Source: Oscillatoria salina IIICB1
GTDB lineage: Bacteria; Cyanobacteriota; Cyanobacteriia; Cyanobacteriales; SIO1D9
NCBI RefSeq assembly: GCF_020144665.1
Contig: NZ_JAAHBQ010000163.1
Span: forward strand, 62,001-126,000
Direction: 5' to 3'
Length of the DNA stretch: 64,000 bases
Made by a program: the position numbers and the translations under genes. Shown here in pieces: positions 1 to 64,000 of the stretch (position 1 is its first letter; each line of letters begins with the position of its first letter). The notes under the pieces were generated by a model. That model was not told where the DNA came from, searched no databases, and worked only from the letters and a program-made list of their open reading frames with translations.

Positions 1-1
1 T

Positions 2-2878
2 GATAAATGGCCGATTATTCCTCTCGAAGGTGACTATCGCGACTCTACTATCTTTCTCAGAGTTTACGCTGGCGAAGCTCCTTTACTACCCTTTGGTTTC
101 TCTGGTAGTCCAACCGTAGGCTCTCAATCAGATTTAATTAAAAAATTAATTATTAAAGATATCGATCGCCTAATTTTAGGTTGGTTATTTATCTTTTGTG
201 GTTTGTTTCCTTTATTGATTACAATATTTAAGCAAGTAGACAAAATTTATATTTCTTTTGGCTTATTAGCTATAACTATTGGCATTTATACTGTCACCGA
301 TACCGAATTTTTGCTGCTAGTTTTTGATTATCCTGGTTTTTGGAAATTTTTGCACTATGCTTCATTTCACTTAGCACCAGCCGAGGTTTGTATCTTCTTT
401 GAAAACATTTTTGGTAAGGGCTACAAATCCATTATTCGTCGCTTGTGGCAAATTGATTTAGTTTATGCTACGATTGCGATTGTTTTAGTGGGAATTGGTT
501 TATTTCCTTGGAGTTACTCGTTTTTTTTCACCCAGTTTTTTGCTGTCAGTGCTGCCATAATCATGATGATAATTGCAGCCAAAACTGATTTTCAAGATAA
601 CCAGGAAGCAAAATTATTTACCACAGGTTTTTCAGTTTTTTTGCTCTCAGTAATTCACGACATCCTGATTTACATCAATTTAGTATTTTTCTGGAATTTA
701 ACTTTATATTATTGGGGAATGCTCATTTTCATCCTCTTTTTAGCATTCATCCTCGAACGTCGCTTCACCAAAACGCGCCAGCATTTGCAAGCTAATGCAA
801 TTGAATTAAAAGCCAAAAACGAAGCTTTGCAAAAAATGGATAAATTAAAAGATGAATTTTTAGCTAACACTTCTCACGAATTGCGAACTCCTTTAAATGG
901 TATTATTGGTATTGCTGAATCCTTATTAGATGGGGCAACGGGACAGTTATCTGAATCAACTAAATACAATCTTTCTTTAATTATTTCCAGTGGAAAAAGA
1001 TTAACGCAACTAGTAAACGATTTGCTTGACTTTTCCCGCTTGCGCCATCAAAATATTATCTTGCAAATTAAACCAATTGGGATGTGCGAAATTGCTGATG
1101 TAGTTTTAACCGTTTCTCAACATTTAATTGCGGATAAAAAGATAGAATTGATTAACAGCATATCTCCAGAAGTGCCGCCAGTAGACGCAGATGAAAATCG
1201 AGTTCAACAAATACTTTATAACTTGGTTGGTAATGCTATTAAATTTACAGAAAGCGGTAAAATTGAAGTTTCTGCACGAGTCAATGAGCCATTTTTAATT
1301 ATCAGTGTTAGCGATCCGGGAATTGGGATTCCAGCAAACAAATTAGAGCGGATTTTTACGGCTTTTGAACAAGGTGATGGTTCAATTTCTCGACAATACG
1401 GCGGTACGGGTTTGGGTTTGGCTGTAACTAAAAAATTAGTTGAATTACACGGAGGTGAAATTAAAGTAAAATCTACTCTCGGTAAAGGTTCAATATTTTC
1501 TTTTAGTTTACCTTTATCTGCTGACACAACCGCATTACAATTTTTCCAAGCAGCAGATTACCCACAAATAGCTAAATTACAAGCAATAGATTCACCGCAA
1601 GTTACCGAAGACACAAAAATAACTGTTTCTCTAAAATCTTCTCCAGAGGGAGAATTCAAAGTTTTAATTGTTGATGACGAACCAGTTAATCGTCAGGTAC
1701 TTATCAACCATCTTTCTTTGCAAAATTACGCAGTAACTCAAACAGCTAGTGGTGTCGAAGCCCTAAATTTAATTAATAATGGCTATCAACCCGATCTGAT
1801 TTTATTAGATGTGATGATGCCGAGAATGACGGGTTATGCTTTTTGTCAAGTAATTCGTCAAAGTTATACAGCCGCAGAATTGCCGATAGTTTTGTTAACA
1901 GCAAAAAATCAAGTTAGCGATTTGGTTGAGGGTTTTGATTCTGGTGCAAATGATTATTTAACTAAACCAATTGCTAAGCATGAATTGTTAGCGAGAATAA
2001 AAACTCATATTCAATTATCGAAGATTAATTTAGCTTATGGTCGCTTTGTGCCTCGCGAGTTCCTAAAATTTTTAGAGCGAGAAAGTATTATTGATGTACA
2101 ATTGGGGGATCAAGTACAAAAAACAATGACAGTTCTCTTTTCTGATATTCGCTCGTTTACGACTATTTCCGAGAGTATGTCACCAAAGCAGAACTTTGAC
2201 TTTCTCAATGCTTATCTCAGTAGGGTCTGTCCGGTAATTCGATCGCATCGCGGTTTTATCGATAAGTACATTGGCGATGCGGTGATGGCGCTTTTTCCCG
2301 ATAGTCCCGACGATGCGCTGCAAGCGGCGATTGATATGCAAAGACAGGTAACGCTGTATAATTCTCAGAGTTATGCTCAAGGCTATCCCGCTATTTCGAT
2401 CGGTATTGGCTTGCATACAGGTAATTTGATGCTCGGTACAATTGGGGAAAAAGAGCGCATGGAAAGTACGGTAATTTCCGATGCTGTCAATTTGGCTTCT
2501 CGCTTGGAGGGTTTGACCAAGACTTATGGTGCTAAGATAGTCGTCAGCGATCGCACTTTATTTACACTCCCAAATCTCCAAGAATATAGCTATCGCTTTT
2601 TAGGTAGAGTTAGAGTGAAAGGAAAAAGAGCGCCTGTAGCTGTGTTTGAGGTTTTTGATAGCGATCTTCCATCTCTCAAACAGTTAAAATTGCAAACTCG
2701 TCCGGATTTTGAACAAGCAGTAGTGCTTTTTCATCAAGAAAATTATCCTGAAGCTACAGAAAAGTTTCAGAAACTGTTAGCAGCAAATCCTCAAGATCGC
2801 GCAGTTGCTTTTTATCTGGAACGCTGCGAAAAGGTTTTCCGATCTAAAATGTCAGGGGGATGGGATAGTGCAGGTTAA
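2..2878 (+). CDS. Hybrid sensor kinase-response regulator-adenylate cyclase (5' end outside window)
   Basis: The reading frame is open to the left edge, so the N-terminus is missing; a TTG at 203 is not a credible start because similar coding sequence precedes it. The order seen is the end of a 7TMR-DISM extracellular domain, about six hydrophobic helices (7TM-DISM), a coiled linker, HisKA (SHELRTP, His225 counting from 203), HATPase_c (DPGIGIP, GGTGLGL), a REC domain (Asp536), a class III cyclase domain and a TPR-like tail. Cyclase metal aspartates are Asp648 and Asp692. Lys688 and Thr756 sit at the positions that select ATP in CyaC-type cyclases, so cAMP is the expected product. It resembles cyanobacterial CyaC in logic but has a 7TM input instead of cytosolic sensors. 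It lies just upstream of the phototaxis genes, in the same direction. The activating signal is unknown. Confidence 0.9.
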   Translation, partial: DKWPIIPLEGDYRDSTIFLRVYAGEAPLLPFGFSGSPTVGSQSDLIKKLIIKDIDRLILGWLFIFCGLFPLLITIFKQVDKIYISFGLLAITIGIYTVTDTEFLLLVFDYPGFWKFLHYASFHLAPAEVCIFFENIFGKGYKSIIRRLWQIDLVYATIAIVLVGIGLFPWSYSFFFTQFFAVSAAIIMMIIAAKTDFQDNQEAKLFTTGFSVFLLSVIHDILIYINLVFFWNLTLYYWGMLIFILFLAFILERRFTKTRQHLQANAIELKAKNEALQKMDKLKDEFLANTSHELRTPLNGIIGIAESLLDGATGQLSESTKYNLSLIISSGKRLTQLVNDLLDFSRLRHQNIILQIKPIGMCEIADVVLTVSQHLIADKKIELINSISPEVPPVDADENRVQQILYNLVGNAIKFTESGKIEVSARVNEPFLIISVSDPGIGIPANKLERIFTAFEQGDGSISRQYGGTGLGLAVTKKLVELHGGEIKVKSTLGKGSIFSFSLPLSADTTALQFFQAADYPQIAKLQAIDSPQVTEDTKITVSLKSSPEGEFKVLIVDDEPVNRQVLINHLSLQNYAVTQTASGVEALNLINNGYQPDLILLDVMMPRMTGYAFCQVIRQSYTAAELPIVLLTAKNQVSDLVEGFDSGANDYLTKPIAKHELLARIKTHIQLSKINLAYGRFVPREFLKFLERESIIDVQLGDQVQKTMTVLFSDIRSFTTISESMSPKQNFDFLNAYLSRVCPVIRSHRGFIDKYIGDAVMALFPDSPDDALQAAIDMQRQVTLYNSQSYAQGYPAISIGIGLHTGNLMLGTIGEKERMESTVISDAVNLASRLEGLTKTYGAKIVVSDRTLFTLPNLQEYSYRFLGRVRVKGKRAPVAVFEVFDSDLPSLKQLKLQTRPDFEQAVVLFHQENYPEATEKFQKLLAANPQDRAVAFYLERCEKVFRSKMSGGWDSAG

Positions 2879-2984
2879 AGTATGCTCTTGCTCTTTCTCT
2901 AGCTGAAAACTACAAAAATCTTGATTTGTTTTGCAGTCAGTGATTTTTTACCCCGTAATATTTATTAAAGTTCTTCTCTTGATG

Positions 2985-3359
2985 ATGAAAACTGTTTTAG
3001 TGGTTGAAGATAGCTTAACCGATCGCCAATTTCTCAGTGGCTATTTACAAGATGCTGGTTTTGTTGTAGTTAATACTTCTAGTGTCGAAGAAGCTCAAGA
3101 AAAATTAGCCCAAAAAAAACCAGATCTAATTTTTCTCGACGTGATTCTTCCCGGTGCGAGTGGTTTTGAATTTTGTCGCGAATTAAAAACTAATCCGGAT
3201 ACTAGTAAAATTCCCGTAGTTATTTGCTCGACGAAAAATACTGATGTTGACAAAATGTGGGGCAATATGCTGGGAGCAAATGCTTATTTGACTAAACCGA
3301 TCGATCCTGATGAAATTAAGCAAACTCTCAAGCAATTGATCGGGTCAGAAAACAAGTAG
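2985..3359 (+). CDS. CheY/PixH-like single-domain response regulator
   Basis: A stand-alone receiver domain of about 124 residues. The acidic pocket is VVEDS near the N-terminus, the phosphoacceptor is Asp52 in IFLDVILPG, and a conserved Lys lies in YLTKPID near the C-terminus. A TTG 54 bases upstream would add a hydrophobic tail unlike CheY proteins; I prefer one of the two adjacent ATGs (2982 or 2985). In the Synechocystis pix and Nostoc ptx loci a CheY-like protein of this kind is encoded beside PATAN-REC, CheW, MCP and CheA genes, as here. It probably accepts phosphate from the hybrid CheA at 11176-14565. No output domain is present, so it must act by protein binding. Confidence 0.88.
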   Translation: MKTVLVVEDSLTDRQFLSGYLQDAGFVVVNTSSVEEAQEKLAQKKPDLIFLDVILPGASGFEFCRELKTNPDTSKIPVVICSTKNTDVDKMWGNMLGANAYLTKPIDPDEIKQTLKQLIGSENK

Positions 3360-3721
3360 CTGTATCGAGCGAAGAACAGTTACCAGTTAGCAGCTCGCGT
3401 AGCCGCATTTACCAGTTTAGCCTCCCTTCTTGGCGATCTCCGTTGTCCTGAATCGCCAATACCTAGTTCATCTAAACTTTATCAAAGCTTGACGCAAAAT
3501 TTATTTGTGAGATTTTCTGTCATTAATCTCCGTAAGTTCCGCAATTTTGCTTAGGCTTAAATCGGAAAATAACCGGAGTAACTAAAAAGACAAAAAAAAT
3601 ATTAAGAATAGTTAAAAATTGACAAGTAGTAACAAGAAAAAATATAATTAAGAATATAAAAATAAACTCAAAGCAAGCTATGTGCTTAATTCTTTTTTAC
3701 AAAAGTTAAATAATCAAATCA
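3360..3721. other. Intergenic region upstream of PATAN-REC gene
   Basis: This stretch of about 360 bases holds no credible gene. The right half is very AT-rich with several TATA-like runs (about 3590-3680) and probably contains the promoter of the downstream PATAN-REC gene, but I cannot fix a -10/-35 pair. The left half contains a short stretch resembling the CAGTTACCAGTTAGCAG type of intergenic repeat. Confidence 0.4.
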
Positions 3722-4984
3722 ATGCAAACAGTAATGACAGCAACATCTTCAGTTGCGCCTAATTGTCTCAGAGCGCATCTTACCCCTTACAGCGAAAATC
3801 AATTTACTGGCAGAGTAGATATTAACTCCTCAACGGGCAAAAAATGGAGCATCTATCTGCACTATGGTCGTGTGGTTTGGGCGGGTGGTGGAACTCATCC
3901 GACGAGACGGTGGCGCAGACAAGTAGCGCTACACTGTCCTCAAATTGCTGTTAATAGCATCGGTTTGCGACAAACAGATAAGTATGAATGCTGCTATTAT
4001 CATGTACTGACGTTGTTAGCTTTGCGGCAAAAACTATCAGTGGAGCAAATCGTTGCGATTATTGAAGGTACGGCAACGGAAATTTTGTTTGATATTCTCC
4101 AAAGTATCGAATTAGCTGGTAGGAAATCAGCAGAGGATGAATTTAGGCAAAACCCACCAAACCAAGCAGCCATTAGGGTAGAAGTGGAAGCTCAATTGAG
4201 TAGGCGTCCCTCCAAGCATAGCATTTTACCTCCTAATTGCTTACTGGAAATGCCAAAATTATTGACTCAAGCCGAGGAACTTTGGGAAACTTGGCGGAGA
4301 GCAAATTTAACTAACTACTCGCCTAACCATGCTCCAAGTTTACAACAACCAGAGTTACTGGAAAAGCAAACCAGTAAAAGTGTTTACAAAAATCTTGTTG
4401 CCTTGGTCAATGGTAAACGTAGCCTGAGAGACTTAGCAGTGTTCCTCAAACAAGATTTAGTGGTAGTGACGAAGTCTCTTTATCCTTACCTAGAACAAAA
4501 CGCGATCGCCTTGGTAGAAATACCAGATATGCCTGGTGAGTGCGTTGTGAAAAGTGAACCTCCGGCAACTACGAAATCAAAAGCCTCAACGCCAAAGCTT
4601 TTAATCGCTTGCATCGACGACAGTCCCCAAATTTGTCAAACTTTAGAAGAAATTGTCACAGCAGCAAACTATCGTTTTGTCGGTATTACTGAACCAGTTC
4701 AAGCTTTACCAATGTTGCTGAAACACAAGCCAGATTTCATCTTTTTAGATTTAGTGATGCCGATCGCTAACGGTTACGAAATCTGCGCTCAAATTCGTCG
4801 GGTTTCCGCTTTTCAAGAAGTTCCTGTCATTATCCTCACCAGTCATGATGGAGTAGTGGATCGCGTGCGAGCTAAAATGGTTGGTGCTTCTGATTTTCTG
4901 ACCAAACCTATCGATCCTACCAAACTCCTAGCAACTATTCGCAAGCATCAACTTGCCTCAAGAAGTCATTCTAAAGCGGTTTGA
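3722..4984 (+). CDS. PATAN-domain response regulator (PixG/PatA-like)
   Basis: A 420-residue protein with an N-terminal PATAN/DUF4388 domain (about 1-270; conserved FTGRVDI, WSIYLHYGRVVWA, RRWRRQ) and a C-terminal REC domain (about 295-415). The phosphoacceptor is Asp343 in FLDLVMP; the Lys is in FLTKPID. PatA, PixG and TaxP1 share this reversed order, with the receiver at the C-terminus. Such proteins act downstream of CheA-like kinases in type IV pilus phototaxis and, in Anabaena PatA, in heterocyst patterning. The next gene on the opposite strand is a paralogue, and the two coding regions overlap tail to tail by 14 bases. I expect it to be the output regulator of the adjacent chemotaxis-type system. 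Confidence 0.9.
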   Translation: MQTVMTATSSVAPNCLRAHLTPYSENQFTGRVDINSSTGKKWSIYLHYGRVVWAGGGTHPTRRWRRQVALHCPQIAVNSIGLRQTDKYECCYYHVLTLLALRQKLSVEQIVAIIEGTATEILFDILQSIELAGRKSAEDEFRQNPPNQAAIRVEVEAQLSRRPSKHSILPPNCLLEMPKLLTQAEELWETWRRANLTNYSPNHAPSLQQPELLEKQTSKSVYKNLVALVNGKRSLRDLAVFLKQDLVVVTKSLYPYLEQNAIALVEIPDMPGECVVKSEPPATTKSKASTPKLLIACIDDSPQICQTLEEIVTAANYRFVGITEPVQALPMLLKHKPDFIFLDLVMPIANGYEICAQIRRVSAFQEVPVIILTSHDGVVDRVRAKMVGASDFLTKPIDPTKLLATIRKHQLASRSHSKAV

Positions 4985-6221
4985 TCTCGAAGTTTTCTAA
5001 GGCAGTAAGTATCTTGTGAGGATCGATCGGCTTACTGATAAAACTGGAAGCTCCCACCAACTTCGAGCGAACGCGATCGATAATCCCATCCTGACCGGTG
5101 ATAATAATTATTGGTACTTCTTGGAAACTTCCCACTCGACGAATCTGAGTGCAAATTTCATAGCCATTAGCCACGGGCATGACTAAATCTAAGAAAATAG
5201 CATCAGGTTTGTGTTTTAAGATATTTGGTAACGCTTGCACTGGATCGTTGAGGGCAAGAAAGCGATAACCAGCTTGACGAAGGATCTTTCCCATTATCCG
5301 GCAAACTGCGGGACTGTCGTCAACACAGGCAACTAATGGTGAATTTGAGGTAGACGATAGTATTTGTGGGGTTTCGGGAAGAATGAATTTGGGACGAGGT
5401 AAGTCAGGTATGGTTGCCAGTCCGATCGCGCCAGAGCGAAGATAAGGCAGTAGCGAGAGTGTTAAAGTGCGCAAATCTTGCTTCAGGATCGAAGCTAAAT
5501 CCCGCAAAGTTCGCTTACCATCGATCGCCGTGGTTAAATTAGCGTAAACCTTATTACTTACTTGTTTTTGCAGTATTTCTGGTTTGTCGATCGTTGGTGC
5601 TAAATTGGGGTAACAATTGTTCAAACCCATCAGCGACCATTTTTCCCAAGCATTCTCTACCAGTGTTAAAGCAGATTCTACTTCTAACATCCATGAGGGC
5701 GGCAAAATCCCTGTATTTGAGGGACGTACTCCTGCTTGGATTTTAATCTGAAAAGTTGCTGCTGTTACTTCCCCAGGCAAAATGTTTGGTAGAGAATTGA
5801 AGTGGCGATCGCCACTCTCACTATCTCCATTTTCTGGGGACACTTCGATACTCTGGAAAATATCAAACAAAACTTCAGTGACAATACCACGGATAACTGC
5901 GATTAGGGATCTTTGGTCAATTTCTTCGCGCTTTACCCAAAGCATCATTAAGTGATAATCCCAGCATTCAAACTCGTCTGTGTGACGTAAGCTAATATTA
6001 TTAACTTTTTTCTGAGGACAACAACGAGCCAACTGCCGCCGCCAACGTCTAACTGGATGGACTCCACCTGTTGCCCAAGCCAAGCGCCCGAAACTTAAGT
6101 ATAAACTCCATTTCTGCTTTGTTTGGTTTTCAATGTCTAGCCTGCCTGTATACTGCTTATTGGCGCAGGCTGTTAGTTGGGAGCAGAATTTCTTGCAGGT
6201 AGGTGACTCAGCGATCGTCAT
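4971..6221 (-). CDS. PATAN-domain response regulator, paralogue of the preceding gene
   Basis: This 416-residue PATAN-REC protein is clearly related along its whole length to the one encoded at 3722-4984 (shared RRWRRQ, FLDLVMP.ANGYEIC, KPIDP). Its phosphoacceptor is Asp345. It is transcribed towards its paralogue and away from the CheW gene, so it shares the region 6222-6734 with the cheW-MCP-cheA genes as a divergent promoter region. The pair may provide two outputs or opposing outputs (for example the two pilus poles, or positive versus negative phototaxis); that is inference. A small difference is SFISKPID in place of the usual LTKP near the end. Confidence 0.9.
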   Translation of the reverse strand: MTIAESPTCKKFCSQLTACANKQYTGRLDIENQTKQKWSLYLSFGRLAWATGGVHPVRRWRRQLARCCPQKKVNNISLRHTDEFECWDYHLMMLWVKREEIDQRSLIAVIRGIVTEVLFDIFQSIEVSPENGDSESGDRHFNSLPNILPGEVTAATFQIKIQAGVRPSNTGILPPSWMLEVESALTLVENAWEKWSLMGLNNCYPNLAPTIDKPEILQKQVSNKVYANLTTAIDGKRTLRDLASILKQDLRTLTLSLLPYLRSGAIGLATIPDLPRPKFILPETPQILSSTSNSPLVACVDDSPAVCRIMGKILRQAGYRFLALNDPVQALPNILKHKPDAIFLDLVMPVANGYEICTQIRRVGSFQEVPIIIITGQDGIIDRVRSKLVGASSFISKPIDPHKILTALENFEIKPL

Positions 6222-6734
6222 CTTGACTTTTTAGCCCTAGTTTTGATCGAACTTTTGCTCTATTCAGTGCTAATAATAGCTAAATAACTAAATTTTACTC
6301 ACCAAGCCTCTGAAAAGGCACTAGCTAGATAAAATTAGCTCTTTACATTAGTTTACATTAAAATCCTTTTTGCTTTAAAGTTTGTGAGCTTTTTTGTTGA
6401 AACCAGTTAAATAAATGTAATACCACCAATCCCCAAATTTGGCTTGTCCTGGCACAGGGATTTTGCTAGACTGGCTGCTCATAAGAGTTTACTGCTCTTG
6501 TCGGTGGAGCGATCGCTACGACAACAGTTCAAGTAGTTAGTTTCACGCGTGTCAATTGTTCGTCTAGTTTATGAAAATTTGTTGAAAAAATCTTGCCAAA
6601 CACTAACCACTCGTTTGACTTTACCGAAACTTAACACAAAAACTGCTGCAAAAATAATAAAATTAAAATTAACACGCAAAAGCAACAATTGCCTAGTAAA
6701 ACTTACCTAAATTACTGGCTGTTAACAGGGAAAA
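6222..6734. promoter_or_regulatory. Divergent intergenic region between PATAN-REC and cheW
   Basis: A gap of about 510 bases with no credible gene, separating two divergently transcribed signalling genes. It is AT-rich at both ends, carries one HIP1 octamer (near 6511-6518), and must hold promoters for both directions. I could not assign exact promoter elements or a regulator site. Confidence 0.4.
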
Positions 6735-7259
6735 ATGAAACAAGAACGAGCGCCAAACCTAGAAATCATCAACAGTTTTGAAGGACTGTTTGCCGAGGTG
6801 GCACCCCCAACTGTCAGAGAAAAGTTTTTAAGCTTTTACCTGACGAAAGAGGATACAGCCTTACTGCCTTTGAAAGAAATTGCTGGGGTGACAAAAATTT
6901 CAATGGGAGAAATCTTACCAGTACCGGATTTACCTAGTAGCATTCTCGGTATTTGTAACTGGCGTGGAGAAATGTTGCCATTATTAGATCTTGCAGCCGA
7001 GTTGGGGTTTAACTCGCCAATTAATCAAGGTAAAATTTGGGAAACGACACTCTTCATTGTGCTAGAGGTTGATAAGCGAATTTTGGGACTGGTAGTTGCA
7101 GATATTAACGATCTTGAATTACACGATATCTCAGCAATTCAGTCTCCACCTGCGGGTTTGTTTCCCGGACAAATATTACCATTACTCCAAGGATATTTAC
7201 CAGAATCGCGAACGATGGTGTTAAAGGCAGCAAAGATAATTGAACGAGTAAGCAAGTAA
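6735..7259 (+). CDS. CheW-like adaptor (PixI-like)
   Basis: A 174-residue CheW-domain protein. Typical features are the opening strand around FLSFYL, the conserved VPDLPSSILGICNWRGEML region that contacts CheA and the receptor, and the closing LPLLQGYLP segment. CheW proteins couple a methyl-accepting receptor to a CheA kinase. It sits 115 bases upstream of the GAF-repeat receptor gene on the same strand, the order pixI-pixJ-pixL also used in Synechocystis. A second CheW is encoded downstream of CheA. The ATG at 6735 follows an AGGGAAAA stretch that could serve as a weak ribosome binding site. Confidence 0.88.
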   Translation: MKQERAPNLEIINSFEGLFAEVAPPTVREKFLSFYLTKEDTALLPLKEIAGVTKISMGEILPVPDLPSSILGICNWRGEMLPLLDLAAELGFNSPINQGKIWETTLFIVLEVDKRILGLVVADINDLELHDISAIQSPPAGLFPGQILPLLQGYLPESRTMVLKAAKIIERVSK

Positions 7260-7374
7260 AAATTAAAAAGTCTAGCTCGGTGAGATCGAGCAGTAAAATT
7301 GGGGAACACTAAGGAAAAGAACCTCAAAGGAAAAAATAACTTTCATTTCTTAACTAAAATCGGGACTAAAAAAG

Positions 7375-10300
7375 ATGACGGCAATTTACCAACCTCGTGC
7401 AAATTCTGCTTCTCAAGCAAATCTTCAGTCAAAAAACGGTAACAATCGAGAAGCACAAACTAACTTAAATGGTAATAGTAATACAGGTGAAAGTGTTAAT
7501 GTTTCTGGGGAGGGGGATAGCACTCAAGTTTTAGCAGCAGTTAGTCAGTTGAAAGCGCATTTGGAAAAAGTAGGCTGGTTGGGTAATCCCGCTTTGCAGG
7601 AGCAATTGCAAATTATTGAGCAATTTACGAACAGTAAAAATGGGAAAATTGAGGGAACTGCCGAAGATGGTTTTCTTCAGGTACGACAATTAGTTTGGTC
7701 AATCGGTAGTAAAATTTCCCAGTGCAAAAAGCTGGATCGATTGCTGAATACGACTGTTAATTTAGTCAGAGAGAATTTACAAGCAGAACGAGTTGTAGTA
7801 TATCGCTTTCAGGGAAATAAAGCTGGGGTAGCGATCGCTGAATCGATGGTAGCAGGTTATCGCCCTTGTTTGGGACAGAAAATGCCCGGACAATGTTTTG
7901 GTATCCTCGATAAAAGCGAAGCAACCTCCGAAGCAGTAATAGCAGTAGGAGATATTTACCAAACAGGTTTGAATCCTTATCCTTTGCAAATTTTAGAACA
8001 ATTTCAAGTTAAGTCTTTTCTGGTAGTTCCTATTTTACTCGAAGGACAAGCTTGGGGATTATTAGCCGTCCAAAGTTGCGCGGAAATTCGTTTTTGGCAA
8101 GAATGGGAAATTAATTTACTTGATGGTGTCGCTAAAGAGTTAAGTTTAAAATTACAGCCCGCCGAATTTCGTCGTCAACTGCAACAACAAGCAGAACAAG
8201 ATGAACTTGTCAACAAATTAATTGAAAAAATTCAACTGCAACCGACCAGGGAGAACATATTTCGCACCACTTGTCAAGAAATTCGTGCGGGATTAAAAGC
8301 AGATCGAGCGGTAGTGTATCACTTTTTCCCAGATTGGCGAGGAGAAGTAGTCGCCGAATCAGTAGGTTCGGGTTGGGTTTCGTTGATTCAAGAACAAGAC
8401 AAAGAAGAAATTTTGCGTGCTGACAGGACAGATAGCGATCGCTGCATCCTCAAAGACTTTTCAACTCCACCCACACCTAGCAGCGACACCTATTTAAAAG
8501 AAAGTAAAGGCGGTCGTTATCGCCAAGGTAAAAAATATACTCGCGTTGACGATATTTATGCCCAAGGATTTTCAGCTTGCTACATCGAATCCTTGGAAAA
8601 ATATCAAGCAAAAGCTTATATAATCGTGCCAATTTTCCAAGGCGAAAAACTGTGGGGATTGTTAGGAGTTTATCAAAATTCCGGGGCGCGGAAATGGAAA
8701 AACTCCGAAGTAAACTTAATGGTGCGTTTATCAGCACCCTTGGGAGTAGCTTTGCAACAAGCAGAAGCCCTAGAAACAGTAGAATCCCAATCCGCCCAAT
8801 TAGCAAGAGCCGCAGCCAAAGTCGGTCAAGTAGCCAAAATTACCGACAGACTGCGCCAATCCTATGACTTTGAAACAATTTTAGCGATCGCCACCGAAGA
8901 AAGTCGGCAAATGCTCAACTGCGATCGCGTCGGAGTCTATCGCTTCAATCCCGACTGGAGTGGAGAATTCATCGCCGAATCTTACGTCGGTAACTGGGTA
9001 AAATTAGTCGGTTTAAAACCAGCCGTCCCCGACTCTCACCTCCAAGACAACGAAGGAGGTCGCTATAAAAATATGTACGTGCGCGACACTTATTTACAAG
9101 AAACCGAAGGAGGTCGCTATCGTAACAACGAATACTTCGCCGTAGACGACATTTATAAATCCGGACACGCACCCTGTCACATTCAAATTCTCGAACAATT
9201 CCAAGCACGAGCTTATGTAATTGTCCCGATCTTCAAAGGAGTGCAACTGTGGGGCTTACTCGCAGCTTACCAAAATAGCGGACCGAGAAAATGGGAGCAA
9301 ATTGACGCGCAATCCTTAGCCAGAGTCGGCGAACGTTTAGGAGTCGCCTTACAAGAAGCCGAATTTCTGGGAAGAACCCAACGACAAGCAGACTTAGATC
9401 GGGCGATCGTCAAACTTTTCGATCGCGTCCGCAAATCAGCCGATGTGAACACCATTTTCCGGACAACAACCCAAGAAGTCCGTCGCTTACTCAACTGCGA
9501 TCGCGTCGGAGTCTATCGCTTTAACGACGACTGGAGTGGTAAATTTATCGCCGAATCAGTCTCCAGTGGTTGGGCATCCTTGATGGTAGAGGAAAGGCTC
9601 AATCCTAACTTAACTGAAGGCGCTCAAAAGTCTGACGAACTAGATACTTATTTACAACAAACCCAAGGAGGCGCTTTTAATAACGGCGTAGCTTATTTAT
9701 CGGTTAACGATATTTACGAAGGGGGACTTTCTTCTTGCTACATCGAATTGTTGGAGAAATTTCAAGCTCGCGCTTACATCATTGTGCCGATTTTCCTTGG
9801 TGAAAAACTGTGGGGATTGTTAGGCGCTTATCAAAATTCCGGTGCGCGGGAATGGCAAGAAGTAGAAAATAACGTTTTGGTGCAAATTGGCTCTCAGTTA
9901 GGCGTAGCGCTACAACAAGCCGAATATTTGACTAAATTAGAACAGCAATCGGTGCAACTAGCAGAAGCCGCAGCCAAAGAAAAAGCCGCCAGAGAGCAAC
10001 TGCAACAACGAGCCGTCCAAATGTTAATCGCCTTGAAACCTTCATTTGAAGGAGATTTAACCGTTCGCGCTCCGATTACCGAAGACGAAATCGGGACGAT
10101 CGCCGATGCTTATAACAATACAATCCAAAGTTTGCGGAAACTGGTAACACAGGTGAAAACCGCCGCCGAAAAAGTTGGAGAAACAGCTCAAAATAACGCC
10201 GGAACCGTTTCCGAACTTTCTCAGCAAGCCGAATCAGAAGTACAGGCTTTAAACCAAGGAATTAGCGAACTGGAAAAACTCGGTAACACCATTCTCGCCG

Positions 10301-10986
10301 TTGCTGATAGCGCTCAAAAAGTTGAAGTCGCAGTCGAACAAGCAAACCAAACCGTTGCGACAGGCGATCGCGCAATGAACCGTACTGTAGACGGAATTCA
10401 AGAAATTCGGCGCACAGTTTCCGAAGCTAGTCAAAAAGTGAAGCGTTTGGGTGAATCTTCCCAAAAGATTACCAAAGTTGTGAACTTGATTAGTAACTTT
10501 GCGACGCAGACAAACTTGTTAGCTTTGAATGCAGCCATTGAAGCAACTCGCGCAGGAGAATACGGACGAGGATTTGGGGTTGTTGCTGATGAAGTGCGAT
10601 CGCTAGCCCGTCAATCAGCAGAAGCTACCAGCGAAATTGAGAAACTGGTGCAAGACATTCAACGCGAAATCGGCGAAGTAGCTTTAGCAATGGATAGCGG
10701 AATCGAGCAAGTAGTAGCCGGAAGCGACTTAGTAACCGAAACCAGAGAAAATCTCAACGAAATCGTCCAAGCAACCGCTCAAATTAGCGGCTTAATGAAA
10801 GAGATTACCTCCGTCACCCAAGCACAAACCCAGCAATCAAAATCAGTAACGAAGACGATTGAAGAAGTAGCCGCGATCGCGCGATCGACCTCCACTAATT
10901 CTGTGGAAATGTCCGCTTCTTTCCAAGCTTTAGTCGCCACTGCTGAAGAATTACAAGCCAGTGTCGGCAAATTTAAGGTTAGTTAG
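7375..10986 (+). CDS. Multi-GAF methyl-accepting chemoreceptor, candidate cyanobacteriochrome (PixJ-like)
   Basis: A 1203-residue cytosolic receptor without transmembrane helices. After a low-complexity N-terminus come four GAF domains (about 100-260, 270-460, 475-675, 690-860), a HAMP-like segment (about 880-935) and an MCP signalling domain with the hairpin tip around [19 protein letters not shown]3 has Cys601-His602 in the bilin-attachment position, the Asp-Thr-Tyr-Leu...GGRYR lid motif of red/green cyanobacteriochromes, and the [14 protein letters not shown] ending. GAF2 and GAF4 have Cys402-Tyr and Cys788-Tyr at the same place. GAF1 lacks that Cys. In the best-studied red/green members a Trp precedes the lid Asp; here it is Val. 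The likely role is light input for pilus-based phototaxis through CheW and CheA. A bilin lyase is not needed for this family. Confidence 0.92.
9031..9138 (+). repeat. 54-bp in-frame tandem duplication inside GAF3 lid region
   Basis: Two copies with a period of exactly 54 bases (18 codons), 9031-9084 and 9085-9138. Each encodes Asp-x-x-Leu-Gln-x-x-Glu-Gly-Gly-Arg-Tyr-x-Asn. The copies have diverged at several codons, so this is not an assembly artefact. The repeat lies in the loop that covers the chromophore in red/green cyanobacteriochromes, about 30-40 residues before the chromophore cysteine at 601. Confidence 0.9.
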
Positions 10987-11009
10987 CCTTTCTCTTTGTC
11001 TTCCTTGTC

Positions 11010-11160
11010 GCAACTTTCAGACAAGGGAGACAAGGAAGAGGGATTTTCACCTAACCAGTTATCAGTTATCAGTAGAGATTGAAGACAAGGAAGACAAGGA
11101 GGATAAACTGCTAACTGCTAACTGCTAACTGTTCACTGATAACTGTTCACTGATAACTGA
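11010..11160. repeat. Intergenic simple repeats (GACAAGGA and TAACTGCTAACTG / ACTGATAACTG types)
   Basis: The gap between the receptor and cheA genes holds several GACAAGGA(A/G) units and then tandem ACTGCTA and ACTGTTC/ACTGATA units. The same combination of GACAAGGA followed by TAACTG/GATAACT units recurs at 58410-58580, so this is a dispersed low-complexity repeat type of this genome. No function can be assigned. Confidence 0.75.
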
Positions 11161-11175
11161 ACCCAATCCCCAATC

Positions 11176-14100
11176 ATGTTTACCAAACACAGTATTGAAG
11201 AAAACTATAGCTATTTCATCAGCGAAGCCCAAGAATTGCTGCAAACAATCGAGCAAGATTTATTAACCTTAAGAGAAGAACGCAGTTCTGCCAAAGTACA
11301 TAGTTTAATGCGTGCCGCTCACACTTTGAAAGGAGCAGCCGCCAGCGTAGAATTAGAAAATATTAGCGAAATAGCACATGGGTTAGAAGATATTTTTAAA
11401 TCTCTTTATAACCCAGACGTAGAAATCGATTCCGAATTAGAAAAATTATTATTTCAAGCCTATGAATGTTTGCGTCTTGCCGTAATTGAAAAAATCGAAC
11501 CAAGTCAAGAAAGCGATCCAGAAATTCTCAATCGCGCCGCTTCTATATTTGCAGATTTACAAACTTTATTAGGAGATTGCTTTAACCCGGAAGCGCCAAT
11601 TCCCTCCTCAGAAGAATTGGGCTTTGACATGGTGCAATCTATTTTTGAAGTCGGGGTAAAACAACGCTTGGAAGAATTAGAAATGACTAAAAAAGAAGCT
11701 AACCCAAAACAAGTAGCAGAAACCCTGAGCGAAAGTGCAGAAATTTTTATCGGGTTAGCAGAATCGCTGAATTTACCTGGATTTGGAGCTATTGCTAAAG
11801 CTGTAATCGACGCACTGCAAGGAAATCCAGAAGAAGTGATGAAAATTGCCGAAGTTGCTTCCCAGGATTTATGGACAGCAATGGAGCAAGTGATGAGCGG
11901 CGATCGCCTTTCTGGAGGTCAACCTTCTGCTGAGTTGAAACAACTTGCTAGTAGACAAGAAGAGCGGGAAATTATTACGATTAATATTGAGGCTGACAAG
12001 GAAGAAAATAGAGAAAATGAGTTAGCTGAAAATGCCGATCGAGTAGATGTTTACCATACTGAAGATATCTTTAGCTTCCAAGAAATAGATATTGAAAACG
12101 AAGAAGATGAAGAAGAAGATGAAGAAGAAGAAACAGCAGATTTGATGGCTGACTCGGATACAAATGACTACTCAGCAGTCAGTTTTCAAGAAGTTGCTCT
12201 TGAAGAAAAAGAAGATGAAGAAACAGATTTTATTCCTCATCCTTCAGAGGTAAATTTGGAGAACAGTGAAGAGCTTATCGACCATAGTTTAGATGAAGAT
12301 GTTCCGGAAACTGACAAGGAAGAAGCTAAATCAACTCCAGGATTAGAAGAGATTTTTGGCGGAGTTGTCGATATTTCTGACGATCGCAGTCTCACGATCG
12401 AGCGAGAAGATAAAGAAATTTTTCCAGAGGAAGAAGAGCAGAAAAATGGGAGAAAGTCAAGGGAGAATTTAGACTTAGATCGCGAGCGAAGAAAAGCAGA
12501 AGCAAATGTTGTCTTGGATAATTTAAATCCAGTAACAAAACCTCTGGGGAATAAGTCAAAAACTCACCTAGGAGTTTCCACTTCTGCAACCGTGCGTGTT
12601 GCCATCGAACAGTTAGAAAGACTGAACTTTCAAGCTGGGGAATTGCTGATTAATCAAAACAAACAGTTAGCCCAAAACGAACAAATCCAAGCAGCATTGC
12701 AAGAAGTGCGAGATCGGCTCAAACAACACCAAAACACCCTGAATAAACTTAATGTTTGGGGAGTGGGAAAAGAAGAGATTCAAACTCAGGTATTGTCAAC
12801 AAGAGATTTGCGTCAGCCAAAGTTACAGCTTCCCTTAGATTCGTTGGAATTAGACGAATATGGAGAACTTCAAGTATTATTGCGCTACGCAAATGAAGAT
12901 ATGGTGCAACTCGAAGAAGCAACGGAAGCTTTAGAGTTATACTCAAGAGAATCGAATCAAACTATTGAAAAACAACAGCGATTGTTAACAGAAGTTCGTG
13001 ATGAATTAAATCGCGCTCGATTGCAACCATTAGGCGAAGTTCTCAATCGATTGTCAAGGTTATTGCAACAATTAACTAATTTACATAATAAATCAGTAGA
13101 GTTGAAAATTACTGGTTCAGAAGTATTAGTTGATAAAGCGATCGCGCAAAAATTATACGACCCCCTGCTACATTTAGTCCGCAACGCTTTTGCTCATGGA
13201 ATTGAGCCAGAAGCAGAAAGAGTGGCTCAAGGCAAGCCAGCAGTAGGAATTATTGAAATTCGCGCTTATAATCAAGGAAATCGCACAATTGTCGAAGTCA
13301 AAGATGACGGTCGCGGAATCGACTTTAATCGAGTACGCGAAAAAGCGATCGCCTTGGGTTTATTAACTTCCGAAGCAGCCGACAGTCAAAACAAAGCCGA
13401 ATTACTAGATGTAATTTTTGCACCAGGACTTTCTACAGCCGAACGAGTTAACGATTTATCCGGTAGAGGAGTCGGCTTAGATGTAGTGCGATCGCAAATC
13501 CAAAGTGTAAAAGGTAGCATTAGTGTTAGTTCAGTCTCGGAACTCGGAACTACCTTTCGGATGCAGCTACCTTTACCCCTCAGCATCGCCAAATTGCTAG
13601 TAGTTGAAGCCAAACAAATTACCTACGCTTTTCCTTCCGAAAGTATCGAACAAATTATCCTTCCTAAAAGCGATCGATTAGAAGTTTTAGGAGAGCGACG
13701 AGTTTTACAATGGCAACAAAATGGCGAAAAAACTACTGTACCCTTGCGTCAGCTATCTGAATTAGTCAAATATAATTCTGTCGTCGCCAAGTGGGAAAAT
13801 GGGAATCGAGAAAATGTCATAATTGGCGATCGCCAATTACCTCTCGTTAGTCAAAATTTGCCAAACCAAATGGTATTGTTGTTACATTCAGATAGCGGAC
13901 TGGTAGGTTTAGAAGTAGATCGAGTCCTCGGCGAACAAGAATTAGTCATTCGCCAACTGGGTAACGCGATTATTCCTCCCAACTACGTTTATGGTTGCAC
14001 AATTTTGAGCGATAGTAACTTAGCATTGGTAATTGATGTGGTTGCTGTAGTAAATCAGGAATTGAACGAAGATCCAACCACAACCAAATATTTTTCTGCC

Positions 14101-14565
14101 AAAGTTAAAAACACCACTTTTGAGAATTTTCCGAAAGCAAATTTACCTTTATTACCTCCCTCAGCCTCAAGACGCGATCGCGAAAAATGGGTGTTAGTAG
14201 TTGACGATTCAATTACTTTACGACAAACCCTAAGTAATAGTTTACGTCGAGCAGGTTATCAAACGATTCAAGCCAAAGATGGAGTCGAAGCAATTGAAAA
14301 ATTACAGCAATTGCCAACAGTAGATTTAATCATTTGCGACCTAGAAATGCCCCGTTTAAACGGCTTTGAGTTTTTAAATTACAGCCGCGAGACACCCAGC
14401 ATTAGTAAAATTCCCATTCTTGTCCTTACCTCTCGTCAAGGAGAAAAACATCGCCAAATCGCGCTAGGATTAGGAGCAGCAGGTTATCTGACCAAACCTT
14501 ACTTAGAAAAAGAACTCTTAGACGCGATCGCCAAAGAACTTCAAACCACCCAACTTACCGCCTAA
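11176..14565 (+). CDS. Hybrid CheA-type histidine kinase (PixL/PtxE-like)
   Basis: An 1129-residue CheA. HPt domain at the N-terminus with phosphoacceptor His49 in RAAHTLKGAA; a helical second segment (about 140-250); a strongly acidic, low-complexity linker (about 270-430); dimerisation helices; HATPase_c with LLHLVRNAFAHGIEP and GRGVGLDVV; a CheW-like regulatory domain; and a C-terminal REC domain with Asp1055 in ICDLEMPRLNG. CheA-REC fusions are standard in cyanobacterial motility systems. It lies between the receptor and a second cheW on the same strand. It should autophosphorylate at His49 under receptor control and phosphorylate its own REC, the CheY-like protein and the PATAN-REC proteins. 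No CheB or CheR is seen in the window. Confidence 0.93.
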   Translation: MFTKHSIEENYSYFISEAQELLQTIEQDLLTLREERSSAKVHSLMRAAHTLKGAAASVELENISEIAHGLEDIFKSLYNPDVEIDSELEKLLFQAYECLRLAVIEKIEPSQESDPEILNRAASIFADLQTLLGDCFNPEAPIPSSEELGFDMVQSIFEVGVKQRLEELEMTKKEANPKQVAETLSESAEIFIGLAESLNLPGFGAIAKAVIDALQGNPEEVMKIAEVASQDLWTAMEQVMSGDRLSGGQPSAELKQLASRQEEREIITINIEADKEENRENELAENADRVDVYHTEDIFSFQEIDIENEEDEEEDEEEETADLMADSDTNDYSAVSFQEVALEEKEDEETDFIPHPSEVNLENSEELIDHSLDEDVPETDKEEAKSTPGLEEIFGGVVDISDDRSLTIEREDKEIFPEEEEQKNGRKSRENLDLDRERRKAEANVVLDNLNPVTKPLGNKSKTHLGVSTSATVRVAIEQLERLNFQAGELLINQNKQLAQNEQIQAALQEVRDRLKQHQNTLNKLNVWGVGKEEIQTQVLSTRDLRQPKLQLPLDSLELDEYGELQVLLRYANEDMVQLEEATEALELYSRESNQTIEKQQRLLTEVRDELNRARLQPLGEVLNRLSRLLQQLTNLHNKSVELKITGSEVLVDKAIAQKLYDPLLHLVRNAFAHGIEPEAERVAQGKPAVGIIEIRAYNQGNRTIVEVKDDGRGIDFNRVREKAIALGLLTSEAADSQNKAELLDVIFAPGLSTAERVNDLSGRGVGLDVVRSQIQSVKGSISVSSVSELGTTFRMQLPLPLSIAKLLVVEAKQITYAFPSESIEQIILPKSDRLEVLGERRVLQWQQNGEKTTVPLRQLSELVKYNSVVAKWENGNRENVIIGDRQLPLVSQNLPNQMVLLLHSDSGLVGLEVDRVLGEQELVIRQLGNAIIPPNYVYGCTILSDSNLALVIDVVAVVNQELNEDPTTTKYFSAKVKNTTFENFPKANLPLLPPSASRRDREKWVLVVDDSITLRQTLSNSLRRAGYQTIQAKDGVEAIEKLQQLPTVDLIICDLEMPRLNGFEFLNYSRETPSISKIPILVLTSRQGEKHRQIALGLGAAGYLTKPYLEKELLDAIAKELQTTQLTA

Positions 14566-14583
14566 AACTAATTTATCTTTATC

Positions 14584-14617
14584 TCCCCTAACCCTCTTTT
14601 GTTGAGGGAAAGGGGGA
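14584..14617. repeat. Small imperfect hairpin repeat between cheA and cheW
   Basis: A C-rich half (CCCCTAACCCTC) is followed after a short T-rich loop by its G-rich complement (GAGGGAAAGGGGG). A related and longer hairpin occurs at 30487-30511. This is a common type of intergenic repeat in cyanobacteria. It lacks a T-run, so I do not call it a terminator. Confidence 0.6.
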
Positions 14618-14656
14618 TTTCAACAGAAAATTTCCAGACATAGGTAAACAAAGTTT

Positions 14657-15127
14657 ATGGTTAACCACAGCAAACAAACTCTTTCCGCAACTGAAAACTG
14701 TAAAGTAATCGTTTTTACCATCGATAGCTATTGGCTAGCATTACCAATTACTAACGTTTTGAAAATTATCAATACGCCCCCCCTCGTCAACGCTAAACAA
14801 AACCATTTGAGTTTAGTCCATATCGGCGATCGCGTTTTGACAATTCTCAACCTTCAGCAAATGCTTAACCTCAGCAACCCAGAAGCAGGAAAAATCGGCA
14901 AATTTTTACTAATTCTCCAACTTACCACCAGCGAAATTGCCGGAATTCCCCTCGATGAACCACCCAGTTTGTTAGAATTACCACTAGCAGAAATTCGTCC
15001 CATCCCCGAATCTTATCGTCAATCTACATCCCTCAAAATTGCCTCCCACGTTGCCTTAGTTTCCCAAGAAGAAACAACCCAAGAAGTCTTTCTCTTAGAC
15101 TTAGAAAAACTCCAAATTCCCTCCTAA
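14657..15127 (+). CDS. CheW-like protein, second copy in locus
   Basis: A 156-residue CheW-domain protein closing the phototaxis locus. It shows the usual opening FTIDSYWLALPITNVLKII and the central LVHIGDRVLTILNLQQML, but is shorter and less conserved than the CheW at 6735, with a weak C-terminal third. It lies 91 bases downstream of cheA on the same strand. A distal CheW-like gene is common in cyanobacterial che clusters; it may bind CheA differently or couple it to another partner. The product class is secure, its partner is inferred. Confidence 0.8.
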   Translation: MVNHSKQTLSATENCKVIVFTIDSYWLALPITNVLKIINTPPLVNAKQNHLSLVHIGDRVLTILNLQQMLNLSNPEAGKIGKFLLILQLTTSEIAGIPLDEPPSLLELPLAEIRPIPESYRQSTSLKIASHVALVSQEETTQEVFLLDLEKLQIPS

Positions 15128-15143
15128 TTTTTTTCGATTCAGT

Positions 15144-15290
15144 AATTAGTTCGTAGTCAGCGCTTTAGCGCTGCACCAAAAACAAGCTCAAAGAAGACTA
15201 TATTCCTCTAAAAAAAATCACCCTAATTAGTTCGTAGTCAGCGCTTTAGCGCTGCACTAAAATCAAACTTCAAAGAGGACTATATTCCTC
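15144..15290. repeat. Two direct copies of a ~66-bp intergenic repeat with AGCGCTTTAGCGCT core
   Basis: Copies at about 15144-15209 and 15225-15290, 81 bases apart. Both start AATTAGTTCGTAGTCAGCGC, contain the palindromic core AGCGCTTTAGCGCT, and end near GACTATATTCCTC. Small differences between them show independent decay. Such elements are dispersed in many cyanobacterial genomes. They lie directly upstream of the Uma2-like gene and may fold in its leader. Confidence 0.8.
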
Positions 15291-15308
15291 ACGAAAAACT
15301 GCATTTTT

Positions 15309-15938
15309 ATGATCTTACTCAACGACTTATCCCAAGTTTTGCAAGCTAACGATCCCGAAGAAAAGCGTATCATAACCGGAGTAAATTGGCATGAATACGA
15401 AACATTTATTAGCAATGTCGCAGATAACTCAAACTATCGCATAGCATACTTAGATAAAGTATTAGAAATTGTGTCTCCAAGTCGCCGTCATGAAAGTGAG
15501 AAAACTCGCATCGGAACCTTACTAGAAGCATATTTTCTCGAAACCGACATCGAATATTTTCCCACAGGTTCAACCACCTTCCGTAAAGAAATTCAACAAG
15601 CAGGAGCAGAACCCGACGAAAGCTACTGTCTAGAAACCGAAAAAGACTTCCCTGACTTAGTCATTGAAGTTATTATTACTAGCGGTGGAATTAATCGTTT
15701 ACAACTCTATCAACGTCTTGGAATTCGAGAAGTTTGGTTTTGGCAAAATGACACTTTTTCTATTTATCATCTTCAGGAAGAAACCCCAGATATTCTTAGA
15801 GAAACATTTGGATACGAATTAATAAATAATAGCCAAGTTTTACCAGATTTAGATATTAATTTACTGAGTGAATGCGTTCGTAATCCCAGTCCCCTAGCTG
15901 CTGTCAAAGAATTTCGCCAACGTTGGCGTCGCACTTAA
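15309..15938 (+). CDS. Uma2-family (DUF820) putative PD-(D/E)XK endonuclease
   Basis: A 209-residue protein of the Uma2/DUF820 family, very abundant in cyanobacteria. It shows the family pattern: an Arg/Tyr-rich strand (RIAYLDKVLEIVSPSRRHE), a Glu in FPDLVIEVIITSGGINRL matching the E-x-x active-site strand, and the REVWFWQNDTFSIYHL end. The fold is related to restriction endonucleases; the cellular role is unknown, though links to mobile elements are often suggested. In the conserved catalytic strand the usual Lys is not obvious to me (VIEVIITSG), so activity is uncertain. Confidence 0.8.
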   Translation: MILLNDLSQVLQANDPEEKRIITGVNWHEYETFISNVADNSNYRIAYLDKVLEIVSPSRRHESEKTRIGTLLEAYFLETDIEYFPTGSTTFRKEIQQAGAEPDESYCLETEKDFPDLVIEVIITSGGINRLQLYQRLGIREVWFWQNDTFSIYHLQEETPDILRETFGYELINNSQVLPDLDINLLSECVRNPSPLAAVKEFRQRWRRT

Positions 15939-15965
15939 TTGTTATGACAATAAACTTAATATTTT

Positions 15966-16742
15966 CTAGGAAAAATGTCGCCAACTTTTGCCAACTAATT
16001 CTAACACAAATTCACTGTATTTATCCTTCATCGGTAACTCTAAATCGTGCCGAATTCCTCGCCTAATTGCGGGAACATTTTCGCCAGTAAGAGGATTATA
16101 ACCCAACTTTTCATACTCTTCCCAATACAAGCCTACACCTCGTTTGTGCCACAAAGGAAGGTCATTAAAATTAATCCCCCGTTGAAATAATAACTCGTTT
16201 TTCTCTGCCACAGATAAACCCGACATTAAATTAGTTGCTTGATTAACATTTTTTCCCTCTCGACGCAAACACCAATAACAGTGAGAATTGAGCGCATTTC
16301 GATGTGCATCTTCTTGTCTCCAGCGAAAATAATCAACAACTTTATCTATACTTGGAAGTTGAGAAATGCGACAATCAAAGCTAGCAATATCGCCCAATAG
16401 TAAAGAAAATTTAGCGCTAGCTTCACCAGCCAAAACCGAGTTTAACTTTCTTAGTTTGCGGTTAAAAGTATTTTCTTCTAAAGCAAAAAGTAAAGAAAGT
16501 TCGTCACTTTGAGTATATCCATAAATGACCTTAAAACCAGAAGTCATTAAATATTCTCCAGTTTCAAGCATATAATCTCGAAATCTCTCATCATAAGGAG
16601 CAACAAATTGATGTATCTTTTTAGTAAGACGAGTAAAACCGCGCCCATCGAGTCGCGCAATTATGTATAATCCTCGTAAAACACAATAATCGTGGGCTGT
16701 TTCAAAGACTCGCATTTGAGCATCTAGTTCTTTAAATTTCAT
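15966..16742 (-). CDS. Thg1-like protein (3'-5' RNA polymerase family)
   Basis: About 258 residues, matching the tRNA-His guanylyltransferase / Thg1-like family, which add nucleotides to RNA 5' ends. Metal-binding motifs are intact: RLDGRGF with Asp32 and QSDELS with Asp80-Glu81. The segment RQEDAHRNALNSHCYW is the bacterial TLP version of the family's nucleotide-binding motif. I chose the ATG at 16742, which has GAGGA about eight bases before it; a TTG at 16757 is less likely. It lies 30 bases behind a polynucleotide-kinase-like gene on the same strand. Known bacterial TLPs repair 5'-truncated tRNAs in vitro. A bacterium does not need it for tRNA-His, whose G-1 is usually genome-encoded, so repair is the more likely job. 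Confidence 0.88.
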   Translation of the reverse strand: MKFKELDAQMRVFETAHDYCVLRGLYIIARLDGRGFTRLTKKIHQFVAPYDERFRDYMLETGEYLMTSGFKVIYGYTQSDELSLLFALEENTFNRKLRKLNSVLAGEASAKFSLLLGDIASFDCRISQLPSIDKVVDYFRWRQEDAHRNALNSHCYWCLRREGKNVNQATNLMSGLSVAEKNELLFQRGINFNDLPLWHKRGVGLYWEEYEKLGYNPLTGENVPAIRRGIRHDLELPMKDKYSEFVLELVGKSWRHFS

Positions 16743-16772
16743 TTTTGTATTCCTCAAGGATAAGCGAAATAG

Positions 16773-17216
16773 TTAAGGCTGCCATTGTTCGACAATAAAA
16801 GAATTTTCCGAACTAATTTTAACAGTGTAAAGTTCGTCAAAACCTTCGTCAAAACTCGGTAAAACGAGCTTTTTAGAAGTTGCTAAAAGTCCAGCTAAGG
16901 GGATAACTTGTTTTGGGGGACGTTGCTGGTTGCGTCGCTGACAATCTTCTAAAGAAGACTGGAAATAGTAACCAACGACGCGAAAATGTTTTTCTTTGGC
17001 TGGGGTAATGTAACGGCTTCTATCAGCGAGTGTAGGATTAGTATTATCGACCACAAAACGTTGTTTAGCTTCCAGACAAGCGCAAAGTAAAATTTTTTCC
17101 CGATGGCGAGTTTTGAGCATATCGAGATTAATCCGAATGTGGGTATTGAAAAAAAAATCTCGGCAAAAAGTTGATTTTCCCGATCCTTGTACGCCAATAC
17201 AGATAACTGCTTCCAT
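16773..17216 (-). CDS. P-loop kinase resembling the 5'-kinase domain of polynucleotide kinase (AAA_33)
   Basis: A compact 147-residue P-loop protein. Walker A is GVQGSGKST (residues 8-16). IRINLDM places Asp32 where T4 polynucleotide kinase has its general base (INRDD). VVDNTNPT is the second signature of the AAA_33/PNK-like kinases, and an Arg-rich lid (DCQRRNQQRPPKQV) follows. There is no phosphatase domain. It is the first gene of a two-gene unit with the Thg1-like polymerase, which suggests that it phosphorylates 5'-OH RNA ends before extension. That substrate is inference; this fold also covers kinases for small molecules. Confidence 0.75.
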   Translation of the reverse strand: MEAVICIGVQGSGKSTFCRDFFFNTHIRINLDMLKTRHREKILLCACLEAKQRFVVDNTNPTLADRSRYITPAKEKHFRVVGYYFQSSLEDCQRRNQQRPPKQVIPLAGLLATSKKLVLPSFDEGFDELYTVKISSENSFIVEQWQP

Positions 17217-17333
17217 AATTTAAACTCTGGAAAATATTTAGTTTATTTCTTGAATTGGAACCTACTACTCAGTTGCGCGTCGTAAAGATTAAAATTAAGA
17301 CATAACTGACACTTATTACCCCTATTCCGTAAT

Positions 17334-18284
17334 ATGAAACCCGAACAATTGGTAGTTTATGCGCTTTCTCTTTGTTTAGCGACTCCAGCGATCGCTGCTA
17401 GCGCTACAGAACCAATAATCTTAGCTCAATTTAGCGGTGAAGAACAGGCGAGTATCGAAGTATATCGCAATGCTAGCCCCGCAGTCGTGACCATTCAAGC
17501 TGGAAGTGGTTCGGGTTCGGGAAGTATTATTAGTTCTGAAGGTTTGGTGATTACTAATTATCACGTGGTACGCGGTGCGAGAGGAGGTCAAGTTAGGGTT
17601 CGCACTGCGGATGGAAAAAGTTACTCAGGTTCAGTTTTGGCGGCAGATGCGCGCAATGACCTCGCTTTGCTACGCTTGTCTGGTGGGGCTAATTTTCCGA
17701 CACTTCGTTTAGCTAACGAAAGTAATATTCAAGTGGGTCAAAAAGTTTACGCGATCGGTAGTCCTTTTGGTTTATCGGGTACTTTTACTACTGGAACCCT
17801 CAGCAGAATTGCTCCCAATGGCGATTTACAAACCGATGCTGCGATTAATCCGGGTAACTCTGGGGGTCCTTTACTTAATTCTAGAGGCGAACTGATTGGA
17901 GTTAATAAAGCGATTCTCTCACCTGGGGGACGAGGTAATATTGGCATTGGTTTTGCGACTAGCGCTACCGAAGTAGAAAGATTTTTAGTTCAAGCGCGTA
18001 ATAACCCGACAAATCCTCGCAATTCTGGTGCGACAACCGCTCAAGGTGAACCGCCGCGTCTGGGTGTTTCTGTGGATGCAAATACTTTAATCATTCAGGC
18101 TGTGGAAAGAGGTTCTTTAGCTGCGAGAATAGGTTTAAGACCTGGCGATCGCATTGTCGCTGTTAACCGCCGTCGAGTTCGCGATGTCCGTCAATTATTA
18201 TCTTTTCTGGACACAAATCCTGACTCAGCTTTACTGACAATTGTCCGCGATCGCCGTCTCGCTACTTTACAAGTACAGTTTTAA
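17334..18284 (+). CDS. HtrA/Deg-family serine protease with one PDZ domain
   Basis: A 316-residue trypsin-like protease. A signal peptide covers about residues 1-25. The catalytic triad is visible: His77 in TNYHVV, Asp109 in NDLALLRL, Ser176 in NPGNSGGP. A PDZ domain (about 235-315) follows with RLGVSV and AARIGLRPGDRIVAVN. Cyanobacterial Deg proteases degrade damaged periplasmic or thylakoid-lumen proteins under light or heat stress. This one is shorter than HtrA/HhoA (about 390-450) and close to a minimal Deg. It is transcribed away from the kinase/Thg1 pair and meets the channel genes tail to tail. Confidence 0.9.
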   Translation: MKPEQLVVYALSLCLATPAIAASATEPIILAQFSGEEQASIEVYRNASPAVVTIQAGSGSGSGSIISSEGLVITNYHVVRGARGGQVRVRTADGKSYSGSVLAADARNDLALLRLSGGANFPTLRLANESNIQVGQKVYAIGSPFGLSGTFTTGTLSRIAPNGDLQTDAAINPGNSGGPLLNSRGELIGVNKAILSPGGRGNIGIGFATSATEVERFLVQARNNPTNPRNSGATTAQGEPPRLGVSVDANTLIIQAVERGSLAARIGLRPGDRIVAVNRRRVRDVRQLLSFLDTNPDSALLTIVRDRRLATLQVQF

Positions 18285-18313
18285 CTAATTGTTGTCATTG
18301 AGTTTCAGCCCGA

Positions 18314-19765
18314 CTACAAACTAAACAAATTTTTCAAACGCTTGCGTACCCACAGAATCAAATTTTTATCATCTTCTGCCGCATCGACTAACCCTAATCT
18401 TCGCAATTCTTCTTGTCGTTGCGCCAATTCTTCTTGATGTTTTCCTAACTCTTCGACAATTACCTCAGCCAACTCAGGATGCTCGTGTAAAAGTTTTTCA
18501 AAGCCTTGTTGACTAATTCCAAACAAAATTGTTTCTTCTTTTGCTCTCACTGAAGCTGTGCGGGGAACTCCCAACATTAAAGCTAATTCGCCAAAAAATT
18601 GTCCCGCACCCAAACTCGCTAAATGTTTATTAATCTTTTCTGTATAAACTTCTACCGCACCAGAAAGAACTATATAAAAAGCATCTCCAGGATCTCCTTC
18701 GTGAAATAAAATTTCTGACTCTCGCAAGCGTTTGCGACAGCCAACTTCAATTAATTGGCGCAATTCTAACTCAGTAAAGTTTTGAAAGTAAGTAACTTGC
18801 GGTAATAAACTTCGTACGGAAATGGGTTGCAGATCGGTAGTAACTGGAGTTTTTAGTTGCGTTGCTCCATTGACACGATCGTGATTATTTTCTTCTGTGA
18901 GTATGCTCAAATCAGTTAAATTTTTGATCCACAAATCTCTTTGGGGAAAAGGAATACTTATCGCCGCCGAACGTAAATTATACTCAATAATAAAATTTAA
19001 AGAACTTTTAATCTGCGGCTCTTTATCAATCGGATTTATCCACGTCCATAATTCAAAGTTTAACGCACTATCTCCAAATCCTTTAAAAATTACTTGGGGA
19101 GTAGGATAAAAGACAACTGCTGGTTCCATATAAGCTGATTTTAACAGCATTTCCGTAACTAAAACCGGATCGCTACCATAAGCAACTGACACCGGAATTT
19201 TAATCCGCGCAGTCAGGCTATCATAACTCAAATTTACTACCTGATTTTCCACTAACTCACTATTAGGAACAATCACATCTGTACCATCTCTCGTGCGAAT
19301 TCTAGTGGAGCGTAAAGAAATTTCTTTAATATACCCTGAAAGCCCACAAAATTCGATAAAATCGTCAACTCTTAGGCTTCTTTCTAGTAAAATTGTAATA
19401 CCACTGACAAAGTTTTTCGTAACACTTTGTAAGCCGAAACCGATCCCAACACCTAAACCACCAGCTATTACTGCTAAAGAAGCCAGATCGAAGCCATTTG
19501 CTTGTAAGACAATAATACAGCCTAAAGTACCAAAACTGTAACTAATAATTGTCGCGATCGCCTCGCGGTTAGCTTTGTCAACTACCAGTCTTTTTAGTAG
19601 TCTGTTTTTCAGGAAAGCTTTCAGCAGCCGACTGAGAAAAAAAACTAAGAGTAAAAAAGCAATTACTTTAACGATCGAACTAAAGGATACTTCCGTGTCG
19701 CCAATCGTAAATAAACTCAGATTTAACCAATTATCAACAACTTCAATAAACTCTGTGTCGAACAT
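18314..19765 (-). CDS. MscS-family channel with C-terminal cyclic-nucleotide-binding domain (copy 2)
   Basis: A 483-residue protein: N-terminal membrane helices, a glycine-rich pore helix (GGLGVGIGFGLQ), the MscS beta domain (RTRDGTDVIVPNSELVENQVVN), then a cNMP-binding domain (about 330-450) and a charged tail. The phosphate-binding cassette FGELALMLGVPRTAS has the Glu that contacts the ribose and the Arg that holds the cyclic phosphate. It belongs to the bCNG branch of the MscS superfamily, channels gated by cyclic nucleotide more than by tension. It starts 17 bases after the end of its paralogue, so both are surely one transcript. Confidence 0.9.
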   Translation of the reverse strand: MFDTEFIEVVDNWLNLSLFTIGDTEVSFSSIVKVIAFLLLVFFLSRLLKAFLKNRLLKRLVVDKANREAIATIISYSFGTLGCIIVLQANGFDLASLAVIAGGLGVGIGFGLQSVTKNFVSGITILLERSLRVDDFIEFCGLSGYIKEISLRSTRIRTRDGTDVIVPNSELVENQVVNLSYDSLTARIKIPVSVAYGSDPVLVTEMLLKSAYMEPAVVFYPTPQVIFKGFGDSALNFELWTWINPIDKEPQIKSSLNFIIEYNLRSAAISIPFPQRDLWIKNLTDLSILTEENNHDRVNGATQLKTPVTTDLQPISVRSLLPQVTYFQNFTELELRQLIEVGCRKRLRESEILFHEGDPGDAFYIVLSGAVEVYTEKINKHLASLGAGQFFGELALMLGVPRTASVRAKEETILFGISQQGFEKLLHEHPELAEVIVEELGKHQEELAQRQEELRRLGLVDAAEDDKNLILWVRKRLKNLFSL

Positions 19766-19782
19766 AAATTTGAATTTGATTG

Positions 19783-21222
19783 CTAAAAACTAAACAGATT
19801 TTTCAGTCGTTGACGCACCCAGTCTAAATTGCTTGATTCGGTTTCGGTTTTTTCTACTAAACCTAAAGATTGTAGTTGTTTCTGTCGCTCCGTAAGTTCT
19901 TCTTTATGTCTACCTAATGATTGAACTATGTCTTCAGAAAAGTTGGGATTATCTTGTAAGATTTTTTCAAAGCCTTTATTATTAATTGCAAACAAAGTTG
20001 TTTGTTCAACTGCTCTTACACTAGCGGTACGAGGGATTCCTAAAACTAAAGATAGTTCGCCAAAAAAAGCACCTTTTTTGAGAATTGTCAAGTGTTTATT
20101 GATTTTTTCTACATATACTTCTACTGCTCCAGAAAGGACAATATAAAAAGCATCGCCGGGATCGTCTTCACGAAACAAAATTTCTGATTCATTAAGGCGT
20201 TTGCGATAACCAACTTCGATTAAGCGTCGCAATTGTAAATCGGTAAAATTTTCAAAGTATTTTACATGTCGCAGTAAATTTCGTAAAGATAAAGGTTGAG
20301 AAGTTGTTTCTACTTTTTCTTTAACCAAAGTCATACCATCATGACTAGATTTTTCTCCTTCGGTTAATAAAGATTTCAAGGCGGCTGGATTTTTAATCCA
20401 AAAATCTTTATCAGTAGAAACTTCAATTCCAGCTTCGCGCAGGTTATACTCAATAATGTAATATAACGAACTTCTAATTGTTAGTTTTTCATCAATTCGA
20501 TTAACCCAAACTCGCAGGGCAAAATCTAAAGAATCTTCACCAAAACCTTTAAAAATCACTTGGGGTGCTGGCTCGGTTAAAACCGCAGGTTCCATATAAG
20601 CAGAATTAAGTAAAGTTTCGGTAACTTCCAAAGGATTATTATCTGGTTCCACAGATACTTGCAGCCCAATACAACCAATGTAGCTGTCATAACTCCAATT
20701 GAGAATTTTAGTTTCCACCAAATTACTATTAGGAACTACTACATCACCGCCATCAATTGTCCGGATTACTGTGGAACGAATGGAAATTTCTTTGACGTAT
20801 CCAGTCAGTCCGTCAAATTCAACGAAATCTCCTACTTTTAATTTACGATCTAGCAGTAAAGTAACGCCACTAACAAAGTTTCTGGTAACATCCTGAAGTC
20901 CAAAACCAATACCAACTCCCAAACCTCCAGCTAAAACAGCTAAAGAAGCGAGATTAAAACCCGTACTTTCGAGAACGACAATAAATCCTAAAACGCCAAT
21001 TCCGTAGCTAACGATCGCCGCGATCGCGTCTCGGTTTCCTTCTTCGGGGATCAGTTTGCTTAATAACTTTTCTTTGAGGAGTTTTCTGCTAGTACGAACT
21101 ACAACCAGGACGATTAATAAAGCTAAAAATATTTTCGCCAGCGAAACTAAAGAAAAAGAGGCATCCCCAACCTCGAACAAAGGAAGCGTAAATATTTCAA
21201 TTAAACTTTTTAGTAATTGCAT
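19783..21222 (-). CDS. MscS-family channel with C-terminal cyclic-nucleotide-binding domain (copy 1)
   Basis: A 479-residue paralogue of the next gene in the operon, with the same layout: membrane helices, pore helix with GGLGVGIGFGLQ, MscS beta domain (RTIDGGDVVVPNSNLVETKILN) and cNMP-binding domain. The cassette FGELSLVLGIPRTAS is intact, including the phosphate-binding Arg. The two copies are similar across their whole length but well diverged, so the duplication is old. They could form mixed heptamers with separate ligand responses. The nearest upstream genes in the same direction encode an MBL-fold hydrolase and a CHASE2 cyclase. Confidence 0.9.
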   Translation of the reverse strand: MQLLKSLIEIFTLPLFEVGDASFSLVSLAKIFLALLIVLVVVRTSRKLLKEKLLSKLIPEEGNRDAIAAIVSYGIGVLGFIVVLESTGFNLASLAVLAGGLGVGIGFGLQDVTRNFVSGVTLLLDRKLKVGDFVEFDGLTGYVKEISIRSTVIRTIDGGDVVVPNSNLVETKILNWSYDSYIGCIGLQVSVEPDNNPLEVTETLLNSAYMEPAVLTEPAPQVIFKGFGEDSLDFALRVWVNRIDEKLTIRSSLYYIIEYNLREAGIEVSTDKDFWIKNPAALKSLLTEGEKSSHDGMTLVKEKVETTSQPLSLRNLLRHVKYFENFTDLQLRRLIEVGYRKRLNESEILFREDDPGDAFYIVLSGAVEVYVEKINKHLTILKKGAFFGELSLVLGIPRTASVRAVEQTTLFAINNKGFEKILQDNPNFSEDIVQSLGRHKEELTERQKQLQSLGLVEKTETESSNLDWVRQRLKNLFSF

Positions 21223-21270
21223 AACCCTGTTTCCTAATTAATTCAAATAGCGATCGCGCTGATTTTTAGT

Positions 21271-22059
21271 TTAACTTTTTACGGAGATTAATGCTTCCGA
21301 AAAATCAAAAATTTGACCGCGTTTCACAAAACCCAAAAAACCATCTTTCTCTGCATTGGGTAGCTTTCCAGGTTGATAACCATATAACCACATTTTCTGT
21401 TTAATTTCCGAGGGTAAAGTTATTAAATCGTCGTAGCTTGGATGAACTGGAGTGTGAAAAATTGAAGTTTCGCAATCATGAAAAATCAAATCTGCTTGTT
21501 GGTAATATTCTCCGTTAGTTTCTAAAGAAAGTTTAGTGTCTGTAGTAATAAATACTTTTTGTCCTGTTATTTCAAAAAATAAACCATAGCTAGGCATCAA
21601 ATAATAACTATTATGCACGTGATTGACTTTAACTAACTTGAACTCGATCCCTTCCCAAGTAAAATATCCATTCAATTCAATTTTATAAAGCTGAAAATAA
21701 GTATCTAAATTAGCAAGATCTCCTTCAATAGACATCATCCCGCCCGATAAGGTATTATTCCACAATAAACTAGCAATATCTTTACTGCAATAAATAATTG
21801 GTTTCTCGCATCGGGGATCGAATTTGCTACTAAAGCCAATATATTCTAACCCACCTACATGATCTGAGTGAAGATGACTAATATAAATATCAGTAATATC
21901 CAGATAAGATAAACTCAAAGCGTGGAGAGAAAAGCGGATATCCGAACCGCAATCAAGTAAAAGTTTTTTGCCAGTTTGGGTTTCGATTATCATATTTGAT
22001 TGGAAGTTATCTGCTCCGACGGTAAAAGCAGAACCCGAACCTAAAAAGATTAATTTCAT
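21271..22059 (-). CDS. MBL-fold metallo-hydrolase (RNase Z-like / cyclic-nucleotide phosphodiesterase-like)
   Basis: A 262-residue metallo-beta-lactamase-fold enzyme. The N-terminus MKLIFLGSGSAF and the HLHSDH metal motif (His62, His64, Asp66, His67) are clear, followed by later ligands around NHVHNSYY, TTDTK and HDCE. The overall look is of the RNase Z/arylsulfatase/class II phosphodiesterase branch. It lacks a recognisable RNase Z exosite arm. Its place between a nucleotide cyclase and two cNMP-gated channels, with gaps of 95 and 48 bases, makes cyclic-nucleotide hydrolysis an attractive idea. That is inference from context; other phosphoesters are equally allowed by the fold. Confidence 0.8.
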   Translation of the reverse strand: MKLIFLGSGSAFTVGADNFQSNMIIETQTGKKLLLDCGSDIRFSLHALSLSYLDITDIYISHLHSDHVGGLEYIGFSSKFDPRCEKPIIYCSKDIASLLWNNTLSGGMMSIEGDLANLDTYFQLYKIELNGYFTWEGIEFKLVKVNHVHNSYYLMPSYGLFFEITGQKVFITTDTKLSLETNGEYYQQADLIFHDCETSIFHTPVHPSYDDLITLPSEIKQKMWLYGYQPGKLPNAEKDGFLGFVKRGQIFDFSEALISVKS

Positions 22060-22154
22060 CGCTTTTTCCTGAGATAAATCATTTATTCTTATCCCTTAAC
22101 TAGGGTAATTTTTGAGAGTTTATTGCTCGAAAATTCAAGAGCAAATGTAACTGT

Positions 22155-24380
22155 TCAAGGAGATTTATAAAGTGCAGTGAGTTGTGCTTCTATCTGGGGA
22201 GGTTTAGATGTAAATCGAATTAAAAAACTTCCTTTATCTAAACTAATTGAGAGAACTTTAGCATAAATATCTTCACTTTTTTCACCTTCGTTAAGCAAGT
22301 TTAGCTTGATATTAGTTAGGGGAGAAGGAAGAGTTTCACTTCCACCTGCTTGCGATCGCACTTCGGCAGCGTTAGCGGAAATTTGAATTATCTTACCAGA
22401 AAAGATATTTTCGCCAATATGTTTACCCTCCAAAATGGTGTATTCTAAAGGGATTGCTTGGGAAAGCGGTTTAAAGACATCTTTTTCTTTGACTAAAGAG
22501 AAATTATATTTACCAGCAATGCCGCCGATATCATAAATTGTAATCGGTTCTTGGACGCCTTTTGGCTGTACTTGCATTTGGTCGTCAATGCTCAATTGAG
22601 AGGAGTCTACTTCGTTAAGAGTAGATTCAGAAATGAGAATTTGACCGCCTGTAGTGTAAGATTCAATACGATAAGTAAGATTGACGTGACTGCCAACTAC
22701 ACCGTATTTGGTGCGTTTTTCAGAACCAATATTACCGACAACTACTTCACCAGTATTAATCCCAATACCCATTTGTAAAGGCGGTAAATTCCAAGCTTGC
22801 ATTTGTTGGTTAACAGGTTCCATTGCTAATTGCATTGCTACCGCCGTAGCGATCGCTCTTTCGGCATCGTCTATTCTAGGTGTAGGCGCACCGAAAAGCA
22901 CTAAAATTCCGTCACCCATAAATTCGTCAATCGTACCGCCATACTTAGTAATTACATCTGCCATGTATTCCAAGTAAAAATTGAGGATTTTGACGACTTC
23001 TTCGGGGGCTAATCTTTCAGAAGTGGCGGTAAAACCGCGTAAATCAGAAGTCAAAATTGTAATTTTCCGCCTTTCTCCACCGAGTTTTAAACCTTCAGGA
23101 TGGTCTAATAAATTAGTTACTACTTCATCACTTAAATAGCGTCCAAAAGTTTTGCGAATTTCGCTGGCACTACGAGCAATATAAGCAATAACGGCAACTA
23201 TTGCGCCACCAAAAGCTAAAAAAGCTGGAACGACAGGTAGCCACCAACCGGATAAAAAAGCAGTAAAGGTTGTACCAAATAAGACACCTCCTGCCAAGAG
23301 AAAATAAAGTAGTTTTTGCCAAGAAAAAGAACTAATTCGCTCTAAATCTCGGCGAATCCAAGCTAAGGTAGCACCCACTCCAGCCCAAAAGAAAATCCAC
23401 AGCCATTCTCCCGGTTCATGCCAACTTTTAATTAAATCCTGTTCGCCTTTTGCCAAACTAATTAAATGGTTAGTCAGATTAGCGTGAATTTCTACCCCAG
23501 GCATTGGTTCGGGAGAAACCAATAAACCGCCACTGTAGGGAGTATAAAATAAATCCTTAAAACTTTCGCCTACAGAACCAATTAAAATTACGCGATCGCG
23601 TCCCCAGTCTGGATCTACTTCGTCGTTGAGAATTTTCCTGAGTGGTACAACTTCAAAATGGTTTCTCGGACCCTGATAATTTAATAACAATTGATAGCCG
23701 TCAGTTTCTGCACGGACATAACTGCCGTGGTTGGCTGCCAAAGGTGTAAAAATGGTTTCACCGAGGCGAAATTTCTCTTCGTCTAAAGTTTCTACAGCAA
23801 TCCCTTCTGCATCCAAGTAAAGCAAAGCCAGATAAAAACCGAGACTGTAAAATCTTTCCCCGTCTCGATCTAAATAAATTAGGCTGCGACGTACCCGGTT
23901 GTCAGCATCAACAATCAAATCGTTAGAAGCTACTTGTCCTTTTTCTTTTAACATTGGAGGGGCGGCAACTGTACCAACTCCCGTCGCACCCACTACTTTT
24001 TGCACCCCAATTAGATTGGGTGTAGAAGCAAAGACTTCAACCAAATCTTCATGACCTGGTTCTACAGGCAAATCGCGATAAATGTCAAGCCCGATCGCTC
24101 TCGGTTTTCTTTCCTTGAGTTTTTCTAACAATTGAGCGTAAATAGCATCAGGAACGATCGCCTGTCCAATTTCTTCCACATCTTTTTCATCAATTCCGAC
24201 GATCGCCACGCGATCGTCTGACAATTCCGGCGATTGACGCAGCCGCATATAGCGATCGAAAACTGCCCATTCCCAACTTTGTAATAAACCTGTCCCACGC
24301 ACTAAAATTACTAACAATGCCACACACGGAGTAGTAATCCAAATACCGCGTCCTTGCCAAAGAATTTTTTTGCTGTTCAT
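22155..24380 (-). CDS. CHASE2-domain class III nucleotide cyclase, guanylyl-cyclase-like signature
   Basis: A 741-residue protein: one N-terminal membrane helix, a periplasmic CHASE2 domain (about 40-330), three membrane helices, a class III cyclase domain (about 425-600) and a C-terminal beta domain of about 100 residues that looks weakly PilZ-like. Metal aspartates are in TSDLRGF and EFMGDG. The residue that is Lys in ATP-specific enzymes is Glu486 here, as in guanylyl cyclases such as cyanobacterial Cya2; the second specificity position is Gly instead of Thr/Asp. cGMP is therefore a reasonable prediction. It leads a co-directional run with the MBL hydrolase and two cNMP-gated channels, and follows a DUF928 gene. 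Confidence 0.9.
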   Translation of the reverse strand: MNSKKILWQGRGIWITTPCVALLVILVRGTGLLQSWEWAVFDRYMRLRQSPELSDDRVAIVGIDEKDVEEIGQAIVPDAIYAQLLEKLKERKPRAIGLDIYRDLPVEPGHEDLVEVFASTPNLIGVQKVVGATGVGTVAAPPMLKEKGQVASNDLIVDADNRVRRSLIYLDRDGERFYSLGFYLALLYLDAEGIAVETLDEEKFRLGETIFTPLAANHGSYVRAETDGYQLLLNYQGPRNHFEVVPLRKILNDEVDPDWGRDRVILIGSVGESFKDLFYTPYSGGLLVSPEPMPGVEIHANLTNHLISLAKGEQDLIKSWHEPGEWLWIFFWAGVGATLAWIRRDLERISSFSWQKLLYFLLAGGVLFGTTFTAFLSGWWLPVVPAFLAFGGAIVAVIAYIARSASEIRKTFGRYLSDEVVTNLLDHPEGLKLGGERRKITILTSDLRGFTATSERLAPEEVVKILNFYLEYMADVITKYGGTIDEFMGDGILVLFGAPTPRIDDAERAIATAVAMQLAMEPVNQQMQAWNLPPLQMGIGINTGEVVVGNIGSEKRTKYGVVGSHVNLTYRIESYTTGGQILISESTLNEVDSSQLSIDDQMQVQPKGVQEPITIYDIGGIAGKYNFSLVKEKDVFKPLSQAIPLEYTILEGKHIGENIFSGKIIQISANAAEVRSQAGGSETLPSPLTNIKLNLLNEGEKSEDIYAKVLSISLDKGSFLIRFTSKPPQIEAQLTALYKSP

Positions 24381-24534
24381 ATTATTTATTGGGGTGGTCA
24401 GTAATTGTCAGTTATCGAGAAGCACGCGCCAGAATCTCTTACGAAAAGAGGAAGCCTGTTGCTTCCTCTCCCACTATTATTACAACTTTTGTCGCCATCG
24501 AGCGTCACCAAAAGCGAGCAATAACCAAAGATAA

Positions 24535-25332
24535 TTACTCATTAGTCAATTCATCGGGTAACAGTTCAGTTTCCGACTCACTCAAATCAGTTTTCGCCGT
24601 ACAGCAATTTACCAAAGGTGCTTCCACAAGTGTTTCTAAACCAACCGATTCTAGGAGTGTTTCCCATTCTTCAGGAAAAGAATGATGCAATTCAGCTAAA
24701 GTTTTTACAGTTTCGCTCCAAATTTTAGCTTGAGAATAAAGTTTGGCTTGTTCTAAAGGTGTAGAATTATCAATTTGATTTTTCAAAGTCGGACTGATTT
24801 CAGTACGCGCCAAAACGCCACTAACAAAAAGATCGTCGGTGCGATCGCCTTGATTGCAAATCAAGGCTAACTCCCAAACATACTCTTTTCCTGTTTCCAG
24901 GGTTTCCTTGCCATCAGTGCGAGTTGCAGGTAGTTCGAGTTTTACTATACCTGGAGTATCAGTAATCGCAAACGTAGTTTGATAAACTTTATTTCTCGAC
25001 TCATCAAATAAAGTAAATTCTGCCGAGGACGCCTCCGTTTCCGGAACGTACCAAAACACCGTCGGATTAGCACTAACAGTTGTGCCGACATTATTTGCAG
25101 GCATCAAAACCGTTAAAGGCGTTTCCGTAAACGAAATACATTGTACTCCTCGCGTTGCCCCTCCCGCAGTACGAGCAGGTGCGCCGCGATCGCTGGTAGC
25201 GGGAAAACTCAGACTTACTTGCCATTGTTGCGGCAGTGCCGACAATGGTAACGGTACAGAAAAGCTAAATAATACTGGTGAGAGTAGTCCCGCGATCGTT
25301 AAGGGAAATTGAATCGATTTTGGCAAACCCAT
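24535..25332 (-). CDS. DUF928-family secreted protein
   Basis: A 265-residue protein of the cyanobacterial DUF928 family. It has a signal peptide-like N-terminus, the GAPARTAGGATRG motif, a beta-rich middle (SANPTVFWYVPETEA, EYVWELALICN) and an alpha-helical end with two adjacent cysteines. DUF928 genes frequently sit beside CHASE2-domain genes in cyanobacteria (from memory), and here the CHASE2 cyclase follows on the same strand after about 150 bases. A periplasmic partner or ligand presenter for the CHASE2 sensor is possible but unproven. Confidence 0.8.
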   Translation of the reverse strand: MGLPKSIQFPLTIAGLLSPVLFSFSVPLPLSALPQQWQVSLSFPATSDRGAPARTAGGATRGVQCISFTETPLTVLMPANNVGTTVSANPTVFWYVPETEASSAEFTLFDESRNKVYQTTFAITDTPGIVKLELPATRTDGKETLETGKEYVWELALICNQGDRTDDLFVSGVLARTEISPTLKNQIDNSTPLEQAKLYSQAKIWSETVKTLAELHHSFPEEWETLLESVGLETLVEAPLVNCCTAKTDLSESETELLPDELTNE

Positions 25333-25666
25333 TGATTAAATACTCCTATGCCTAAATTCAACTCGTGAGGACAATTGAGCGATAACTATGGTTGTTCCTC
25401 CTACCGGAATTATGGTCATGTTACAGCGTATGGGCAAACCTGACGGCTTTTCGCTAGTGCCAGTTCCACATCAGCTAGATTCTCCCGATGAAACGAGAAT
25501 TTCCTCGCCTTTAGGCAGGGTAGGTGTCAATTGCGCTACAAAGGAATACAACAGGTAGTTGCTGGATTTCGAGTCAAGATAACTTTCGCTCTTGATGTTG
25601 CTCATGTTAACCTGTGGAAATTATCCTGCTAATAATACACCTGTATTTACTTATTAACCTGCGCCT
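25333..25666. other. Intergenic region between DUF928 and smc, with one doubtful 56-codon ORF
   Basis: This stretch separates two divergent genes and must contain both promoters. A small plus-strand ORF runs from ATG 25388 to TAG 25558. It has no clear ribosome binding site and no family I recognise, so I do not list it as a gene. No repeat was seen. Confidence 0.4.
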
Positions 25667-28600
25667 ATGGTTCATATTAAGCGGGTGGAACTCACCAATT
25701 TTAAATCTTTTGGCGGTACTACCTCAATTCCTCTTCTCGATGGCTTTACTGTGGTTTCTGGACCGAATGGTTCGGGGAAGTCGAATATCTTGGATGCGCT
25801 TTTGTTTGCTTTGGGACTGGCTAGTTCTAAGGGAATGCGGGCGGAACGGCTTCCGGATTTAGTTAATCACAATCAAAGTAATCGTAAGGGAACGGTGGAA
25901 ACGAGCGTGACTGTGACTTTTGATTTGTCTGATGGTTCGGTTACTTTGCCACCGTCAGTCGAGGGAAATGGTCATTTGTCCGCCGAGGAGTCGGAGGTTA
26001 TTCCTAACTCAGAATGGAGTGTGACGCGGCGTTTGCGGGTGACGAAGGGGGGAAATTATGCTTCGACTTATTACCTGAATGGCGAAAGTTGTACGGCGAC
26101 GGAACTCCACGAACAATTAAATCGCTTGCGAATTTATCCGGAAGGTTACAATATCGTCTTGCAAGGGGACGTGACTCGGATTATCACGATGAATTCGCGG
26201 GAACGTCGGGAAATTATCGATGAATTGGCGGGAGTTGCGGAATTTGACCGGAAAATTACTCAAACTAGACTCACTTTAGATACAGTGAGGGAGCGAGAAG
26301 AACGCTGTCGAATTATTGAACAAGAGTTGACTAAAGCCCGCGATCGCCTGGCGGCTGATAAGGTGAAAGCCCAGAAATATAAACAATTGAAGGCGGAAAT
26401 TCAAGAAAAGCAACGCTGGGAAGTTGTGTTAAAGTGGCGATCGCTACAACAGCAACAAACTAAACTCCAAGCTGAAATTGCTCAAGGGGAACAAGAGTCA
26501 ACTCTTTTAACTCAACAATTAACCAATCTCGCTACCCAAATTACCCAAACAACCGCTAAACTAGAGCAACTCAACACTCAAGTCAAAGCACTAGGCGAAG
26601 AAGAACAAATCGCCGTCGCTTCCGAACTCGCCCAACAGCAAGCCCAACAAAGTCAACTACAGCAACGACAACAAGAACTTTCTCACACTGCCGCCCAAAC
26701 TCAAGCCGAAATTGCCCAAACTCAAGCTAAAATCTCCTCAGACCGCGAAAATTTAGCGGCAATTCAACAACAGAAAACTAATCTCGAAACTAACGAAATT
26801 ACGACTTTATCTCAGCAACGGCAACAAGCCCAAGCAACCCTCGATGAATTACGCCAACAAGCAGACAAACTCGCCTCCGCTTCCGAAGCTTGGGTACAAG
26901 AACAAACTTCCTTAACTCGCAATATCGATTCTCTCCAAGAAACCCTCGACCCCAAACGCCGCGAACAAGCCCAACTCAACGAACGTTACAGCCAGCTAGA
27001 AGCGAAAATTAAGCAGCAAACTGCCCTTTTAGCCGAAACCAAGCAAGAACTCGCCCTCAAACAACTTGATGCGATCGATCTCGAAGAGTCAGTTAACGCT
27101 TCCCAAGCAAAAACCCAAAACCTCACCCAACAATTAGCCGCAGCCGAACAAGAACGCACAATTCACCAAGAAACTCAAAGCCGCTTGTTGAAAGAACAAC
27201 GGGAAAAACAACGCCAACTTGACAAACTTGAAGCTACCAGCCAAGCGCAACAAGAAGCCCAAGGTACTTACGCGACGAAAATCATTTTACAATCCGATTT
27301 ACCCGGTGTTTGTGGTTTAGTCGCTCAACTCGGACAAACTGCACCTCAGTATCAATTAGCTTTAGAAATTGCGGCTGGCGGGAGATTAGGTCATATCGTC
27401 GTCGAAGATGATAGCATCGCCGCCGCAGGAATTGCTCTGCTGAAGGAAAAACGAGCAGGAAGGGCGACATTTTTGCCTTTGAATAAAATTCAGCCTCCGC
27501 GCTCTTTTTCGACGGTAGCTTTGAGTTATGCGCGGGGTTTTGTCAATTCGGCAGTTAATTTAATCGAATGCGAGCAGCGCTACCGGAATGTTTTTGCTTA
27601 TGTTTTTGGTAGTACCGTTGTGTTTGAAAATTTGGAAACTGCCCGCGCTCATCTGGGACAATATCGCATTGTGACTTTGGATGGGGAATTGTTAGAAGCT
27701 AGTGGTGCAATGACGGGGGGAAGTCGCCCCACTCATAATACTTTGCATTTTGGCACGCAAACTACTGGGGAATCGGCGGAAATTCAACAGTTAAAAAGGC
27801 GTTTGCGAGAAATTGAGGAACTCTTAGGGCGTTACGAGCAAATTAGTCAGGAAAAAAATGAATTTGTCAAGGGTTTGTCGCAGGAATTAACTGAAAGTCG
27901 GCAATTTGCACGGGAGCAACAGTTACATTTACAACAGTTACAACGCGAAATTGAGCGTTTGACAAATCAGAAAAATCAATTGGAAACTCAGTTAAGTCAG
28001 AATAGTCAAGAACTTGAGACAGCAACGCAAAGACTGCACAGTTTAGCTGAAGAAATACCGAATTTAGAAACTCAATTACAACAATCTCGCCAAAAATTAG
28101 CTGAGTTAGAAGCTTCAGGAACTCATAGCGAATGGCAAGAAAGTCAAAAACAGATTAAAACAGCCGAGCAGAAATTGCAACAAATTTCGCAAAATTTACG
28201 CGCAGCCGAAGTACAGTTACAAGACTTAGCTAATCAATGTTCGCGCTTAGAAGAAAAAATTGCCTTGGGAGAGCAACATTTGCTAGAGTTAGGCACAAGG
28301 CAAATTAGCCTAAGCTCTCAAGAAGCAGAAATTAAACAGCACTTAGAAGCGAACCAAGAGAAAATTAACCAGACAGAACAGTTATTAGCAAAATTAACCG
28401 CCAAATTAGGCGAAACCAAAAAAGAACGCGATCGCGTCGAGAAACAACTAACCTCGCAACAAACAACTCAAAGACAGCGATCGTGGTTACAAGAAAAACT
28501 CCTCGCAACTCAACAAGAACGTCAAGCAGCTTTACTCAGTTTACAAACAGAATTAGAAACTCAACAAGCCGAATTACCCGATCCCTTACCAGAAATTCCC

Positions 28601-29308
28601 TTACTGGTCAATACCGAACCTGAAGCAAACGCAGCCAGAGAAATTGCTTTTGACAGCTTTAGCGCTCAACTCGAACAACTACAAAAAGAACTGCATAACC
28701 TCCAAAAACGTCTCGAAGCAATGGAACCAGTCAATATGTTAGCTTTAGAAGAGTACGATCGCACTCAAGCTCGCTTACAAGAACTTTCCGCAAAACTGAG
28801 TACCATCGCTGCCGAACGTACCGAATTACTTCTCCGCATTGAAAACTTTACTACCTTGCGATTTCGCGCTTTTAAAGAAGCCTTTGATGCAGTTAACGAA
28901 AACTTTCAAACTATCTTTGCTACTCTCTCCGAAGGAGACGGTTATTTACAACTTGACGATCCCGAAGATCCCTTTGCTGGTGGGCTTAACTTAGTCGCCC
29001 ATCCTAAAGGTAAACCAGTACAACGACTCAGTTCTATGTCTGGCGGAGAAAAATCTTTAACCGCACTCAGTTTTATCTTTTCTCTACAACGCTATCGTCC
29101 CTCTCCTTTTTACGCCTTCGATGAAGTTGATATGTTTTTAGACGGGGCAAACGTAGAACGATTAGCTAGAATGATTAAAAAACAGGCGCAGCAGGCACAA
29201 TTTATTGTTGTCAGCTTACGCCGTCCGACGATCGAGTCTGCGGAACGCACGATCGGAGTTACTCAAGCCAGAGGAGCTTATACTCAAGTGTTAGGAATTA
29301 AATTGTAA
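25667..29308 (+). CDS. smc: Chromosome segregation protein SMC
   Basis: A 1213-residue condensin ATPase, the normal length for bacterial SMC. The N-terminal Walker A is GPNGSGKSN (about residues 33-41). Two long Gln/Glu-rich coiled coils flank a hinge (about 535-660, with PGVCGLVAQLG and GASGAMTGGSRP-like turns). The C-terminal head has the ABC signature LSSMSGGEKSLTALSF and Walker B YAFDEVDMFLDGANV. SMC compacts and organises the chromosome near the origin. ScpA and ScpB are not in the window. The coiled coils are rich in Gln. The start ATG at 25667 opens directly into the conserved MVHIKRVELTNFKSFGG. Confidence 0.97.
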   Translation: MVHIKRVELTNFKSFGGTTSIPLLDGFTVVSGPNGSGKSNILDALLFALGLASSKGMRAERLPDLVNHNQSNRKGTVETSVTVTFDLSDGSVTLPPSVEGNGHLSAEESEVIPNSEWSVTRRLRVTKGGNYASTYYLNGESCTATELHEQLNRLRIYPEGYNIVLQGDVTRIITMNSRERREIIDELAGVAEFDRKITQTRLTLDTVREREERCRIIEQELTKARDRLAADKVKAQKYKQLKAEIQEKQRWEVVLKWRSLQQQQTKLQAEIAQGEQESTLLTQQLTNLATQITQTTAKLEQLNTQVKALGEEEQIAVASELAQQQAQQSQLQQRQQELSHTAAQTQAEIAQTQAKISSDRENLAAIQQQKTNLETNEITTLSQQRQQAQATLDELRQQADKLASASEAWVQEQTSLTRNIDSLQETLDPKRREQAQLNERYSQLEAKIKQQTALLAETKQELALKQLDAIDLEESVNASQAKTQNLTQQLAAAEQERTIHQETQSRLLKEQREKQRQLDKLEATSQAQQEAQGTYATKIILQSDLPGVCGLVAQLGQTAPQYQLALEIAAGGRLGHIVVEDDSIAAAGIALLKEKRAGRATFLPLNKIQPPRSFSTVALSYARGFVNSAVNLIECEQRYRNVFAYVFGSTVVFENLETARAHLGQYRIVTLDGELLEASGAMTGGSRPTHNTLHFGTQTTGESAEIQQLKRRLREIEELLGRYEQISQEKNEFVKGLSQELTESRQFAREQQLHLQQLQREIERLTNQKNQLETQLSQNSQELETATQRLHSLAEEIPNLETQLQQSRQKLAELEASGTHSEWQESQKQIKTAEQKLQQISQNLRAAEVQLQDLANQCSRLEEKIALGEQHLLELGTRQISLSSQEAEIKQHLEANQEKINQTEQLLAKLTAKLGETKKERDRVEKQLTSQQTTQRQRSWLQEKLLATQQERQAALLSLQTELETQQAELPDPLPEIPLLVNTEPEANAAREIAFDSFSAQLEQLQKELHNLQKRLEAMEPVNMLALEEYDRTQARLQELSAKLSTIAAERTELLLRIENFTTLRFRAFKEAFDAVNENFQTIFATLSEGDGYLQLDDPEDPFAGGLNLVAHPKGKPVQRLSSMSGGEKSLTALSFIFSLQRYRPSPFYAFDEVDMFLDGANVERLARMIKKQAQQAQFIVVSLRRPTIESAERTIGVTQARGAYTQVLGIKL

Positions 29309-29392
29309 CCTTCAAGGTTATTATGCGATAAATTAGCTTACCAATAGCGATTGTTAAAAAAACTACCATTTTATACGAGATAAAAGGAAAGG

Positions 29393-30412
29393 ATGCGAGA
29401 GCTTCAATTTCAAGACCCCATGACCACTGACAAAAACCGCTTGCGCTCAGAGTTGATTAATACTAAGGTAATCGCTAACAACAGTGCGAAGCAGTTGGGA
29501 GTGGTAAAAGAACTATTAGTAGATATCGATCGACGTGAGGTCGTCGCGCTGGGTTTGCGAGATAATCTGCTTGCTATAGCGGGTATGCCTAGTTATCTGC
29601 TTCTAGAGAGCATTACCAAAACTGGTGATGTGATTCTCGTCGATCGTGAAGATGTAATTGTTGATATTGATGTCGATGTTTACAGCAAGTTAATCAACTG
29701 TGAAGTGATTACCGAAACTGGAGAACTCTTAGGAAGAGTTCGCGATTTTCAGTTTAACTTGGAAACTGGTACGGTTTCTTCTTTAATTATCGCCTCAATT
29801 GGACTGCCTCAAATTCCCGACCAAGTGATTAGTACCTACCAGTTACCAGTAGAGGAAATTGTCAGTAGCGGTCCGAATCGTTTGATTGTCTTTGAAGGAG
29901 CTGAAGATCGCGTCACTCAGCTTACGGTGGGCTTATTAGAACGTTTGGGTATTGGCAGACCGCCGTGGGAACGAGAAGATGATGAGGTTTACTATCCGCC
30001 TGTAGCTAGTGCTGACAAACAATTGGGAACAGGGGTTCCTCTACAAACTCCGGCGACTGCTCGACCTGTGGAAGCAAGGGTTCCGGAATACGAATACGAG
30101 GAAGCTTGGACTGAAGACGACGATTTGCAGTATGCTGAAGCTCAACCTCTGCCTGCGCGACAGCCGGAAACGATTCGTTACCAAGAATATGAGGATGACT
30201 ACGAGGAAGATAATTGGGGTGATGCTCCGGCGAATACTAGCTACCAGACACGAGCTTATGTGGAACCTGAACCTCCCCAAAAAGAGTATGAATATGATGA
30301 GATGCAGGAAGATGTTTGGGATGATGATGTCAAACCGGAATCTTACAAGCCTCCTCGTTTGAATATTCCAGAGAAGACTAAAGCTCCGGAATACGAAGAG
30401 GAAAGTTATTAG
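29393..30412 (+). CDS. PRC-barrel domain protein with acidic tail
   Basis: A 339-residue protein with two PRC-barrel-like domains (about 14-90 and 95-175; ELINTKVIANNSAKQLGVV and KLINCEVITETGELLGRV) followed by a tail rich in Tyr, Glu and Asp (about 195-339), probably disordered. PRC barrels occur in RimM, photosynthetic reaction centre subunit H and many cyanobacterial proteins of unknown role. It lies 84 bases behind smc on the same strand, so the two may be co-transcribed; a link to chromosome biology would be inference only. AAAGGAAAGG lies immediately before the ATG. Confidence 0.85.
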   Translation: MRELQFQDPMTTDKNRLRSELINTKVIANNSAKQLGVVKELLVDIDRREVVALGLRDNLLAIAGMPSYLLLESITKTGDVILVDREDVIVDIDVDVYSKLINCEVITETGELLGRVRDFQFNLETGTVSSLIIASIGLPQIPDQVISTYQLPVEEIVSSGPNRLIVFEGAEDRVTQLTVGLLERLGIGRPPWEREDDEVYYPPVASADKQLGTGVPLQTPATARPVEARVPEYEYEEAWTEDDDLQYAEAQPLPARQPETIRYQEYEDDYEEDNWGDAPANTSYQTRAYVEPEPPQKEYEYDEMQEDVWDDDVKPESYKPPRLNIPEKTKAPEYEEESY

Positions 30413-30486
30413 ATAATTTGTTTTAACTGTGGGGGGGCTTGATTTCATGCGCCTTGTATCGGTATTGTCTTTACCTAACCCCCTAA

Positions 30487-30511
30487 CCCCCTTCCCTACC
30501 AGGGAAGGGGG
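30487..30511 (+). terminator. GC-rich hairpin with T-run after PRC-barrel gene
   Basis: CCCCCTTCCCT and AGGGAAGGGGG form a perfect 11-bp stem with an ACC loop, and TATTTTTT follows within a few bases. The hairpin also belongs to a common repeat type (see 14584-14617), so it may be a repeat acting as a terminator. Confidence 0.6.
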
Positions 30512-30570
30512 AGTATTTTTTACTCCCCTCTCCTACCAGGTTGTCATACCATTTCCCTAAATGAATGCTC

Positions 30571-30598
30571 TGTAGAGACTAAAATGCAACGTCTCTAC
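30571..30598. repeat. GTAGAGAC/GTCTCTAC inverted repeat
   Basis: An inverted repeat with arms GTAGAGAC and GTCTCTAC and a 12-base loop, in the 3' region between converging genes. Related copies occur at 32678-32707 and 58363-58392. Confidence 0.75.
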
Positions 30599-30617
30599 CC
30601 AATTTCATGTAGTAAAT

Positions 30618-31784
30618 CTAATAATTAATGAGTTGCAAATATGTAGCAACGGATTTTTCGACGCTGAAGTTACGCCACCTTGGTAATTTTTCGGCTGCTA
30701 GGGGTGATAATAGTGCTGAGTGCATGGCTTTGGCTAAGGCGCTAACATCTCCCACTGGTACTAGCTGACCGTATTTGCCATCTGCTAAAATTTCTCTGGG
30801 TCCGTGGGGACAGTCGGTGGAGACTACTTGCGATCCACAAGCGATCGCTTCGATTAATACTGTTGGTAGTCCTTCGGATTTTGAGGAAAGTACGAATACT
30901 GCTGCTCTACTCATATAAGCATAAGGATTTTCTACATATCCAGGCAACCACACTTCTGCTGTTAAATCTAGTTGCTCGATCTCGGTTTCTAACTGTTTCC
31001 TTAAGTTTCCTTCCCCTAAAATTATTAACCGTGCTTTTCCTAGGGATTGGGGACTGGGGATTGGGGACTGGGAATTAGGTTTTTTTCTTAACTCTGCAAA
31101 GGCGCGAATTAAGGTCGAAAAGTCTTTTTCGGCGGCTAATCTTCCTACTGCTAAAAATACAGGTGGTTGATTTTTTTCTAACCAAGGATGAACTAATTTT
31201 TCTTGAGCTTTCAGTAACAAATTTTCATCGATAATGGGATTATAAATTACTTTTACTGAACCCGATTTTAGTCCTAAATAATTTTCTAAACCTCGCGCCA
31301 TTCCTTGAGAAACTGCAACGATAGCATCTGCACGAGGATAAAGTAATTTTCGCCACCAATAAGAAATTTTGTCTTGTAAATTTTCTGATAATTTCTCATT
31401 TTCAAACCAATTCAGATGTTCCACTAATGCTAAATAAACTGGAACTTTTGCTAAAGCTTTTGCAATTACCGCCACTCCGTTAGCAATTGTTAAATGAGAT
31501 AATAATAAAGCTGGTTTTTCTTGACGTAAATAACGAACTAATGGCGGAACAATTTTTAAAGCGCTGGTAGTACCACCAGTAATTTTAGCATTTAAATCTA
31601 CTACTCTGACACCTTGGGGGATATCTGCTAAATACGGTCTTCCTTTTGCCCAGTCTAACACAAAATCAACTTTAATTCCGCGTTGAATCATACCTTTTAG
31701 TAAATTAATTACTACTCTTGTAATTCCCCCACCACCAGCAGGATTAGCTAAAATTGCTACATGGATTAATTGCGACTCGTTCAT
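30618..31784 (-). CDS. Glycosyltransferase family 4
   Basis: A 388-residue GT-B glycosyltransferase. The N-terminus has the GT4 glycine loop (NPAGGGGITRVVINLLKGM), and the C-terminal Rossmann half has FLAVGRLAAEKDFSTLIRAF and the donor-binding SKSEGLPTVLIEAIACG with the E-x7-E motif. It transfers a sugar from an NDP-sugar to a growing glycan, probably at the inner face of the membrane. The acceptor cannot be predicted. A short repeat-like insertion (PNSQSPIPSPQSLGKA) interrupts the region around residue 240, and its DNA resembles intergenic repeats of the type GGGGATTGGGGACTGGG. Confidence 0.88.
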   Translation of the reverse strand: MNESQLIHVAILANPAGGGGITRVVINLLKGMIQRGIKVDFVLDWAKGRPYLADIPQGVRVVDLNAKITGGTTSALKIVPPLVRYLRQEKPALLLSHLTIANGVAVIAKALAKVPVYLALVEHLNWFENEKLSENLQDKISYWWRKLLYPRADAIVAVSQGMARGLENYLGLKSGSVKVIYNPIIDENLLLKAQEKLVHPWLEKNQPPVFLAVGRLAAEKDFSTLIRAFAELRKKPNSQSPIPSPQSLGKARLIILGEGNLRKQLETEIEQLDLTAEVWLPGYVENPYAYMSRAAVFVLSSKSEGLPTVLIEAIACGSQVVSTDCPHGPREILADGKYGQLVPVGDVSALAKAMHSALLSPLAAEKLPRWRNFSVEKSVATYLQLINY

Positions 31785-31950
31785 AATTATTTGTATTTCT
31801 TGATAGTGTTTTTTGTTCGATTATTAAGAACCAAAACAAAATTTCGTTTCTAGTTGCCTGGATCGGGCTACTTTTGATAAAGTGCTGCTATTGTCTAATT
31901 TTAGGCATAAATGTTTATAGTAACCACAAACTAATCGCTAACTGGAATTT

Positions 31951-32613
31951 ATGAAATATCAATCAATTGAAACATTACTAAAGAATAATCAAGCTTGGGT
32001 AGTCGAACAACTTGCTTTAGATCCTCACTATTTTGAGGAATTAGCACGAGGACAAACTCCACCATTTCTTTATATTGGTTGTTCTGATAGTCGTTTACCC
32101 TTAACTAGATATACAAAAAGTCAACCAGGAGAATTATTTGTTCATCGTAATATTGGTAATCAAGTATCATTGACGGATATTAATTTTCTCTCAGTCTTAG
32201 AATACGCGATCGCGCATTTGCAAGTCCAGCATATTATTGTTTGCGGACATTACGATTGTGGAGGAATTAAAGCCGCTTTAGAAGGAAAAACTACTGGTTT
32301 AGTTGACAATTGGGTTAATCCTATTCGCGAACTTTATTTAGAATCAAGAGAAGAAATTGACCTTTTACCAACCCGCGAAGCTAAACTTAATCGACTCGCA
32401 GAAATTAACGTTATCGCACAAGTTAAAAACCTCTATCAAACTTCAATCATCCGCGAAGTTATGCGACAAGAAACAGCCCCACAAATTCATGGTTGGGTTC
32501 TCGAAATCAAAACTGGTTTAATCAAAAATTTAAACATCGCAACCGAAGAATGGCAATTTTATCCTAGTTGTCAATTATCGAATTCAGGTTTACTTGAACT
32601 CTCAACAAACTAA
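31951..32613 (+). CDS. Beta-class carbonic anhydrase
   Basis: A 220-residue beta-carbonic anhydrase. Zinc ligands Cys44, His100 and Cys103 and the Asp46/Arg48 dyad lie in CSDSRLP and CGHYDCGG; RNIGNQV is also typical. It interconverts CO2 and bicarbonate. It is closer in length to the soluble bacterial type than to the carboxysomal CcaA, which has a C-terminal extension, so whether it serves the carbon-concentrating mechanism is open. No carboxysome gene is near. Bicarbonate also stimulates CyaC-type cyclases, but nothing here shows a direct link. Confidence 0.93.
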   Translation: MKYQSIETLLKNNQAWVVEQLALDPHYFEELARGQTPPFLYIGCSDSRLPLTRYTKSQPGELFVHRNIGNQVSLTDINFLSVLEYAIAHLQVQHIIVCGHYDCGGIKAALEGKTTGLVDNWVNPIRELYLESREEIDLLPTREAKLNRLAEINVIAQVKNLYQTSIIREVMRQETAPQIHGWVLEIKTGLIKNLNIATEEWQFYPSCQLSNSGLLELSTN

Positions 32614-32677
32614 ATTTAAGCCGCTCGTTTGATTTGTTACTAGAGACGTAGAGTAATAATAAATCATTCACGTAATT

Positions 32678-32707
32678 TGTAGAGACGTTTTAGATAATGT
32701 CTCTACA
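32678..32707. repeat. GTAGAGAC/GTCTCTAC inverted repeat
   Basis: Arms TGTAGAGAC and GTCTCTACA flank a 12-base loop, between the convergent carbonic anhydrase and pyruvyl transferase genes. A half copy (TAGAGACG) lies just before it at 32641. Member of the same family as 30571 and 58363. Confidence 0.75.
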
Positions 32708-32721
32708 GTAAGTTGGCATCT

Positions 32722-33810
32722 CTAGTTTATTGAAGAATGAAAAATTTCTCTAATTTTGACTCGAACTTCCTGACTATTTTTGGCAAAATGACACCAATTT
32801 ATATTTTTACTCCAAGTTTGATAAAAAGATTCATTTTTGTGGTAAGAATTAGGCAAAAATAGATGAGGAATACCTAGGAGTAAACAAAGGATGTGTCCGT
32901 GTAAGCGATTGGTAAGAATTACCTGATACTGCTGAAATTGATAAATTCCTGCGTGTAGCAAACTTAAGGAAAGTTGTTGTAATTCGGGGTTATCTACTTG
33001 GGAAAATTTTCGCTTGTATCTGTACTTATTTAACCATTTTCTGCGCGATAAAAACTCATCGGGAGTCAAGATTCCTTTTTGCCAAAATTCTCGATATAAG
33101 TAAGCTATTTTTTTGAGAAATGGAGGTTTAGAAGTACCTAATACTAAATGAAAAGCTTGCCAATCTTCAACTACTAAATTAGGAATATTTAGGGAAGCGG
33201 GCGAAATATTCTCGTCTAATTCTCGATCTTGTCTGTAGTGATAAAGTATTGATTTCTTTGGTTGGCAATTTCGGGTTATTCCGGGAAGTTTGAGCAAATG
33301 AAATGCCATGTCTGGAGCTTTTATTACTTGACAATTGGTAAAATTTTTGCTAGCAATTTCATAACTATAATTATCGCGAACAAAGATGGTAAGATTGGGG
33401 TGAGAATTAAAAATTTTTGCTGCGTTGATTAAATTAATTTGGTTGGCAAAATAGATACTTTGGGGCAAAATAATAATCGGACGGTCTTGATAATGAGAAA
33501 TGATTCTTTCGCGAAATTTTTGATAAGGTAGCCACAAATCGCCTAAATTTCCGCCACCGTTGAGAATAATTGGATTTTTACCTACTTTTTGGTTGAGTAA
33601 TTCGTCAGAAAAATTATGTATATTTGCTGTGTAACTAACTTGGGTTTGTAAAACGTCAGTTAGATAAAATAAAGCACCTAACCAAATTAGATGATCGCCA
33701 ATGTTGGGATAGTTAGGATAGTCGAGGAAAGCACATTTTTCTAATGTACCAATTGTGGTTAAAGCTGCGTGTAATTGCTGAGTGATTTGCTTGGGTTGAG
33801 AAATATTCAT
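32722..33810 (-). CDS. Polysaccharide pyruvyl transferase family protein
   Basis: A 362-residue protein of the polysaccharide pyruvyl transferase family (CsaB/EpsI-like). It shows NIGDHLIWLGA near the N-terminus, NGGGNLGDLW in the middle and LTNRLHGHILCLLLGIPHLFLPN near the C-terminus; the last contains the conserved Arg-x-His motif. Members transfer pyruvate from phosphoenolpyruvate as ketals to sugars of capsule or exopolysaccharide. It faces the flanking GT genes in a loose polysaccharide neighbourhood (30.6-35.0 kb) with alternating strands. Confidence 0.88.
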   Translation of the reverse strand: MNISQPKQITQQLHAALTTIGTLEKCAFLDYPNYPNIGDHLIWLGALFYLTDVLQTQVSYTANIHNFSDELLNQKVGKNPIILNGGGNLGDLWLPYQKFRERIISHYQDRPIIILPQSIYFANQINLINAAKIFNSHPNLTIFVRDNYSYEIASKNFTNCQVIKAPDMAFHLLKLPGITRNCQPKKSILYHYRQDRELDENISPASLNIPNLVVEDWQAFHLVLGTSKPPFLKKIAYLYREFWQKGILTPDEFLSRRKWLNKYRYKRKFSQVDNPELQQLSLSLLHAGIYQFQQYQVILTNRLHGHILCLLLGIPHLFLPNSYHKNESFYQTWSKNINWCHFAKNSQEVRVKIREIFHSSIN

Positions 33811-33983
33811 GAGAATGTTAGCTCTTTAATTAAAGAGTGAAGCGGTGGCGTGCTACATTTCTAGATAACATTTTTCCTTGAATTTAGACAAAAAGCTATA
33901 TCTAGATTTAGAATAGAGAGTATTATTTTAATAATCGTGGTTTTTGCTGGTAACTTTATTTCTCAAAGTGAGCTTGTGATACA

Positions 33984-35030
33984 GTGCAAAATTGGTCAGC
34001 CATCGCTAGCCATAATTACAAGGATATGTTGAATACGATCGCGCTTACTGTTGCTATCTGCACTTACAATGGTGAAAAACGGCTTCCAGAGGTTTTCGAG
34101 CGACTGCAACAACAAGTAGACTTAGAAAATCTTAGCTGGGAAATCTTGATTGTCGATAATAATAGCAGCGATCGCACGGCGGAATTAATTCGAGCTTACC
34201 AAATTAATTGGTCAATTTGTGACCTAGTATACTGTTTTGAACCCCAACAAGGGTTAGCTTATGCTCGACAACGAGCGTTGAACGAAGCCAAGGGTAAATA
34301 TATCGGTTTCCTCGATGACGATAATTTACCAGATCCTCAATGGGCGAGATCGGCTTTTGCGTTTGGGGAAGCACATCCCACTGCGGGAGCTTATGGTAGT
34401 CGCATCTACGCTGATTTTGCCGTTACTCCTCCGGAAGGGTTTGAGGAGTTTGTCTCGTTTCTGGGAGCAAAAGATCGCGGCGAGAAGGCTTTTATTTACC
34501 AGCCTCGTAAGCGAATTTTACCACCTGGTGCAGGTTTAGTTGTGCGTCAGCAAGCATGGCTAGAAAATGTTCCCAAGCAACTGTTTCTCAAAGGTAGAGT
34601 CGGGAAATCTCAGCTAGCGAGTGAAGATTTAGAAGCACTAGCTTATATTCAAAACGGCGGATGGGAGATTTGGCATAACCCGCAAATGCAAATTACTCAT
34701 AGAATACCAGAATTTCGCCTGCAACCAGAATATTTACTGGCGATCGTTCGTGGCATTGGTTTGGCTCGTTACCATATTCGCATGATTCGCCTCAAAATTT
34801 GGCAAAGACCTTTGCTGTTTCCTCTTTACGCTCTCAACGATTTACGGAAATATGTTTATTTATGGCTCAAATATCAGCGCAAAGCTCAGAAAAATCTGGC
34901 TACCGCTTGCGAAATGGAATTTGTGCTGAGTAGTCTAGTTAGCCCTTTTTATCTCTGGAAAGAAACTTGGCATCGCAAAGAGAAAGCTGAGGATCTTGCG
35001 TTTCCACAAATTGATAATCATTTACAATAA
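33984..35030 (+). CDS. Family 2 glycosyltransferase, possibly HpsE-like
   Basis: A GT-A enzyme with TVAICTYNGEKRLPEV, VDNNSSDRT and the DDDNLPDP metal motif (FLDDDN), then a conserved QLASEDLEALAYIQNGG segment. About 348 residues from the GTG at 33984, or 334 from the ATG at 34026; the choice is open because AAGGA is too close to that ATG. Overall it looks like HpsE, a glycosyltransferase needed for hormogonium polysaccharide in Nostoc, but I assign this from memory of motif style. Such a polymer would support gliding driven by type IV pili. Confidence 0.82.
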   Translation: MQNWSAIASHNYKDMLNTIALTVAICTYNGEKRLPEVFERLQQQVDLENLSWEILIVDNNSSDRTAELIRAYQINWSICDLVYCFEPQQGLAYARQRALNEAKGKYIGFLDDDNLPDPQWARSAFAFGEAHPTAGAYGSRIYADFAVTPPEGFEEFVSFLGAKDRGEKAFIYQPRKRILPPGAGLVVRQQAWLENVPKQLFLKGRVGKSQLASEDLEALAYIQNGGWEIWHNPQMQITHRIPEFRLQPEYLLAIVRGIGLARYHIRMIRLKIWQRPLLFPLYALNDLRKYVYLWLKYQRKAQKNLATACEMEFVLSSLVSPFYLWKETWHRKEKAEDLAFPQIDNHLQ

Positions 35031-35157
35031 TTAATAGGTGGGCAATTGCCCACCTAAAGTATTTTCCCTCTTTTGGCGAAGATGGGAAAAATATTTCCGT
35101 GAATCTCTTTCTGGGTAATAATCACCCGATAGCTCTAGTGGCGCAATGCTGCTAGAG

Positions 35158-35814
35158 TTATACTTTTGCTAGTAACTTCTCGTGACGCAGTTGCAGCACT
35201 TCTGGATGGGCGTCGCAGAATTCTTGGAATGCTGTTTTTTCTTTAAATTCTGCTCCTTGTTGATAAGCTGCTTCGCTTTCGATGTCGTCTACTAACTCCC
35301 AAGCATCGAGACATTCTTTAGAAGTAGCGCCGTAAAGCGAACAAGCTGAGTTAGCATCAGCGATCGCTCGGACTAATTCTTGAGCGAGAACTTTGACTTT
35401 CGGATTCTCTAAGTAATCGCCTTTTTCGATGATGTCGCTAATTGAAATAATACCGAGAAGTTCGCCTTGAATTACTGGTGCAACGTGAAGCCCTGTATTA
35501 GCAAATAACCGTGCGACATACTCTACACCAAGGTTGGGATTGATGACAATGCAGGGTTTGGTCATAATTTCGTAAACCCGCAGTTTTTCAGGATCTTTCC
35601 CGTAAGCGACAACTTTGTAAACAATGTCGCTTTTGGTGATAATACCGTAAGCATCTTGATTATTGCGCACATCAACAATTAATGCCCGCAGCTTTTTAAA
35701 TTTCATCAGTTTGATTGCTTCAGCCACTGTTGCCGAACCGCGAATAGTGGCTACGTCTTGGGTCATAATGTCAGAAGCTTTTAACATAAATCTGAAGTTG
35801 ATTATTAGGGACAT
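35158..35814 (-). CDS. CBS-domain protein
   Basis: A 218-residue protein with two CBS motifs (about 10-70 and 80-135), shown by DIMTQDVATIRGSATVAEAIKLM, GIITKSDIVYKV, YEIMTKPCIVI and GIISISDIIEKG. An additional helical region of about 75 residues (ANSACSLYGATSKECLDAWELVDDIE) follows; this combination is common in cyanobacteria and is close in part to the CP12-CBS fusions. CP12-like features here are CSLYGATSKECLDAW with two cysteines and a downstream W-E-L-V-D-D-IE. It may sense adenylates and regulate Calvin-cycle enzymes. The ATG at 35814 has AGGAG eleven bases upstream; 35787 is the alternative. Confidence 0.85.
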   Translation of the reverse strand: MSLIINFRFMLKASDIMTQDVATIRGSATVAEAIKLMKFKKLRALIVDVRNNQDAYGIITKSDIVYKVVAYGKDPEKLRVYEIMTKPCIVINPNLGVEYVARLFANTGLHVAPVIQGELLGIISISDIIEKGDYLENPKVKVLAQELVRAIADANSACSLYGATSKECLDAWELVDDIESEAAYQQGAEFKEKTAFQEFCDAHPEVLQLRHEKLLAKV

Positions 35815-36219
35815 CCATAATAATACTCCTTTTTTTCTAAAATTTTTGTTGGCTTTTTTTTGTATTTTCTGTATTATTTCATCTTTGAATACTTGCGCAG
35901 TAATGCTTTGGGCGCACTACAAATAGCTATTTTTACAAGTAAATAATTTATTTTTCTAAATAGCAAACTTTATTAAACAAACTCAAAACTGATTTACTTT
36001 TGTCAACTTAAATTGCTCTCGAACAGCCCAGAAATAAATTCAGTAGCTAAAATTTTACAACTAAAGTTATAGCAAAACGAAAATTTAATTTATTTTTTAA
36101 GGTTGGTGTAATTAACTGTAAATAAAAAGTAGCGATCGCTCTCCGTAGTTAGAAAAGCTTTGTTGCAATTGTGCTGAATAAATGACAATAATTCGCTTCA
36201 GCGAAATGAGATAAAAATA
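35815..36219. other. AT-rich intergenic region
   Basis: About 400 bases with no credible coding sequence. It is strongly AT-rich, carries one HIP1 octamer near 36133-36140 and a short palindrome TTCGCTTCAGCGAA near 36192-36205 directly before structured repeat A. The promoter of the CBS gene probably lies at its left end. Confidence 0.4.
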
Positions 36220-36540
36220 GGGAGCAAGATACTCCCACTACCAAAAAAAATCGCGTCCACCCAAACTCATTGGTTGCCCCTTCGTAAATCTCTCAGGACT
36301 ACACTACTCAACTCAGTGGAGCCAACCACCCCTAAACAAATAACTTAGTCATTAGTTTCCGACTTTTAGCCGTAATAACATTCACAACACAACTAAGTAG
36401 GAGGAAACCAAATTGTAATACTGGTTGGCTCCACACGAGTAGGGAGTAGGGTAGTGATGTGTGTTTAAATTTAGCGCAAGGACGACGATCGCATCGCCCA
36501 GTTTGCAAGGCTGTTTGCCAACGATTTTGAGTAAACGCGA
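36220..36540. repeat. Structured intergenic element, copy A
   Basis: About 320 bases. Its outer parts are nearly identical to copy B (37546-37820): a left block from GCAAGATACTCCCACTAC through CTCATTGGTTGCCCCTTCG to TCTCAGGACT, and a right block from TTAGCGCAAGGACGACGATC to TGCCAA and AACGCGA. The middle differs in sequence but again forms a long stem: GTGGAGCCAACCA pairs perfectly with TGGTTGGCTCCAC. CGTCC in the left block can pair with GGACG in the right block. Conserved flanks around a variable, compensating stem suggest a structured RNA or a mobile structured element. Orientation is unknown and no associated protein is present. Confidence 0.7.
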
Positions 36541-36620
36541 ACTTTACTTTTACTTAGTACATGATAACTTATTTTTTCGTCTTCACACCATATTTAGTGT
36601 ATTTAATTTTCTTATATTCT

Positions 36621-36716
36621 ATCACTGGTAGTTGAGAGGCGGTAAGCGTTACGCGAAAGCTATGTCAACGTGGGAGTACATTTTTCTACATCTAAAGTAA
36701 AATGGGCAGCAAAATA
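36621..36716. repeat. Partial copy of the 5' segment of element B
   Basis: This 96-base segment (ATCACTGGTAGTTGAGAGGC to about AATACTCC) matches 37462-37560 almost base for base and then diverges. It contains GGGAGTA...TACTCC arms that could fold. It forms the 3' end of the small ORF at 36649-36924, which suggests that insertion or recombination truncated that gene. Confidence 0.75.
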
Positions 36717-36924
36717 CTCCTTTATCTGTTGTTGAGATAGCCCGATATCCTTGAGGATATTTAACATTTGTTATAAATTCGCCACTAATATCTATTATTT
36801 TCAATGGTTTTTCGTCAATAAAAAGTTCTACTTTAGTTCTTTTTACTATTTGGTTACTACCTTGTATTGGGCCGACAAAGAGTGTGTAACCTGATTGAAG
36901 ATCAAATATTTCTACAACCGTCAT
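36649..36924 (-). CDS. Small ORF of unknown function, 3' end formed by a repeat
   Basis: A 91-residue reading frame I do not recognise. The first 70 residues look like ordinary protein (MTVVEIFDLQSGYTLFVGPI, then an alternating beta pattern). The last ~22 residues are encoded by the partial repeat at 36621-36716, so the natural C-terminus has probably been replaced. It begins nine bases after the stop of a gene remnant on the same strand. The layout, a C-terminal fragment followed by a small gene, is seen in toxin/immunity tails, but no toxin motif proves this. Confidence 0.45.
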   Translation of the reverse strand: MTVVEIFDLQSGYTLFVGPIQGSNQIVKRTKVELFIDEKPLKIIDISGEFITNVKYPQGYRAISTTDKGVFCCPFYFRCRKMYSHVDIAFA

Positions 36925-36932
36925 AGTAAAGC

Positions 36933-37094
36933 TTATAGGTAACTATTCCTCATTTTTGTGAGTGCTTTAACATCTGCATCAGACAAACCTAATAGTTTCT
37001 TATGTCTAATCATAAAATATTTGACATGAATTTCAGATCCAGTATCTCCTAGTTTATCAATAATTCCCAAGTGGAAATGCCCCCAGAAGCCCCA
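36933..37094 (-). pseudogene. C-terminal gene remnant
   Basis: An open stretch of 53 codons without a usable start encodes convincing protein (GHFHLGIIDKLGDTGSEI, then KYFMIRHKKLLGLSDADV). Upstream (37095-37150) a different frame reads AELFPDSELASLMGLLG and would join it after a single frameshift near 37085-37090. I take this as the decayed end of a larger gene. The family is not recognised. Confidence 0.5.
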
Positions 37095-37130
37095 TCAGCG
37101 AAGCCAACTCGGAATCTGGGAATAATTCAG

Positions 37131-37463
37131 CTACCAATTTTTTTTCAGTTCAAAACTACCATACAGAATAATCAAATCAAAAATATCTGTATGAAAAAAA
37201 GCAGGTTGTTTGTGTGATTTCTTTCCAAGCTGGAAGTCAATTATATCTGCTTCTATATCGTTTGCTCCTTCTGGAAAAAGTAAAGTCCATTCAATTTTAC
37301 GGCATTTACTGAAAACAAATTGATAAGGCAGTTGCACATCTGGATCGTATACACAATTAATAGCAACCTGGGTTCCCCAAAAGTTGATATCTATTTTTGT
37401 AATTAACGAAGTAAAATCTCCAAAACCTAGTAATGAAAAGTCGTCCATATTGCTAGTCAACAT
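37131..37463 (-). CDS. Small hypothetical protein
   Basis: A 110-residue protein of unknown family (from the ATG at 37463; MLTSNMDDFSLLGF). It is beta-rich by eye with aromatic residues, one Cys pair (NCVYDPD, SKCRKIEW), and no signal or membrane segment. Its start codon lies exactly at the edge of structured element B, so the native promoter has probably been lost or replaced. It is upstream of the gene remnant and the truncated ORF on the same strand. A small protein of this kind might be an orphan immunity protein, but that is a guess from context. Confidence 0.5.
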   Translation of the reverse strand: MLTSNMDDFSLLGFGDFTSLITKIDINFWGTQVAINCVYDPDVQLPYQFVFSKCRKIEWTLLFPEGANDIEADIIDFQLGKKSHKQPAFFHTDIFDLIILYGSFELKKNW

Positions 37464-37820
37464 CACTGGTAGTTGAGAGGCGGTAAGCGTTACGCGAAAG
37501 CTATGTCAACGTGGGAGTACATTTTTCTACATCTAGAGTAAAATTGGCAGCAAGATATTCCCACTACGAAAAAAAATCGCGTCCACCCAAACTCATTGGT
37601 TGCCCCTTCGTAAATCTCTCAGGACTAGACGGCTCAACTCAAAAGCTGTAGTACGGGTAGTGTGGACTTTAATTTCCAAGAAATCAAACCGTAAATCACA
37701 CTACCCTACTACAGCCAAGTCACGAGACGGCTAGTGAAGCGTGTCTAAACTTAGCGCAAGGACGACGATCGCATCGCCCGGTTTGCAAGGCTGTGTGCCA
37801 ATGAATTTAACTGAACGCGA
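37462..37820. repeat. Structured intergenic element, copy B (with 5' extension)
   Basis: The core 37546-37820 matches copy A in both outer blocks. The central stem has different sequence: GCTGTAGTA and GGGTAGTGTG pair perfectly with CACACTACCC and TACTACAGC, with one bulged C. At the base of the stem TAGAC/GTCTA here replaces TACAC/GTGT(G) in copy A, a compensatory change. The 5' extension (37462-37545) is shared with the partial copy at 36621. It also folds: GTGGGAGTA can pair with TATTCCCAC across 37511-37566. Confidence 0.7.
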
Positions 37821-37932
37821 TTTTTAATTTTGATAGTCAATTATAGCACATCAAATCTCAAAAAGCAAGAAATAAACCTCCAACTGGCATCTTTGCGCCT
37901 TCGCGCGTATCACATTTTTACCTCTGTAGAAA

Positions 37933-38280
37933 CTATTCTTCCTCATTAGATGAAATAGGCGCTATTTCTGCTAACAGTTGCTTGGTTAGAGCATAAACAT
38001 CTTGTTTATCTCCTTGTTTGCGCCGACCAATTCCCACTACAATAACTAATATTTGAGCCTGCTGAATTTTATAAACAATTCGATAACGCTGTCCTACGGC
38101 TCGAATACTACGGTAGCCACTTAATTCTTGAGTTAAAGCTTTACCTTGTTTATCTGGCTCATGTTTTAATTTTGCTAGCTTTTTGAGTAATAACTGTTGT
38201 TCTCGACGGTCTTTAATTTGAAGCAAAAGTTGCCGCGCTTGCGTAGTAATAATTACCTGATATTCTAAATCTGACTCCAT
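37933..38280 (-). CDS. RelE/ParE-family toxin
   Basis: A 115-residue RelE/ParE-type protein: VIITTQARQLLLQIKDRREQ at the start, the central LSGYRSIRAVGQRYRIVYKI with the Arg residues used for mRNA cleavage, and VVGIGRRKQGDKQDVY near the end. RelE toxins cut ribosome-bound mRNA; ParE toxins poison gyrase, and these families overlap in sequence. The preceding gene, 13 bases away, encodes a Phd-like antitoxin, forming a typical type II pair. Confidence 0.88.
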   Translation of the reverse strand: MESDLEYQVIITTQARQLLLQIKDRREQQLLLKKLAKLKHEPDKQGKALTQELSGYRSIRAVGQRYRIVYKIQQAQILVIVVGIGRRKQGDKQDVYALTKQLLAEIAPISSNEEE

Positions 38281-38293
38281 TGATTGATAATAG

Positions 38294-38557
38294 TTAAAAT
38301 TCCAGTTCTGCTTTTAAATCCTCTAAACTGATAGTTTCTCCAGCATTTGCTTGCTGAATTCCTAATTGTAACTGAGTCATAAATTCTCGGTCGGAAAGTA
38401 TTTCTACTGTTTCTAAGAGAGATTGAAACTGGGATAAACTCAAAGCCACTATTACAGGTTTACCATCTTTAGTAATGATAGCTGGTTCACTTGCTAATTC
38501 ATTTGGTAATTCAGGTAATTGTTCTTGTGCTTCGGCAATAGTTAGGTATTTAGCCAT
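38294..38557 (-). CDS. Phd/YefM-family antitoxin
   Basis: An 87-residue antitoxin starting MAKYLTIAEAQEQLPELP, with the Phd/YefM core IITKDGKPVIVALSLSQFQSLLETVEIL and an acidic C-terminal tail that would wrap the toxin. I chose the ATG at 38557; the frame stays open upstream only through a GC-rich repeat, which gives an Arg/Ser-rich nonsense extension. Antitoxin before toxin, with 13 bases between them, is standard. It should repress its own promoter together with the toxin. Confidence 0.88.
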   Translation of the reverse strand: MAKYLTIAEAQEQLPELPNELASEPAIITKDGKPVIVALSLSQFQSLLETVEILSDREFMTQLQLGIQQANAGETISLEDLKAELEF

Positions 38558-38603
38558 AGTTAAAGAGTAGGAGTTTTGTTTTAATCTAGCACCAAGTGAG
38601 ACA

Positions 38604-38681
38604 ACGCCTTTGCGTCTACTCGTTCGCGTAGCGTCTCCGTAGGAGAAGCGAGAACGGCTTCGCCGAATGCGCCTTTGCGCG
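38604..38681. repeat. GC-rich cyanobacterial intergenic repeat
   Basis: A segment containing CGTTCGCGTAGCGTCTCCG, TAGGAGAAGCGAGAACGGCT and TCGCCGAATGCGCC. It is much more GC-rich than its surroundings and of a type dispersed in many cyanobacterial genomes (from memory). TCTCCGTAGGAGA can form a small hairpin. It fills the gap between the SWIM gene end and the antitoxin start. Confidence 0.65.
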
Positions 38682-38685
38682 ATAT

Positions 38686-40335
38686 TCATTGAAATTGACG
38701 TGCGTGTTCCATTCGCAAAGCGAGAATATGTTCGCATGGACCCTTATATAACTTATTTTGTCGATGCCAATTGCAAGTACATTCAGCCGCAACAATACGC
38801 TCGTCAGAGTCAACTGTCAAACTGGGAGTAAAATTTTGATAGATGTCTCTCACATTACCTTGAACTGCAAAACCGCCCCCAGCATCGCTAGAACTCGTAA
38901 TTTTGACTTGATTATAAAGGAGAAAGCGGGAAGCTTTTTCCTCCCTTTCATTAGCGAAACGTAGCCTTTCCATTGGTAAAGGTTCGCGGCTGAGTTCCCG
39001 AACGCGGTAAACTTGCTTATTAAGGTCGTAAATTGCCCGTCCTGCTTGAGTATACGCACCTAATGCACCGAGAATAGCAGTTCGACTTAAGTTTAAGCGT
39101 TGGGCGAGGCTGTCGGGCGTTTCCAACCAATTTTCGGCTAAAGCGGCAAAAATAAGTCTTTGGGTATCGGCATCTACATCCGCACGCGGAGCCATAAGAT
39201 CGAAGTTACCAGATTGTGACCAATCGTTAGCCGTCCAACCGGATAAACCGAGAGTAAAAGACATATCTCCTAAGTCAGCGACGTAGAAAGAAGGCATTCC
39301 CGTGCCGAGTAAATGAACGGTAAACTTACGAGCAACGGGGATGAGGCGTTCGAGGATGTGTAAGCGACGACGACCCCAAGTGCGAATAGTTTGTTCTGTA
39401 GATCCAGTGTAAGGCGATCGCGCACAAACTATTTCATCTTCCCACGGTTCTAAAACAATTCGTATTGGTTCCCCTGGTTTGAGGTGATAGCGCAAACTAC
39501 GCGGGCTTTGTTTTTCTTTTTTACGTCGCAACAAAAAGCAGACATTATAAATATCCATTGGATGTAACTCCAACTGAGTTGCTGGTAGCGACATCGCCGA
39601 ACTTACTTGTAAAAAACCTCTTACCCAACTATCAGGTAAATCAATTTTTACTTCTTTAAAACTGTCTTCGTTGGTAGTTTGAACTTCAAAGCCGGAAGGG
39701 TCAATTTGAAATTGCGTGGTTTTGTAACTACGAATTTTTTGGAACTCGTCATAAAGGGCGGCTGAATAGTCTATATTTGTCGTTCCGCAAGCAAATTCGC
39801 TGATATTTTTGAACACTTCATAACTTACACCCAGTCGTCCATAACTCGACTCGTCTTGGGAGAAACATTCAAAAAATACTTCGTCTGGATGGACGGTAAT
39901 TACTGGGTCAAGCACAAACCAAAGATTGTATTCTTTTTTGTAGAGATAACTATAGTAAGCTTGTTGGGCTTGGAAAAAATTATTTCGTTTGCGAGCAATA
40001 GCTTTATCTAAAGTTTGGATTTCTTCATTTAACTGCTTAATTTTAGCAGCAAGTTCTTCTTGTTTCGCGGCTTGCATTTGCCACTCTAAAATACTTGTTT
40101 CTTCTTGTTTTGCTAGCCATTCTTGATAAGCAGTTCTATCTTTTGGTTTGTAGCGTAAGTCAGAGACGACAACATCATGTAAGGCGCTAATTGCTTCTCG
40201 AAAAGCGACGTTTTTGCGTAATTCACCGATAAAATAAGTTGGCTGACGTTTGGTGTCGGGGGAGAAAGACATTTGCGTATTTCCCCCTTGGTTATTGACT
40301 GCGGTATTGTTTTTGTATGCGTAATTGAATTCCAT
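38686..40335 (-). CDS. SWIM zinc-finger protein
   Basis: A 549-residue protein ending in a SWIM zinc finger (about 515-540): CTCNWH, then 11 residues to CEH, the CxC...CxH pattern. The rest is a coiled segment (about 60-110), a long unclassified middle, and a winged-helix-like region (about 395-440: LAQRLNLSRTAILGALGAYTQAGRAIYDL). SWIM domains bind DNA or protein. The gene follows the WGR/HEAT gene by 84 bases on the same strand. In cyanobacteria SWIM and WGR proteins often accompany MoxR ATPase and vWA genes in conflict-type systems (from memory); neither is present here. Confidence 0.82.
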   Translation of the reverse strand: MEFNYAYKNNTAVNNQGGNTQMSFSPDTKRQPTYFIGELRKNVAFREAISALHDVVVSDLRYKPKDRTAYQEWLAKQEETSILEWQMQAAKQEELAAKIKQLNEEIQTLDKAIARKRNNFFQAQQAYYSYLYKKEYNLWFVLDPVITVHPDEVFFECFSQDESSYGRLGVSYEVFKNISEFACGTTNIDYSAALYDEFQKIRSYKTTQFQIDPSGFEVQTTNEDSFKEVKIDLPDSWVRGFLQVSSAMSLPATQLELHPMDIYNVCFLLRRKKEKQSPRSLRYHLKPGEPIRIVLEPWEDEIVCARSPYTGSTEQTIRTWGRRRLHILERLIPVARKFTVHLLGTGMPSFYVADLGDMSFTLGLSGWTANDWSQSGNFDLMAPRADVDADTQRLIFAALAENWLETPDSLAQRLNLSRTAILGALGAYTQAGRAIYDLNKQVYRVRELSREPLPMERLRFANEREEKASRFLLYNQVKITSSSDAGGGFAVQGNVRDIYQNFTPSLTVDSDERIVAAECTCNWHRQNKLYKGPCEHILALRMEHARQFQ

Positions 40336-40419
40336 AATTTAGTTTACCTTTTTTAGTTAGTTAAGCAATAATTTTTGTAAACGAGTATTGACTTTCTCAG
40401 GAAAACACTAACGAAAAAA

Positions 40420-43400
40420 TTAACTTGAGATAACATTGGCAACGGGTTTGAGTTGAATGGGAAGTGAAATTTTGGGATACTTTTGCTTAATTTTGACCAT
40501 AATTTGAATAGCTTTTGCTTTGTCACCAATGGCGATAGTTAAAGATTGACGGGTGAGAATTTCGGCGACTATTTCGGCTGCGGTTTCGCTTTTGTTGGCT
40601 TCGGCTTCAAGAAAAGCAAATACTCGATTTTTGGCTACACGACCTTTATTAACGCGAGATAAGATAGAAATAAAATAAGGCATGAGATCGCGTAATTTTT
40701 CGCTGTCGTTGGCGGCATATTCTTCTAAGTAATTGGTAGCGAAAAGTTGCATATCAGCCGACGGATGTTCGCTGAATTTCAGTAAGTATTCTTGTCCGTA
40801 ATTTTCGGCAAAGGTACGAGTTACTAAATTACGTCCAAATTCCCGCACGTCTTCCTGAATACTGTCGCAAATACTAATCATTACTTCTGGTGTCCAATCT
40901 TCTTTGGTAAATTCTTCATTGAAGACTTGCCATGCAAATTCTTGCGTATCTTTCCAGTCTGCTTCTAAGAGTTTGACTGCGGTTAATTTTTCCTGATTAC
41001 TACTACGAATTCGCGCTAAATTTTCAGTAAATATGAGTCTTGCTGCTTCGCGAATGGCAAGAATTTCATGATTAGCAAGTTTGACTATTTTCGCAGTTGA
41101 AAATTCTTGCGCCCATTTTTGATAGTTGACATTTAAGACGATACCTGCTATTTCTTGGGCGGCGGAAGATTTAGCTTTGGTTAATTTGAGGGCGCTTTCT
41201 TTGTCGATAATTTCCATCCAGCCAGGGATGTCTTCTTTTAGCAGTAAGATGAGGAAATTGTGAACGCCTTCGGTAGCTTCTTTGCGTTGTAAAAGGTTAA
41301 TTAATTCTGTGACTAATTGGCTGGAAAAATCGGGATAATTTTGTGCTAATCTTTGGATAATCGGGCGGATTGAGTTACGCAAAGAAGCAAATGAGCCATT
41401 AGCGATCGCTAAAATTATTGCCCAATCTTCTAGTAGTCTAGTTTCGGGGAGTTGGGCGAAAATTTGTAAGCCAATGCGAGCAATATTTTCGTTAGCTGAA
41501 GTCAGTAAAGATTCGATTAATTCTGCTGGTATTTCTGTCGCTGGAGTTTCATGGTTAAGTAAAATTTGCGCCCCTAGAATTTGAATTTCTGGATGCGAGT
41601 TATCAAGTAAATCAAGAATAACCGGAAATCCAATTTGACGCAATTGAGTAGAGAAACATTGCAGTAAGGTGTCAGCAATATCTTTGATTATTTCTTGCTT
41701 GTTTGCTGGGGAAAGATCCAGTAATTCGGCGATGATTCCGACGATGAGAATTTTCGCTGTATCAGAGGGAAGAATGGCAAAACTCAGCAAACGACGAGCA
41801 AATAAACGAGTATCTTGATAGGGAGAGGTAACTAATGTAGTTAGGAAACTTATAGAGGAAAGAAAATGATTTGTTGCGGCTTCTATCCACTGATGGGCTT
41901 GTTGACGGGCTGGTGCAAAATTACAATTAACTAAAGCTTGGATTAAATCTAAGTTAGGATCGTCAGGGTTGTAACGATCGCGCGCAATTTCAAAACCTAA
42001 TTCTGTTGTCAATTCATAAGGTTTTTCGAGCAATTCAATCGCTGTCTCATCATCAATTTCTTGCCAGTATTCCTGACAAACTCGTAAAGCTTTGGCTGCA
42101 AAATTATGTACGGGGCGATCTTCACTTGCTAACAATAACCGCAACAAACTATCAGGATGTTTTTCCCATAATTCCGGAAAAGCTTCTTCCCTATTTTTGG
42201 GTTCAGGATCTCCCGGTTTGTAGTTTGATGAATAGCGCCACGCACGATTATTTAGCGCGAGAAAATAGCGATTACTATTCTCGTAGAGGATATGATTAAA
42301 AACTAGATAACCGCCGTATTCTTTCCAGTTGCGAGTGTAACTTTCGCGAGTCGAATTGCTCCGGTTATAACGATGGGAAGTAGTTTGTCTGGCTGGTTGT
42401 GCCTCTGCATCAGAATATTGCAGTAAAATTGCTTCTGCTAGTTGAATATATTCGGAAGAATTTTCTTCACCTAGTTGTTTGAGATTGCGCCAAATTCGCC
42501 GCCGCAAATACTCGCGGGTTCGTCTACTATAAGCATAGTATGTAACTGCTCTTTCTCGATCGAACCGACAACTAAGCAAAGCTAAAACTTCGATATCTAA
42601 GCGATATTCTGCCATCTTGAAAATGTGGCGAATTGCTTGAAAATTAGGAGAGACAAATCTGGCTGTTTTCAGGAAATTGAGGACGGCAGGGCGAGTAATT
42701 TCGTTATCGATTTGATAAAGTGTATCGTAGATAGCATAGCGTTTGGCTACGTCTTTTTGGAGATAGGAACTTAAAGCACGAGAAAATAACCAATGTTTAC
42801 CTGCTTGAGAACGTATCTCTGCTGGTAAGCGGTCAATTTCCGTAGTTTTGCTTCGCTTTTGTTTTTCCCATTCCCAAGGTTTAATTGAACGAAACCAACG
42901 CTCGAATTCGTGAGTAGCAGTATCGAGAGGAGTTTGTAGATAAGTATTTAAAGCTTCTGCAAATTCTTCGTAATTTTCCTCACGAACTAATTGCTGTAAT
43001 TGTGAGGATAATTGATTTATTTTTGCTTCTTTTAAGTTATTTTTTGTAGCTGAATATGCAAGTTTAAACCATGCTTCCCAAGCGATACGCTGGACAAATT
43101 CGGGAGTAGAATTATTTTCAGCTAAACGTCGTAAATGGAGAATTGCTTTTTCGTCGCCACACCTTCCTAAAGCCCAAGCAATACAGTAATCTCTTAATGG
43201 TTCTCCGGTTCCGATATAGTTAATTAAAAAGGGCGTAGCTGCTTTAATTTTTAGTTCGCCAGCACGCCAAATTACTCTTTCTAAAGACCATTTGTTGTCG
43301 CTACCATTTTCGAGTCGAGTGAGGATAGCTGACTCGCGGTTTTCTGGGGTTTTATTAGTAGGAGTAACTTCTTTGTAACCGCTTTTGGTTTTCGAGAGAA

Positions 43401-43602
43401 CTAATTTGTCAAAAATCTTTTCTGCTTCGCTTAAAGCAACGGGTTGCTCAGTTTTGGTACTCGATCTTAAGTTACCACCCCGCCGTCCGTAACGGAAGTT
43501 GACGAGGTAGCCAGATTCTTCTACCTGACAAAGATCGACTTCGTACACTTTATCAGAAGTCTCGGATTGGAAGTGTAGGGTAGTGCGTTTGATTAGTTCC
43601 AT
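40420..43602 (-). CDS. WGR-domain protein with HEAT-like repeats
   Basis: A 1060-residue protein. An N-terminal WGR domain (about 1-80; SDKVYEVDLCQVEESGYLVNF is its core, followed by YGRRG) is followed by long helical HEAT-like repeats covering the rest. WGR domains in PARPs sense DNA ends through nucleic acid contacts; the stand-alone bacterial versions are poorly known. No catalytic domain is visible. It is the first gene of a two-gene unit with the SWIM protein. I see a scaffold that could bind DNA at one end and protein partners along the solenoid; a defence or DNA-repair role is inference. Confidence 0.82.
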   Translation of the reverse strand: MELIKRTTLHFQSETSDKVYEVDLCQVEESGYLVNFRYGRRGGNLRSSTKTEQPVALSEAEKIFDKLVLSKTKSGYKEVTPTNKTPENRESAILTRLENGSDNKWSLERVIWRAGELKIKAATPFLINYIGTGEPLRDYCIAWALGRCGDEKAILHLRRLAENNSTPEFVQRIAWEAWFKLAYSATKNNLKEAKINQLSSQLQQLVREENYEEFAEALNTYLQTPLDTATHEFERWFRSIKPWEWEKQKRSKTTEIDRLPAEIRSQAGKHWLFSRALSSYLQKDVAKRYAIYDTLYQIDNEITRPAVLNFLKTARFVSPNFQAIRHIFKMAEYRLDIEVLALLSCRFDRERAVTYYAYSRRTREYLRRRIWRNLKQLGEENSSEYIQLAEAILLQYSDAEAQPARQTTSHRYNRSNSTRESYTRNWKEYGGYLVFNHILYENSNRYFLALNNRAWRYSSNYKPGDPEPKNREEAFPELWEKHPDSLLRLLLASEDRPVHNFAAKALRVCQEYWQEIDDETAIELLEKPYELTTELGFEIARDRYNPDDPNLDLIQALVNCNFAPARQQAHQWIEAATNHFLSSISFLTTLVTSPYQDTRLFARRLLSFAILPSDTAKILIVGIIAELLDLSPANKQEIIKDIADTLLQCFSTQLRQIGFPVILDLLDNSHPEIQILGAQILLNHETPATEIPAELIESLLTSANENIARIGLQIFAQLPETRLLEDWAIILAIANGSFASLRNSIRPIIQRLAQNYPDFSSQLVTELINLLQRKEATEGVHNFLILLLKEDIPGWMEIIDKESALKLTKAKSSAAQEIAGIVLNVNYQKWAQEFSTAKIVKLANHEILAIREAARLIFTENLARIRSSNQEKLTAVKLLEADWKDTQEFAWQVFNEEFTKEDWTPEVMISICDSIQEDVREFGRNLVTRTFAENYGQEYLLKFSEHPSADMQLFATNYLEEYAANDSEKLRDLMPYFISILSRVNKGRVAKNRVFAFLEAEANKSETAAEIVAEILTRQSLTIAIGDKAKAIQIMVKIKQKYPKISLPIQLKPVANVISS

Positions 43603-43735
43603 GCTGAGTTAGGCTCCACGCTTTCCTTATTATGGCTGTGGATAGATATTTTATAACTCAGATTGAACATTTCTTCAACTTAGTAATGGTACAAAAACTG
43701 TTTAACTAGACTTGATACCTGCTATTTTGGCAAAT

Positions 43736-44176
43736 ATGACCAGTAATCAGTGGAATAATTTTTTACACTCTACTCAAGGAAGATATAAGACTATTCAGCA
43801 AGCTAGCCTTGCTTACAGATTTAGAAATATACGAGGAGCTACTTACGATCGCGTCATTGAGTGTATTCCCCAAAATGCAACTAGACGATCTCTGTTGCCT
43901 ATTCCTGGTAAGGTTACTCAAGGAGTAGAATATAAATGGAGAGATCGCCAGGATAACACAATTAGAGTTCGTATTCACGGACCCGATCCTTCTGCTCCTT
44001 TAGGAAGTAATGCACGTTGTGGCTGGGTGGTTCGGGTTCAAATAGCTGGTAGATGGCTAGACTACAAGGGAAACTTCCATCATCGCAACATCCATAATCA
44101 AAGTAGTCCATACTACGATGCTAAAGCGGTAAACGATACCCACATTCCTATCCAAAGTCCCACAGGTTTTATATAA
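43736..44176 (+). CDS. Stand-alone polymorphic toxin domain (Ntox30-like)
   Basis: About 146 residues from the ATG at 43736 (a TTG at 43712 is less likely). The C-terminal half carries the pattern I associate with bacterial toxin type 30: YKWRDRQDNTIRVRIHGPDP, then SAPLGSNARCGWVVRVQIAG, and SPYYDAKAVNDTHIPI. Its conserved His, Asp and Arg residues suggest a nuclease, though the family mechanism is not proven. Usually this domain is the C-terminal tail of a large secreted protein; here it has no delivery domains or signal peptide, so it may be a displaced tail. A small HEAT-type gene follows after about 20 bases. Confidence 0.75.
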   Translation: MTSNQWNNFLHSTQGRYKTIQQASLAYRFRNIRGATYDRVIECIPQNATRRSLLPIPGKVTQGVEYKWRDRQDNTIRVRIHGPDPSAPLGSNARCGWVVRVQIAGRWLDYKGNFHHRNIHNQSSPYYDAKAVNDTHIPIQSPTGFI

Positions 44177-44201
44177 AAAAGTTAGAGGAGTTTTGGTGGT
44201 T

Positions 44202-44627
44202 ATGCTGAATTTTATTACTAATCAGCCTAAACAAAGAAACATAATAAAACAAACTGAACGACTTCAAGCTGCCGCAGAATTAAGCGATCGCTTAGAGTTC
44301 GGTGACTGGGATAATGAAGAATATGCCCAAATTCTTGAGAAAGTAGCTAAAGTGGCTGCACAAGAGCAAGATAATGAAATTAGAGAAACTTTGCTCAACG
44401 GAATGGCAAATGCACTTTCACAAAGAGATTGTCATCGTCAGCTAAATTTGGAACCTTTAGTAGAAATAATTAGTAAAGTTGAGGGAGATTGTTTGCTCCA
44501 TATTATCGATATTTTGGGACTATCAAGAAATATAGTCTACGCGCCATCTCTCAAGCTACTATTGCAACATTCTAATCCGGAAATTCGAGAAAATGCTGCT
44601 ATTGCTTTGAGGGAAATGGGAGATTAG
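44202..44627 (+). CDS. Small HEAT-repeat protein, candidate immunity partner
   Basis: About 141 residues (ATG 44202; GTG 44196 is possible, both behind the strong GAGGAG at 44185-44190). It is all-helical with HEAT-like repeats (NEEYAQILEKVAKVAAQEQD, NPEIRENAAIALREMGD). It lies directly behind the Ntox30-like gene on the same strand and converges with the nuclease-translocase gene, ending eight bases from it. HEAT-type immunity proteins are common partners of polymorphic toxins, so neutralising the neighbour is a fair guess. Confidence 0.72.
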   Translation: MLNFITNQPKQRNIIKQTERLQAAAELSDRLEFGDWDNEEYAQILEKVAKVAAQEQDNEIRETLLNGMANALSQRDCHRQLNLEPLVEIISKVEGDCLLHIIDILGLSRNIVYAPSLKLLLQHSNPEIRENAAIALREMGD

Positions 44628-44635
44628 CGATCGCG

Positions 44636-47197
44636 CTATTCTGGTAATTTAATTGTAGGCGCAAATAAACTTTGCAAACGCTGCATTTCTGCGCCGCCCA
44701 GATACAATAAGTCTCCTTTCCCTAGCAAATACTTGGCTTCGGTTTGTTTTCCGCCTAAAATAATCGCTGAATCGGCTTCGCTGGCTGTACGCAGGGCGAC
44801 TCTTCCTGGTAAATTAGAGCGGATGATGGGTGTGACGATGTTGGCATCCGGGCGCTGAGTGGCGATAATTAAGTGAATTCCGGCGGCTCTTGCCATTGCT
44901 CCCAGGCGTTTGATACTATCTTCGAGTACCTTGCGGCTTTCTTTGTCGATCATGAAATCGGCGTATTCGTCGAAGATGCAAACAATTCTGGGTAAGGGAT
45001 TGACAGATTTCGAGTTATATGTATCAATAGATCCGCAACGAGAATTCTCGAAAAGTTGATAACGTCGCTCCATTTGGGAGACTAAATCTTCCATCAGGGA
45101 AATTGCGCGATCGCTATCTTTAACCATTGGTGAGTGTAACCAAGCCATGTCTGCAAATTCCGGAAATGTCACTCGTTTAGGATCGACAAGTGCAATTTGC
45201 AATTGTTCCGGTGTATGGCGATAAATTAGAGAGAGTAAAATACTGCGAAGAAATTCGCTTTTCCCGCTTCCTGTAGTTCCCCCAACTAAGAAATGACAAG
45301 TATTAGGATCGGATAAATTTGCTTCTATTAATTGTCCGTTTAAATCTACGCCAATCGCAATTTTGACGCTGGCATTATGCGCGTTTTGTTCGGATTTAAT
45401 GTAGTCATCAAAGCGAGCAATTTGGCGATCGCTTCGAGGAATATCAACGCTCACATAACCTGCTTGGGGTGCAATCATTGGCGGTTCTTTTGTTGCTAAT
45501 TGTACCTGTAAATCGTCAGTTAATCTCAGCAAAGAAGCAATTTTTACACCTAAATTTGGTTTCAGTTTGACGCGAATAAAAGCAGGTGCAGCCACAGCAC
45601 CCACAAGAGTAACATCAATATTATTATAAGATTGTAAAATAGTTACTAAATTTGACGCAAGATTGTCAACATCAACCTTTAGTTGAGAAGGTTCTGAAAC
45701 AACTAAATTTTCTTCTTTTGTGGGCGTATCTGCAACATTTTTCGCCGAATTTGTATCTCCAGAAAAATAATTTTGACACTTCTCTTGTTGGGGACAAATT
45801 TCGCATAAATGAAGCTGTGTTGTCTGCGGTGGCGGGTTGGGAGCATCTTTTTCCCATCTCAACCACGACTGCATTTGCTGTAACTTATAAGGAATTAACT
45901 CGTGAACTGTATTTTCTAACTCTTCCCAAGAATAATAATACTCTTTAAACTCTGGAAAAATGCAGTAAACGGCTGAATCAACTGGCACTTTTTTCTTTGC
46001 TTGCAGCATATAACTGTAGAGGGCTACTTGTGCTAATTGCGCTGAAGCATCCACAGGTTGATAAGTTTTGTATTCAACTACACCGAGGCGATGTTTACTG
46101 AAATCGAAGATTAAACTGTCGAGTTTACCAGTTAGCCTTTGCTGTGTTTTATCGGGCAGGGTAAAATAATGTTCTAGAGGTAATTCTTCAGCAATGAAAG
46201 TCCGAGTAATTACTTGTTCTCCACTCACATGATGGCGATTTTTTATTAATAATTCTGCCCAATGTTTAAATAATGTAATTAACCCTTGCCAAATTTCATT
46301 TAATGTGGCAGCGCGTTCTGGGCTTTCTTTACTCAGATGAGGTAAGAAAACTAACTCAAAAAATAGTTGTTGCATCTGCAAAGCAACATCTGCGACTCGT
46401 AAATTATTTGCTGATGATTTGAATAACTCTTTAAAACGCGGTTCCTGTTTAGCAATACTAATACATTCGTCAGCTAATTTATGGAAAGTTGTTCCCACAC
46501 CTTTCGTGCGATTTCGTGGTAAAAATAGTGTCCTCCCACCAAAATGTTGCTGTAAATAAAATAAGCGGGGACATTCAAAAGCAACTCGTACTTGAGTTAC
46601 ATTCAAAGAAGTATTTTCTGGTTGTTTAGTTTTGCTCATATTTTGTTTAATATTCGGCTTAGATAGTTCCAATAAACGGAGATGTACTTGAGCTAAATAA
46701 ACCGTATCCATCTTGGCATATTGTAGCTGTTTTTGGCTAAGAGGACGCAATCCCCAATCACTTGCTTGTTGCTCCGCATCTACATTAGCAAAACCGCAAA
46801 GTTCGCTTGCGAGAGTCTTTAATTTGAGGTTAGAAGTACCTAGGCTATGTTTGCCAATTTTGCGAGCTAATTTTAGGGTACAAGTGACATTTTTTGAGCG
46901 TCGTTTATCCAAATATCTCAAGTCAAAGCTAGCATTGTGAAACACTTTTTCGATTGCAGGATTTGCCATGATTTGCTGAATGAATTTATTCACCAAATCT
47001 GGCTTATTTAGGACATCTAATAAATAAGCACAATCTCCTGACAAATCTTGGCAATTTGCTAGCACTTGAATCAGGGAAAGTCGCGGATTAGGTGTATCCC
47101 AGTTCGCTATTTCTGTATCTAGCCACAGGATTTTTTCTGAAGCCAATTTGTTAATTTGCTTACAGATTTCATCGGCTTCTCTCAGGTACAATAACAT
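44636..47197 (-). CDS. DEDD exonuclease - Cas4-like Fe-S nuclease - FtsK/HerA translocase fusion
   Basis: An 853-residue three-part protein. (1) RNase D/DnaQ-type 3'-5' exonuclease, about 1-185: Asp27-x-Glu29, VFHNASFDLRYL, and YAKMDTVYLAQV. (2) PD-(D/E)XK nuclease of the Cas4/RecB type, about 195-485: TGKLDSLIFD and VVEYKT, with Cys209 before and Cys465, Cys468, Cys474 after the nuclease core, the four-cysteine pattern of Fe-S nucleases such as Cas4 and AddB. (3) FtsK-type motor, about 490-853: Walker A GGTTGSGKS (Lys646), Walker B IVCIFDEYADF, and ATQRPDANIVT. All catalytic motifs look intact. It should move along DNA and degrade it. It is the last gene of a tight operon. Confidence 0.88.
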   Translation of the reverse strand: MLLYLREADEICKQINKLASEKILWLDTEIANWDTPNPRLSLIQVLANCQDLSGDCAYLLDVLNKPDLVNKFIQQIMANPAIEKVFHNASFDLRYLDKRRSKNVTCTLKLARKIGKHSLGTSNLKLKTLASELCGFANVDAEQQASDWGLRPLSQKQLQYAKMDTVYLAQVHLRLLELSKPNIKQNMSKTKQPENTSLNVTQVRVAFECPRLFYLQQHFGGRTLFLPRNRTKGVGTTFHKLADECISIAKQEPRFKELFKSSANNLRVADVALQMQQLFFELVFLPHLSKESPERAATLNEIWQGLITLFKHWAELLIKNRHHVSGEQVITRTFIAEELPLEHYFTLPDKTQQRLTGKLDSLIFDFSKHRLGVVEYKTYQPVDASAQLAQVALYSYMLQAKKKVPVDSAVYCIFPEFKEYYYSWEELENTVHELIPYKLQQMQSWLRWEKDAPNPPPQTTQLHLCEICPQQEKCQNYFSGDTNSAKNVADTPTKEENLVVSEPSQLKVDVDNLASNLVTILQSYNNIDVTLVGAVAAPAFIRVKLKPNLGVKIASLLRLTDDLQVQLATKEPPMIAPQAGYVSVDIPRSDRQIARFDDYIKSEQNAHNASVKIAIGVDLNGQLIEANLSDPNTCHFLVGGTTGSGKSEFLRSILLSLIYRHTPEQLQIALVDPKRVTFPEFADMAWLHSPMVKDSDRAISLMEDLVSQMERRYQLFENSRCGSIDTYNSKSVNPLPRIVCIFDEYADFMIDKESRKVLEDSIKRLGAMARAAGIHLIIATQRPDANIVTPIIRSNLPGRVALRTASEADSAIILGGKQTEAKYLLGKGDLLYLGGAEMQRLQSLFAPTIKLPE

Positions 47198-47210
47198 TAA
47201 ATTTGCTTAA

Positions 47211-49238
47211 CTAGGGTTTGGGAAGGTAGACAATAAATTGTTGGTCTGATACTTTCTCAGGGTTATAAACTTTTAGTTGTTTTTCCTGACAAAGCTGGTC
47301 GATTATTTCGCTAATTTTGGCTTGCTCTAAGTCAGCGTAATTGTGTAGAGTTTTTTCTACTAAAGTCTTTCTCGCTAAGTAGCCTTGTGTCTTAGCAATA
47401 TTCAAGATAAATTCTTTAGTTTCTCGATCTTCTTTACCGTTATCATTGGTAGGTTCTTTCTCAGAAACAATTCCTAAATCCTGTAATAATTTACAGTCAT
47501 TAAAAATCTCTGCTTCACGAGTTAAAGTTTCTAATTCTTTTAAACTAATGGCTTTGTCATTAATTACCAATTCGTTACCCAAAGCCGAGTTTACTAAACT
47601 GTGATAAGTTGCTAGTTTGTGAACCGAAGTGAGATTTACTCGCAGGTGAGAATGTTCGGGATTAGAAAATATTTGTCGGTGAATTTGATTACCTGCTAAA
47701 CTAGGTTTCCCCAGACTTGCATTACGAATTAAGTATAACTTTTGGCAATCTTTGGTGTTAACTACTTTTTCGCAAGCTTTCATGACGCTGTAAAAAGTTT
47801 TCATGCTAGCATCTTCTGTCCAAACTATTCCTACTCTGCTGTTTTGTTGGGGATGTTGATAGCTAAAAGAATTGACACTACTTTTGCCGCTTAAAAGCTT
47901 AGGTTTGATTTCTTTTACTTCTAAAGCTGACAAAGCTTCTTGTAGCATTCGGATTAATTCGGGTGCTGCTATTAGGTTGAGTTTGCTAATCCGAGATTGA
48001 ATTTTTTTGTATTCTTGTTGCCAAATTAGTTGGAATTCAGCTATAGGATCTTTTTCTTTAGATTTGGGTAGCGACGTTGAGCCATTTTGATTATTTATAT
48101 TTTCAGGATAAACACCAATACCAATTAAACTGTCTTTATATTTTTGATATTCCTGTCTGGCTACAGCTAAAGCAATTCGAGGGAGAGTTTTCCCGCGAGG
48201 AAACTTCTCTTCAAGAAGCTTTCTCGAAAGAGGAAAAAGAGGATCTGCTTGCTTGGGTTGTGCTTGAGCGTGGAGAGGATAAAGACGAGCTTTCCAAAGG
48301 CTTTCGGCTTGGTCTAAGGTAATTGGTTTGAGGTTAAATAATCCCGCATTTACTCTGACTTTGTCAGCTGATTGAATACGAGATTCGTGCTGTCTCCAAG
48401 TATTAGTTACTAAACTAATAATAATCAAAAAACTGTTGAAATATTGGCTGTGAAGAGTGGAATTGACATTAAACAAAGGCTGTAAGTCAAGATGATTATC
48501 GTCTAGCCGAGGAATATTATCGAGTTGGTCAAAACACAAGACAATTGGCTGTGAGTCGCGAGAAATAAAGCCAAAGTTATTCAGAATATTTTTCGCAGCA
48601 TCTTCGCTGTTGTTGGAACTTTTTACACCTAAAAGTTGTAAATCTTCTTCATCCAAGTCATCGCCGCGTAACCATTCACAGGCAATTGGATGTAATTCTG
48701 GATTATTAAGGTGATAAAGCGCGTTGAAAAATTCTTTGGCATTATAAATATCAGTGGGATAAGTTGCTCGGAGATTGCGGATAAATGTCCGACGTTCACC
48801 GAAGATATTTTTTACCAAGCTGTTATTTCTTAAGGCAGATAAACTTCCTAGCCACAAAAGCAATTGGGATTCTTCTTGACCTTCAGGAATGTGGAGCAAA
48901 CTATCAACAGTTTGGCGAAGAATATGCCGCCAAATGTAGTCGCTATCGGGCCAAGGGTCAATGTAGGCGAAAAAGGCTTTGGGATTGAGTTGTTTTTTTA
49001 AGCGTCCTAAGAGATAACTTTTACCAGAACCTACGTCACCTGTAAGAATTAAGCTGCGGGGACGATTGTCTTTCGCAACTTGAGCGAGTAATTTTTCGAC
49101 AGTGGCGATCGCGTCCTGATGAATTGAGTTGACGTTTGTCTCTTCGTTTTGTTGTTCTCGCCAAAAGTTACTTGAGTAAAGGGTTGTGGAGTCAAAGGGA
49201 TTGACTTCCTGTTGGATAATTTCTTCGATAGATGGCAT
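47211..49238 (-). CDS. P-loop (AAA/STAND-like) ATPase of unknown function
   Basis: About 675 residues from the ATG at 49238 (a TTG at 49262 would add eight). Walker A is LTGDVGSGKS and Walker B IVLCFDQLDNI, both in the first half, in the style of ORC/Cdc6- or KAP/STAND-like ATPases. The C-terminal half (about 430-683) is mixed and ends in a winged-helix-like segment (RKTLVEKTLHNYADLEQAKI, EIIDQLCQEKQLKVYNPE). Its stop lies 13 bases before the nuclease-translocase start. A regulator or DNA loader for that enzyme is the simplest guess. I know no named family for it. Confidence 0.8.
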   Translation of the reverse strand: MPSIEEIIQQEVNPFDSTTLYSSNFWREQQNEETNVNSIHQDAIATVEKLLAQVAKDNRPRSLILTGDVGSGKSYLLGRLKKQLNPKAFFAYIDPWPDSDYIWRHILRQTVDSLLHIPEGQEESQLLLWLGSLSALRNNSLVKNIFGERRTFIRNLRATYPTDIYNAKEFFNALYHLNNPELHPIACEWLRGDDLDEEDLQLLGVKSSNNSEDAAKNILNNFGFISRDSQPIVLCFDQLDNIPRLDDNHLDLQPLFNVNSTLHSQYFNSFLIIISLVTNTWRQHESRIQSADKVRVNAGLFNLKPITLDQAESLWKARLYPLHAQAQPKQADPLFPLSRKLLEEKFPRGKTLPRIALAVARQEYQKYKDSLIGIGVYPENINNQNGSTSLPKSKEKDPIAEFQLIWQQEYKKIQSRISKLNLIAAPELIRMLQEALSALEVKEIKPKLLSGKSSVNSFSYQHPQQNSRVGIVWTEDASMKTFYSVMKACEKVVNTKDCQKLYLIRNASLGKPSLAGNQIHRQIFSNPEHSHLRVNLTSVHKLATYHSLVNSALGNELVINDKAISLKELETLTREAEIFNDCKLLQDLGIVSEKEPTNDNGKEDRETKEFILNIAKTQGYLARKTLVEKTLHNYADLEQAKISEIIDQLCQEKQLKVYNPEKVSDQQFIVYLPKP

Positions 49239-49289
49239 TTTTGACTGTGTGAGGGCTAACAAATTGACTACAAGTTGAGAGAGAAAATT

Positions 49290-50120
49290 TTAGTTGACGA
49301 TGATGAAAAATAATGGACCGCCTATATCTTGCGGAATTCCGGCTTGAACTTGTTCGGGGGTGTAAGAACTAACTTCTTGTAACGTACTCAATTGAATTTG
49401 GTCGTTTTTTTCGAGCCGATAAAGCGCTTCATCTAATTCTTCCCTAAAAAGAGGCGGTTGTAATTTCGATCGCAAGTGGAAAATTGGCAAGTAGTTATCT
49501 GTACCTAATGTGCGGTCTAATTCAGCGATCGCTTGTAGAATTTGCTCATCGCTCGGTTTGTCTGCAAAAGCAGGTAAACTTGGTTCAGTTCGTACTGCTG
49601 ATGACTGAGGTTTTTTCATCTGCTGACGGAAAAAGTTCAGGAAAATTGCCAACAAATCTTGTGTCAGGTTGGTATTTCCCGGACCACTGGGGTTGTATTC
49701 GTACAGTAAAAATTCTTTTCCTCGCTCTGTCAATCTCACTTCTTTGAGTTGGGTTTTGAGTGCGCTAATCAAACCTCGCTCAACTAAAGCTTGAATGACG
49801 CTTTGGCGGGTGTCGGTGGGAATTCTCGTGTCGCTAGGGTTAATTGTCCCTTTCGCACTGGCTTTGAGTGCTTTTAATTCGTCTTTGCTTAAAGGTAATT
49901 CCGCCGCATCTGCTTCGAGGAGAGCTTTTCCGGCAGGCTCAATTTTAAGTTTTGTAACTTCTTCGGGTGCTTCCACCAAATTAAGAGCGCGCAATTCGCG
50001 ACAAATTTTATCGCGTTCTGAGGCTCTTGTCCCAGAGGTCGGTTTGAGTTCGGTAATTGATGCTTGGTAGTCTGGTTTGCTAATTAGTCTCAGGAGAAAC
50101 TTGAGTTGTTTAACGTCCAT
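49290..50120 (-). CDS. Winged-helix protein, first gene of the nuclease-translocase operon
   Basis: A 276-residue protein apparently made of several winged-helix units: MDVKQLKFLLRLISKPDYQA with a following ALNLVEAPEEVTKLKIEPAG, then TRQSVIQALVERGLISALKT, then DNYLPIFHLRSKLQPPLFRE with LYRLEKNDQIQLSTLQEV. The end GIPQDIGGPLFFIIVN is strongly hydrophobic. No catalytic motif is visible. It may bind DNA or the ATPase encoded 27-51 bases downstream. Similar proteins occur in other cyanobacteria as I recall, but without known function. Confidence 0.75.
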   Translation of the reverse strand: MDVKQLKFLLRLISKPDYQASITELKPTSGTRASERDKICRELRALNLVEAPEEVTKLKIEPAGKALLEADAAELPLSKDELKALKASAKGTINPSDTRIPTDTRQSVIQALVERGLISALKTQLKEVRLTERGKEFLLYEYNPSGPGNTNLTQDLLAIFLNFFRQQMKKPQSSAVRTEPSLPAFADKPSDEQILQAIAELDRTLGTDNYLPIFHLRSKLQPPLFREELDEALYRLEKNDQIQLSTLQEVSSYTPEQVQAGIPQDIGGPLFFIIVN

Positions 50121-50198
50121 GCGATCGCCTTTGTAGTTATCCTTTCTAATCTAGCGCAGTGGCGATCGCCACTCTGCTAGTAACTACTTCTACTTACG

Positions 50199-51155
50199 TT
50201 AAGACGATTTTCCTCTCCGCAAAGTTTCAAAGGCTTTTTTTCTGATTCCTAACGGCAACCACGACAAAACTAACCCTGTTCTCGCTTTTGAGGGAGAGAA
50301 AGATTTACCTGCTTTAACTAATTCTCGTCCCGCTCGGGTTTCTCCAGTTTCAATTAAACGCAATCCTAACATTAATTGCGCTTCTGACAGCCGTTCTTGA
50401 CGAATTTTCTCTAGTTTTGCTGACTCGAATTGATAGTTTTTTAAATAGTTAATTTTATCTCTTAAATAAGGTATTGCTCGCTTGATTCCTTGTTGTTCGG
50501 CGTGAACCCGATATTCCATCAATTTTTCCGGAAGATAATAACCTCTTTTTCCTGCTAAGGCTAAACGGACAAATAAATCGTTATCTTCGCAATTTTGAAT
50601 ATTTGGTAGCATATAACCGACTTTTTGTAAAGTCGCGCGGCGAAATAAAGTTGCCCCAATTTGAAAGCTTTGTCTGACAAAAACAACTGTTAATAAATTT
50701 GCAACTATTCCCTCTGCGAGTTGACTTCTACCCCATTTTTGCGAGTTAATTTTGGTTGCTGATTCGTCCCGGAGATTATTAATATCAATTATCCAGTGAT
50801 CTGTCCCGACAAAATCCACTTCAGGGTGTGTATCTAGGATAGCACTGGTCTTAGCAAGAAATTCGGGCGTGAGGCGATCGTCGTCATCAAACTTAAGAAA
50901 ATACTCGCCAGTTGCAGCCGCAAAACCAGAGCGCATATTGTTACTTTTACCAATATTTTCCGCATGACGGATATAATTTACGCGATCGTCTTTTTCCTGA
51001 TAGCGAGACATTAACTTTGGGGTTTCATCCGAGGAACCATCATCACAAACAATTAATTCCCAGTCGGTAGTTGTTTGTTGGAAAACGCTTTCCAGCGCCG
51101 TTTTTAGCAAGTTAACACGATTAAAAGTTGGTATACATACACTTATTTTTGCCAT
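50199..51155 (-). CDS. Family 2 glycosyltransferase
   Basis: About 318 residues from the ATG at 51155, which opens on the classical GT2 start MAKISVCIPTFNRVNLLKTA; an upstream in-frame codon at 51182 adds nine unlikely residues. ELIVCDDGSSDETPKL and FDDDDRLTPEF provide the nucleotide- and metal-binding motifs (DDD). NCEDNDLFVRLALAG is the acceptor-side ED motif. It makes a polysaccharide or glycoconjugate bond of unknown type, and is adjacent to two more glycosyltransferase-like genes. Confidence 0.9.
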   Translation of the reverse strand: MAKISVCIPTFNRVNLLKTALESVFQQTTTDWELIVCDDGSSDETPKLMSRYQEKDDRVNYIRHAENIGKSNNMRSGFAAATGEYFLKFDDDDRLTPEFLAKTSAILDTHPEVDFVGTDHWIIDINNLRDESATKINSQKWGRSQLAEGIVANLLTVVFVRQSFQIGATLFRRATLQKVGYMLPNIQNCEDNDLFVRLALAGKRGYYLPEKLMEYRVHAEQQGIKRAIPYLRDKINYLKNYQFESAKLEKIRQERLSEAQLMLGLRLIETGETRAGRELVKAGKSFSPSKARTGLVLSWLPLGIRKKAFETLRRGKSS

Positions 51156-51192
51156 TTTATTTCTTGAAGCTAACCTCGTCAACTAGCAGTTT

Positions 51193-52233
51193 TTACCTAA
51201 ATCTCCTGAATTGATTATACATTTTCGCTTTTAATTTCCGTCCAAATTGATAAATCTTTTTCTTAGTTTTTTGAAGCAAGTTGGGATATTGGAATTTTTC
51301 AGGCTTATTTTCTGGTTCCTTAAGAAAGCGATAATGTAAGAATACATTTTTATGAGGAATGTCAACATCTTTTCCTTTGGCTAAATTGGTAAAATCCTGA
51401 TAAGGATAACCCATATAATGAATGCGATGAATCGGTTTTTGTCCTTGCTGATTATAAAGAATATTGTCAATATCGATCAAAGGATCTGCATTAGCACAGT
51501 TACCCGTGCGTTCTTGACTATTGGGACTAAGAGTGTAGTTGAAGATGGAACTTTCCGCACGTAAGGTTAAATAATTAAATAAAAAAACGTCATCCCACCA
51601 ACCTTTTTCATTAATCCAATTAATTTCTCGATCTGCAATTAGCTTTTTCTTGAAAGCGGCGATTTCGGTTGGAGAAAATAAACCTCGTTTAGAAGCAAAA
51701 AAACTGCCGCAATGTAGCTTAGATCTAATTTCTTCTGCTTGATAACTACTGACAGCCACAATCTGAGAGATATTTAAGGAAGCAAATGCTTCTGGTTTTT
51801 TGTGTTCCCAATCATCAAAGACAAAATCATAGGTATCTAGTTTGGCAAAAACATCATCTAGCGGTTTCATCGCTAAACTATCGCCATCATAAAAAACAAA
51901 TTTATCAAAATCACCATCAAAAGCTACAAATTTTCTTTGTAAATGTTGTTGATACCAAGGAGTAAGTTGCAAATTTTTTTCTTTTGCTCGAGGATGAACC
52001 GCCCAAACTTCCCGGGCAAAATCTTCCCAGCGTTGAATTGATTCAGTATTCTCAAAAAGAGTAACATTGGGGCGGGATGCTATTTCTTGTTTGACAAGTT
52101 CGAGGCGATCGTCGTAAGGAATTATACATATTGGGATTTGGCTACTGACGTTAACTTCGATACTGTTAAGGAGAGCAACAAGTTGGTCGTAAACATTATC
52201 GTTTGCGAGAGTATAAATTCCCTGAGAGGTCAT
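51193..52233 (-). CDS. GT-A-fold glycosyltransferase-like protein (Npun_R2821/R2823 type)
   Basis: About 346 residues from the ATG at 52233, which has AGGAG eight bases before it. MTSQGIYTLANDNVYDQLVA and FVFYDGDSLAMKPLDDVFAK, with a DGD metal motif, suggest a GT8-like GT-A fold; GGF-like and WWDDVFLFNYL segments follow. I recall the family name Npun_R2821/Npun_R2823 for such cyanobacterial proteins. Function is unknown; neighbours on both sides are glycosyltransferases, so it probably acts on the same glycan. Confidence 0.75.
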   Translation of the reverse strand: MTSQGIYTLANDNVYDQLVALLNSIEVNVSSQIPICIIPYDDRLELVKQEIASRPNVTLFENTESIQRWEDFAREVWAVHPRAKEKNLQLTPWYQQHLQRKFVAFDGDFDKFVFYDGDSLAMKPLDDVFAKLDTYDFVFDDWEHKKPEAFASLNISQIVAVSSYQAEEIRSKLHCGSFFASKRGLFSPTEIAAFKKKLIADREINWINEKGWWDDVFLFNYLTLRAESSIFNYTLSPNSQERTGNCANADPLIDIDNILYNQQGQKPIHRIHYMGYPYQDFTNLAKGKDVDIPHKNVFLHYRFLKEPENKPEKFQYPNLLQKTKKKIYQFGRKLKAKMYNQFRRFR

Positions 52234-52367
52234 AAAATACACTCCTGTTTGAAATATCTTGTAGCTATAGTAGCTCATCCGGGAAGAAAGCGCTAAAAAG
52301 GGTTATAAGCTGAAGTATTCTCTTCGAGCAGAGATAATCAAAAATTTGAGATTAGCGAGGAGTTGTG

Positions 52368-53585
52368 ATGAAAATTTTAATGATTTCTTCAACATTTCCT
52401 TATCCTCCCACGAAAGGAGGAACCCAGGTGCGTACTTTCCATTTGATGAAATATTTGAGTAAAAATCACCAGGTGACGCTGGTAACGCAACGTAGTGAGG
52501 ATGTTACTAATGAGGAAATTGCTAGATTAGGGGAATTTGTTCGAGAATTAAAGGTTTTTCCTCGTCCAACTGATTCGGAATCAAAACAAGGTATTCTGGG
52601 TAAGGCAAAGCGTTTTGGTCAGTTTATTCAGCAGGGAATACCTCCTAGCGTTCGTTCGAGTTATTCTCAAGTAATGCAAGCATGGATTGATGAAGCTGTA
52701 GCAACAGGTAATTTTGCAGCAATAACTAGCGAACATAGCGTTAACGAAATTTACGTGCGTCCGGAATGGCAAACTAAATTGCGTGCGGTGGTGAATATTC
52801 ATAGTTCGGTGTATGGTACTTGTAAGCATCAACTGGAAACCCAAACTTCAGAAAATAAGATGCGCGACAATTTGAATTTGCCTTTGTTACGTCGTTACGA
52901 ACAACAGTATTGTGAAAAATTTTCGGCGATCGCGGCGACAACGGAAGTAGATAAGCGACAATTGAAGGTGTTGAATCCGGATGCGCAAATTAGCGTGATT
53001 CCCAACGGTGTCGATTTAAATCTATTTCCCATGCGATCGCAAGATCCCGGAGGACGACAGTTGGTGTTTATCGGGGCTATGGATAATGCACCGAATATCG
53101 ACGCGGTACGCTTTTTTAGTTTGTCGGTATTCCCCGAAATTCGCAAACGCTATCCTGATGCCAGTTTAGACTTAGTTGGGGCGCGTCCGGTAGCTGAAGT
53201 AGAAGAATTAAACACAATTGATGGTATAACAGTAACCGGACGAGTTCCGTCGATGGTCGATTATTTACATCAAGCAACAATCTGCATTGTGCCGATGCGT
53301 ACTGGATTCGGAATTAAGAATAAAACTCTCGAAGCAATGGCAGCAGGCATACCAGTTGTCGGTAGCGATCGCGGCTTGGAAGGTTTGGCAGTTGATGGTG
53401 CAGATGTACCTCTACGGGCAATGCGAGCTAACGACCTTGAAGAATATATATACAGCATTTCGCGTTTGTTTGACGAACCGGCTTTGCGAAAAAAACTTTC
53501 CCAAAATGCGCGATCGCTGATCGAGAAGCAATATACTTGGGAACGTGCAGGTTCGCGTTACGAACAACTTGTTTGTGATTCTTAG
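52368..53585 (+). CDS. Glycosyltransferase family 4 (GT-B)
   Basis: About 405 residues. The start MKILMISSTFPYPPTKGGTQ carries the GT4 Gly-rich loop, and the C-terminal half shows VFIGAMDNAPNIDAV, then IVPMRTGFGIKNKTLEAMAAG, including the E-x7-E-like donor site, and a GLEGL turn. ATG 52368 sits behind GCGAGGAG (52355-52362). It is divergent from the GT-A gene at 51193 and the two share about 130 bases of upstream sequence. Sugar and acceptor are unknown. Confidence 0.9.
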   Translation: MKILMISSTFPYPPTKGGTQVRTFHLMKYLSKNHQVTLVTQRSEDVTNEEIARLGEFVRELKVFPRPTDSESKQGILGKAKRFGQFIQQGIPPSVRSSYSQVMQAWIDEAVATGNFAAITSEHSVNEIYVRPEWQTKLRAVVNIHSSVYGTCKHQLETQTSENKMRDNLNLPLLRRYEQQYCEKFSAIAATTEVDKRQLKVLNPDAQISVIPNGVDLNLFPMRSQDPGGRQLVFIGAMDNAPNIDAVRFFSLSVFPEIRKRYPDASLDLVGARPVAEVEELNTIDGITVTGRVPSMVDYLHQATICIVPMRTGFGIKNKTLEAMAAGIPVVGSDRGLEGLAVDGADVPLRAMRANDLEEYIYSISRLFDEPALRKKLSQNARSLIEKQYTWERAGSRYEQLVCDS

Positions 53586-53637
53586 TCGGATCGTAATTCA
53601 GTTATCAGTTACTCACCACCAATAAAGCACCAAACCT

Positions 53638-55950
53638 ATGACCACCTCCAAAACGATTAAGCGTAAATCTCAATCTTCACTAAAATCGGGAGAAACTCGT
53701 CAAACTCAGTCTCGACAACAAAAAGGTTTCGCAAAATTGGCGGCGATCGCAACTCTGTTGTTAGCTATGGGCGCGATCGCTGGTGGTGTCTGGTTGAGTC
53801 TGCTTCTGATTATTAACCCTGATGCTGGATTATGGCTAAATCGTTATTTACCCAGTTGGACGCGCATTCCTGTAGCTGTACGCAATCCTCCTCAAACTTT
53901 AGCAGAAATTAGGACTAATTTGGCTCGCCAGGGCTTTCAGTTGGGTAAACCCATCTCAGTCGCATCGGAACTATTAATCCCTTTATGGGTTTCTCCCCCA
54001 ACTTGTCGCGAAGGTTGTGCGGAAATTGTCCAACTGCGGGTTTATCAACCTGTTACTTCCCTTGGGGAATCAGAACCAAAATATCGTTTGGTAAGTCAAG
54101 TTGAACTTACTGAAATGAACGAAACTTTTGTCGTTTCTCCTTTACTACATCACAATAATGAAACCGTTGCTTCGGTTAATCCTCAACCTCTGAGGCAAAT
54201 AAGTTTGTTTAAAAATGCACCTGTACCGGGCATTTGGCTGAATTTGAGTGGTGAGTTAATCCGCAACGATACTACTTTTGCTTACGGGTTAATTGTTCAT
54301 TACAATCCCGCAGAAATGCACTTGTCGCAAATGCTGCAATGGACTTCTCCGACAGGAGAGTTTCCTCGCTGGCAGCAAGTAACTGGTGGGGATACTGAGG
54401 AATTAGTTGTTAATCATACGATTGGTTTAGAACCCAAATTCAAAGTTTATCGTCTCCAACCGCGTAATTTTGTCCCCAATCCAGTTTATCTCGAAGAAGT
54501 TCTCCTCAATCAACCGCCACCAGAAATTAATCTCTTTCTCGATGATTATCGTCAAGCTTTAACTTTAGCCGATCGAGGCTTGTTTTCTCCAGCTTTACAA
54601 CGCTTACTCAGTATTAAACAACAAACTCCTGCTGAAGCTTGGTCTTTGGCTGCTGAAGCACAATTAGATACCATCCGCATGCACGCAGCAATTACTCAGT
54701 CTCAGTGTCAGCAATCATGGGCTAGTCCTACACAGCAACTTTTTGCTTGTTTCACTGATGGTCGTCCTGCTGATGCTTTATCTGTGTTTCAAGCAGCGAT
54801 AACGGGAAACGCTAATTTCCAAGAAATTCTGAATTTCCTCAAAAATGACGATCGCCAACTTTGGGAACGCACTCAAACTGCTTTAAAATTTACTCCTGAT
54901 GATGAAAATTGGCAAGCTTGGGGAGCATTAATTTTAACGGTACAAAAAAATCGCGAGGCGGCGAAATCTTGGCTGCAAGAGTTATCTCCCTCTTCAACTA
55001 GTCCTCGTGTTACGGAATTACTTGACTTGTTAGATTTAGCGATCGTTTCCCAAACTGGTAGTTATATTAGTAAAATTGTCGGTGCGGCTGTGGCTGTGGA
55101 GTCGGTTGAGGGAGAATGGTTACAACCGTCAGAACAAACTAATTTACCTCCTCTCCAACCCCAACAAAGTTGGTATCAAATTCAAGTTACTGATTTTTAT
55201 GACGGTCAGCGCTGGCGGAAAGCACCTTTTAGTGATTTACAATTAGCTAGTTATGCCCCCGGTAAGCAACTTTGGCGACTTTTGGGTTTGGATGTTGACC
55301 CCTGGATTAACGTTACTGTCTTGACTCCTGATGGACGTTCGGTATCTTCCCCAGCAGCCGTGCAAGCTGTACAATTTAACAATGGTACGCTAAAATTACT
55401 CGCTTTGGGCGATCAACCTCAAACTGACAAACCAACTCGTTTCTTCGCTCACACTAACTCGGCTTTCCGTTGGTTAGAACCTGGTGCGGTGACATTGCGC
55501 GATTTATATAAAATTCAACCTGAGTGGGTTTCGTTGATTCTACCTGCCCTCTGGCGAGAAGTCAAAACTAGCGAAACTCGTAGTTTAGACGAAGTACCCC
55601 CTTTAGCTAAATTAATCGAATCAATGGGACATTGGTCGGTGCGTCCCGTTGATTTAACCGGGAACGATAAGCCGGAAGCTTTACTGACGATTTATGAAGA
55701 ATTAGCAACCAAACCGCAGTCAGCAACCGCAGAAGTTACCGAAACTACGGAAAAAAACCAATATCGACCGCGAACGATTATCTTTGCCGATAGTGGGGAA
55801 ATTCTCTATAACGAATTTCGTCAAGATATAGGTTCGTCATTAGCCGCGATCGCTGATTTCGGTGACAACACTAATCCCAGTTTAGTTATGCAGATTTCTG
55901 ATAATTATCAGCTTAAGCGTTGGTCTTCCTCTCCGCGTGGTTTTGAATAA
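53638..55950 (+). CDS. Large membrane-anchored protein of unknown function
   Basis: A 770-residue protein I do not recognise. A basic, low-complexity N-terminus (1-30) precedes one transmembrane helix (about 33-62), with a large domain presumably in the periplasm. One CxxxC pair (TCREGC) lies near residue 122. Residues 295-430 look like a helical, TPR-like region (ALTLADRGLFSPALQRLLSI; RPADALSVFQAAITG). The rest is beta-rich with many Trp. The gene begins 52 bases after the GT4 gene on the same strand, so a role in envelope polysaccharide assembly is possible, by context only. Confidence 0.7.
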   Translation: MTTSKTIKRKSQSSLKSGETRQTQSRQQKGFAKLAAIATLLLAMGAIAGGVWLSLLLIINPDAGLWLNRYLPSWTRIPVAVRNPPQTLAEIRTNLARQGFQLGKPISVASELLIPLWVSPPTCREGCAEIVQLRVYQPVTSLGESEPKYRLVSQVELTEMNETFVVSPLLHHNNETVASVNPQPLRQISLFKNAPVPGIWLNLSGELIRNDTTFAYGLIVHYNPAEMHLSQMLQWTSPTGEFPRWQQVTGGDTEELVVNHTIGLEPKFKVYRLQPRNFVPNPVYLEEVLLNQPPPEINLFLDDYRQALTLADRGLFSPALQRLLSIKQQTPAEAWSLAAEAQLDTIRMHAAITQSQCQQSWASPTQQLFACFTDGRPADALSVFQAAITGNANFQEILNFLKNDDRQLWERTQTALKFTPDDENWQAWGALILTVQKNREAAKSWLQELSPSSTSPRVTELLDLLDLAIVSQTGSYISKIVGAAVAVESVEGEWLQPSEQTNLPPLQPQQSWYQIQVTDFYDGQRWRKAPFSDLQLASYAPGKQLWRLLGLDVDPWINVTVLTPDGRSVSSPAAVQAVQFNNGTLKLLALGDQPQTDKPTRFFAHTNSAFRWLEPGAVTLRDLYKIQPEWVSLILPALWREVKTSETRSLDEVPPLAKLIESMGHWSVRPVDLTGNDKPEALLTIYEELATKPQSATAEVTETTEKNQYRPRTIIFADSGEILYNEFRQDIGSSLAAIADFGDNTNPSLVMQISDNYQLKRWSSSPRGFE

Positions 55951-56359
55951 AATTGTTAAATTTTTCCCCTACCACATTTTGGTATTTTTGTCAAAACAAC
56001 GGAAAATCGTGGTTTCAAAAAAAAGCGCCGCAACTCAGGATTTTGAGTCTAATTTTTCATCAAGATGAGGCGATGTCAATGAAATTAATAGCTTTTCAGG
56101 CGCTAAATTTACGTCTAGGTATACGAATAGCAAATTACAACTGTACATATTATGATACCAAATCGCTGAAATAACGCAAGCCCGTTGAGATAATTGATAA
56201 TAATTCGCAGCTTTTGTCAAATAATTGAGAATGAAAGTTAGAAAGATTCAAACTAAAATTCAGTTTCCTCAAAGTTGTACTTATCAAAGAAGGCAGCACG
56301 GAGACTCCCCCTTCAGGATAACGTTAAGCTAGAGCCGAGAAATAAATCGGTAACATTTA
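55951..56359. other. Intergenic region before tRNA-Gly
   Basis: About 400 bases without a convincing gene. Short open frames on both strands lack start signals and protein character. No repeat or hairpin beyond chance was noticed. Confidence 0.4.
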
Positions 56360-56430
56360 AGCGGGTGGGGGGAATCGAACCCCCATCATCAGCTTGGAAG
56401 GCTGAGGTTTTACCACTAAACTACACCCGC
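56360..56430 (-). tRNA. tRNA-Gly (UCC)
   Basis: The minus strand folds as a complete 71-base tRNA. The acceptor GCGGGTG pairs with CACCCGC; the D arm is GTTT/AAAC. The anticodon stem TCAGC/GCTGA closes the loop CTTCCAA with anticodon TCC. The T arm is GGGGG TTCGATT CCCCC. The discriminator base is U and CCA is not encoded. Confidence 0.97.
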
Positions 56431-56505
56431 AATTAATGGCGCGGTTTTTTTCCGCCGATCGTTATCATAACACAGCGATCGCCAATTTTGCCAAGCTCAG
56501 ATAAA

Positions 56506-57759
56506 TTAATTTCGACTGGGGCTAATCGTGAGCGGGAGATAGTATGCTTGAGCTACGGGAGACGAACCCATGTAGGTTGGTTCAAATTCCATTCTTTGCA
56601 CGATTTTGGTAGCTAAAACTTGGGCTGCGTCAACAGTGATGCTTCCTTGCAAAATGCGCGGACTACCAACGACGCTTGCTTCTCCAGTTGGTCGAATCAA
56701 GACTACTACTTCTACTTGTACCACTCGTTCGACATTGATTCCTAGGGGTTGAATTTCTTCACTAGCGACACTGATACTATTTTGTCTTAGTTGGGCTAGT
56801 TTGTCGGGAACGTCACGATTGGGGTCGGTGAGACGATATGCTCCGACTGTCACCATAATACCTGCGGCAGTTTCGCTTTCGGTGCGATCGCTAAGATTAT
56901 TGGGAGTTGTTTCGACTTCCACTGTCTCGACGGGTTGAGTAACTGTCTGTGAGTCGGAATTTGTTTCGACTTCCACAGGTTGAGTAACTGTCTGTGAGTC
57001 GGAATTTGTTTCGACTTCCACAGGTTGAGTAACTGTCTGTGAGTCGGAATTTGTTTCGACTTCCACAGGTTGAGTAACTGTTTGTGAGTCGGAATTTGTT
57101 TCGACTTCCACAGGTTGAGTAACTGTTTGTGAGTCGGAATTTGTCTCTACTTCCACAGGTTGAGTAACTGTTTGTGACTCAGATTTAGTAATTGTGTCTT
57201 GCTGAGAAGCAATTTCTAACTCACTTTTATCTTTGGTAAGAATATCTGGTGGTTGGGAAACTGTGTCAATTTCTTGCTTGAGCTTTGTCTCTCGTGAATG
57301 AGAAGACTTCTCTGATTGTTTTTTGGCTTGAAAAGAAGGTTTTTGCTTTTCAGGGGGGTTCTCGGCATTTTTCTGAGGTGTGGGAGTAACTACCACCTGT
57401 TTTTTGGGAAATTGTGGCTGAGGTGAGGAGATTTCCGAATTTATCTCACTTGCGGTAGTGGTAACTTTTGGGTTAGCTACTTTACGTTGAAGAGGAGAAG
57501 GAGCAACCGTTTGGGGAGACGAAGCTTTTTCGTTGCTGTCAGTGATTTCCGTTGAATTGGTAACAAGCTCAATCGGAATTGCTGTTTGAGTTACATTAGC
57601 GGCTGCTTTCTCGGTAAACAGTAGCGAACGTAACATAAAAAACGCGATCGCGTGAATAATAATAGATCCTGCGATCGCACCGATCCAAAGTTTAGGCGGA
57701 TCGATGTGATGCCGTTGTTTCCCAGAGTTAGATTTTGAACCGAAAATTGATTCTCCCAT
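56506..57759 (-). CDS. TonB-like energy transducer with internal repeats
   Basis: A 417-residue protein: one N-terminal membrane helix (about 27-47, LWIGAIAGSIIIHAIAFFML), a long polar linker, and a C-terminal TonB-like domain of about 80 residues (ERVVQVEVVVLIRPTGEASV, KIVQRMEFEPTYMG). The linker contains tandem copies of a 15-residue unit (SQTVTQPVEVETNSD) and would span the periplasm. TonB links the proton-motive force to outer-membrane receptors; ExbB/ExbD and receptors are not in the window. Cyanobacterial TonB-like proteins are often of this kind. The number of repeats may vary between strains. Confidence 0.82.
   Translation of the reverse strand: MGESIFGSKSNSGKQRHHIDPPKLWIGAIAGSIIIHAIAFFMLRSLLFTEKAAANVTQTAIPIELVTNSTEITDSNEKASSPQTVAPSPLQRKVANPKVTTTASEINSEISSPQPQFPKKQVVVTPTPQKNAENPPEKQKPSFQAKKQSEKSSHSRETKLKQEIDTVSQPPDILTKDKSELEIASQQDTITKSESQTVTQPVEVETNSDSQTVTQPVEVETNSDSQTVTQPVEVETNSDSQTVTQPVEVETNSDSQTVTQPVEVETNSDSQTVTQPVETVEVETTPNNLSDRTESETAAGIMVTVGAYRLTDPNRDVPDKLAQLRQNSISVASEEIQPLGINVERVVQVEVVVLIRPTGEASVVGSPRILQGSITVDAAQVLATKIVQRMEFEPTYMGSSPVAQAYYLPLTISPSRN
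56941..57180. repeat. 45-bp tandem repeat in the TonB-like linker
   Basis: Units start at 56941, 56986, 57031, 57076 and 57121, with a partial sixth from 57166. The first three are nearly identical; the later ones have single-base changes. The period keeps the frame (15 codons), so copy-number change would only alter linker length. Confidence 0.93.
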
Positions 57760-58032
57760 GTACTGCTATCAATCGGCTTTTTTCCTTACTTCTCAACGGA
57801 TCTCGCTAAATCGGGAAAAAAAAGTTACTATTTTTTTTTGACGTTGAAGAAAGCCTTTTTTGTTCCCCAAATCTTAGTAAGTGCGTAACTGGAGTTACTT
57901 CGATCTCAAGACAATTGTATTTCTCAATGATTGTAAATTGATGTTGCAAGTCTTTCAAAAATCTTTAAAAATCGTCTAAAACCAAGGCATAGCCCTAACC
58001 TAAAAAATTAAAAGTCAGTTTAAGGAAATACT

Positions 58033-58350
58033 ATGGATAACGAACCACAAAAATACCGGATGAGTTGTACCTTGACATTTGGCGATATCTATGGTCAGAT
58101 TATCGTCTGGTTGATTGTAATTTTCATCAGCCTTGCTTCAACTCTCGCTTTGTGGAGTAGCACTCGTCAAATCTACGCTTTAGCCACAGTGGGTTTAATT
58201 CTCGTACTGTCTCTACCTTTCTTACTCTTTGCTTTCGTAACCACCCTACTCAATCATATTGAGTTTTCACCAATTGGGGAAGGCGAAACCACAGAAACCA
58301 GAGACGCAACCAGACCCGCACCAGAAAAATCTGTACAGCAACCCGCTTAG
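58033..58350 (+). CDS. Small two-helix membrane protein
   Basis: A 105-residue protein with two likely membrane helices (about 22-43 and 47-70: IIVWLIVIFISLASTLALW and LATVGLILVLSLPFLLFAFV) and a polar, acidic-then-basic tail. I recognise no family. The ATG at 58033 follows AAGGAAATACT, a plausible ribosome binding site. It is isolated between divergent and convergent neighbours, so context gives no hint of function. Confidence 0.6.
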   Translation: MDNEPQKYRMSCTLTFGDIYGQIIVWLIVIFISLASTLALWSSTRQIYALATVGLILVLSLPFLLFAFVTTLLNHIEFSPIGEGETTETRDATRPAPEKSVQQPA

Positions 58351-58362
58351 GCTAGATTATCA

Positions 58363-58392
58363 TGTAGAGACGTTGCATGCAACGTCTCTACA
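58363..58392. repeat. Perfect 30-bp palindrome of the GTAGAGACGTTGCA type
   Basis: Two 15-base arms (TGTAGAGACGTTGCA and its exact complement) meet without a loop, 13 bases after the stop of the small membrane protein gene. It is the most intact member of the GTAGAGAC/GTCTCTAC family in the window. It could act as a terminator-like hairpin for both convergent genes, but no T-run follows. Confidence 0.85.
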
Positions 58393-58408
58393 GGGGATTG
58401 GGAATTGG

Positions 58409-58580
58409 GAGAGGGGGACAAGGAAGAGGGGGAGGACAAGGAGGAATTGGGAGATAAACTGGTAACTGGTAACTAATAACTGATAACTGGTAACTAATAA
58501 CTGATAACTGATAACTGATAACTGATAACTGATAACTGATAACTGATAACTGATAACTGATAACTGATAACTGATAACTG
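58409..58580. repeat. GACAAGGA units followed by GATAACT heptamer satellite
   Basis: The left part (58409-58450) has GACAAGGA/GGACAAGGAGG units. The right part is TAACTGG/TAACTAA units turning into a perfect 7-base tandem GATAACT (about 58499-58580, roughly a dozen units). The minus-strand reading SYQLSVI is an artefact of the repeat and not a gene. The same repeat style is present at 11010-11160. Confidence 0.9.
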
Positions 58581-58582
58581 TA

Positions 58583-59371
58583 CTAAGCACCCATACCAGA
58601 ATATTGTTTCAAACCGCGTCGCCATAACCAACGATTGAGGAAGAAAAATAAGACAAACCAGGCGATCGCGACAACAATTCCTTGAGCTATATTAACAGGT
58701 AAACCGACTAAAATTGCTGCCGGGAAGTGGATTAAATAAGGAAAAGGGGTAAATTGCGCGATCGCGCGTACTGATGGGGGAAAAACTTCTAAAGGTGCGA
58801 TCGTTCCCGAAAGAAATAAATAAAACAAAAACCAAAATTGTTGCAAAGCATTAGCCCTTTCTGTCCAAAAAGCAAACATCGCAAATGTATACTGAATAAT
58901 AAACCGCAGCGCAAACGCCCACAAAGACACTAACAAAAATAATAACCCTTGACTCCAACTTGGTAACCAAAACGCATCCGGATACAATAAGAAAAACAAA
59001 CCTGTCAAAACGCAAATAAACGGTAAACGTGCGAAACGTTCCCCAACGTGAGAAGCTACATGATGCCAACCTGGGTCTAAAGGTTGTAAAAGTCGAAACG
59101 AAAGAGTACCTTCCAAAACCTCCCTTTCAAAATCCCAAATTACCCAGACAATACTGAATTGTCGCACAAAAAAGACCGTAATGAAATAACGAGCAAAATC
59201 TTGCGGTCCCAAGCCAAAATTTCCCTCAGTAGATGCCTCAATCCAAACACCCATTAAAATAATTGGTAGAGAACCAGATAACGCCCATAAAAATAATTCT
59301 GCCCGATATTCGAGCATATAAGCATAGTAAACCGTAAGTAAGGTTACGATTTTTCTGAAAACTTGCTTCAC
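58583..59371 (-). CDS. ABC-2 type transporter permease
   Basis: A 262-residue membrane protein with about six helices and a cytosolic N-terminus. ALSGSLPIILMGVWIEA and the closing FLNRWLWRRGLKQYSGMG fit the ABC2_membrane_6 (DUF990-like) permease branch. Its start overlaps the end of the ATPase gene by four bases, so the two are translationally coupled. Transporters of this branch often have two permease genes; only one is present, so it may act as a homodimer or pair with a gene elsewhere. The substrate is unknown. Confidence 0.87.
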   Translation of the reverse strand: MKQVFRKIVTLLTVYYAYMLEYRAELFLWALSGSLPIILMGVWIEASTEGNFGLGPQDFARYFITVFFVRQFSIVWVIWDFEREVLEGTLSFRLLQPLDPGWHHVASHVGERFARLPFICVLTGLFFLLYPDAFWLPSWSQGLLFLLVSLWAFALRFIIQYTFAMFAFWTERANALQQFWFLFYLFLSGTIAPLEVFPPSVRAIAQFTPFPYLIHFPAAILVGLPVNIAQGIVVAIAWFVLFFFLNRWLWRRGLKQYSGMGA

Positions 59372-60351
59372 GAAACAACTCCCATACGAAAAACACGCCC
59401 AATTACTTCTTCTATTGGCGGTTCAGTTACACTAAGATCGATAACTTCTAACTGCGCGAGAATTTGTCCCACCGTGTTAGTAAGTTCTTCGCGACGCACT
59501 AACAAACGCACTTCTCTACCTTCAATAGATTCAACTTCGCCGTATTGAGATAACTTGTCTGCGGGGACATTTTCTGGAAGTTCAATTTGGATTTCGCGAT
59601 AAGGTGCAAAACGTTCTAAAAGTCCCTCCAAACTACCATCATAAATTAAACTACCCTGATAGATGAGCATCACGCGATCGCATAATGCTGTAATATCTGC
59701 CATATAGTGACTCGTCAACAAAATTGTTGCACCATAACGACGATTATATTCTCGCAGAAAATCGCGCACTGCTACTTGTGCATTTACATCCAAACCTAAT
59801 GTTGGTTCATCTAAAAATAATACTTCTGGATGATGCAATAAAGCCGCAAGTAATTCAGCTTTCATCCTTTCCCCAAGAGACAATTTCCGCACAGGTTGAC
59901 GCAGCTTTTCTGCGAGAGATAACATTTCCGTTAACTCACCTAATCGTCGCTGAAATTCCTTTTCGGGAATCTTATAAACCGCCGCATTAATTTTTAGGGA
60001 ATCTAAGGCTGGTAAATCCCAAATCAACTGTTGTTTTTGTCCCATTACCAAGCTCATTTTTTGCAAGAAATTAGCTTCGCGACGAAAAGGAATATAACCC
60101 GCAACGCGCAATCTTCCCGCCGAAGGATGAATCAATCCTGTCAGCATTTTCAAAGTAGTAGTTTTCCCCGCACCATTGGGACCCAAAAAGCCGACAACCT
60201 CTCCTTTTTCTATATAAAAACTCACATCTTGTACCGCCTTTACTTCGCGATATTCACGGCGAAAAAAGTGATTTAACGTACCTTTTAAACCCGGTTCTTT
60301 TATAGCTACCGGGTACACTTTACTTAAGTTTTCTACTTCAACAATTGGCAT
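59368..60351 (-). CDS. ABC transporter ATP-binding protein (ABC-2 exporter)
   Basis: A 327-residue ATPase: Walker A GPNGAGKTT, signature LSLGERMKAEL (a slight variant of LSGGQ), Walker B VLFLDEPTLGLD, and the H-loop TSHYM. A C-terminal extension of about 80 residues follows, as in the DrrA/NatA-like ATPases. It overlaps the permease gene downstream by four bases. Export of a lipid, drug or polysaccharide is possible; the sequence does not say which. Confidence 0.92.
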   Translation of the reverse strand: MPIVEVENLSKVYPVAIKEPGLKGTLNHFFRREYREVKAVQDVSFYIEKGEVVGFLGPNGAGKTTTLKMLTGLIHPSAGRLRVAGYIPFRREANFLQKMSLVMGQKQQLIWDLPALDSLKINAAVYKIPEKEFQRRLGELTEMLSLAEKLRQPVRKLSLGERMKAELLAALLHHPEVLFLDEPTLGLDVNAQVAVRDFLREYNRRYGATILLTSHYMADITALCDRVMLIYQGSLIYDGSLEGLLERFAPYREIQIELPENVPADKLSQYGEVESIEGREVRLLVRREELTNTVGQILAQLEVIDLSVTEPPIEEVIGRVFRMGVVS

Positions 60352-60421
60352 ACCTGTAATTTTAGCGTTATTTTTGTATTATGTGTGTAATATAAAGAAT
60401 AATAACCCGATTGTTCCTATC

Positions 60422-61036
60422 ATGCAAAGACAAATTCGCGCCAACTACGACAACGAAGGAATCTTTATTTACCAAGCTTACAACCCAGAAATAGCCGCAG
60501 AAGCCTTAAGTTTAGGCACATTTGGCAAAAAGTTCAAGCGCGATCGCATGACTTGGATAAAACCCTCCTTTGGGTGGATGCTATATCGTTCCGGTTATGC
60601 TATTAAATCCGGACAAGAACGCATCCTCAAGATTAAACTAACTCATTCCGGCTTCCAAGAAATTCTTTCTCAAGCAGTGCTTACCAAATTTGAACCAAAA
60701 ACATATCCCAGTAAATTAGACTGGCAAATAGCCCTCAAAAATAGTTTAGTACGTTGTCAGTGGGATGGCGATCGCAATCTCCGCTTGCAAAGATGCGAAA
60801 ATCGCGCCATTCAACTCGGTATTCGCGGTAGAATCGTCATTAGCTACATCAACGACTGGATAATTGGCATTGAAGACGTTACCCCCTTAGCTCATGCTAT
60901 CAAAACCGCAGTCGAAAATAATCACCAAGAATTGCCACCAGTTCCCGAAGAAACTATCTATCCAGTTAGTAGCCAAATACAAGCAATTTTAGGCATGAAT
61001 TCTCAGCGAACAACCCACACTTCCCAATCTAATTAA
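60422..61036 (+). CDS. DUF4291-family protein
   Basis: A 204-residue protein from the ATG at 60422, which opens on the family's typical MQRQIRANYDNEGIFIYQAY. KRDRMTWIKPSFGWMLYRSG is the strongly conserved core, and RAIQLGIRG near residue 140 is also typical. DUF4291 is widespread in bacteria and fungi and has no firmly known role. An upstream TTG/ATG extension at 60374 is not conserved in style and was rejected. It is divergent from the ABC-2 genes. Confidence 0.87.
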   Translation: MQRQIRANYDNEGIFIYQAYNPEIAAEALSLGTFGKKFKRDRMTWIKPSFGWMLYRSGYAIKSGQERILKIKLTHSGFQEILSQAVLTKFEPKTYPSKLDWQIALKNSLVRCQWDGDRNLRLQRCENRAIQLGIRGRIVISYINDWIIGIEDVTPLAHAIKTAVENNHQELPPVPEETIYPVSSQIQAILGMNSQRTTHTSQSN

Positions 61037-61056
61037 GCTCAGTTTTATCAATCTCA

Positions 61057-62013
61057 TTAATCTTTTCCAGCCGCATCGCGAATACTATTCCAAGTTACTA
61101 CCCCAATAACTTTACCATCATCTACAACCGTTAATTGTTCTGCACCCGTAGCCAAAAATCTTGACAAAGCTTGGCGCAAATTTTTCTCCTTAGCAATCGT
61201 ATATTTTCCCTCATTTCGATAATCTGAACTAACAGCATTCATCGCCTTTTCTACAGGCAAAACACTTAACTGACGTAAACTTTCTTTTCCCCCCATCAAA
61301 TCCTCAACAAACTCATTTGCAGGTTGATAAAGCAAATTATAAGGAGTATCAAACTGCACGATCTTACCTTGATTCAAAATTATAATTCGATCCGCCAAAT
61401 GTAGCGCTTCTTCCACATCATGAGAAACAAACAAAACTGTTTTTTTCAATTGACGTTGAAGCCGTAACATTTCCTCCTGCAAACTTTGGCGAGTAATCGC
61501 ATCAATAGCCCCAAAAGGTTCATCCATTAATAATACCTCTGGATTAGCAGCCAAAGCGCGAGCAATACCAACTCGCTGTTGTTGTCCACCAGAAAGTTGT
61601 GCGGGATAGCGATCTCTAAATTCGCTAGTTGGTAAATGAACTAATTCTAATAACTCATCTACACGAGATTGATATTTAACCTTTTTCCAACCTAACAATT
61701 TCGGGACAACAGCAACATTTTCGGCTACCGTCATGTGCGGAAATAAACCCGACTTTTGAATTACATAACCAATTTGTCGGCGTAAAGTTGTCGCTTTAAT
61801 TCTTTGGATATTTGTCCCATCTAAATAGATTCTTCCCGATGTCGGTTCGTACAATCTATTGACCATTTTTAAGAATGTAGTTTTCCCGCAACCAGAAGGT
61901 CCTAAAATGACGACAAATTCCCCTAATTCTATTTCGCAACTACACCCATCTACTGCTGGCTGCTTTGTCCCGGGAAATTTTAAATATACTTGCTCGAATT
62001 TAATTTTCGACAT
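61057..62013 (-). CDS. Osmoprotectant-type ABC transporter ATP-binding protein with CBS domain
   Basis: A 318-residue ATPase of the OpuCA/ProV kind. Walker A GPSGCGKTT, Q-loop QKSGLFPHM, signature LSGGQQQRVGIARALAANPE, Walker B LLMDEPFGAID, H-loop FVSHDVEEAL. A C-terminal CBS region (about 245-315; VEKAMNAV, GVVTWNSIRDA) would sense ionic strength or adenylates. It lies 40 bases after the substrate-binding protein gene on the same strand. It should energise uptake of glycine betaine, choline or a similar quaternary amine. No permease gene is adjacent. Confidence 0.9.
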   Translation of the reverse strand: MSKIKFEQVYLKFPGTKQPAVDGCSCEIELGEFVVILGPSGCGKTTFLKMVNRLYEPTSGRIYLDGTNIQRIKATTLRRQIGYVIQKSGLFPHMTVAENVAVVPKLLGWKKVKYQSRVDELLELVHLPTSEFRDRYPAQLSGGQQQRVGIARALAANPEVLLMDEPFGAIDAITRQSLQEEMLRLQRQLKKTVLFVSHDVEEALHLADRIIILNQGKIVQFDTPYNLLYQPANEFVEDLMGGKESLRQLSVLPVEKAMNAVSSDYRNEGKYTIAKEKNLRQALSRFLATGAEQLTVVDDGKVIGVVTWNSIRDAAGKD

Positions 62014-62053
62014 AATTTCTCCTCGTTTAGAGAAGCTGATTGCTATATCTCTA

Positions 62054-62962
62054 TTACTTCGCCGTTAATAAACCTTCGTTAAGCAAAAATTCTCTCGCTA
62101 CTTCCGCCGGTTCGCGATTTTTTCCCGTCACTTCATAATTAAGTTTTTGCATTGTTTCATCGGTAATTTTGGCGGTAATTTGATTGAGAATTGTTTTAAG
62201 TTGGGGATTTTTTTCTAAGATTTGATTATTGACAACTGGTGCAACTTGTGCAGGAGGAAAAATATTTTTCGTATCGGTTAAAACGACTAAATTATTAGCA
62301 CTAATTTCGCCATCAGTAGCAAAGCCAACCGCAACATCTGCTTCGCCATTAATTAAGCCTGGATAGCGCAAACCCGGATCGACAGCTTTATACGCTTTTA
62401 AGTTAAAATCACCGTAAGCTTGTTTAATTCCAGGTAAACCATCTTCACGTCCCTGAAACTCCGGCGGTCCAATTAAAGTTAATTCACTAGCATTAGCAAC
62501 TAAATCTGCAATAGTTTTAATGCCATATTGTTCTGATTTTGCTTGTGTCATTACCAATGCTTGTGTATTATTCATTGGTGAAGGTTCGAGCCAAACTAAA
62601 TTATATTTATCGGCGTAGGCTTGAGAAACTGTTTCATAAACTTGTTCTTTATTCGTATTAATAGGTAACTTTAAAACTGTTAAAAGAGCAGTACCAGTAT
62701 ACTCCGGATAAAAATCAATTGCTTCTGTCACCAATCCCGCCTGTGCAATAGGGGTACCTCCTAAATTAAGTTTCCTTTCCACAGTTAAACCATTTTCTTC
62801 TAAGGCAATAGCATACATTTCGCCTAAAATCAACTGTTCGGCGAAATCTTTCGAGCCAATTTTAATCGCGCCATTGTCGTTAGTATTATTGCAAGCTACG
62901 ACAACAAACATCATCAAGGAAGCTAGCACAATACTCAGAAAAATGCGTAACAGTCGTTTCAT
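62054..62962 (-). CDS. Osmoprotectant ABC transporter substrate-binding lipoprotein (OpuCC/OsmF-like)
   Basis: About 302 residues from the ATG at 62962, where MKRLLRIFLSIVLASLMMF starts a lipoprotein signal ending in VVVAC; GGTGGG lies upstream. An earlier in-frame start at 62992 adds ten residues and is less likely. The mature part has the family motifs KIGSKDFAEQLILGEMYAIA, YPEYTGTALL and ADVAVGFATDGEI. It binds a quaternary amine in the periplasm and hands it to a permease, which is missing from this window. The ATPase gene follows after 40 bases. Confidence 0.9.
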   Translation of the reverse strand: MKRLLRIFLSIVLASLMMFVVVACNNTNDNGAIKIGSKDFAEQLILGEMYAIALEENGLTVERKLNLGGTPIAQAGLVTEAIDFYPEYTGTALLTVLKLPINTNKEQVYETVSQAYADKYNLVWLEPSPMNNTQALVMTQAKSEQYGIKTIADLVANASELTLIGPPEFQGREDGLPGIKQAYGDFNLKAYKAVDPGLRYPGLINGEADVAVGFATDGEISANNLVVLTDTKNIFPPAQVAPVVNNQILEKNPQLKTILNQITAKITDETMQKLNYEVTGKNREPAEVAREFLLNEGLLTAK

Positions 62963-63128
62963 TTGTTCAATCCCACCAGTGCAATTCTTCATTTTACTGA
63001 TTCCACTGGTGACAAACTACGCCCTTAGTTTAATCTGAAATTCGCTTTTCGAGGTATACTGACCGGATGCAGCTAGAATCCCTGAGTGGCAAGTTTATAA
63101 TAAACGAGAGGACTGGTAGTAGATAAAT

Positions 63129-63608
63129 ATGAGTTTACAAGACCTTGCTAACATTTCTCAAATTGCACAAGCTGTGCTAGTTGTTGTCTCTTTGGGTTTT
63201 ATTTGGTATCAGTTGCGAGAAGGCGTTAGGCTAGCCAAGTCAGAAAATGCTAGATCTTTAGCAGAGCAAGCAGGAGCTTTTAATTCGCTGTTAATTCAGA
63301 ATGCTGATTTGGCAGAACTTTGGTACAGTTATGGTCGCAAGCTTGAGCAAGATGGCGAAATCGATCGACTACGTTATCGAGAGATGTTGGTGCAGTGGTT
63401 GATTTTCCATGAATACATTTACTATCAGTGGAAACAGAAACTTCTTGATTAAGAGATATACTGTGCTTGGTTATCAGACTTAGAAGATGTAGTCCAAAAA
63501 CATAATTTAGACGATGTGTTTTCTAGTGGGATTCAAAATGTTTTCCCCGGAGAGTTTGGACGACATCTGAATCATTTGCGAGCAAAGGCACTAAGTAGCA
63601 GGGCATAA
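63129..63608 (+). pseudogene. Hypothetical membrane-anchored protein interrupted by one in-frame stop
   Basis: The first open part (63129-63452, 107 codons) begins with a membrane helix (about 10-27) and ends at TAA 63450-63452. The same frame stays open for another 51 codons to TAA 63606, reading EIYCAWLSDLEDVVQKHNLD, then GIQNVFPGEFGRHLNHLRAK. This is clearly protein-like and continues the same domain. A single nonsense change, for example GAA to TAA, would explain it. It may be a true pseudogene, a strain-specific mutation or a sequencing error. The function is unknown. Confidence 0.75.
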
Positions 63609-63665
63609 CAGTAAATTCAAAGGATGACAAAATGATAAAATAGGTTAGAAGACAAAACAATATTC

Positions 63666-63890
63666 ATGCCTAGGAAAATTCGAGAGTTAAAAGCACAAAT
63701 TGCTCGTTATGGGTTTATTTACTTACCCAAACGTGGCAAAGGCAGCCATGAGCGTTGGCGACATCCTATCCTTAGAAAAACGCTGACAATTTCCGGCAAG
63801 GATGGAGATGATGTACCACTTTATCTCGAAAAGCAACTAGCAGAGCTAATCACTGAATTGGAAGAATTAAGGAAGGAAGACGATTTATGA
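63666..63890 (+). CDS. hicA: HicA-family toxin
   Basis: A 74-residue HicA/YcfA-like protein with a double-stranded-RNA-binding-like fold. LKRYGF-like LKAQIARYGFIYLPKRGKGSHERWRHP contains the key GSHERW His, and LTISGKDGDDVPLYLEKQL follows. HicA toxins cleave mRNA. Its stop overlaps the start of the HicB-like gene by ATGA, so toxin and antitoxin are translationally coupled, with the toxin first, as is usual for hicAB. Confidence 0.9.
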   Translation: MPRKIRELKAQIARYGFIYLPKRGKGSHERWRHPILRKTLTISGKDGDDVPLYLEKQLAELITELEELRKEDDL

Positions 63891-64000
63891 GTGAATACAG
63901 TATGATTATTCAATGGTCTGATGAAGATCGGCTTTTTTTGGTTACGATTCCAGAATTTAGCGATCGCGTAATTATGCCTTGCACTCATGGTAAAACTCGT
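63887..64000 (+). CDS. hicB: HicB-family antitoxin (3' end outside window)
   Basis: Thirty-eight codons are visible: MSEYSMIIQWSDEDRLFLVT, then IPEF and CTHGKTR. This is the N-terminus of the HicB RNase H-like domain. The ATG at 63887 overlaps the hicA stop. It should neutralise HicA and repress the operon. The C-terminal DNA-binding part lies beyond the right edge. Confidence 0.85.
   Translation, partial: MSEYSMIIQWSDEDRLFLVTIPEFSDRVIMPCTHGKTR

Follow-up and report, generated by a model that had tools for sequence, protein, structure and literature searches.

What might a cyanobacterium do with a protein that combines two predicted nucleases and an FtsK motor in one chain? Such a protein is encoded by the last of three closely spaced genes in Oscillatoria salina IIICB1, within a stretch of 64,000 nucleotides of contig NZ_JAAHBQ010000163.1 (the window). 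An earlier note on this DNA had read the three genes as an operon for defence against phages or plasmids, with DNA repair as the alternative; the coordinates, strand and lengths that it gave were correct on re-check. The genes, the domains of C and the flanking gene are:

49290..50120, minus strand: gene A, 276 aa, predicted triple winged-helix DNA-binding protein, units at residues ~1-70, 79-141 and 191-276
47211..49238, minus strand: gene B, 675 aa from the ATG, predicted AAA+ ATPase of ORC/Cdc6-like type, carrying an alpha/beta insert (~398-590) and ending in a winged helix
44636..47197, minus strand: gene C, 853 aa, predicted DEDDy exonuclease, Fe-S PD-(D/E)XK nuclease, FtsK-alpha and FtsK motor
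46667..47170, minus strand: predicted DEDDy 3'-5' exonuclease domain of C, residues ~10-177, with D27, E29, D92, Y160 and D164
45770..46606, minus strand: predicted Cas4/AddB-type Fe-S nuclease domain of C, residues ~198-476, with C209, H239, D360, E375, K377, C465, C468 and C474
44639..45679, minus strand: FtsK-alpha and FtsK motor of C, residues ~507-853, with K646, D743, E744 and Q781
50199..51182, minus strand: flanking glycosyltransferase, outside the module and common to other cassette loci

The N-terminal domain of C matches the Pfam family DNA_pol_A_exo1 (E=4e-26, residues 10-176) and is predicted to be a DEDDy 3'-5' exonuclease; its residues D27, E29, D92, Y160 and D164 are invariant in 32/32 homologues of C. 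The middle domain matches PDDEXK_1 (E=5e-15, residues 198-475) as well as Cas4 models (E=6e-7 and 2e-6) and is, as predicted from its sequence, a Cas4/AddB-type Fe-S nuclease. All four Fe-S cysteines, C209, C465, C468 and C474, are invariant in 32/32 homologues, and H239, D360, E375 and K377 are kept in 31/32. The earlier note had tied its defence idea to the PD-(D/E)XK fold of this domain, which the PDDEXK_1 match supports. The C-terminal part contains FtsK_alpha (E=2.5e-6, residues 507-587) and FtsK_SpoIIIE (E=6e-42, residues 606-783), with FtsK as the closest solved structure of the motor (E=5.5e-50); an FtsK gamma domain was not detected in C. The Walker A lysine K646, the Walker B residues D743/E744 and Q781 are again invariant in 32/32 homologues. 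Hence, the Pfam domains and the conserved residues bear out the claim of three domains with intact motifs in one 853-residue protein.

The AF2 model of A (pLDDT 88.7) shows three helix-helix-helix-wing units, in agreement with its earlier description as a multi-winged-helix protein, and finds winged-helix matches in Foldseek, all of them weak. Homologues of A occur at 39 other loci with 37-60% identity. B had been described as a P-loop ATPase with a winged-helix-like end, which fits its match to AAA_16 (5e-9) and a modelled C-terminal winged helix. A sequence search of solved structures returned no relatives of B; the top 28 Foldseek matches of its AF2 model (pLDDT 88.6) are all ORC/Cdc6 chains (best E=4e-5), and judged from this model B is an ORC/Cdc6-type AAA+ ATPase. 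Walker A (G67-K73) and Walker B (D237) are kept across 44 homologues. In the model of the whole protein, the insert at ~398-590 appears to have a restriction-enzyme-like order of elements, and it lacks a conserved D...ExK.

Homologues of B start at the ATG equivalent to position 49238 ('MPSIEEII'), which makes the annotated TTG an unlikely start for B and sets the A-B gap at 51 bases; of the earlier range of 27-51 bases depending on the start, only the upper value is thus favoured. B and C are separated by 13 bases. The order A-B-C is seen again in dozens of cyanobacteria, with median gaps of 54 (A-B) and 24 bases (B-C) in 31 intact single-copy loci, which upholds the view of a tight three-gene operon. 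As the catalytic residues are conserved and the short gaps recur across loci, this architecture is far beyond chance. Promoter-like sites were about as frequent as in shuffled sequence and terminator-like sites, most of them within genes, somewhat more frequent; no structured RNA was found in the region. The flanking glycosyltransferase is 71% identical to one adjoining A in another locus (L073).

The earlier note knew of no system already described in which the parts come in this order. This is too strong, since a HerA-FtsK capture class had already been predicted in 2024 (PMC10853773). As described in the main text of that paper, Rakesh, Aravind and Krishnan predicted neighbourhoods of Orc/CDC6, an inactive REase, an REase, HerA/FtsK (in one set with FtsK-alpha) and a multi-wHTH protein; in some of them the FtsK component is joined to a 3'->5' exonuclease. 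A-B-C fits this purely computational class with Orc/CDC6. Common to both, as far as the main text describes the class, are the FtsK protein with FtsK-alpha, a nuclease, a separate multi-wHTH protein (the triple wHTH in the model of A) and, in some members, the exonuclease-FtsK fusion (the DEDDy domain on C). The Orc/CDC6 ATPase of the class, as it is described there, has a domain inserted before its C-terminal wHTH, and the model of B suggests both features. The active REase-type nuclease would correspond to the predicted PDDEXK_1 domain of C, with D360, E375 and K377 in 31/32 homologues. Unlike in the class as the main text presents it, exonuclease, Cas4/AddB-like Fe-S nuclease and motor here form one polypeptide, and dead-nuclease and ParA/ParB-associated variants exist. 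That text makes no mention of cyanobacteria, Cas4 or Fe-S nucleases; additional here are the identity of the Fe-S nuclease, the dead nuclease variant, an HsdR_N-ParA/ParB companion and the near-confinement to genomes with DndC. The computational prediction of capture systems with Orc/Cdc6, FtsK and a nuclease thereby becomes a defined, compact three-gene target with testable active sites, with Fischerella thermalis, Nostoc, Dolichospermum and Calothrix among its carriers.

Two restriction systems linked to phosphorothioate modification share part of this layout, and membership in either was ruled out by the PADLOC matches. SspFGH of Vibrio anguillarum (PMC8092258) is likewise a three-gene system that includes a Walker-A ATPase and an FtsK-type motor protein. 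C finds its best PADLOC match in SspH (E=2e-67), over the FtsK-alpha/motor end only; the SspH models are 1255-1766 positions long, compared with 853 aa in C. SspF aligns with B over ~45 residues around the P-loop only (E=1e-4), and A matched none of the Ssp models in PADLOC. DndFGH, too, combines an ATPase with a triple-wHTH protein and a nuclease-FtsK/HerA protein, but the PADLOC models of DndF, DndG and DndH match none of A, B and C, B is ORC/Cdc6-like rather than a P-loop kinase, and C shows none of the SNF2-like, beta-sandwich, TRD and methylase-like domains known from descriptions of DndH. C resembles the Fe-S exonucleases Cas4, AddB and Dna2 in its layout of Cys - PD-(D/E)XK - CxxCx5C and in scoring as Cas4-like; in contrast to them it comes without CRISPR adaptation or a RecBCD-type helicase partner, and its Fe-S domain shares one chain with a DEDDy exonuclease and an FtsK motor.

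On balance, we lean towards A-B-C being an accessory restriction-like module that would recognise and degrade invading DNA, be it from phages, plasmids or transformation. A and B may recognise some feature of the DNA and, in the manner of ORC/Cdc6, assemble on the duplex as a platform or ring that depends on ATP and to which C could be recruited. The FtsK motor of C would then pump the duplex, the Fe-S nuclease cut or resect it and the DEDDy exonuclease strip 3' strands, which would leave the DNA unable to replicate. This reading is favoured because the motifs of both nucleases and the motor are intact over deep divergence, because A, B and C are transmitted together with a patchy distribution and turnover at a fixed site, because of a plasmid copy and variable fusions of C typical of conflict systems, and because the main text of PMC10853773 independently predicts the same domain set as counter-invader.

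The neighbouring genes had served as a further argument for defence. Ntox30 (toxin), HEAT, WGR/HEAT and SWIM proteins are indeed present in the window; the WGR/HEAT and SWIM proteins match the retron type XIII effectors WGR_XIII and SWIM_XIII of PADLOC over most of their length. No retron reverse transcriptase was found within the window, and these genes are an entity separate from A-B-C. Across cassette loci, 44 PADLOC families were found among 127 neighbouring proteins, compared with 59 among 127 proteins from randomly chosen regions of these genomes (E<=1e-20). Defence-island enrichment was thus not seen, and the argument from neighbouring genes cannot be extended from this window to cassette loci at large. 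The missing enrichment was counted against defence.

B is present in 45/104 sampled genomes of the order and in 0/282 other cyanobacteria, so that the set is patchy and not universal in cyanobacteria. The distances of A, B and C correlate with each other at r=0.80-0.87, in a sample that includes some duplicate genomes, and with the distances of IleS at r=0.55-0.74. As many cassettes also share a single conserved location on the chromosome, which in many Nostocaceae-type genomes is close to ParA and ileS, inheritance appears to be largely vertical, which was likewise counted against defence. This vertical signal and the conserved site would suit a role in chromosome maintenance or repair, in which an FtsK-driven, AddAB/Dna2-like machine would resect ends at stalled forks or unresolved chromosomes of polyploid filamentous cyanobacteria, and the combination of Fe-S PD-(D/E)XK nuclease, motor and 3' exonuclease does resemble resection enzymes. 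We regard this role as unlikely: the module is missing from over half of the order's genomes, decayed A-B-C remnants occur at the fixed site (loci L205, L191, L203 and L201), an HsdR_N-ParA + ParB pair occupies that site elsewhere, and a copy without the exonuclease is borne by the conjugative plasmid pPSE7367.01.

This plasmid copy and the recurrent ParA294 and HsdR_N-ParA/ParB companions could also point to maintenance of mobile elements or plasmids (partition, exclusion or incompatibility) instead of host immunity. Such a role is highly improbable, as only 1/72,556 plasmid records matches the module, nearly all copies are chromosomal, and ParA294 is widespread in genomes without it. ParA294 was rejected as a fourth cassette gene because it occurs in 97/386 genomes, many without B. 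Searches of phage records and IMG/VR turned up no relative, so that carriage by phages or prophages was rejected as far as these records go; this was counted against defence, as was the occurrence of A-B without any adjoining nuclease in some genomes. The domains fused to C itself vary (TPR+pentapeptide, DUF4145, protein kinase), a pattern that has been reported for DndF-type systems.

The degradation of invading DNA might be guided by a sulfur mark. A-B-C would then be the restriction partner of cyanobacterial phosphorothioate modification (DndBCDE) and attack DNA without this mark, as SspFGH and DndFGH do elsewhere. The same genome encodes DndB-like, DndC, DndD/PbeC-like and DndE proteins on another contig; no DndFGH was found beside them, and the genome search with TIGR03238 (DndH) gave no match in any control. 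Dnd modification is reported to be enriched in Cyanobacteria and dndFGH to be absent there (PMC8569181), which makes A-B-C a candidate reader of that mark, if any exists, and the motor of C scores best against SspH. Within the order, DndC is present in 43/45 carriers of B and in 49/59 non-carriers (Fisher p=0.06), and complete C with the exonuclease was found in ~30/92 genomes with and 0/12 without DndC (p=0.017, a post hoc hand count). However, DndC is common throughout the order, so that the association with B is weak; it is uncorrected for relatedness, with p=0.02 in a family-balanced sample and 0.12 in complete genomes only. Moreover, two genomes with B lack DndC (G194 and G103), and the loci seen show no chromosomal linkage between Dnd and A-B-C. 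We therefore consider a partnership with Dnd quite improbable.

In Okeania and Trichodesmium the nuclease stands alone, retains the Fe-S cluster residues and is naturally dead, in some cases beside an HsdR_N-ParA/ParB pair. HsdR_N-ParA is found at 15/35 loci without and 8/87 loci with active C (p=5e-5, uncorrected for relatedness); as 20 loci have neither, it does not strictly replace a missing C. An extension of the Dnd partnership, more doubtful still, would make A-B-C the missing restriction half of an ancient cyanobacterial Dnd system, with the dead nuclease marking an exchange of effectors around a conserved A-B sensor-loader core and the Fe-S domain serving as a DNA-binding platform. As an unplanned series of natural mutants, the dead stand-alone nuclease sets the catalytic role of the Fe-S domain apart from its structural one. 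Apart from C, the O. salina genome encodes an RNase D-like protein with 51% identity to the exonuclease domain.

In agreement with the earlier note, which had proposed an operon with intact motifs, three minus-strand reading frames are present where it placed them, here called A, B and C:

49290-50120, minus strand: gene A, triple winged-helix protein
47211-49238, minus strand: gene B, ORC/Cdc6-like AAA+ protein
44636-47197, minus strand: gene C, 853 aa, exonuclease-nuclease-motor protein

The ATG at 49238 is probably the true start of B (675 aa), because its homologues begin at the same point. In an alignment of C with 31 cyanobacterial homologues (n=32) the catalytic positions are invariant or kept in 31 sequences, and the motifs are, as read from this alignment, under strong constraint.

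The models DNA_pol_A_exo1, PDDEXK_1, FtsK_alpha and FtsK_SpoIIIE each match C above their own curated cut-offs. Invariant residues comprise the DEDDy positions 27, 29, 92, 160 and 164, the four cysteines 209, 465, 468 and 474, and K646 (Walker A), D743/E744 (Walker B) and Q781 of the motor; H239, D360, E375 and K377 are found in 31/32 sequences. The PDDEXK_1 match, together with the conservation of D360, E375 and K377, confirms the PD-(D/E)XK type suggested earlier for the middle domain. Cas4 models match C with E=6e-7 and 2e-6, and C...CxxCx5C around the PD-(D/E)XK motifs is the pattern of Cas4 and AddB Fe-S nucleases. The closest solved structure to the motor is bacterial FtsK, its best PADLOC match is the SspH motor (E=2e-67), and a search of C for an FtsK gamma domain detected none. 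The exonuclease shares 51% identity with an RNase D-like protein encoded separately in this genome.

An AlphaFold2 model of B from a 44-sequence alignment (pLDDT 88.6) gave only ORC or Cdc6 chains among its top 28 Foldseek matches in the PDB (best E=4e-5). Conservation of the Walker A lysine is complete and that of the Walker B aspartate nearly complete. The AAA+ part is separated from the C-terminal winged helix by an alpha/beta domain that has no conserved D...ExK residues and may be a degenerate restriction-enzyme fold. The model of A (pLDDT 88.7) contains three winged-helix units; its winged-helix matches in the PDB are no more than weak.

This composition fits the mobile neighbourhoods predicted by Rakesh, Aravind & Krishnan 2024 (PMC10853773). 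Those combine an Orc/CDC6 ATPase, into which an inactive REase is inserted, with an active REase, a motor of the HerA/FtsK type (accompanied by FtsK-alpha in one set) and a multi-winged-helix protein (2-4 units); some also have the motor fused to a 3'->5' exonuclease. The earlier statement that no system with this order of parts was known is therefore rejected, and we file A-B-C as a variant of a kind already predicted in silico. The main text of that paper makes no mention of cyanobacteria, Cas4 or Fe-S nucleases. Related HerA/FtsK-centred BREX-like systems were described in 2026 (PMC12839542); the literature searched, of incomplete coverage, contained no experimental study of the operon.

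As to whether the set is patchily distributed, a question raised in the earlier note, full-length B occurs in 45 of 104 genomes sampled from the organism's own order and in none of 282 other cyanobacteria (our count from the searches). A search across the genomes of 84,980 species gave 225 matches, of which the best 80 were listed; its best 79 loci are all cyanobacterial, which leaves room for rarer carriers elsewhere. The order A-B-C is kept in dozens of loci, pairwise distances among the three proteins correlate at 0.80-0.87 (some genomes being twice in the set), and inheritance appears largely vertical. No copies were found in phage records or IMG/VR; the conjugative Pseudanabaena PCC 7367 plasmid pPSE7367.01 carries a copy that lacks the exonuclease.

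Many cassettes are flanked by a pair of glycosyltransferases on one side and by a ParA gene adjoining ileS on the other. The window has the glycosyltransferase side of this site (71% identity to locus L073), without the ParA/ileS side. Elsewhere the same site holds decayed remnants of all three genes (L205) or C fragments (L191, L203, L201); in other genomes it is empty or carries an HsdR_N-ParA and ParB-like pair instead. ParA294, a frequent neighbour, is common in genomes without A-B-C and was therefore ruled out as a part of the module.

The HsdR_N-ParA and ParB-like pair recurs as neighbour or replacement of the cassette, and we found no description of the fusion in the literature searched. 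After deduplication (122 loci), the HsdR_N-ParA gene is found with 15/35 cassettes that lack an active C and with 8/87 that have one (p=5e-5, relatedness ignored). C itself is fused to TPR and pentapeptide repeats in L101 and to DUF4145 in L105; in L088 it carries a protein kinase domain, the nuclease being encoded by a gene of its own. In Okeania, Trichodesmium and relatives the locus encodes no C homologue other than a stand-alone middle domain, which at some loci is adjoined by HsdR_N-ParA/ParB genes. In all nine such proteins the four Fe-S cysteines are retained but the catalytic residues are substituted (H239 to L/V, D360N, E375 to N/H/D, K377Q). The variant loci are:

L113, L115-L117, L121, L123, L125, L126, L137: stand-alone middle domain after A-B
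L094:6788-8898, also L092, L096, L189, L192 and others: fusion of an HsdR_N-type nuclease with ParA, ParB-like gene adjoining
L067, L079, L103, L107, L140, L144, L173: tandem B copies (A-B-B), often without C

A-B-C is most likely an accessory system that would recognise, translocate along and degrade foreign DNA. In favour of this are its catalytic parts, its patchy occurrence, decay or replacement at its site, a copy on a plasmid, varied fusions and its place in the predicted class. The anti-phage or anti-plasmid reading of the earlier note thus stays plausible and preferred; the expected enrichment of known defence genes nearby did not hold: at E<=1e-20, 127 proteins near cassettes gave 44 PADLOC families, and 127 from randomly chosen regions of those genomes gave 59. 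This lack of enrichment and the largely vertical-looking inheritance count against defence, and a function in DNA repair is a serious alternative. In the preferred defence reading, B would form a ring, C would be recruited, ordered cutting of DNA would follow, and self DNA would be protected.

On a possible link to phosphorothioate modification, DndB-like, DndC, DndD/PbeC-like and DndE proteins are encoded in the genome, on a contig other than that of the operon. The dnd modification genes are reported to be ancient and vertically inherited in Cyanobacteriales, with dndFGH absent from Cyanobacteria (PMC8569181); on this ground A-B-C is an appealing candidate for the partner that is lacking. 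The statistics are weak, since DndC is common throughout the order: it occurs in 43/45 B carriers vs 49/59 non-carriers (p=0.06), and complete C in ~30/92 DndC-positive vs 0/12 DndC-negative genomes (p=0.017, a post hoc hand count). The DndC association gave p=0.02 in a family-balanced sample and p=0.12 when that sample was limited to well-assembled genomes.

Several other features lie near the operon:

35900-37900: gene-poor stretch, three direct-repeat pairs of 100-123 nt, 0.8-1.3 kb apart, 80-96% identical
37933-38737: Phd/RelE-like toxin-antitoxin pair, following the repeat stretch
38686-40335, minus strand: SWIM protein, PADLOC retron type XIII effector model, 812 bits
40420-43602, minus strand: WGR/HEAT protein, PADLOC retron type XIII effector model, 1172 bits
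43712-44627, plus strand: Ntox30 toxin-domain ORF (E=2e-37), then HEAT-repeat ORF, convergent with C

The 64-kb window contains no reverse transcriptase, the two RVT_1 matches of the genome lying on other contigs. On a contig without the cassette (G000:C37:55056-58342), a tandem pair of ParA paralogues (63% and 50% identity with ParA294) adjoins a reverse transcriptase ORF. A SWIM protein beside an SNF2 helicase also adjoins the cassette on the Pseudanabaena plasmid (L188). The Ntox30 and HEAT-repeat ORFs resemble a polymorphic-toxin/immunity pair.
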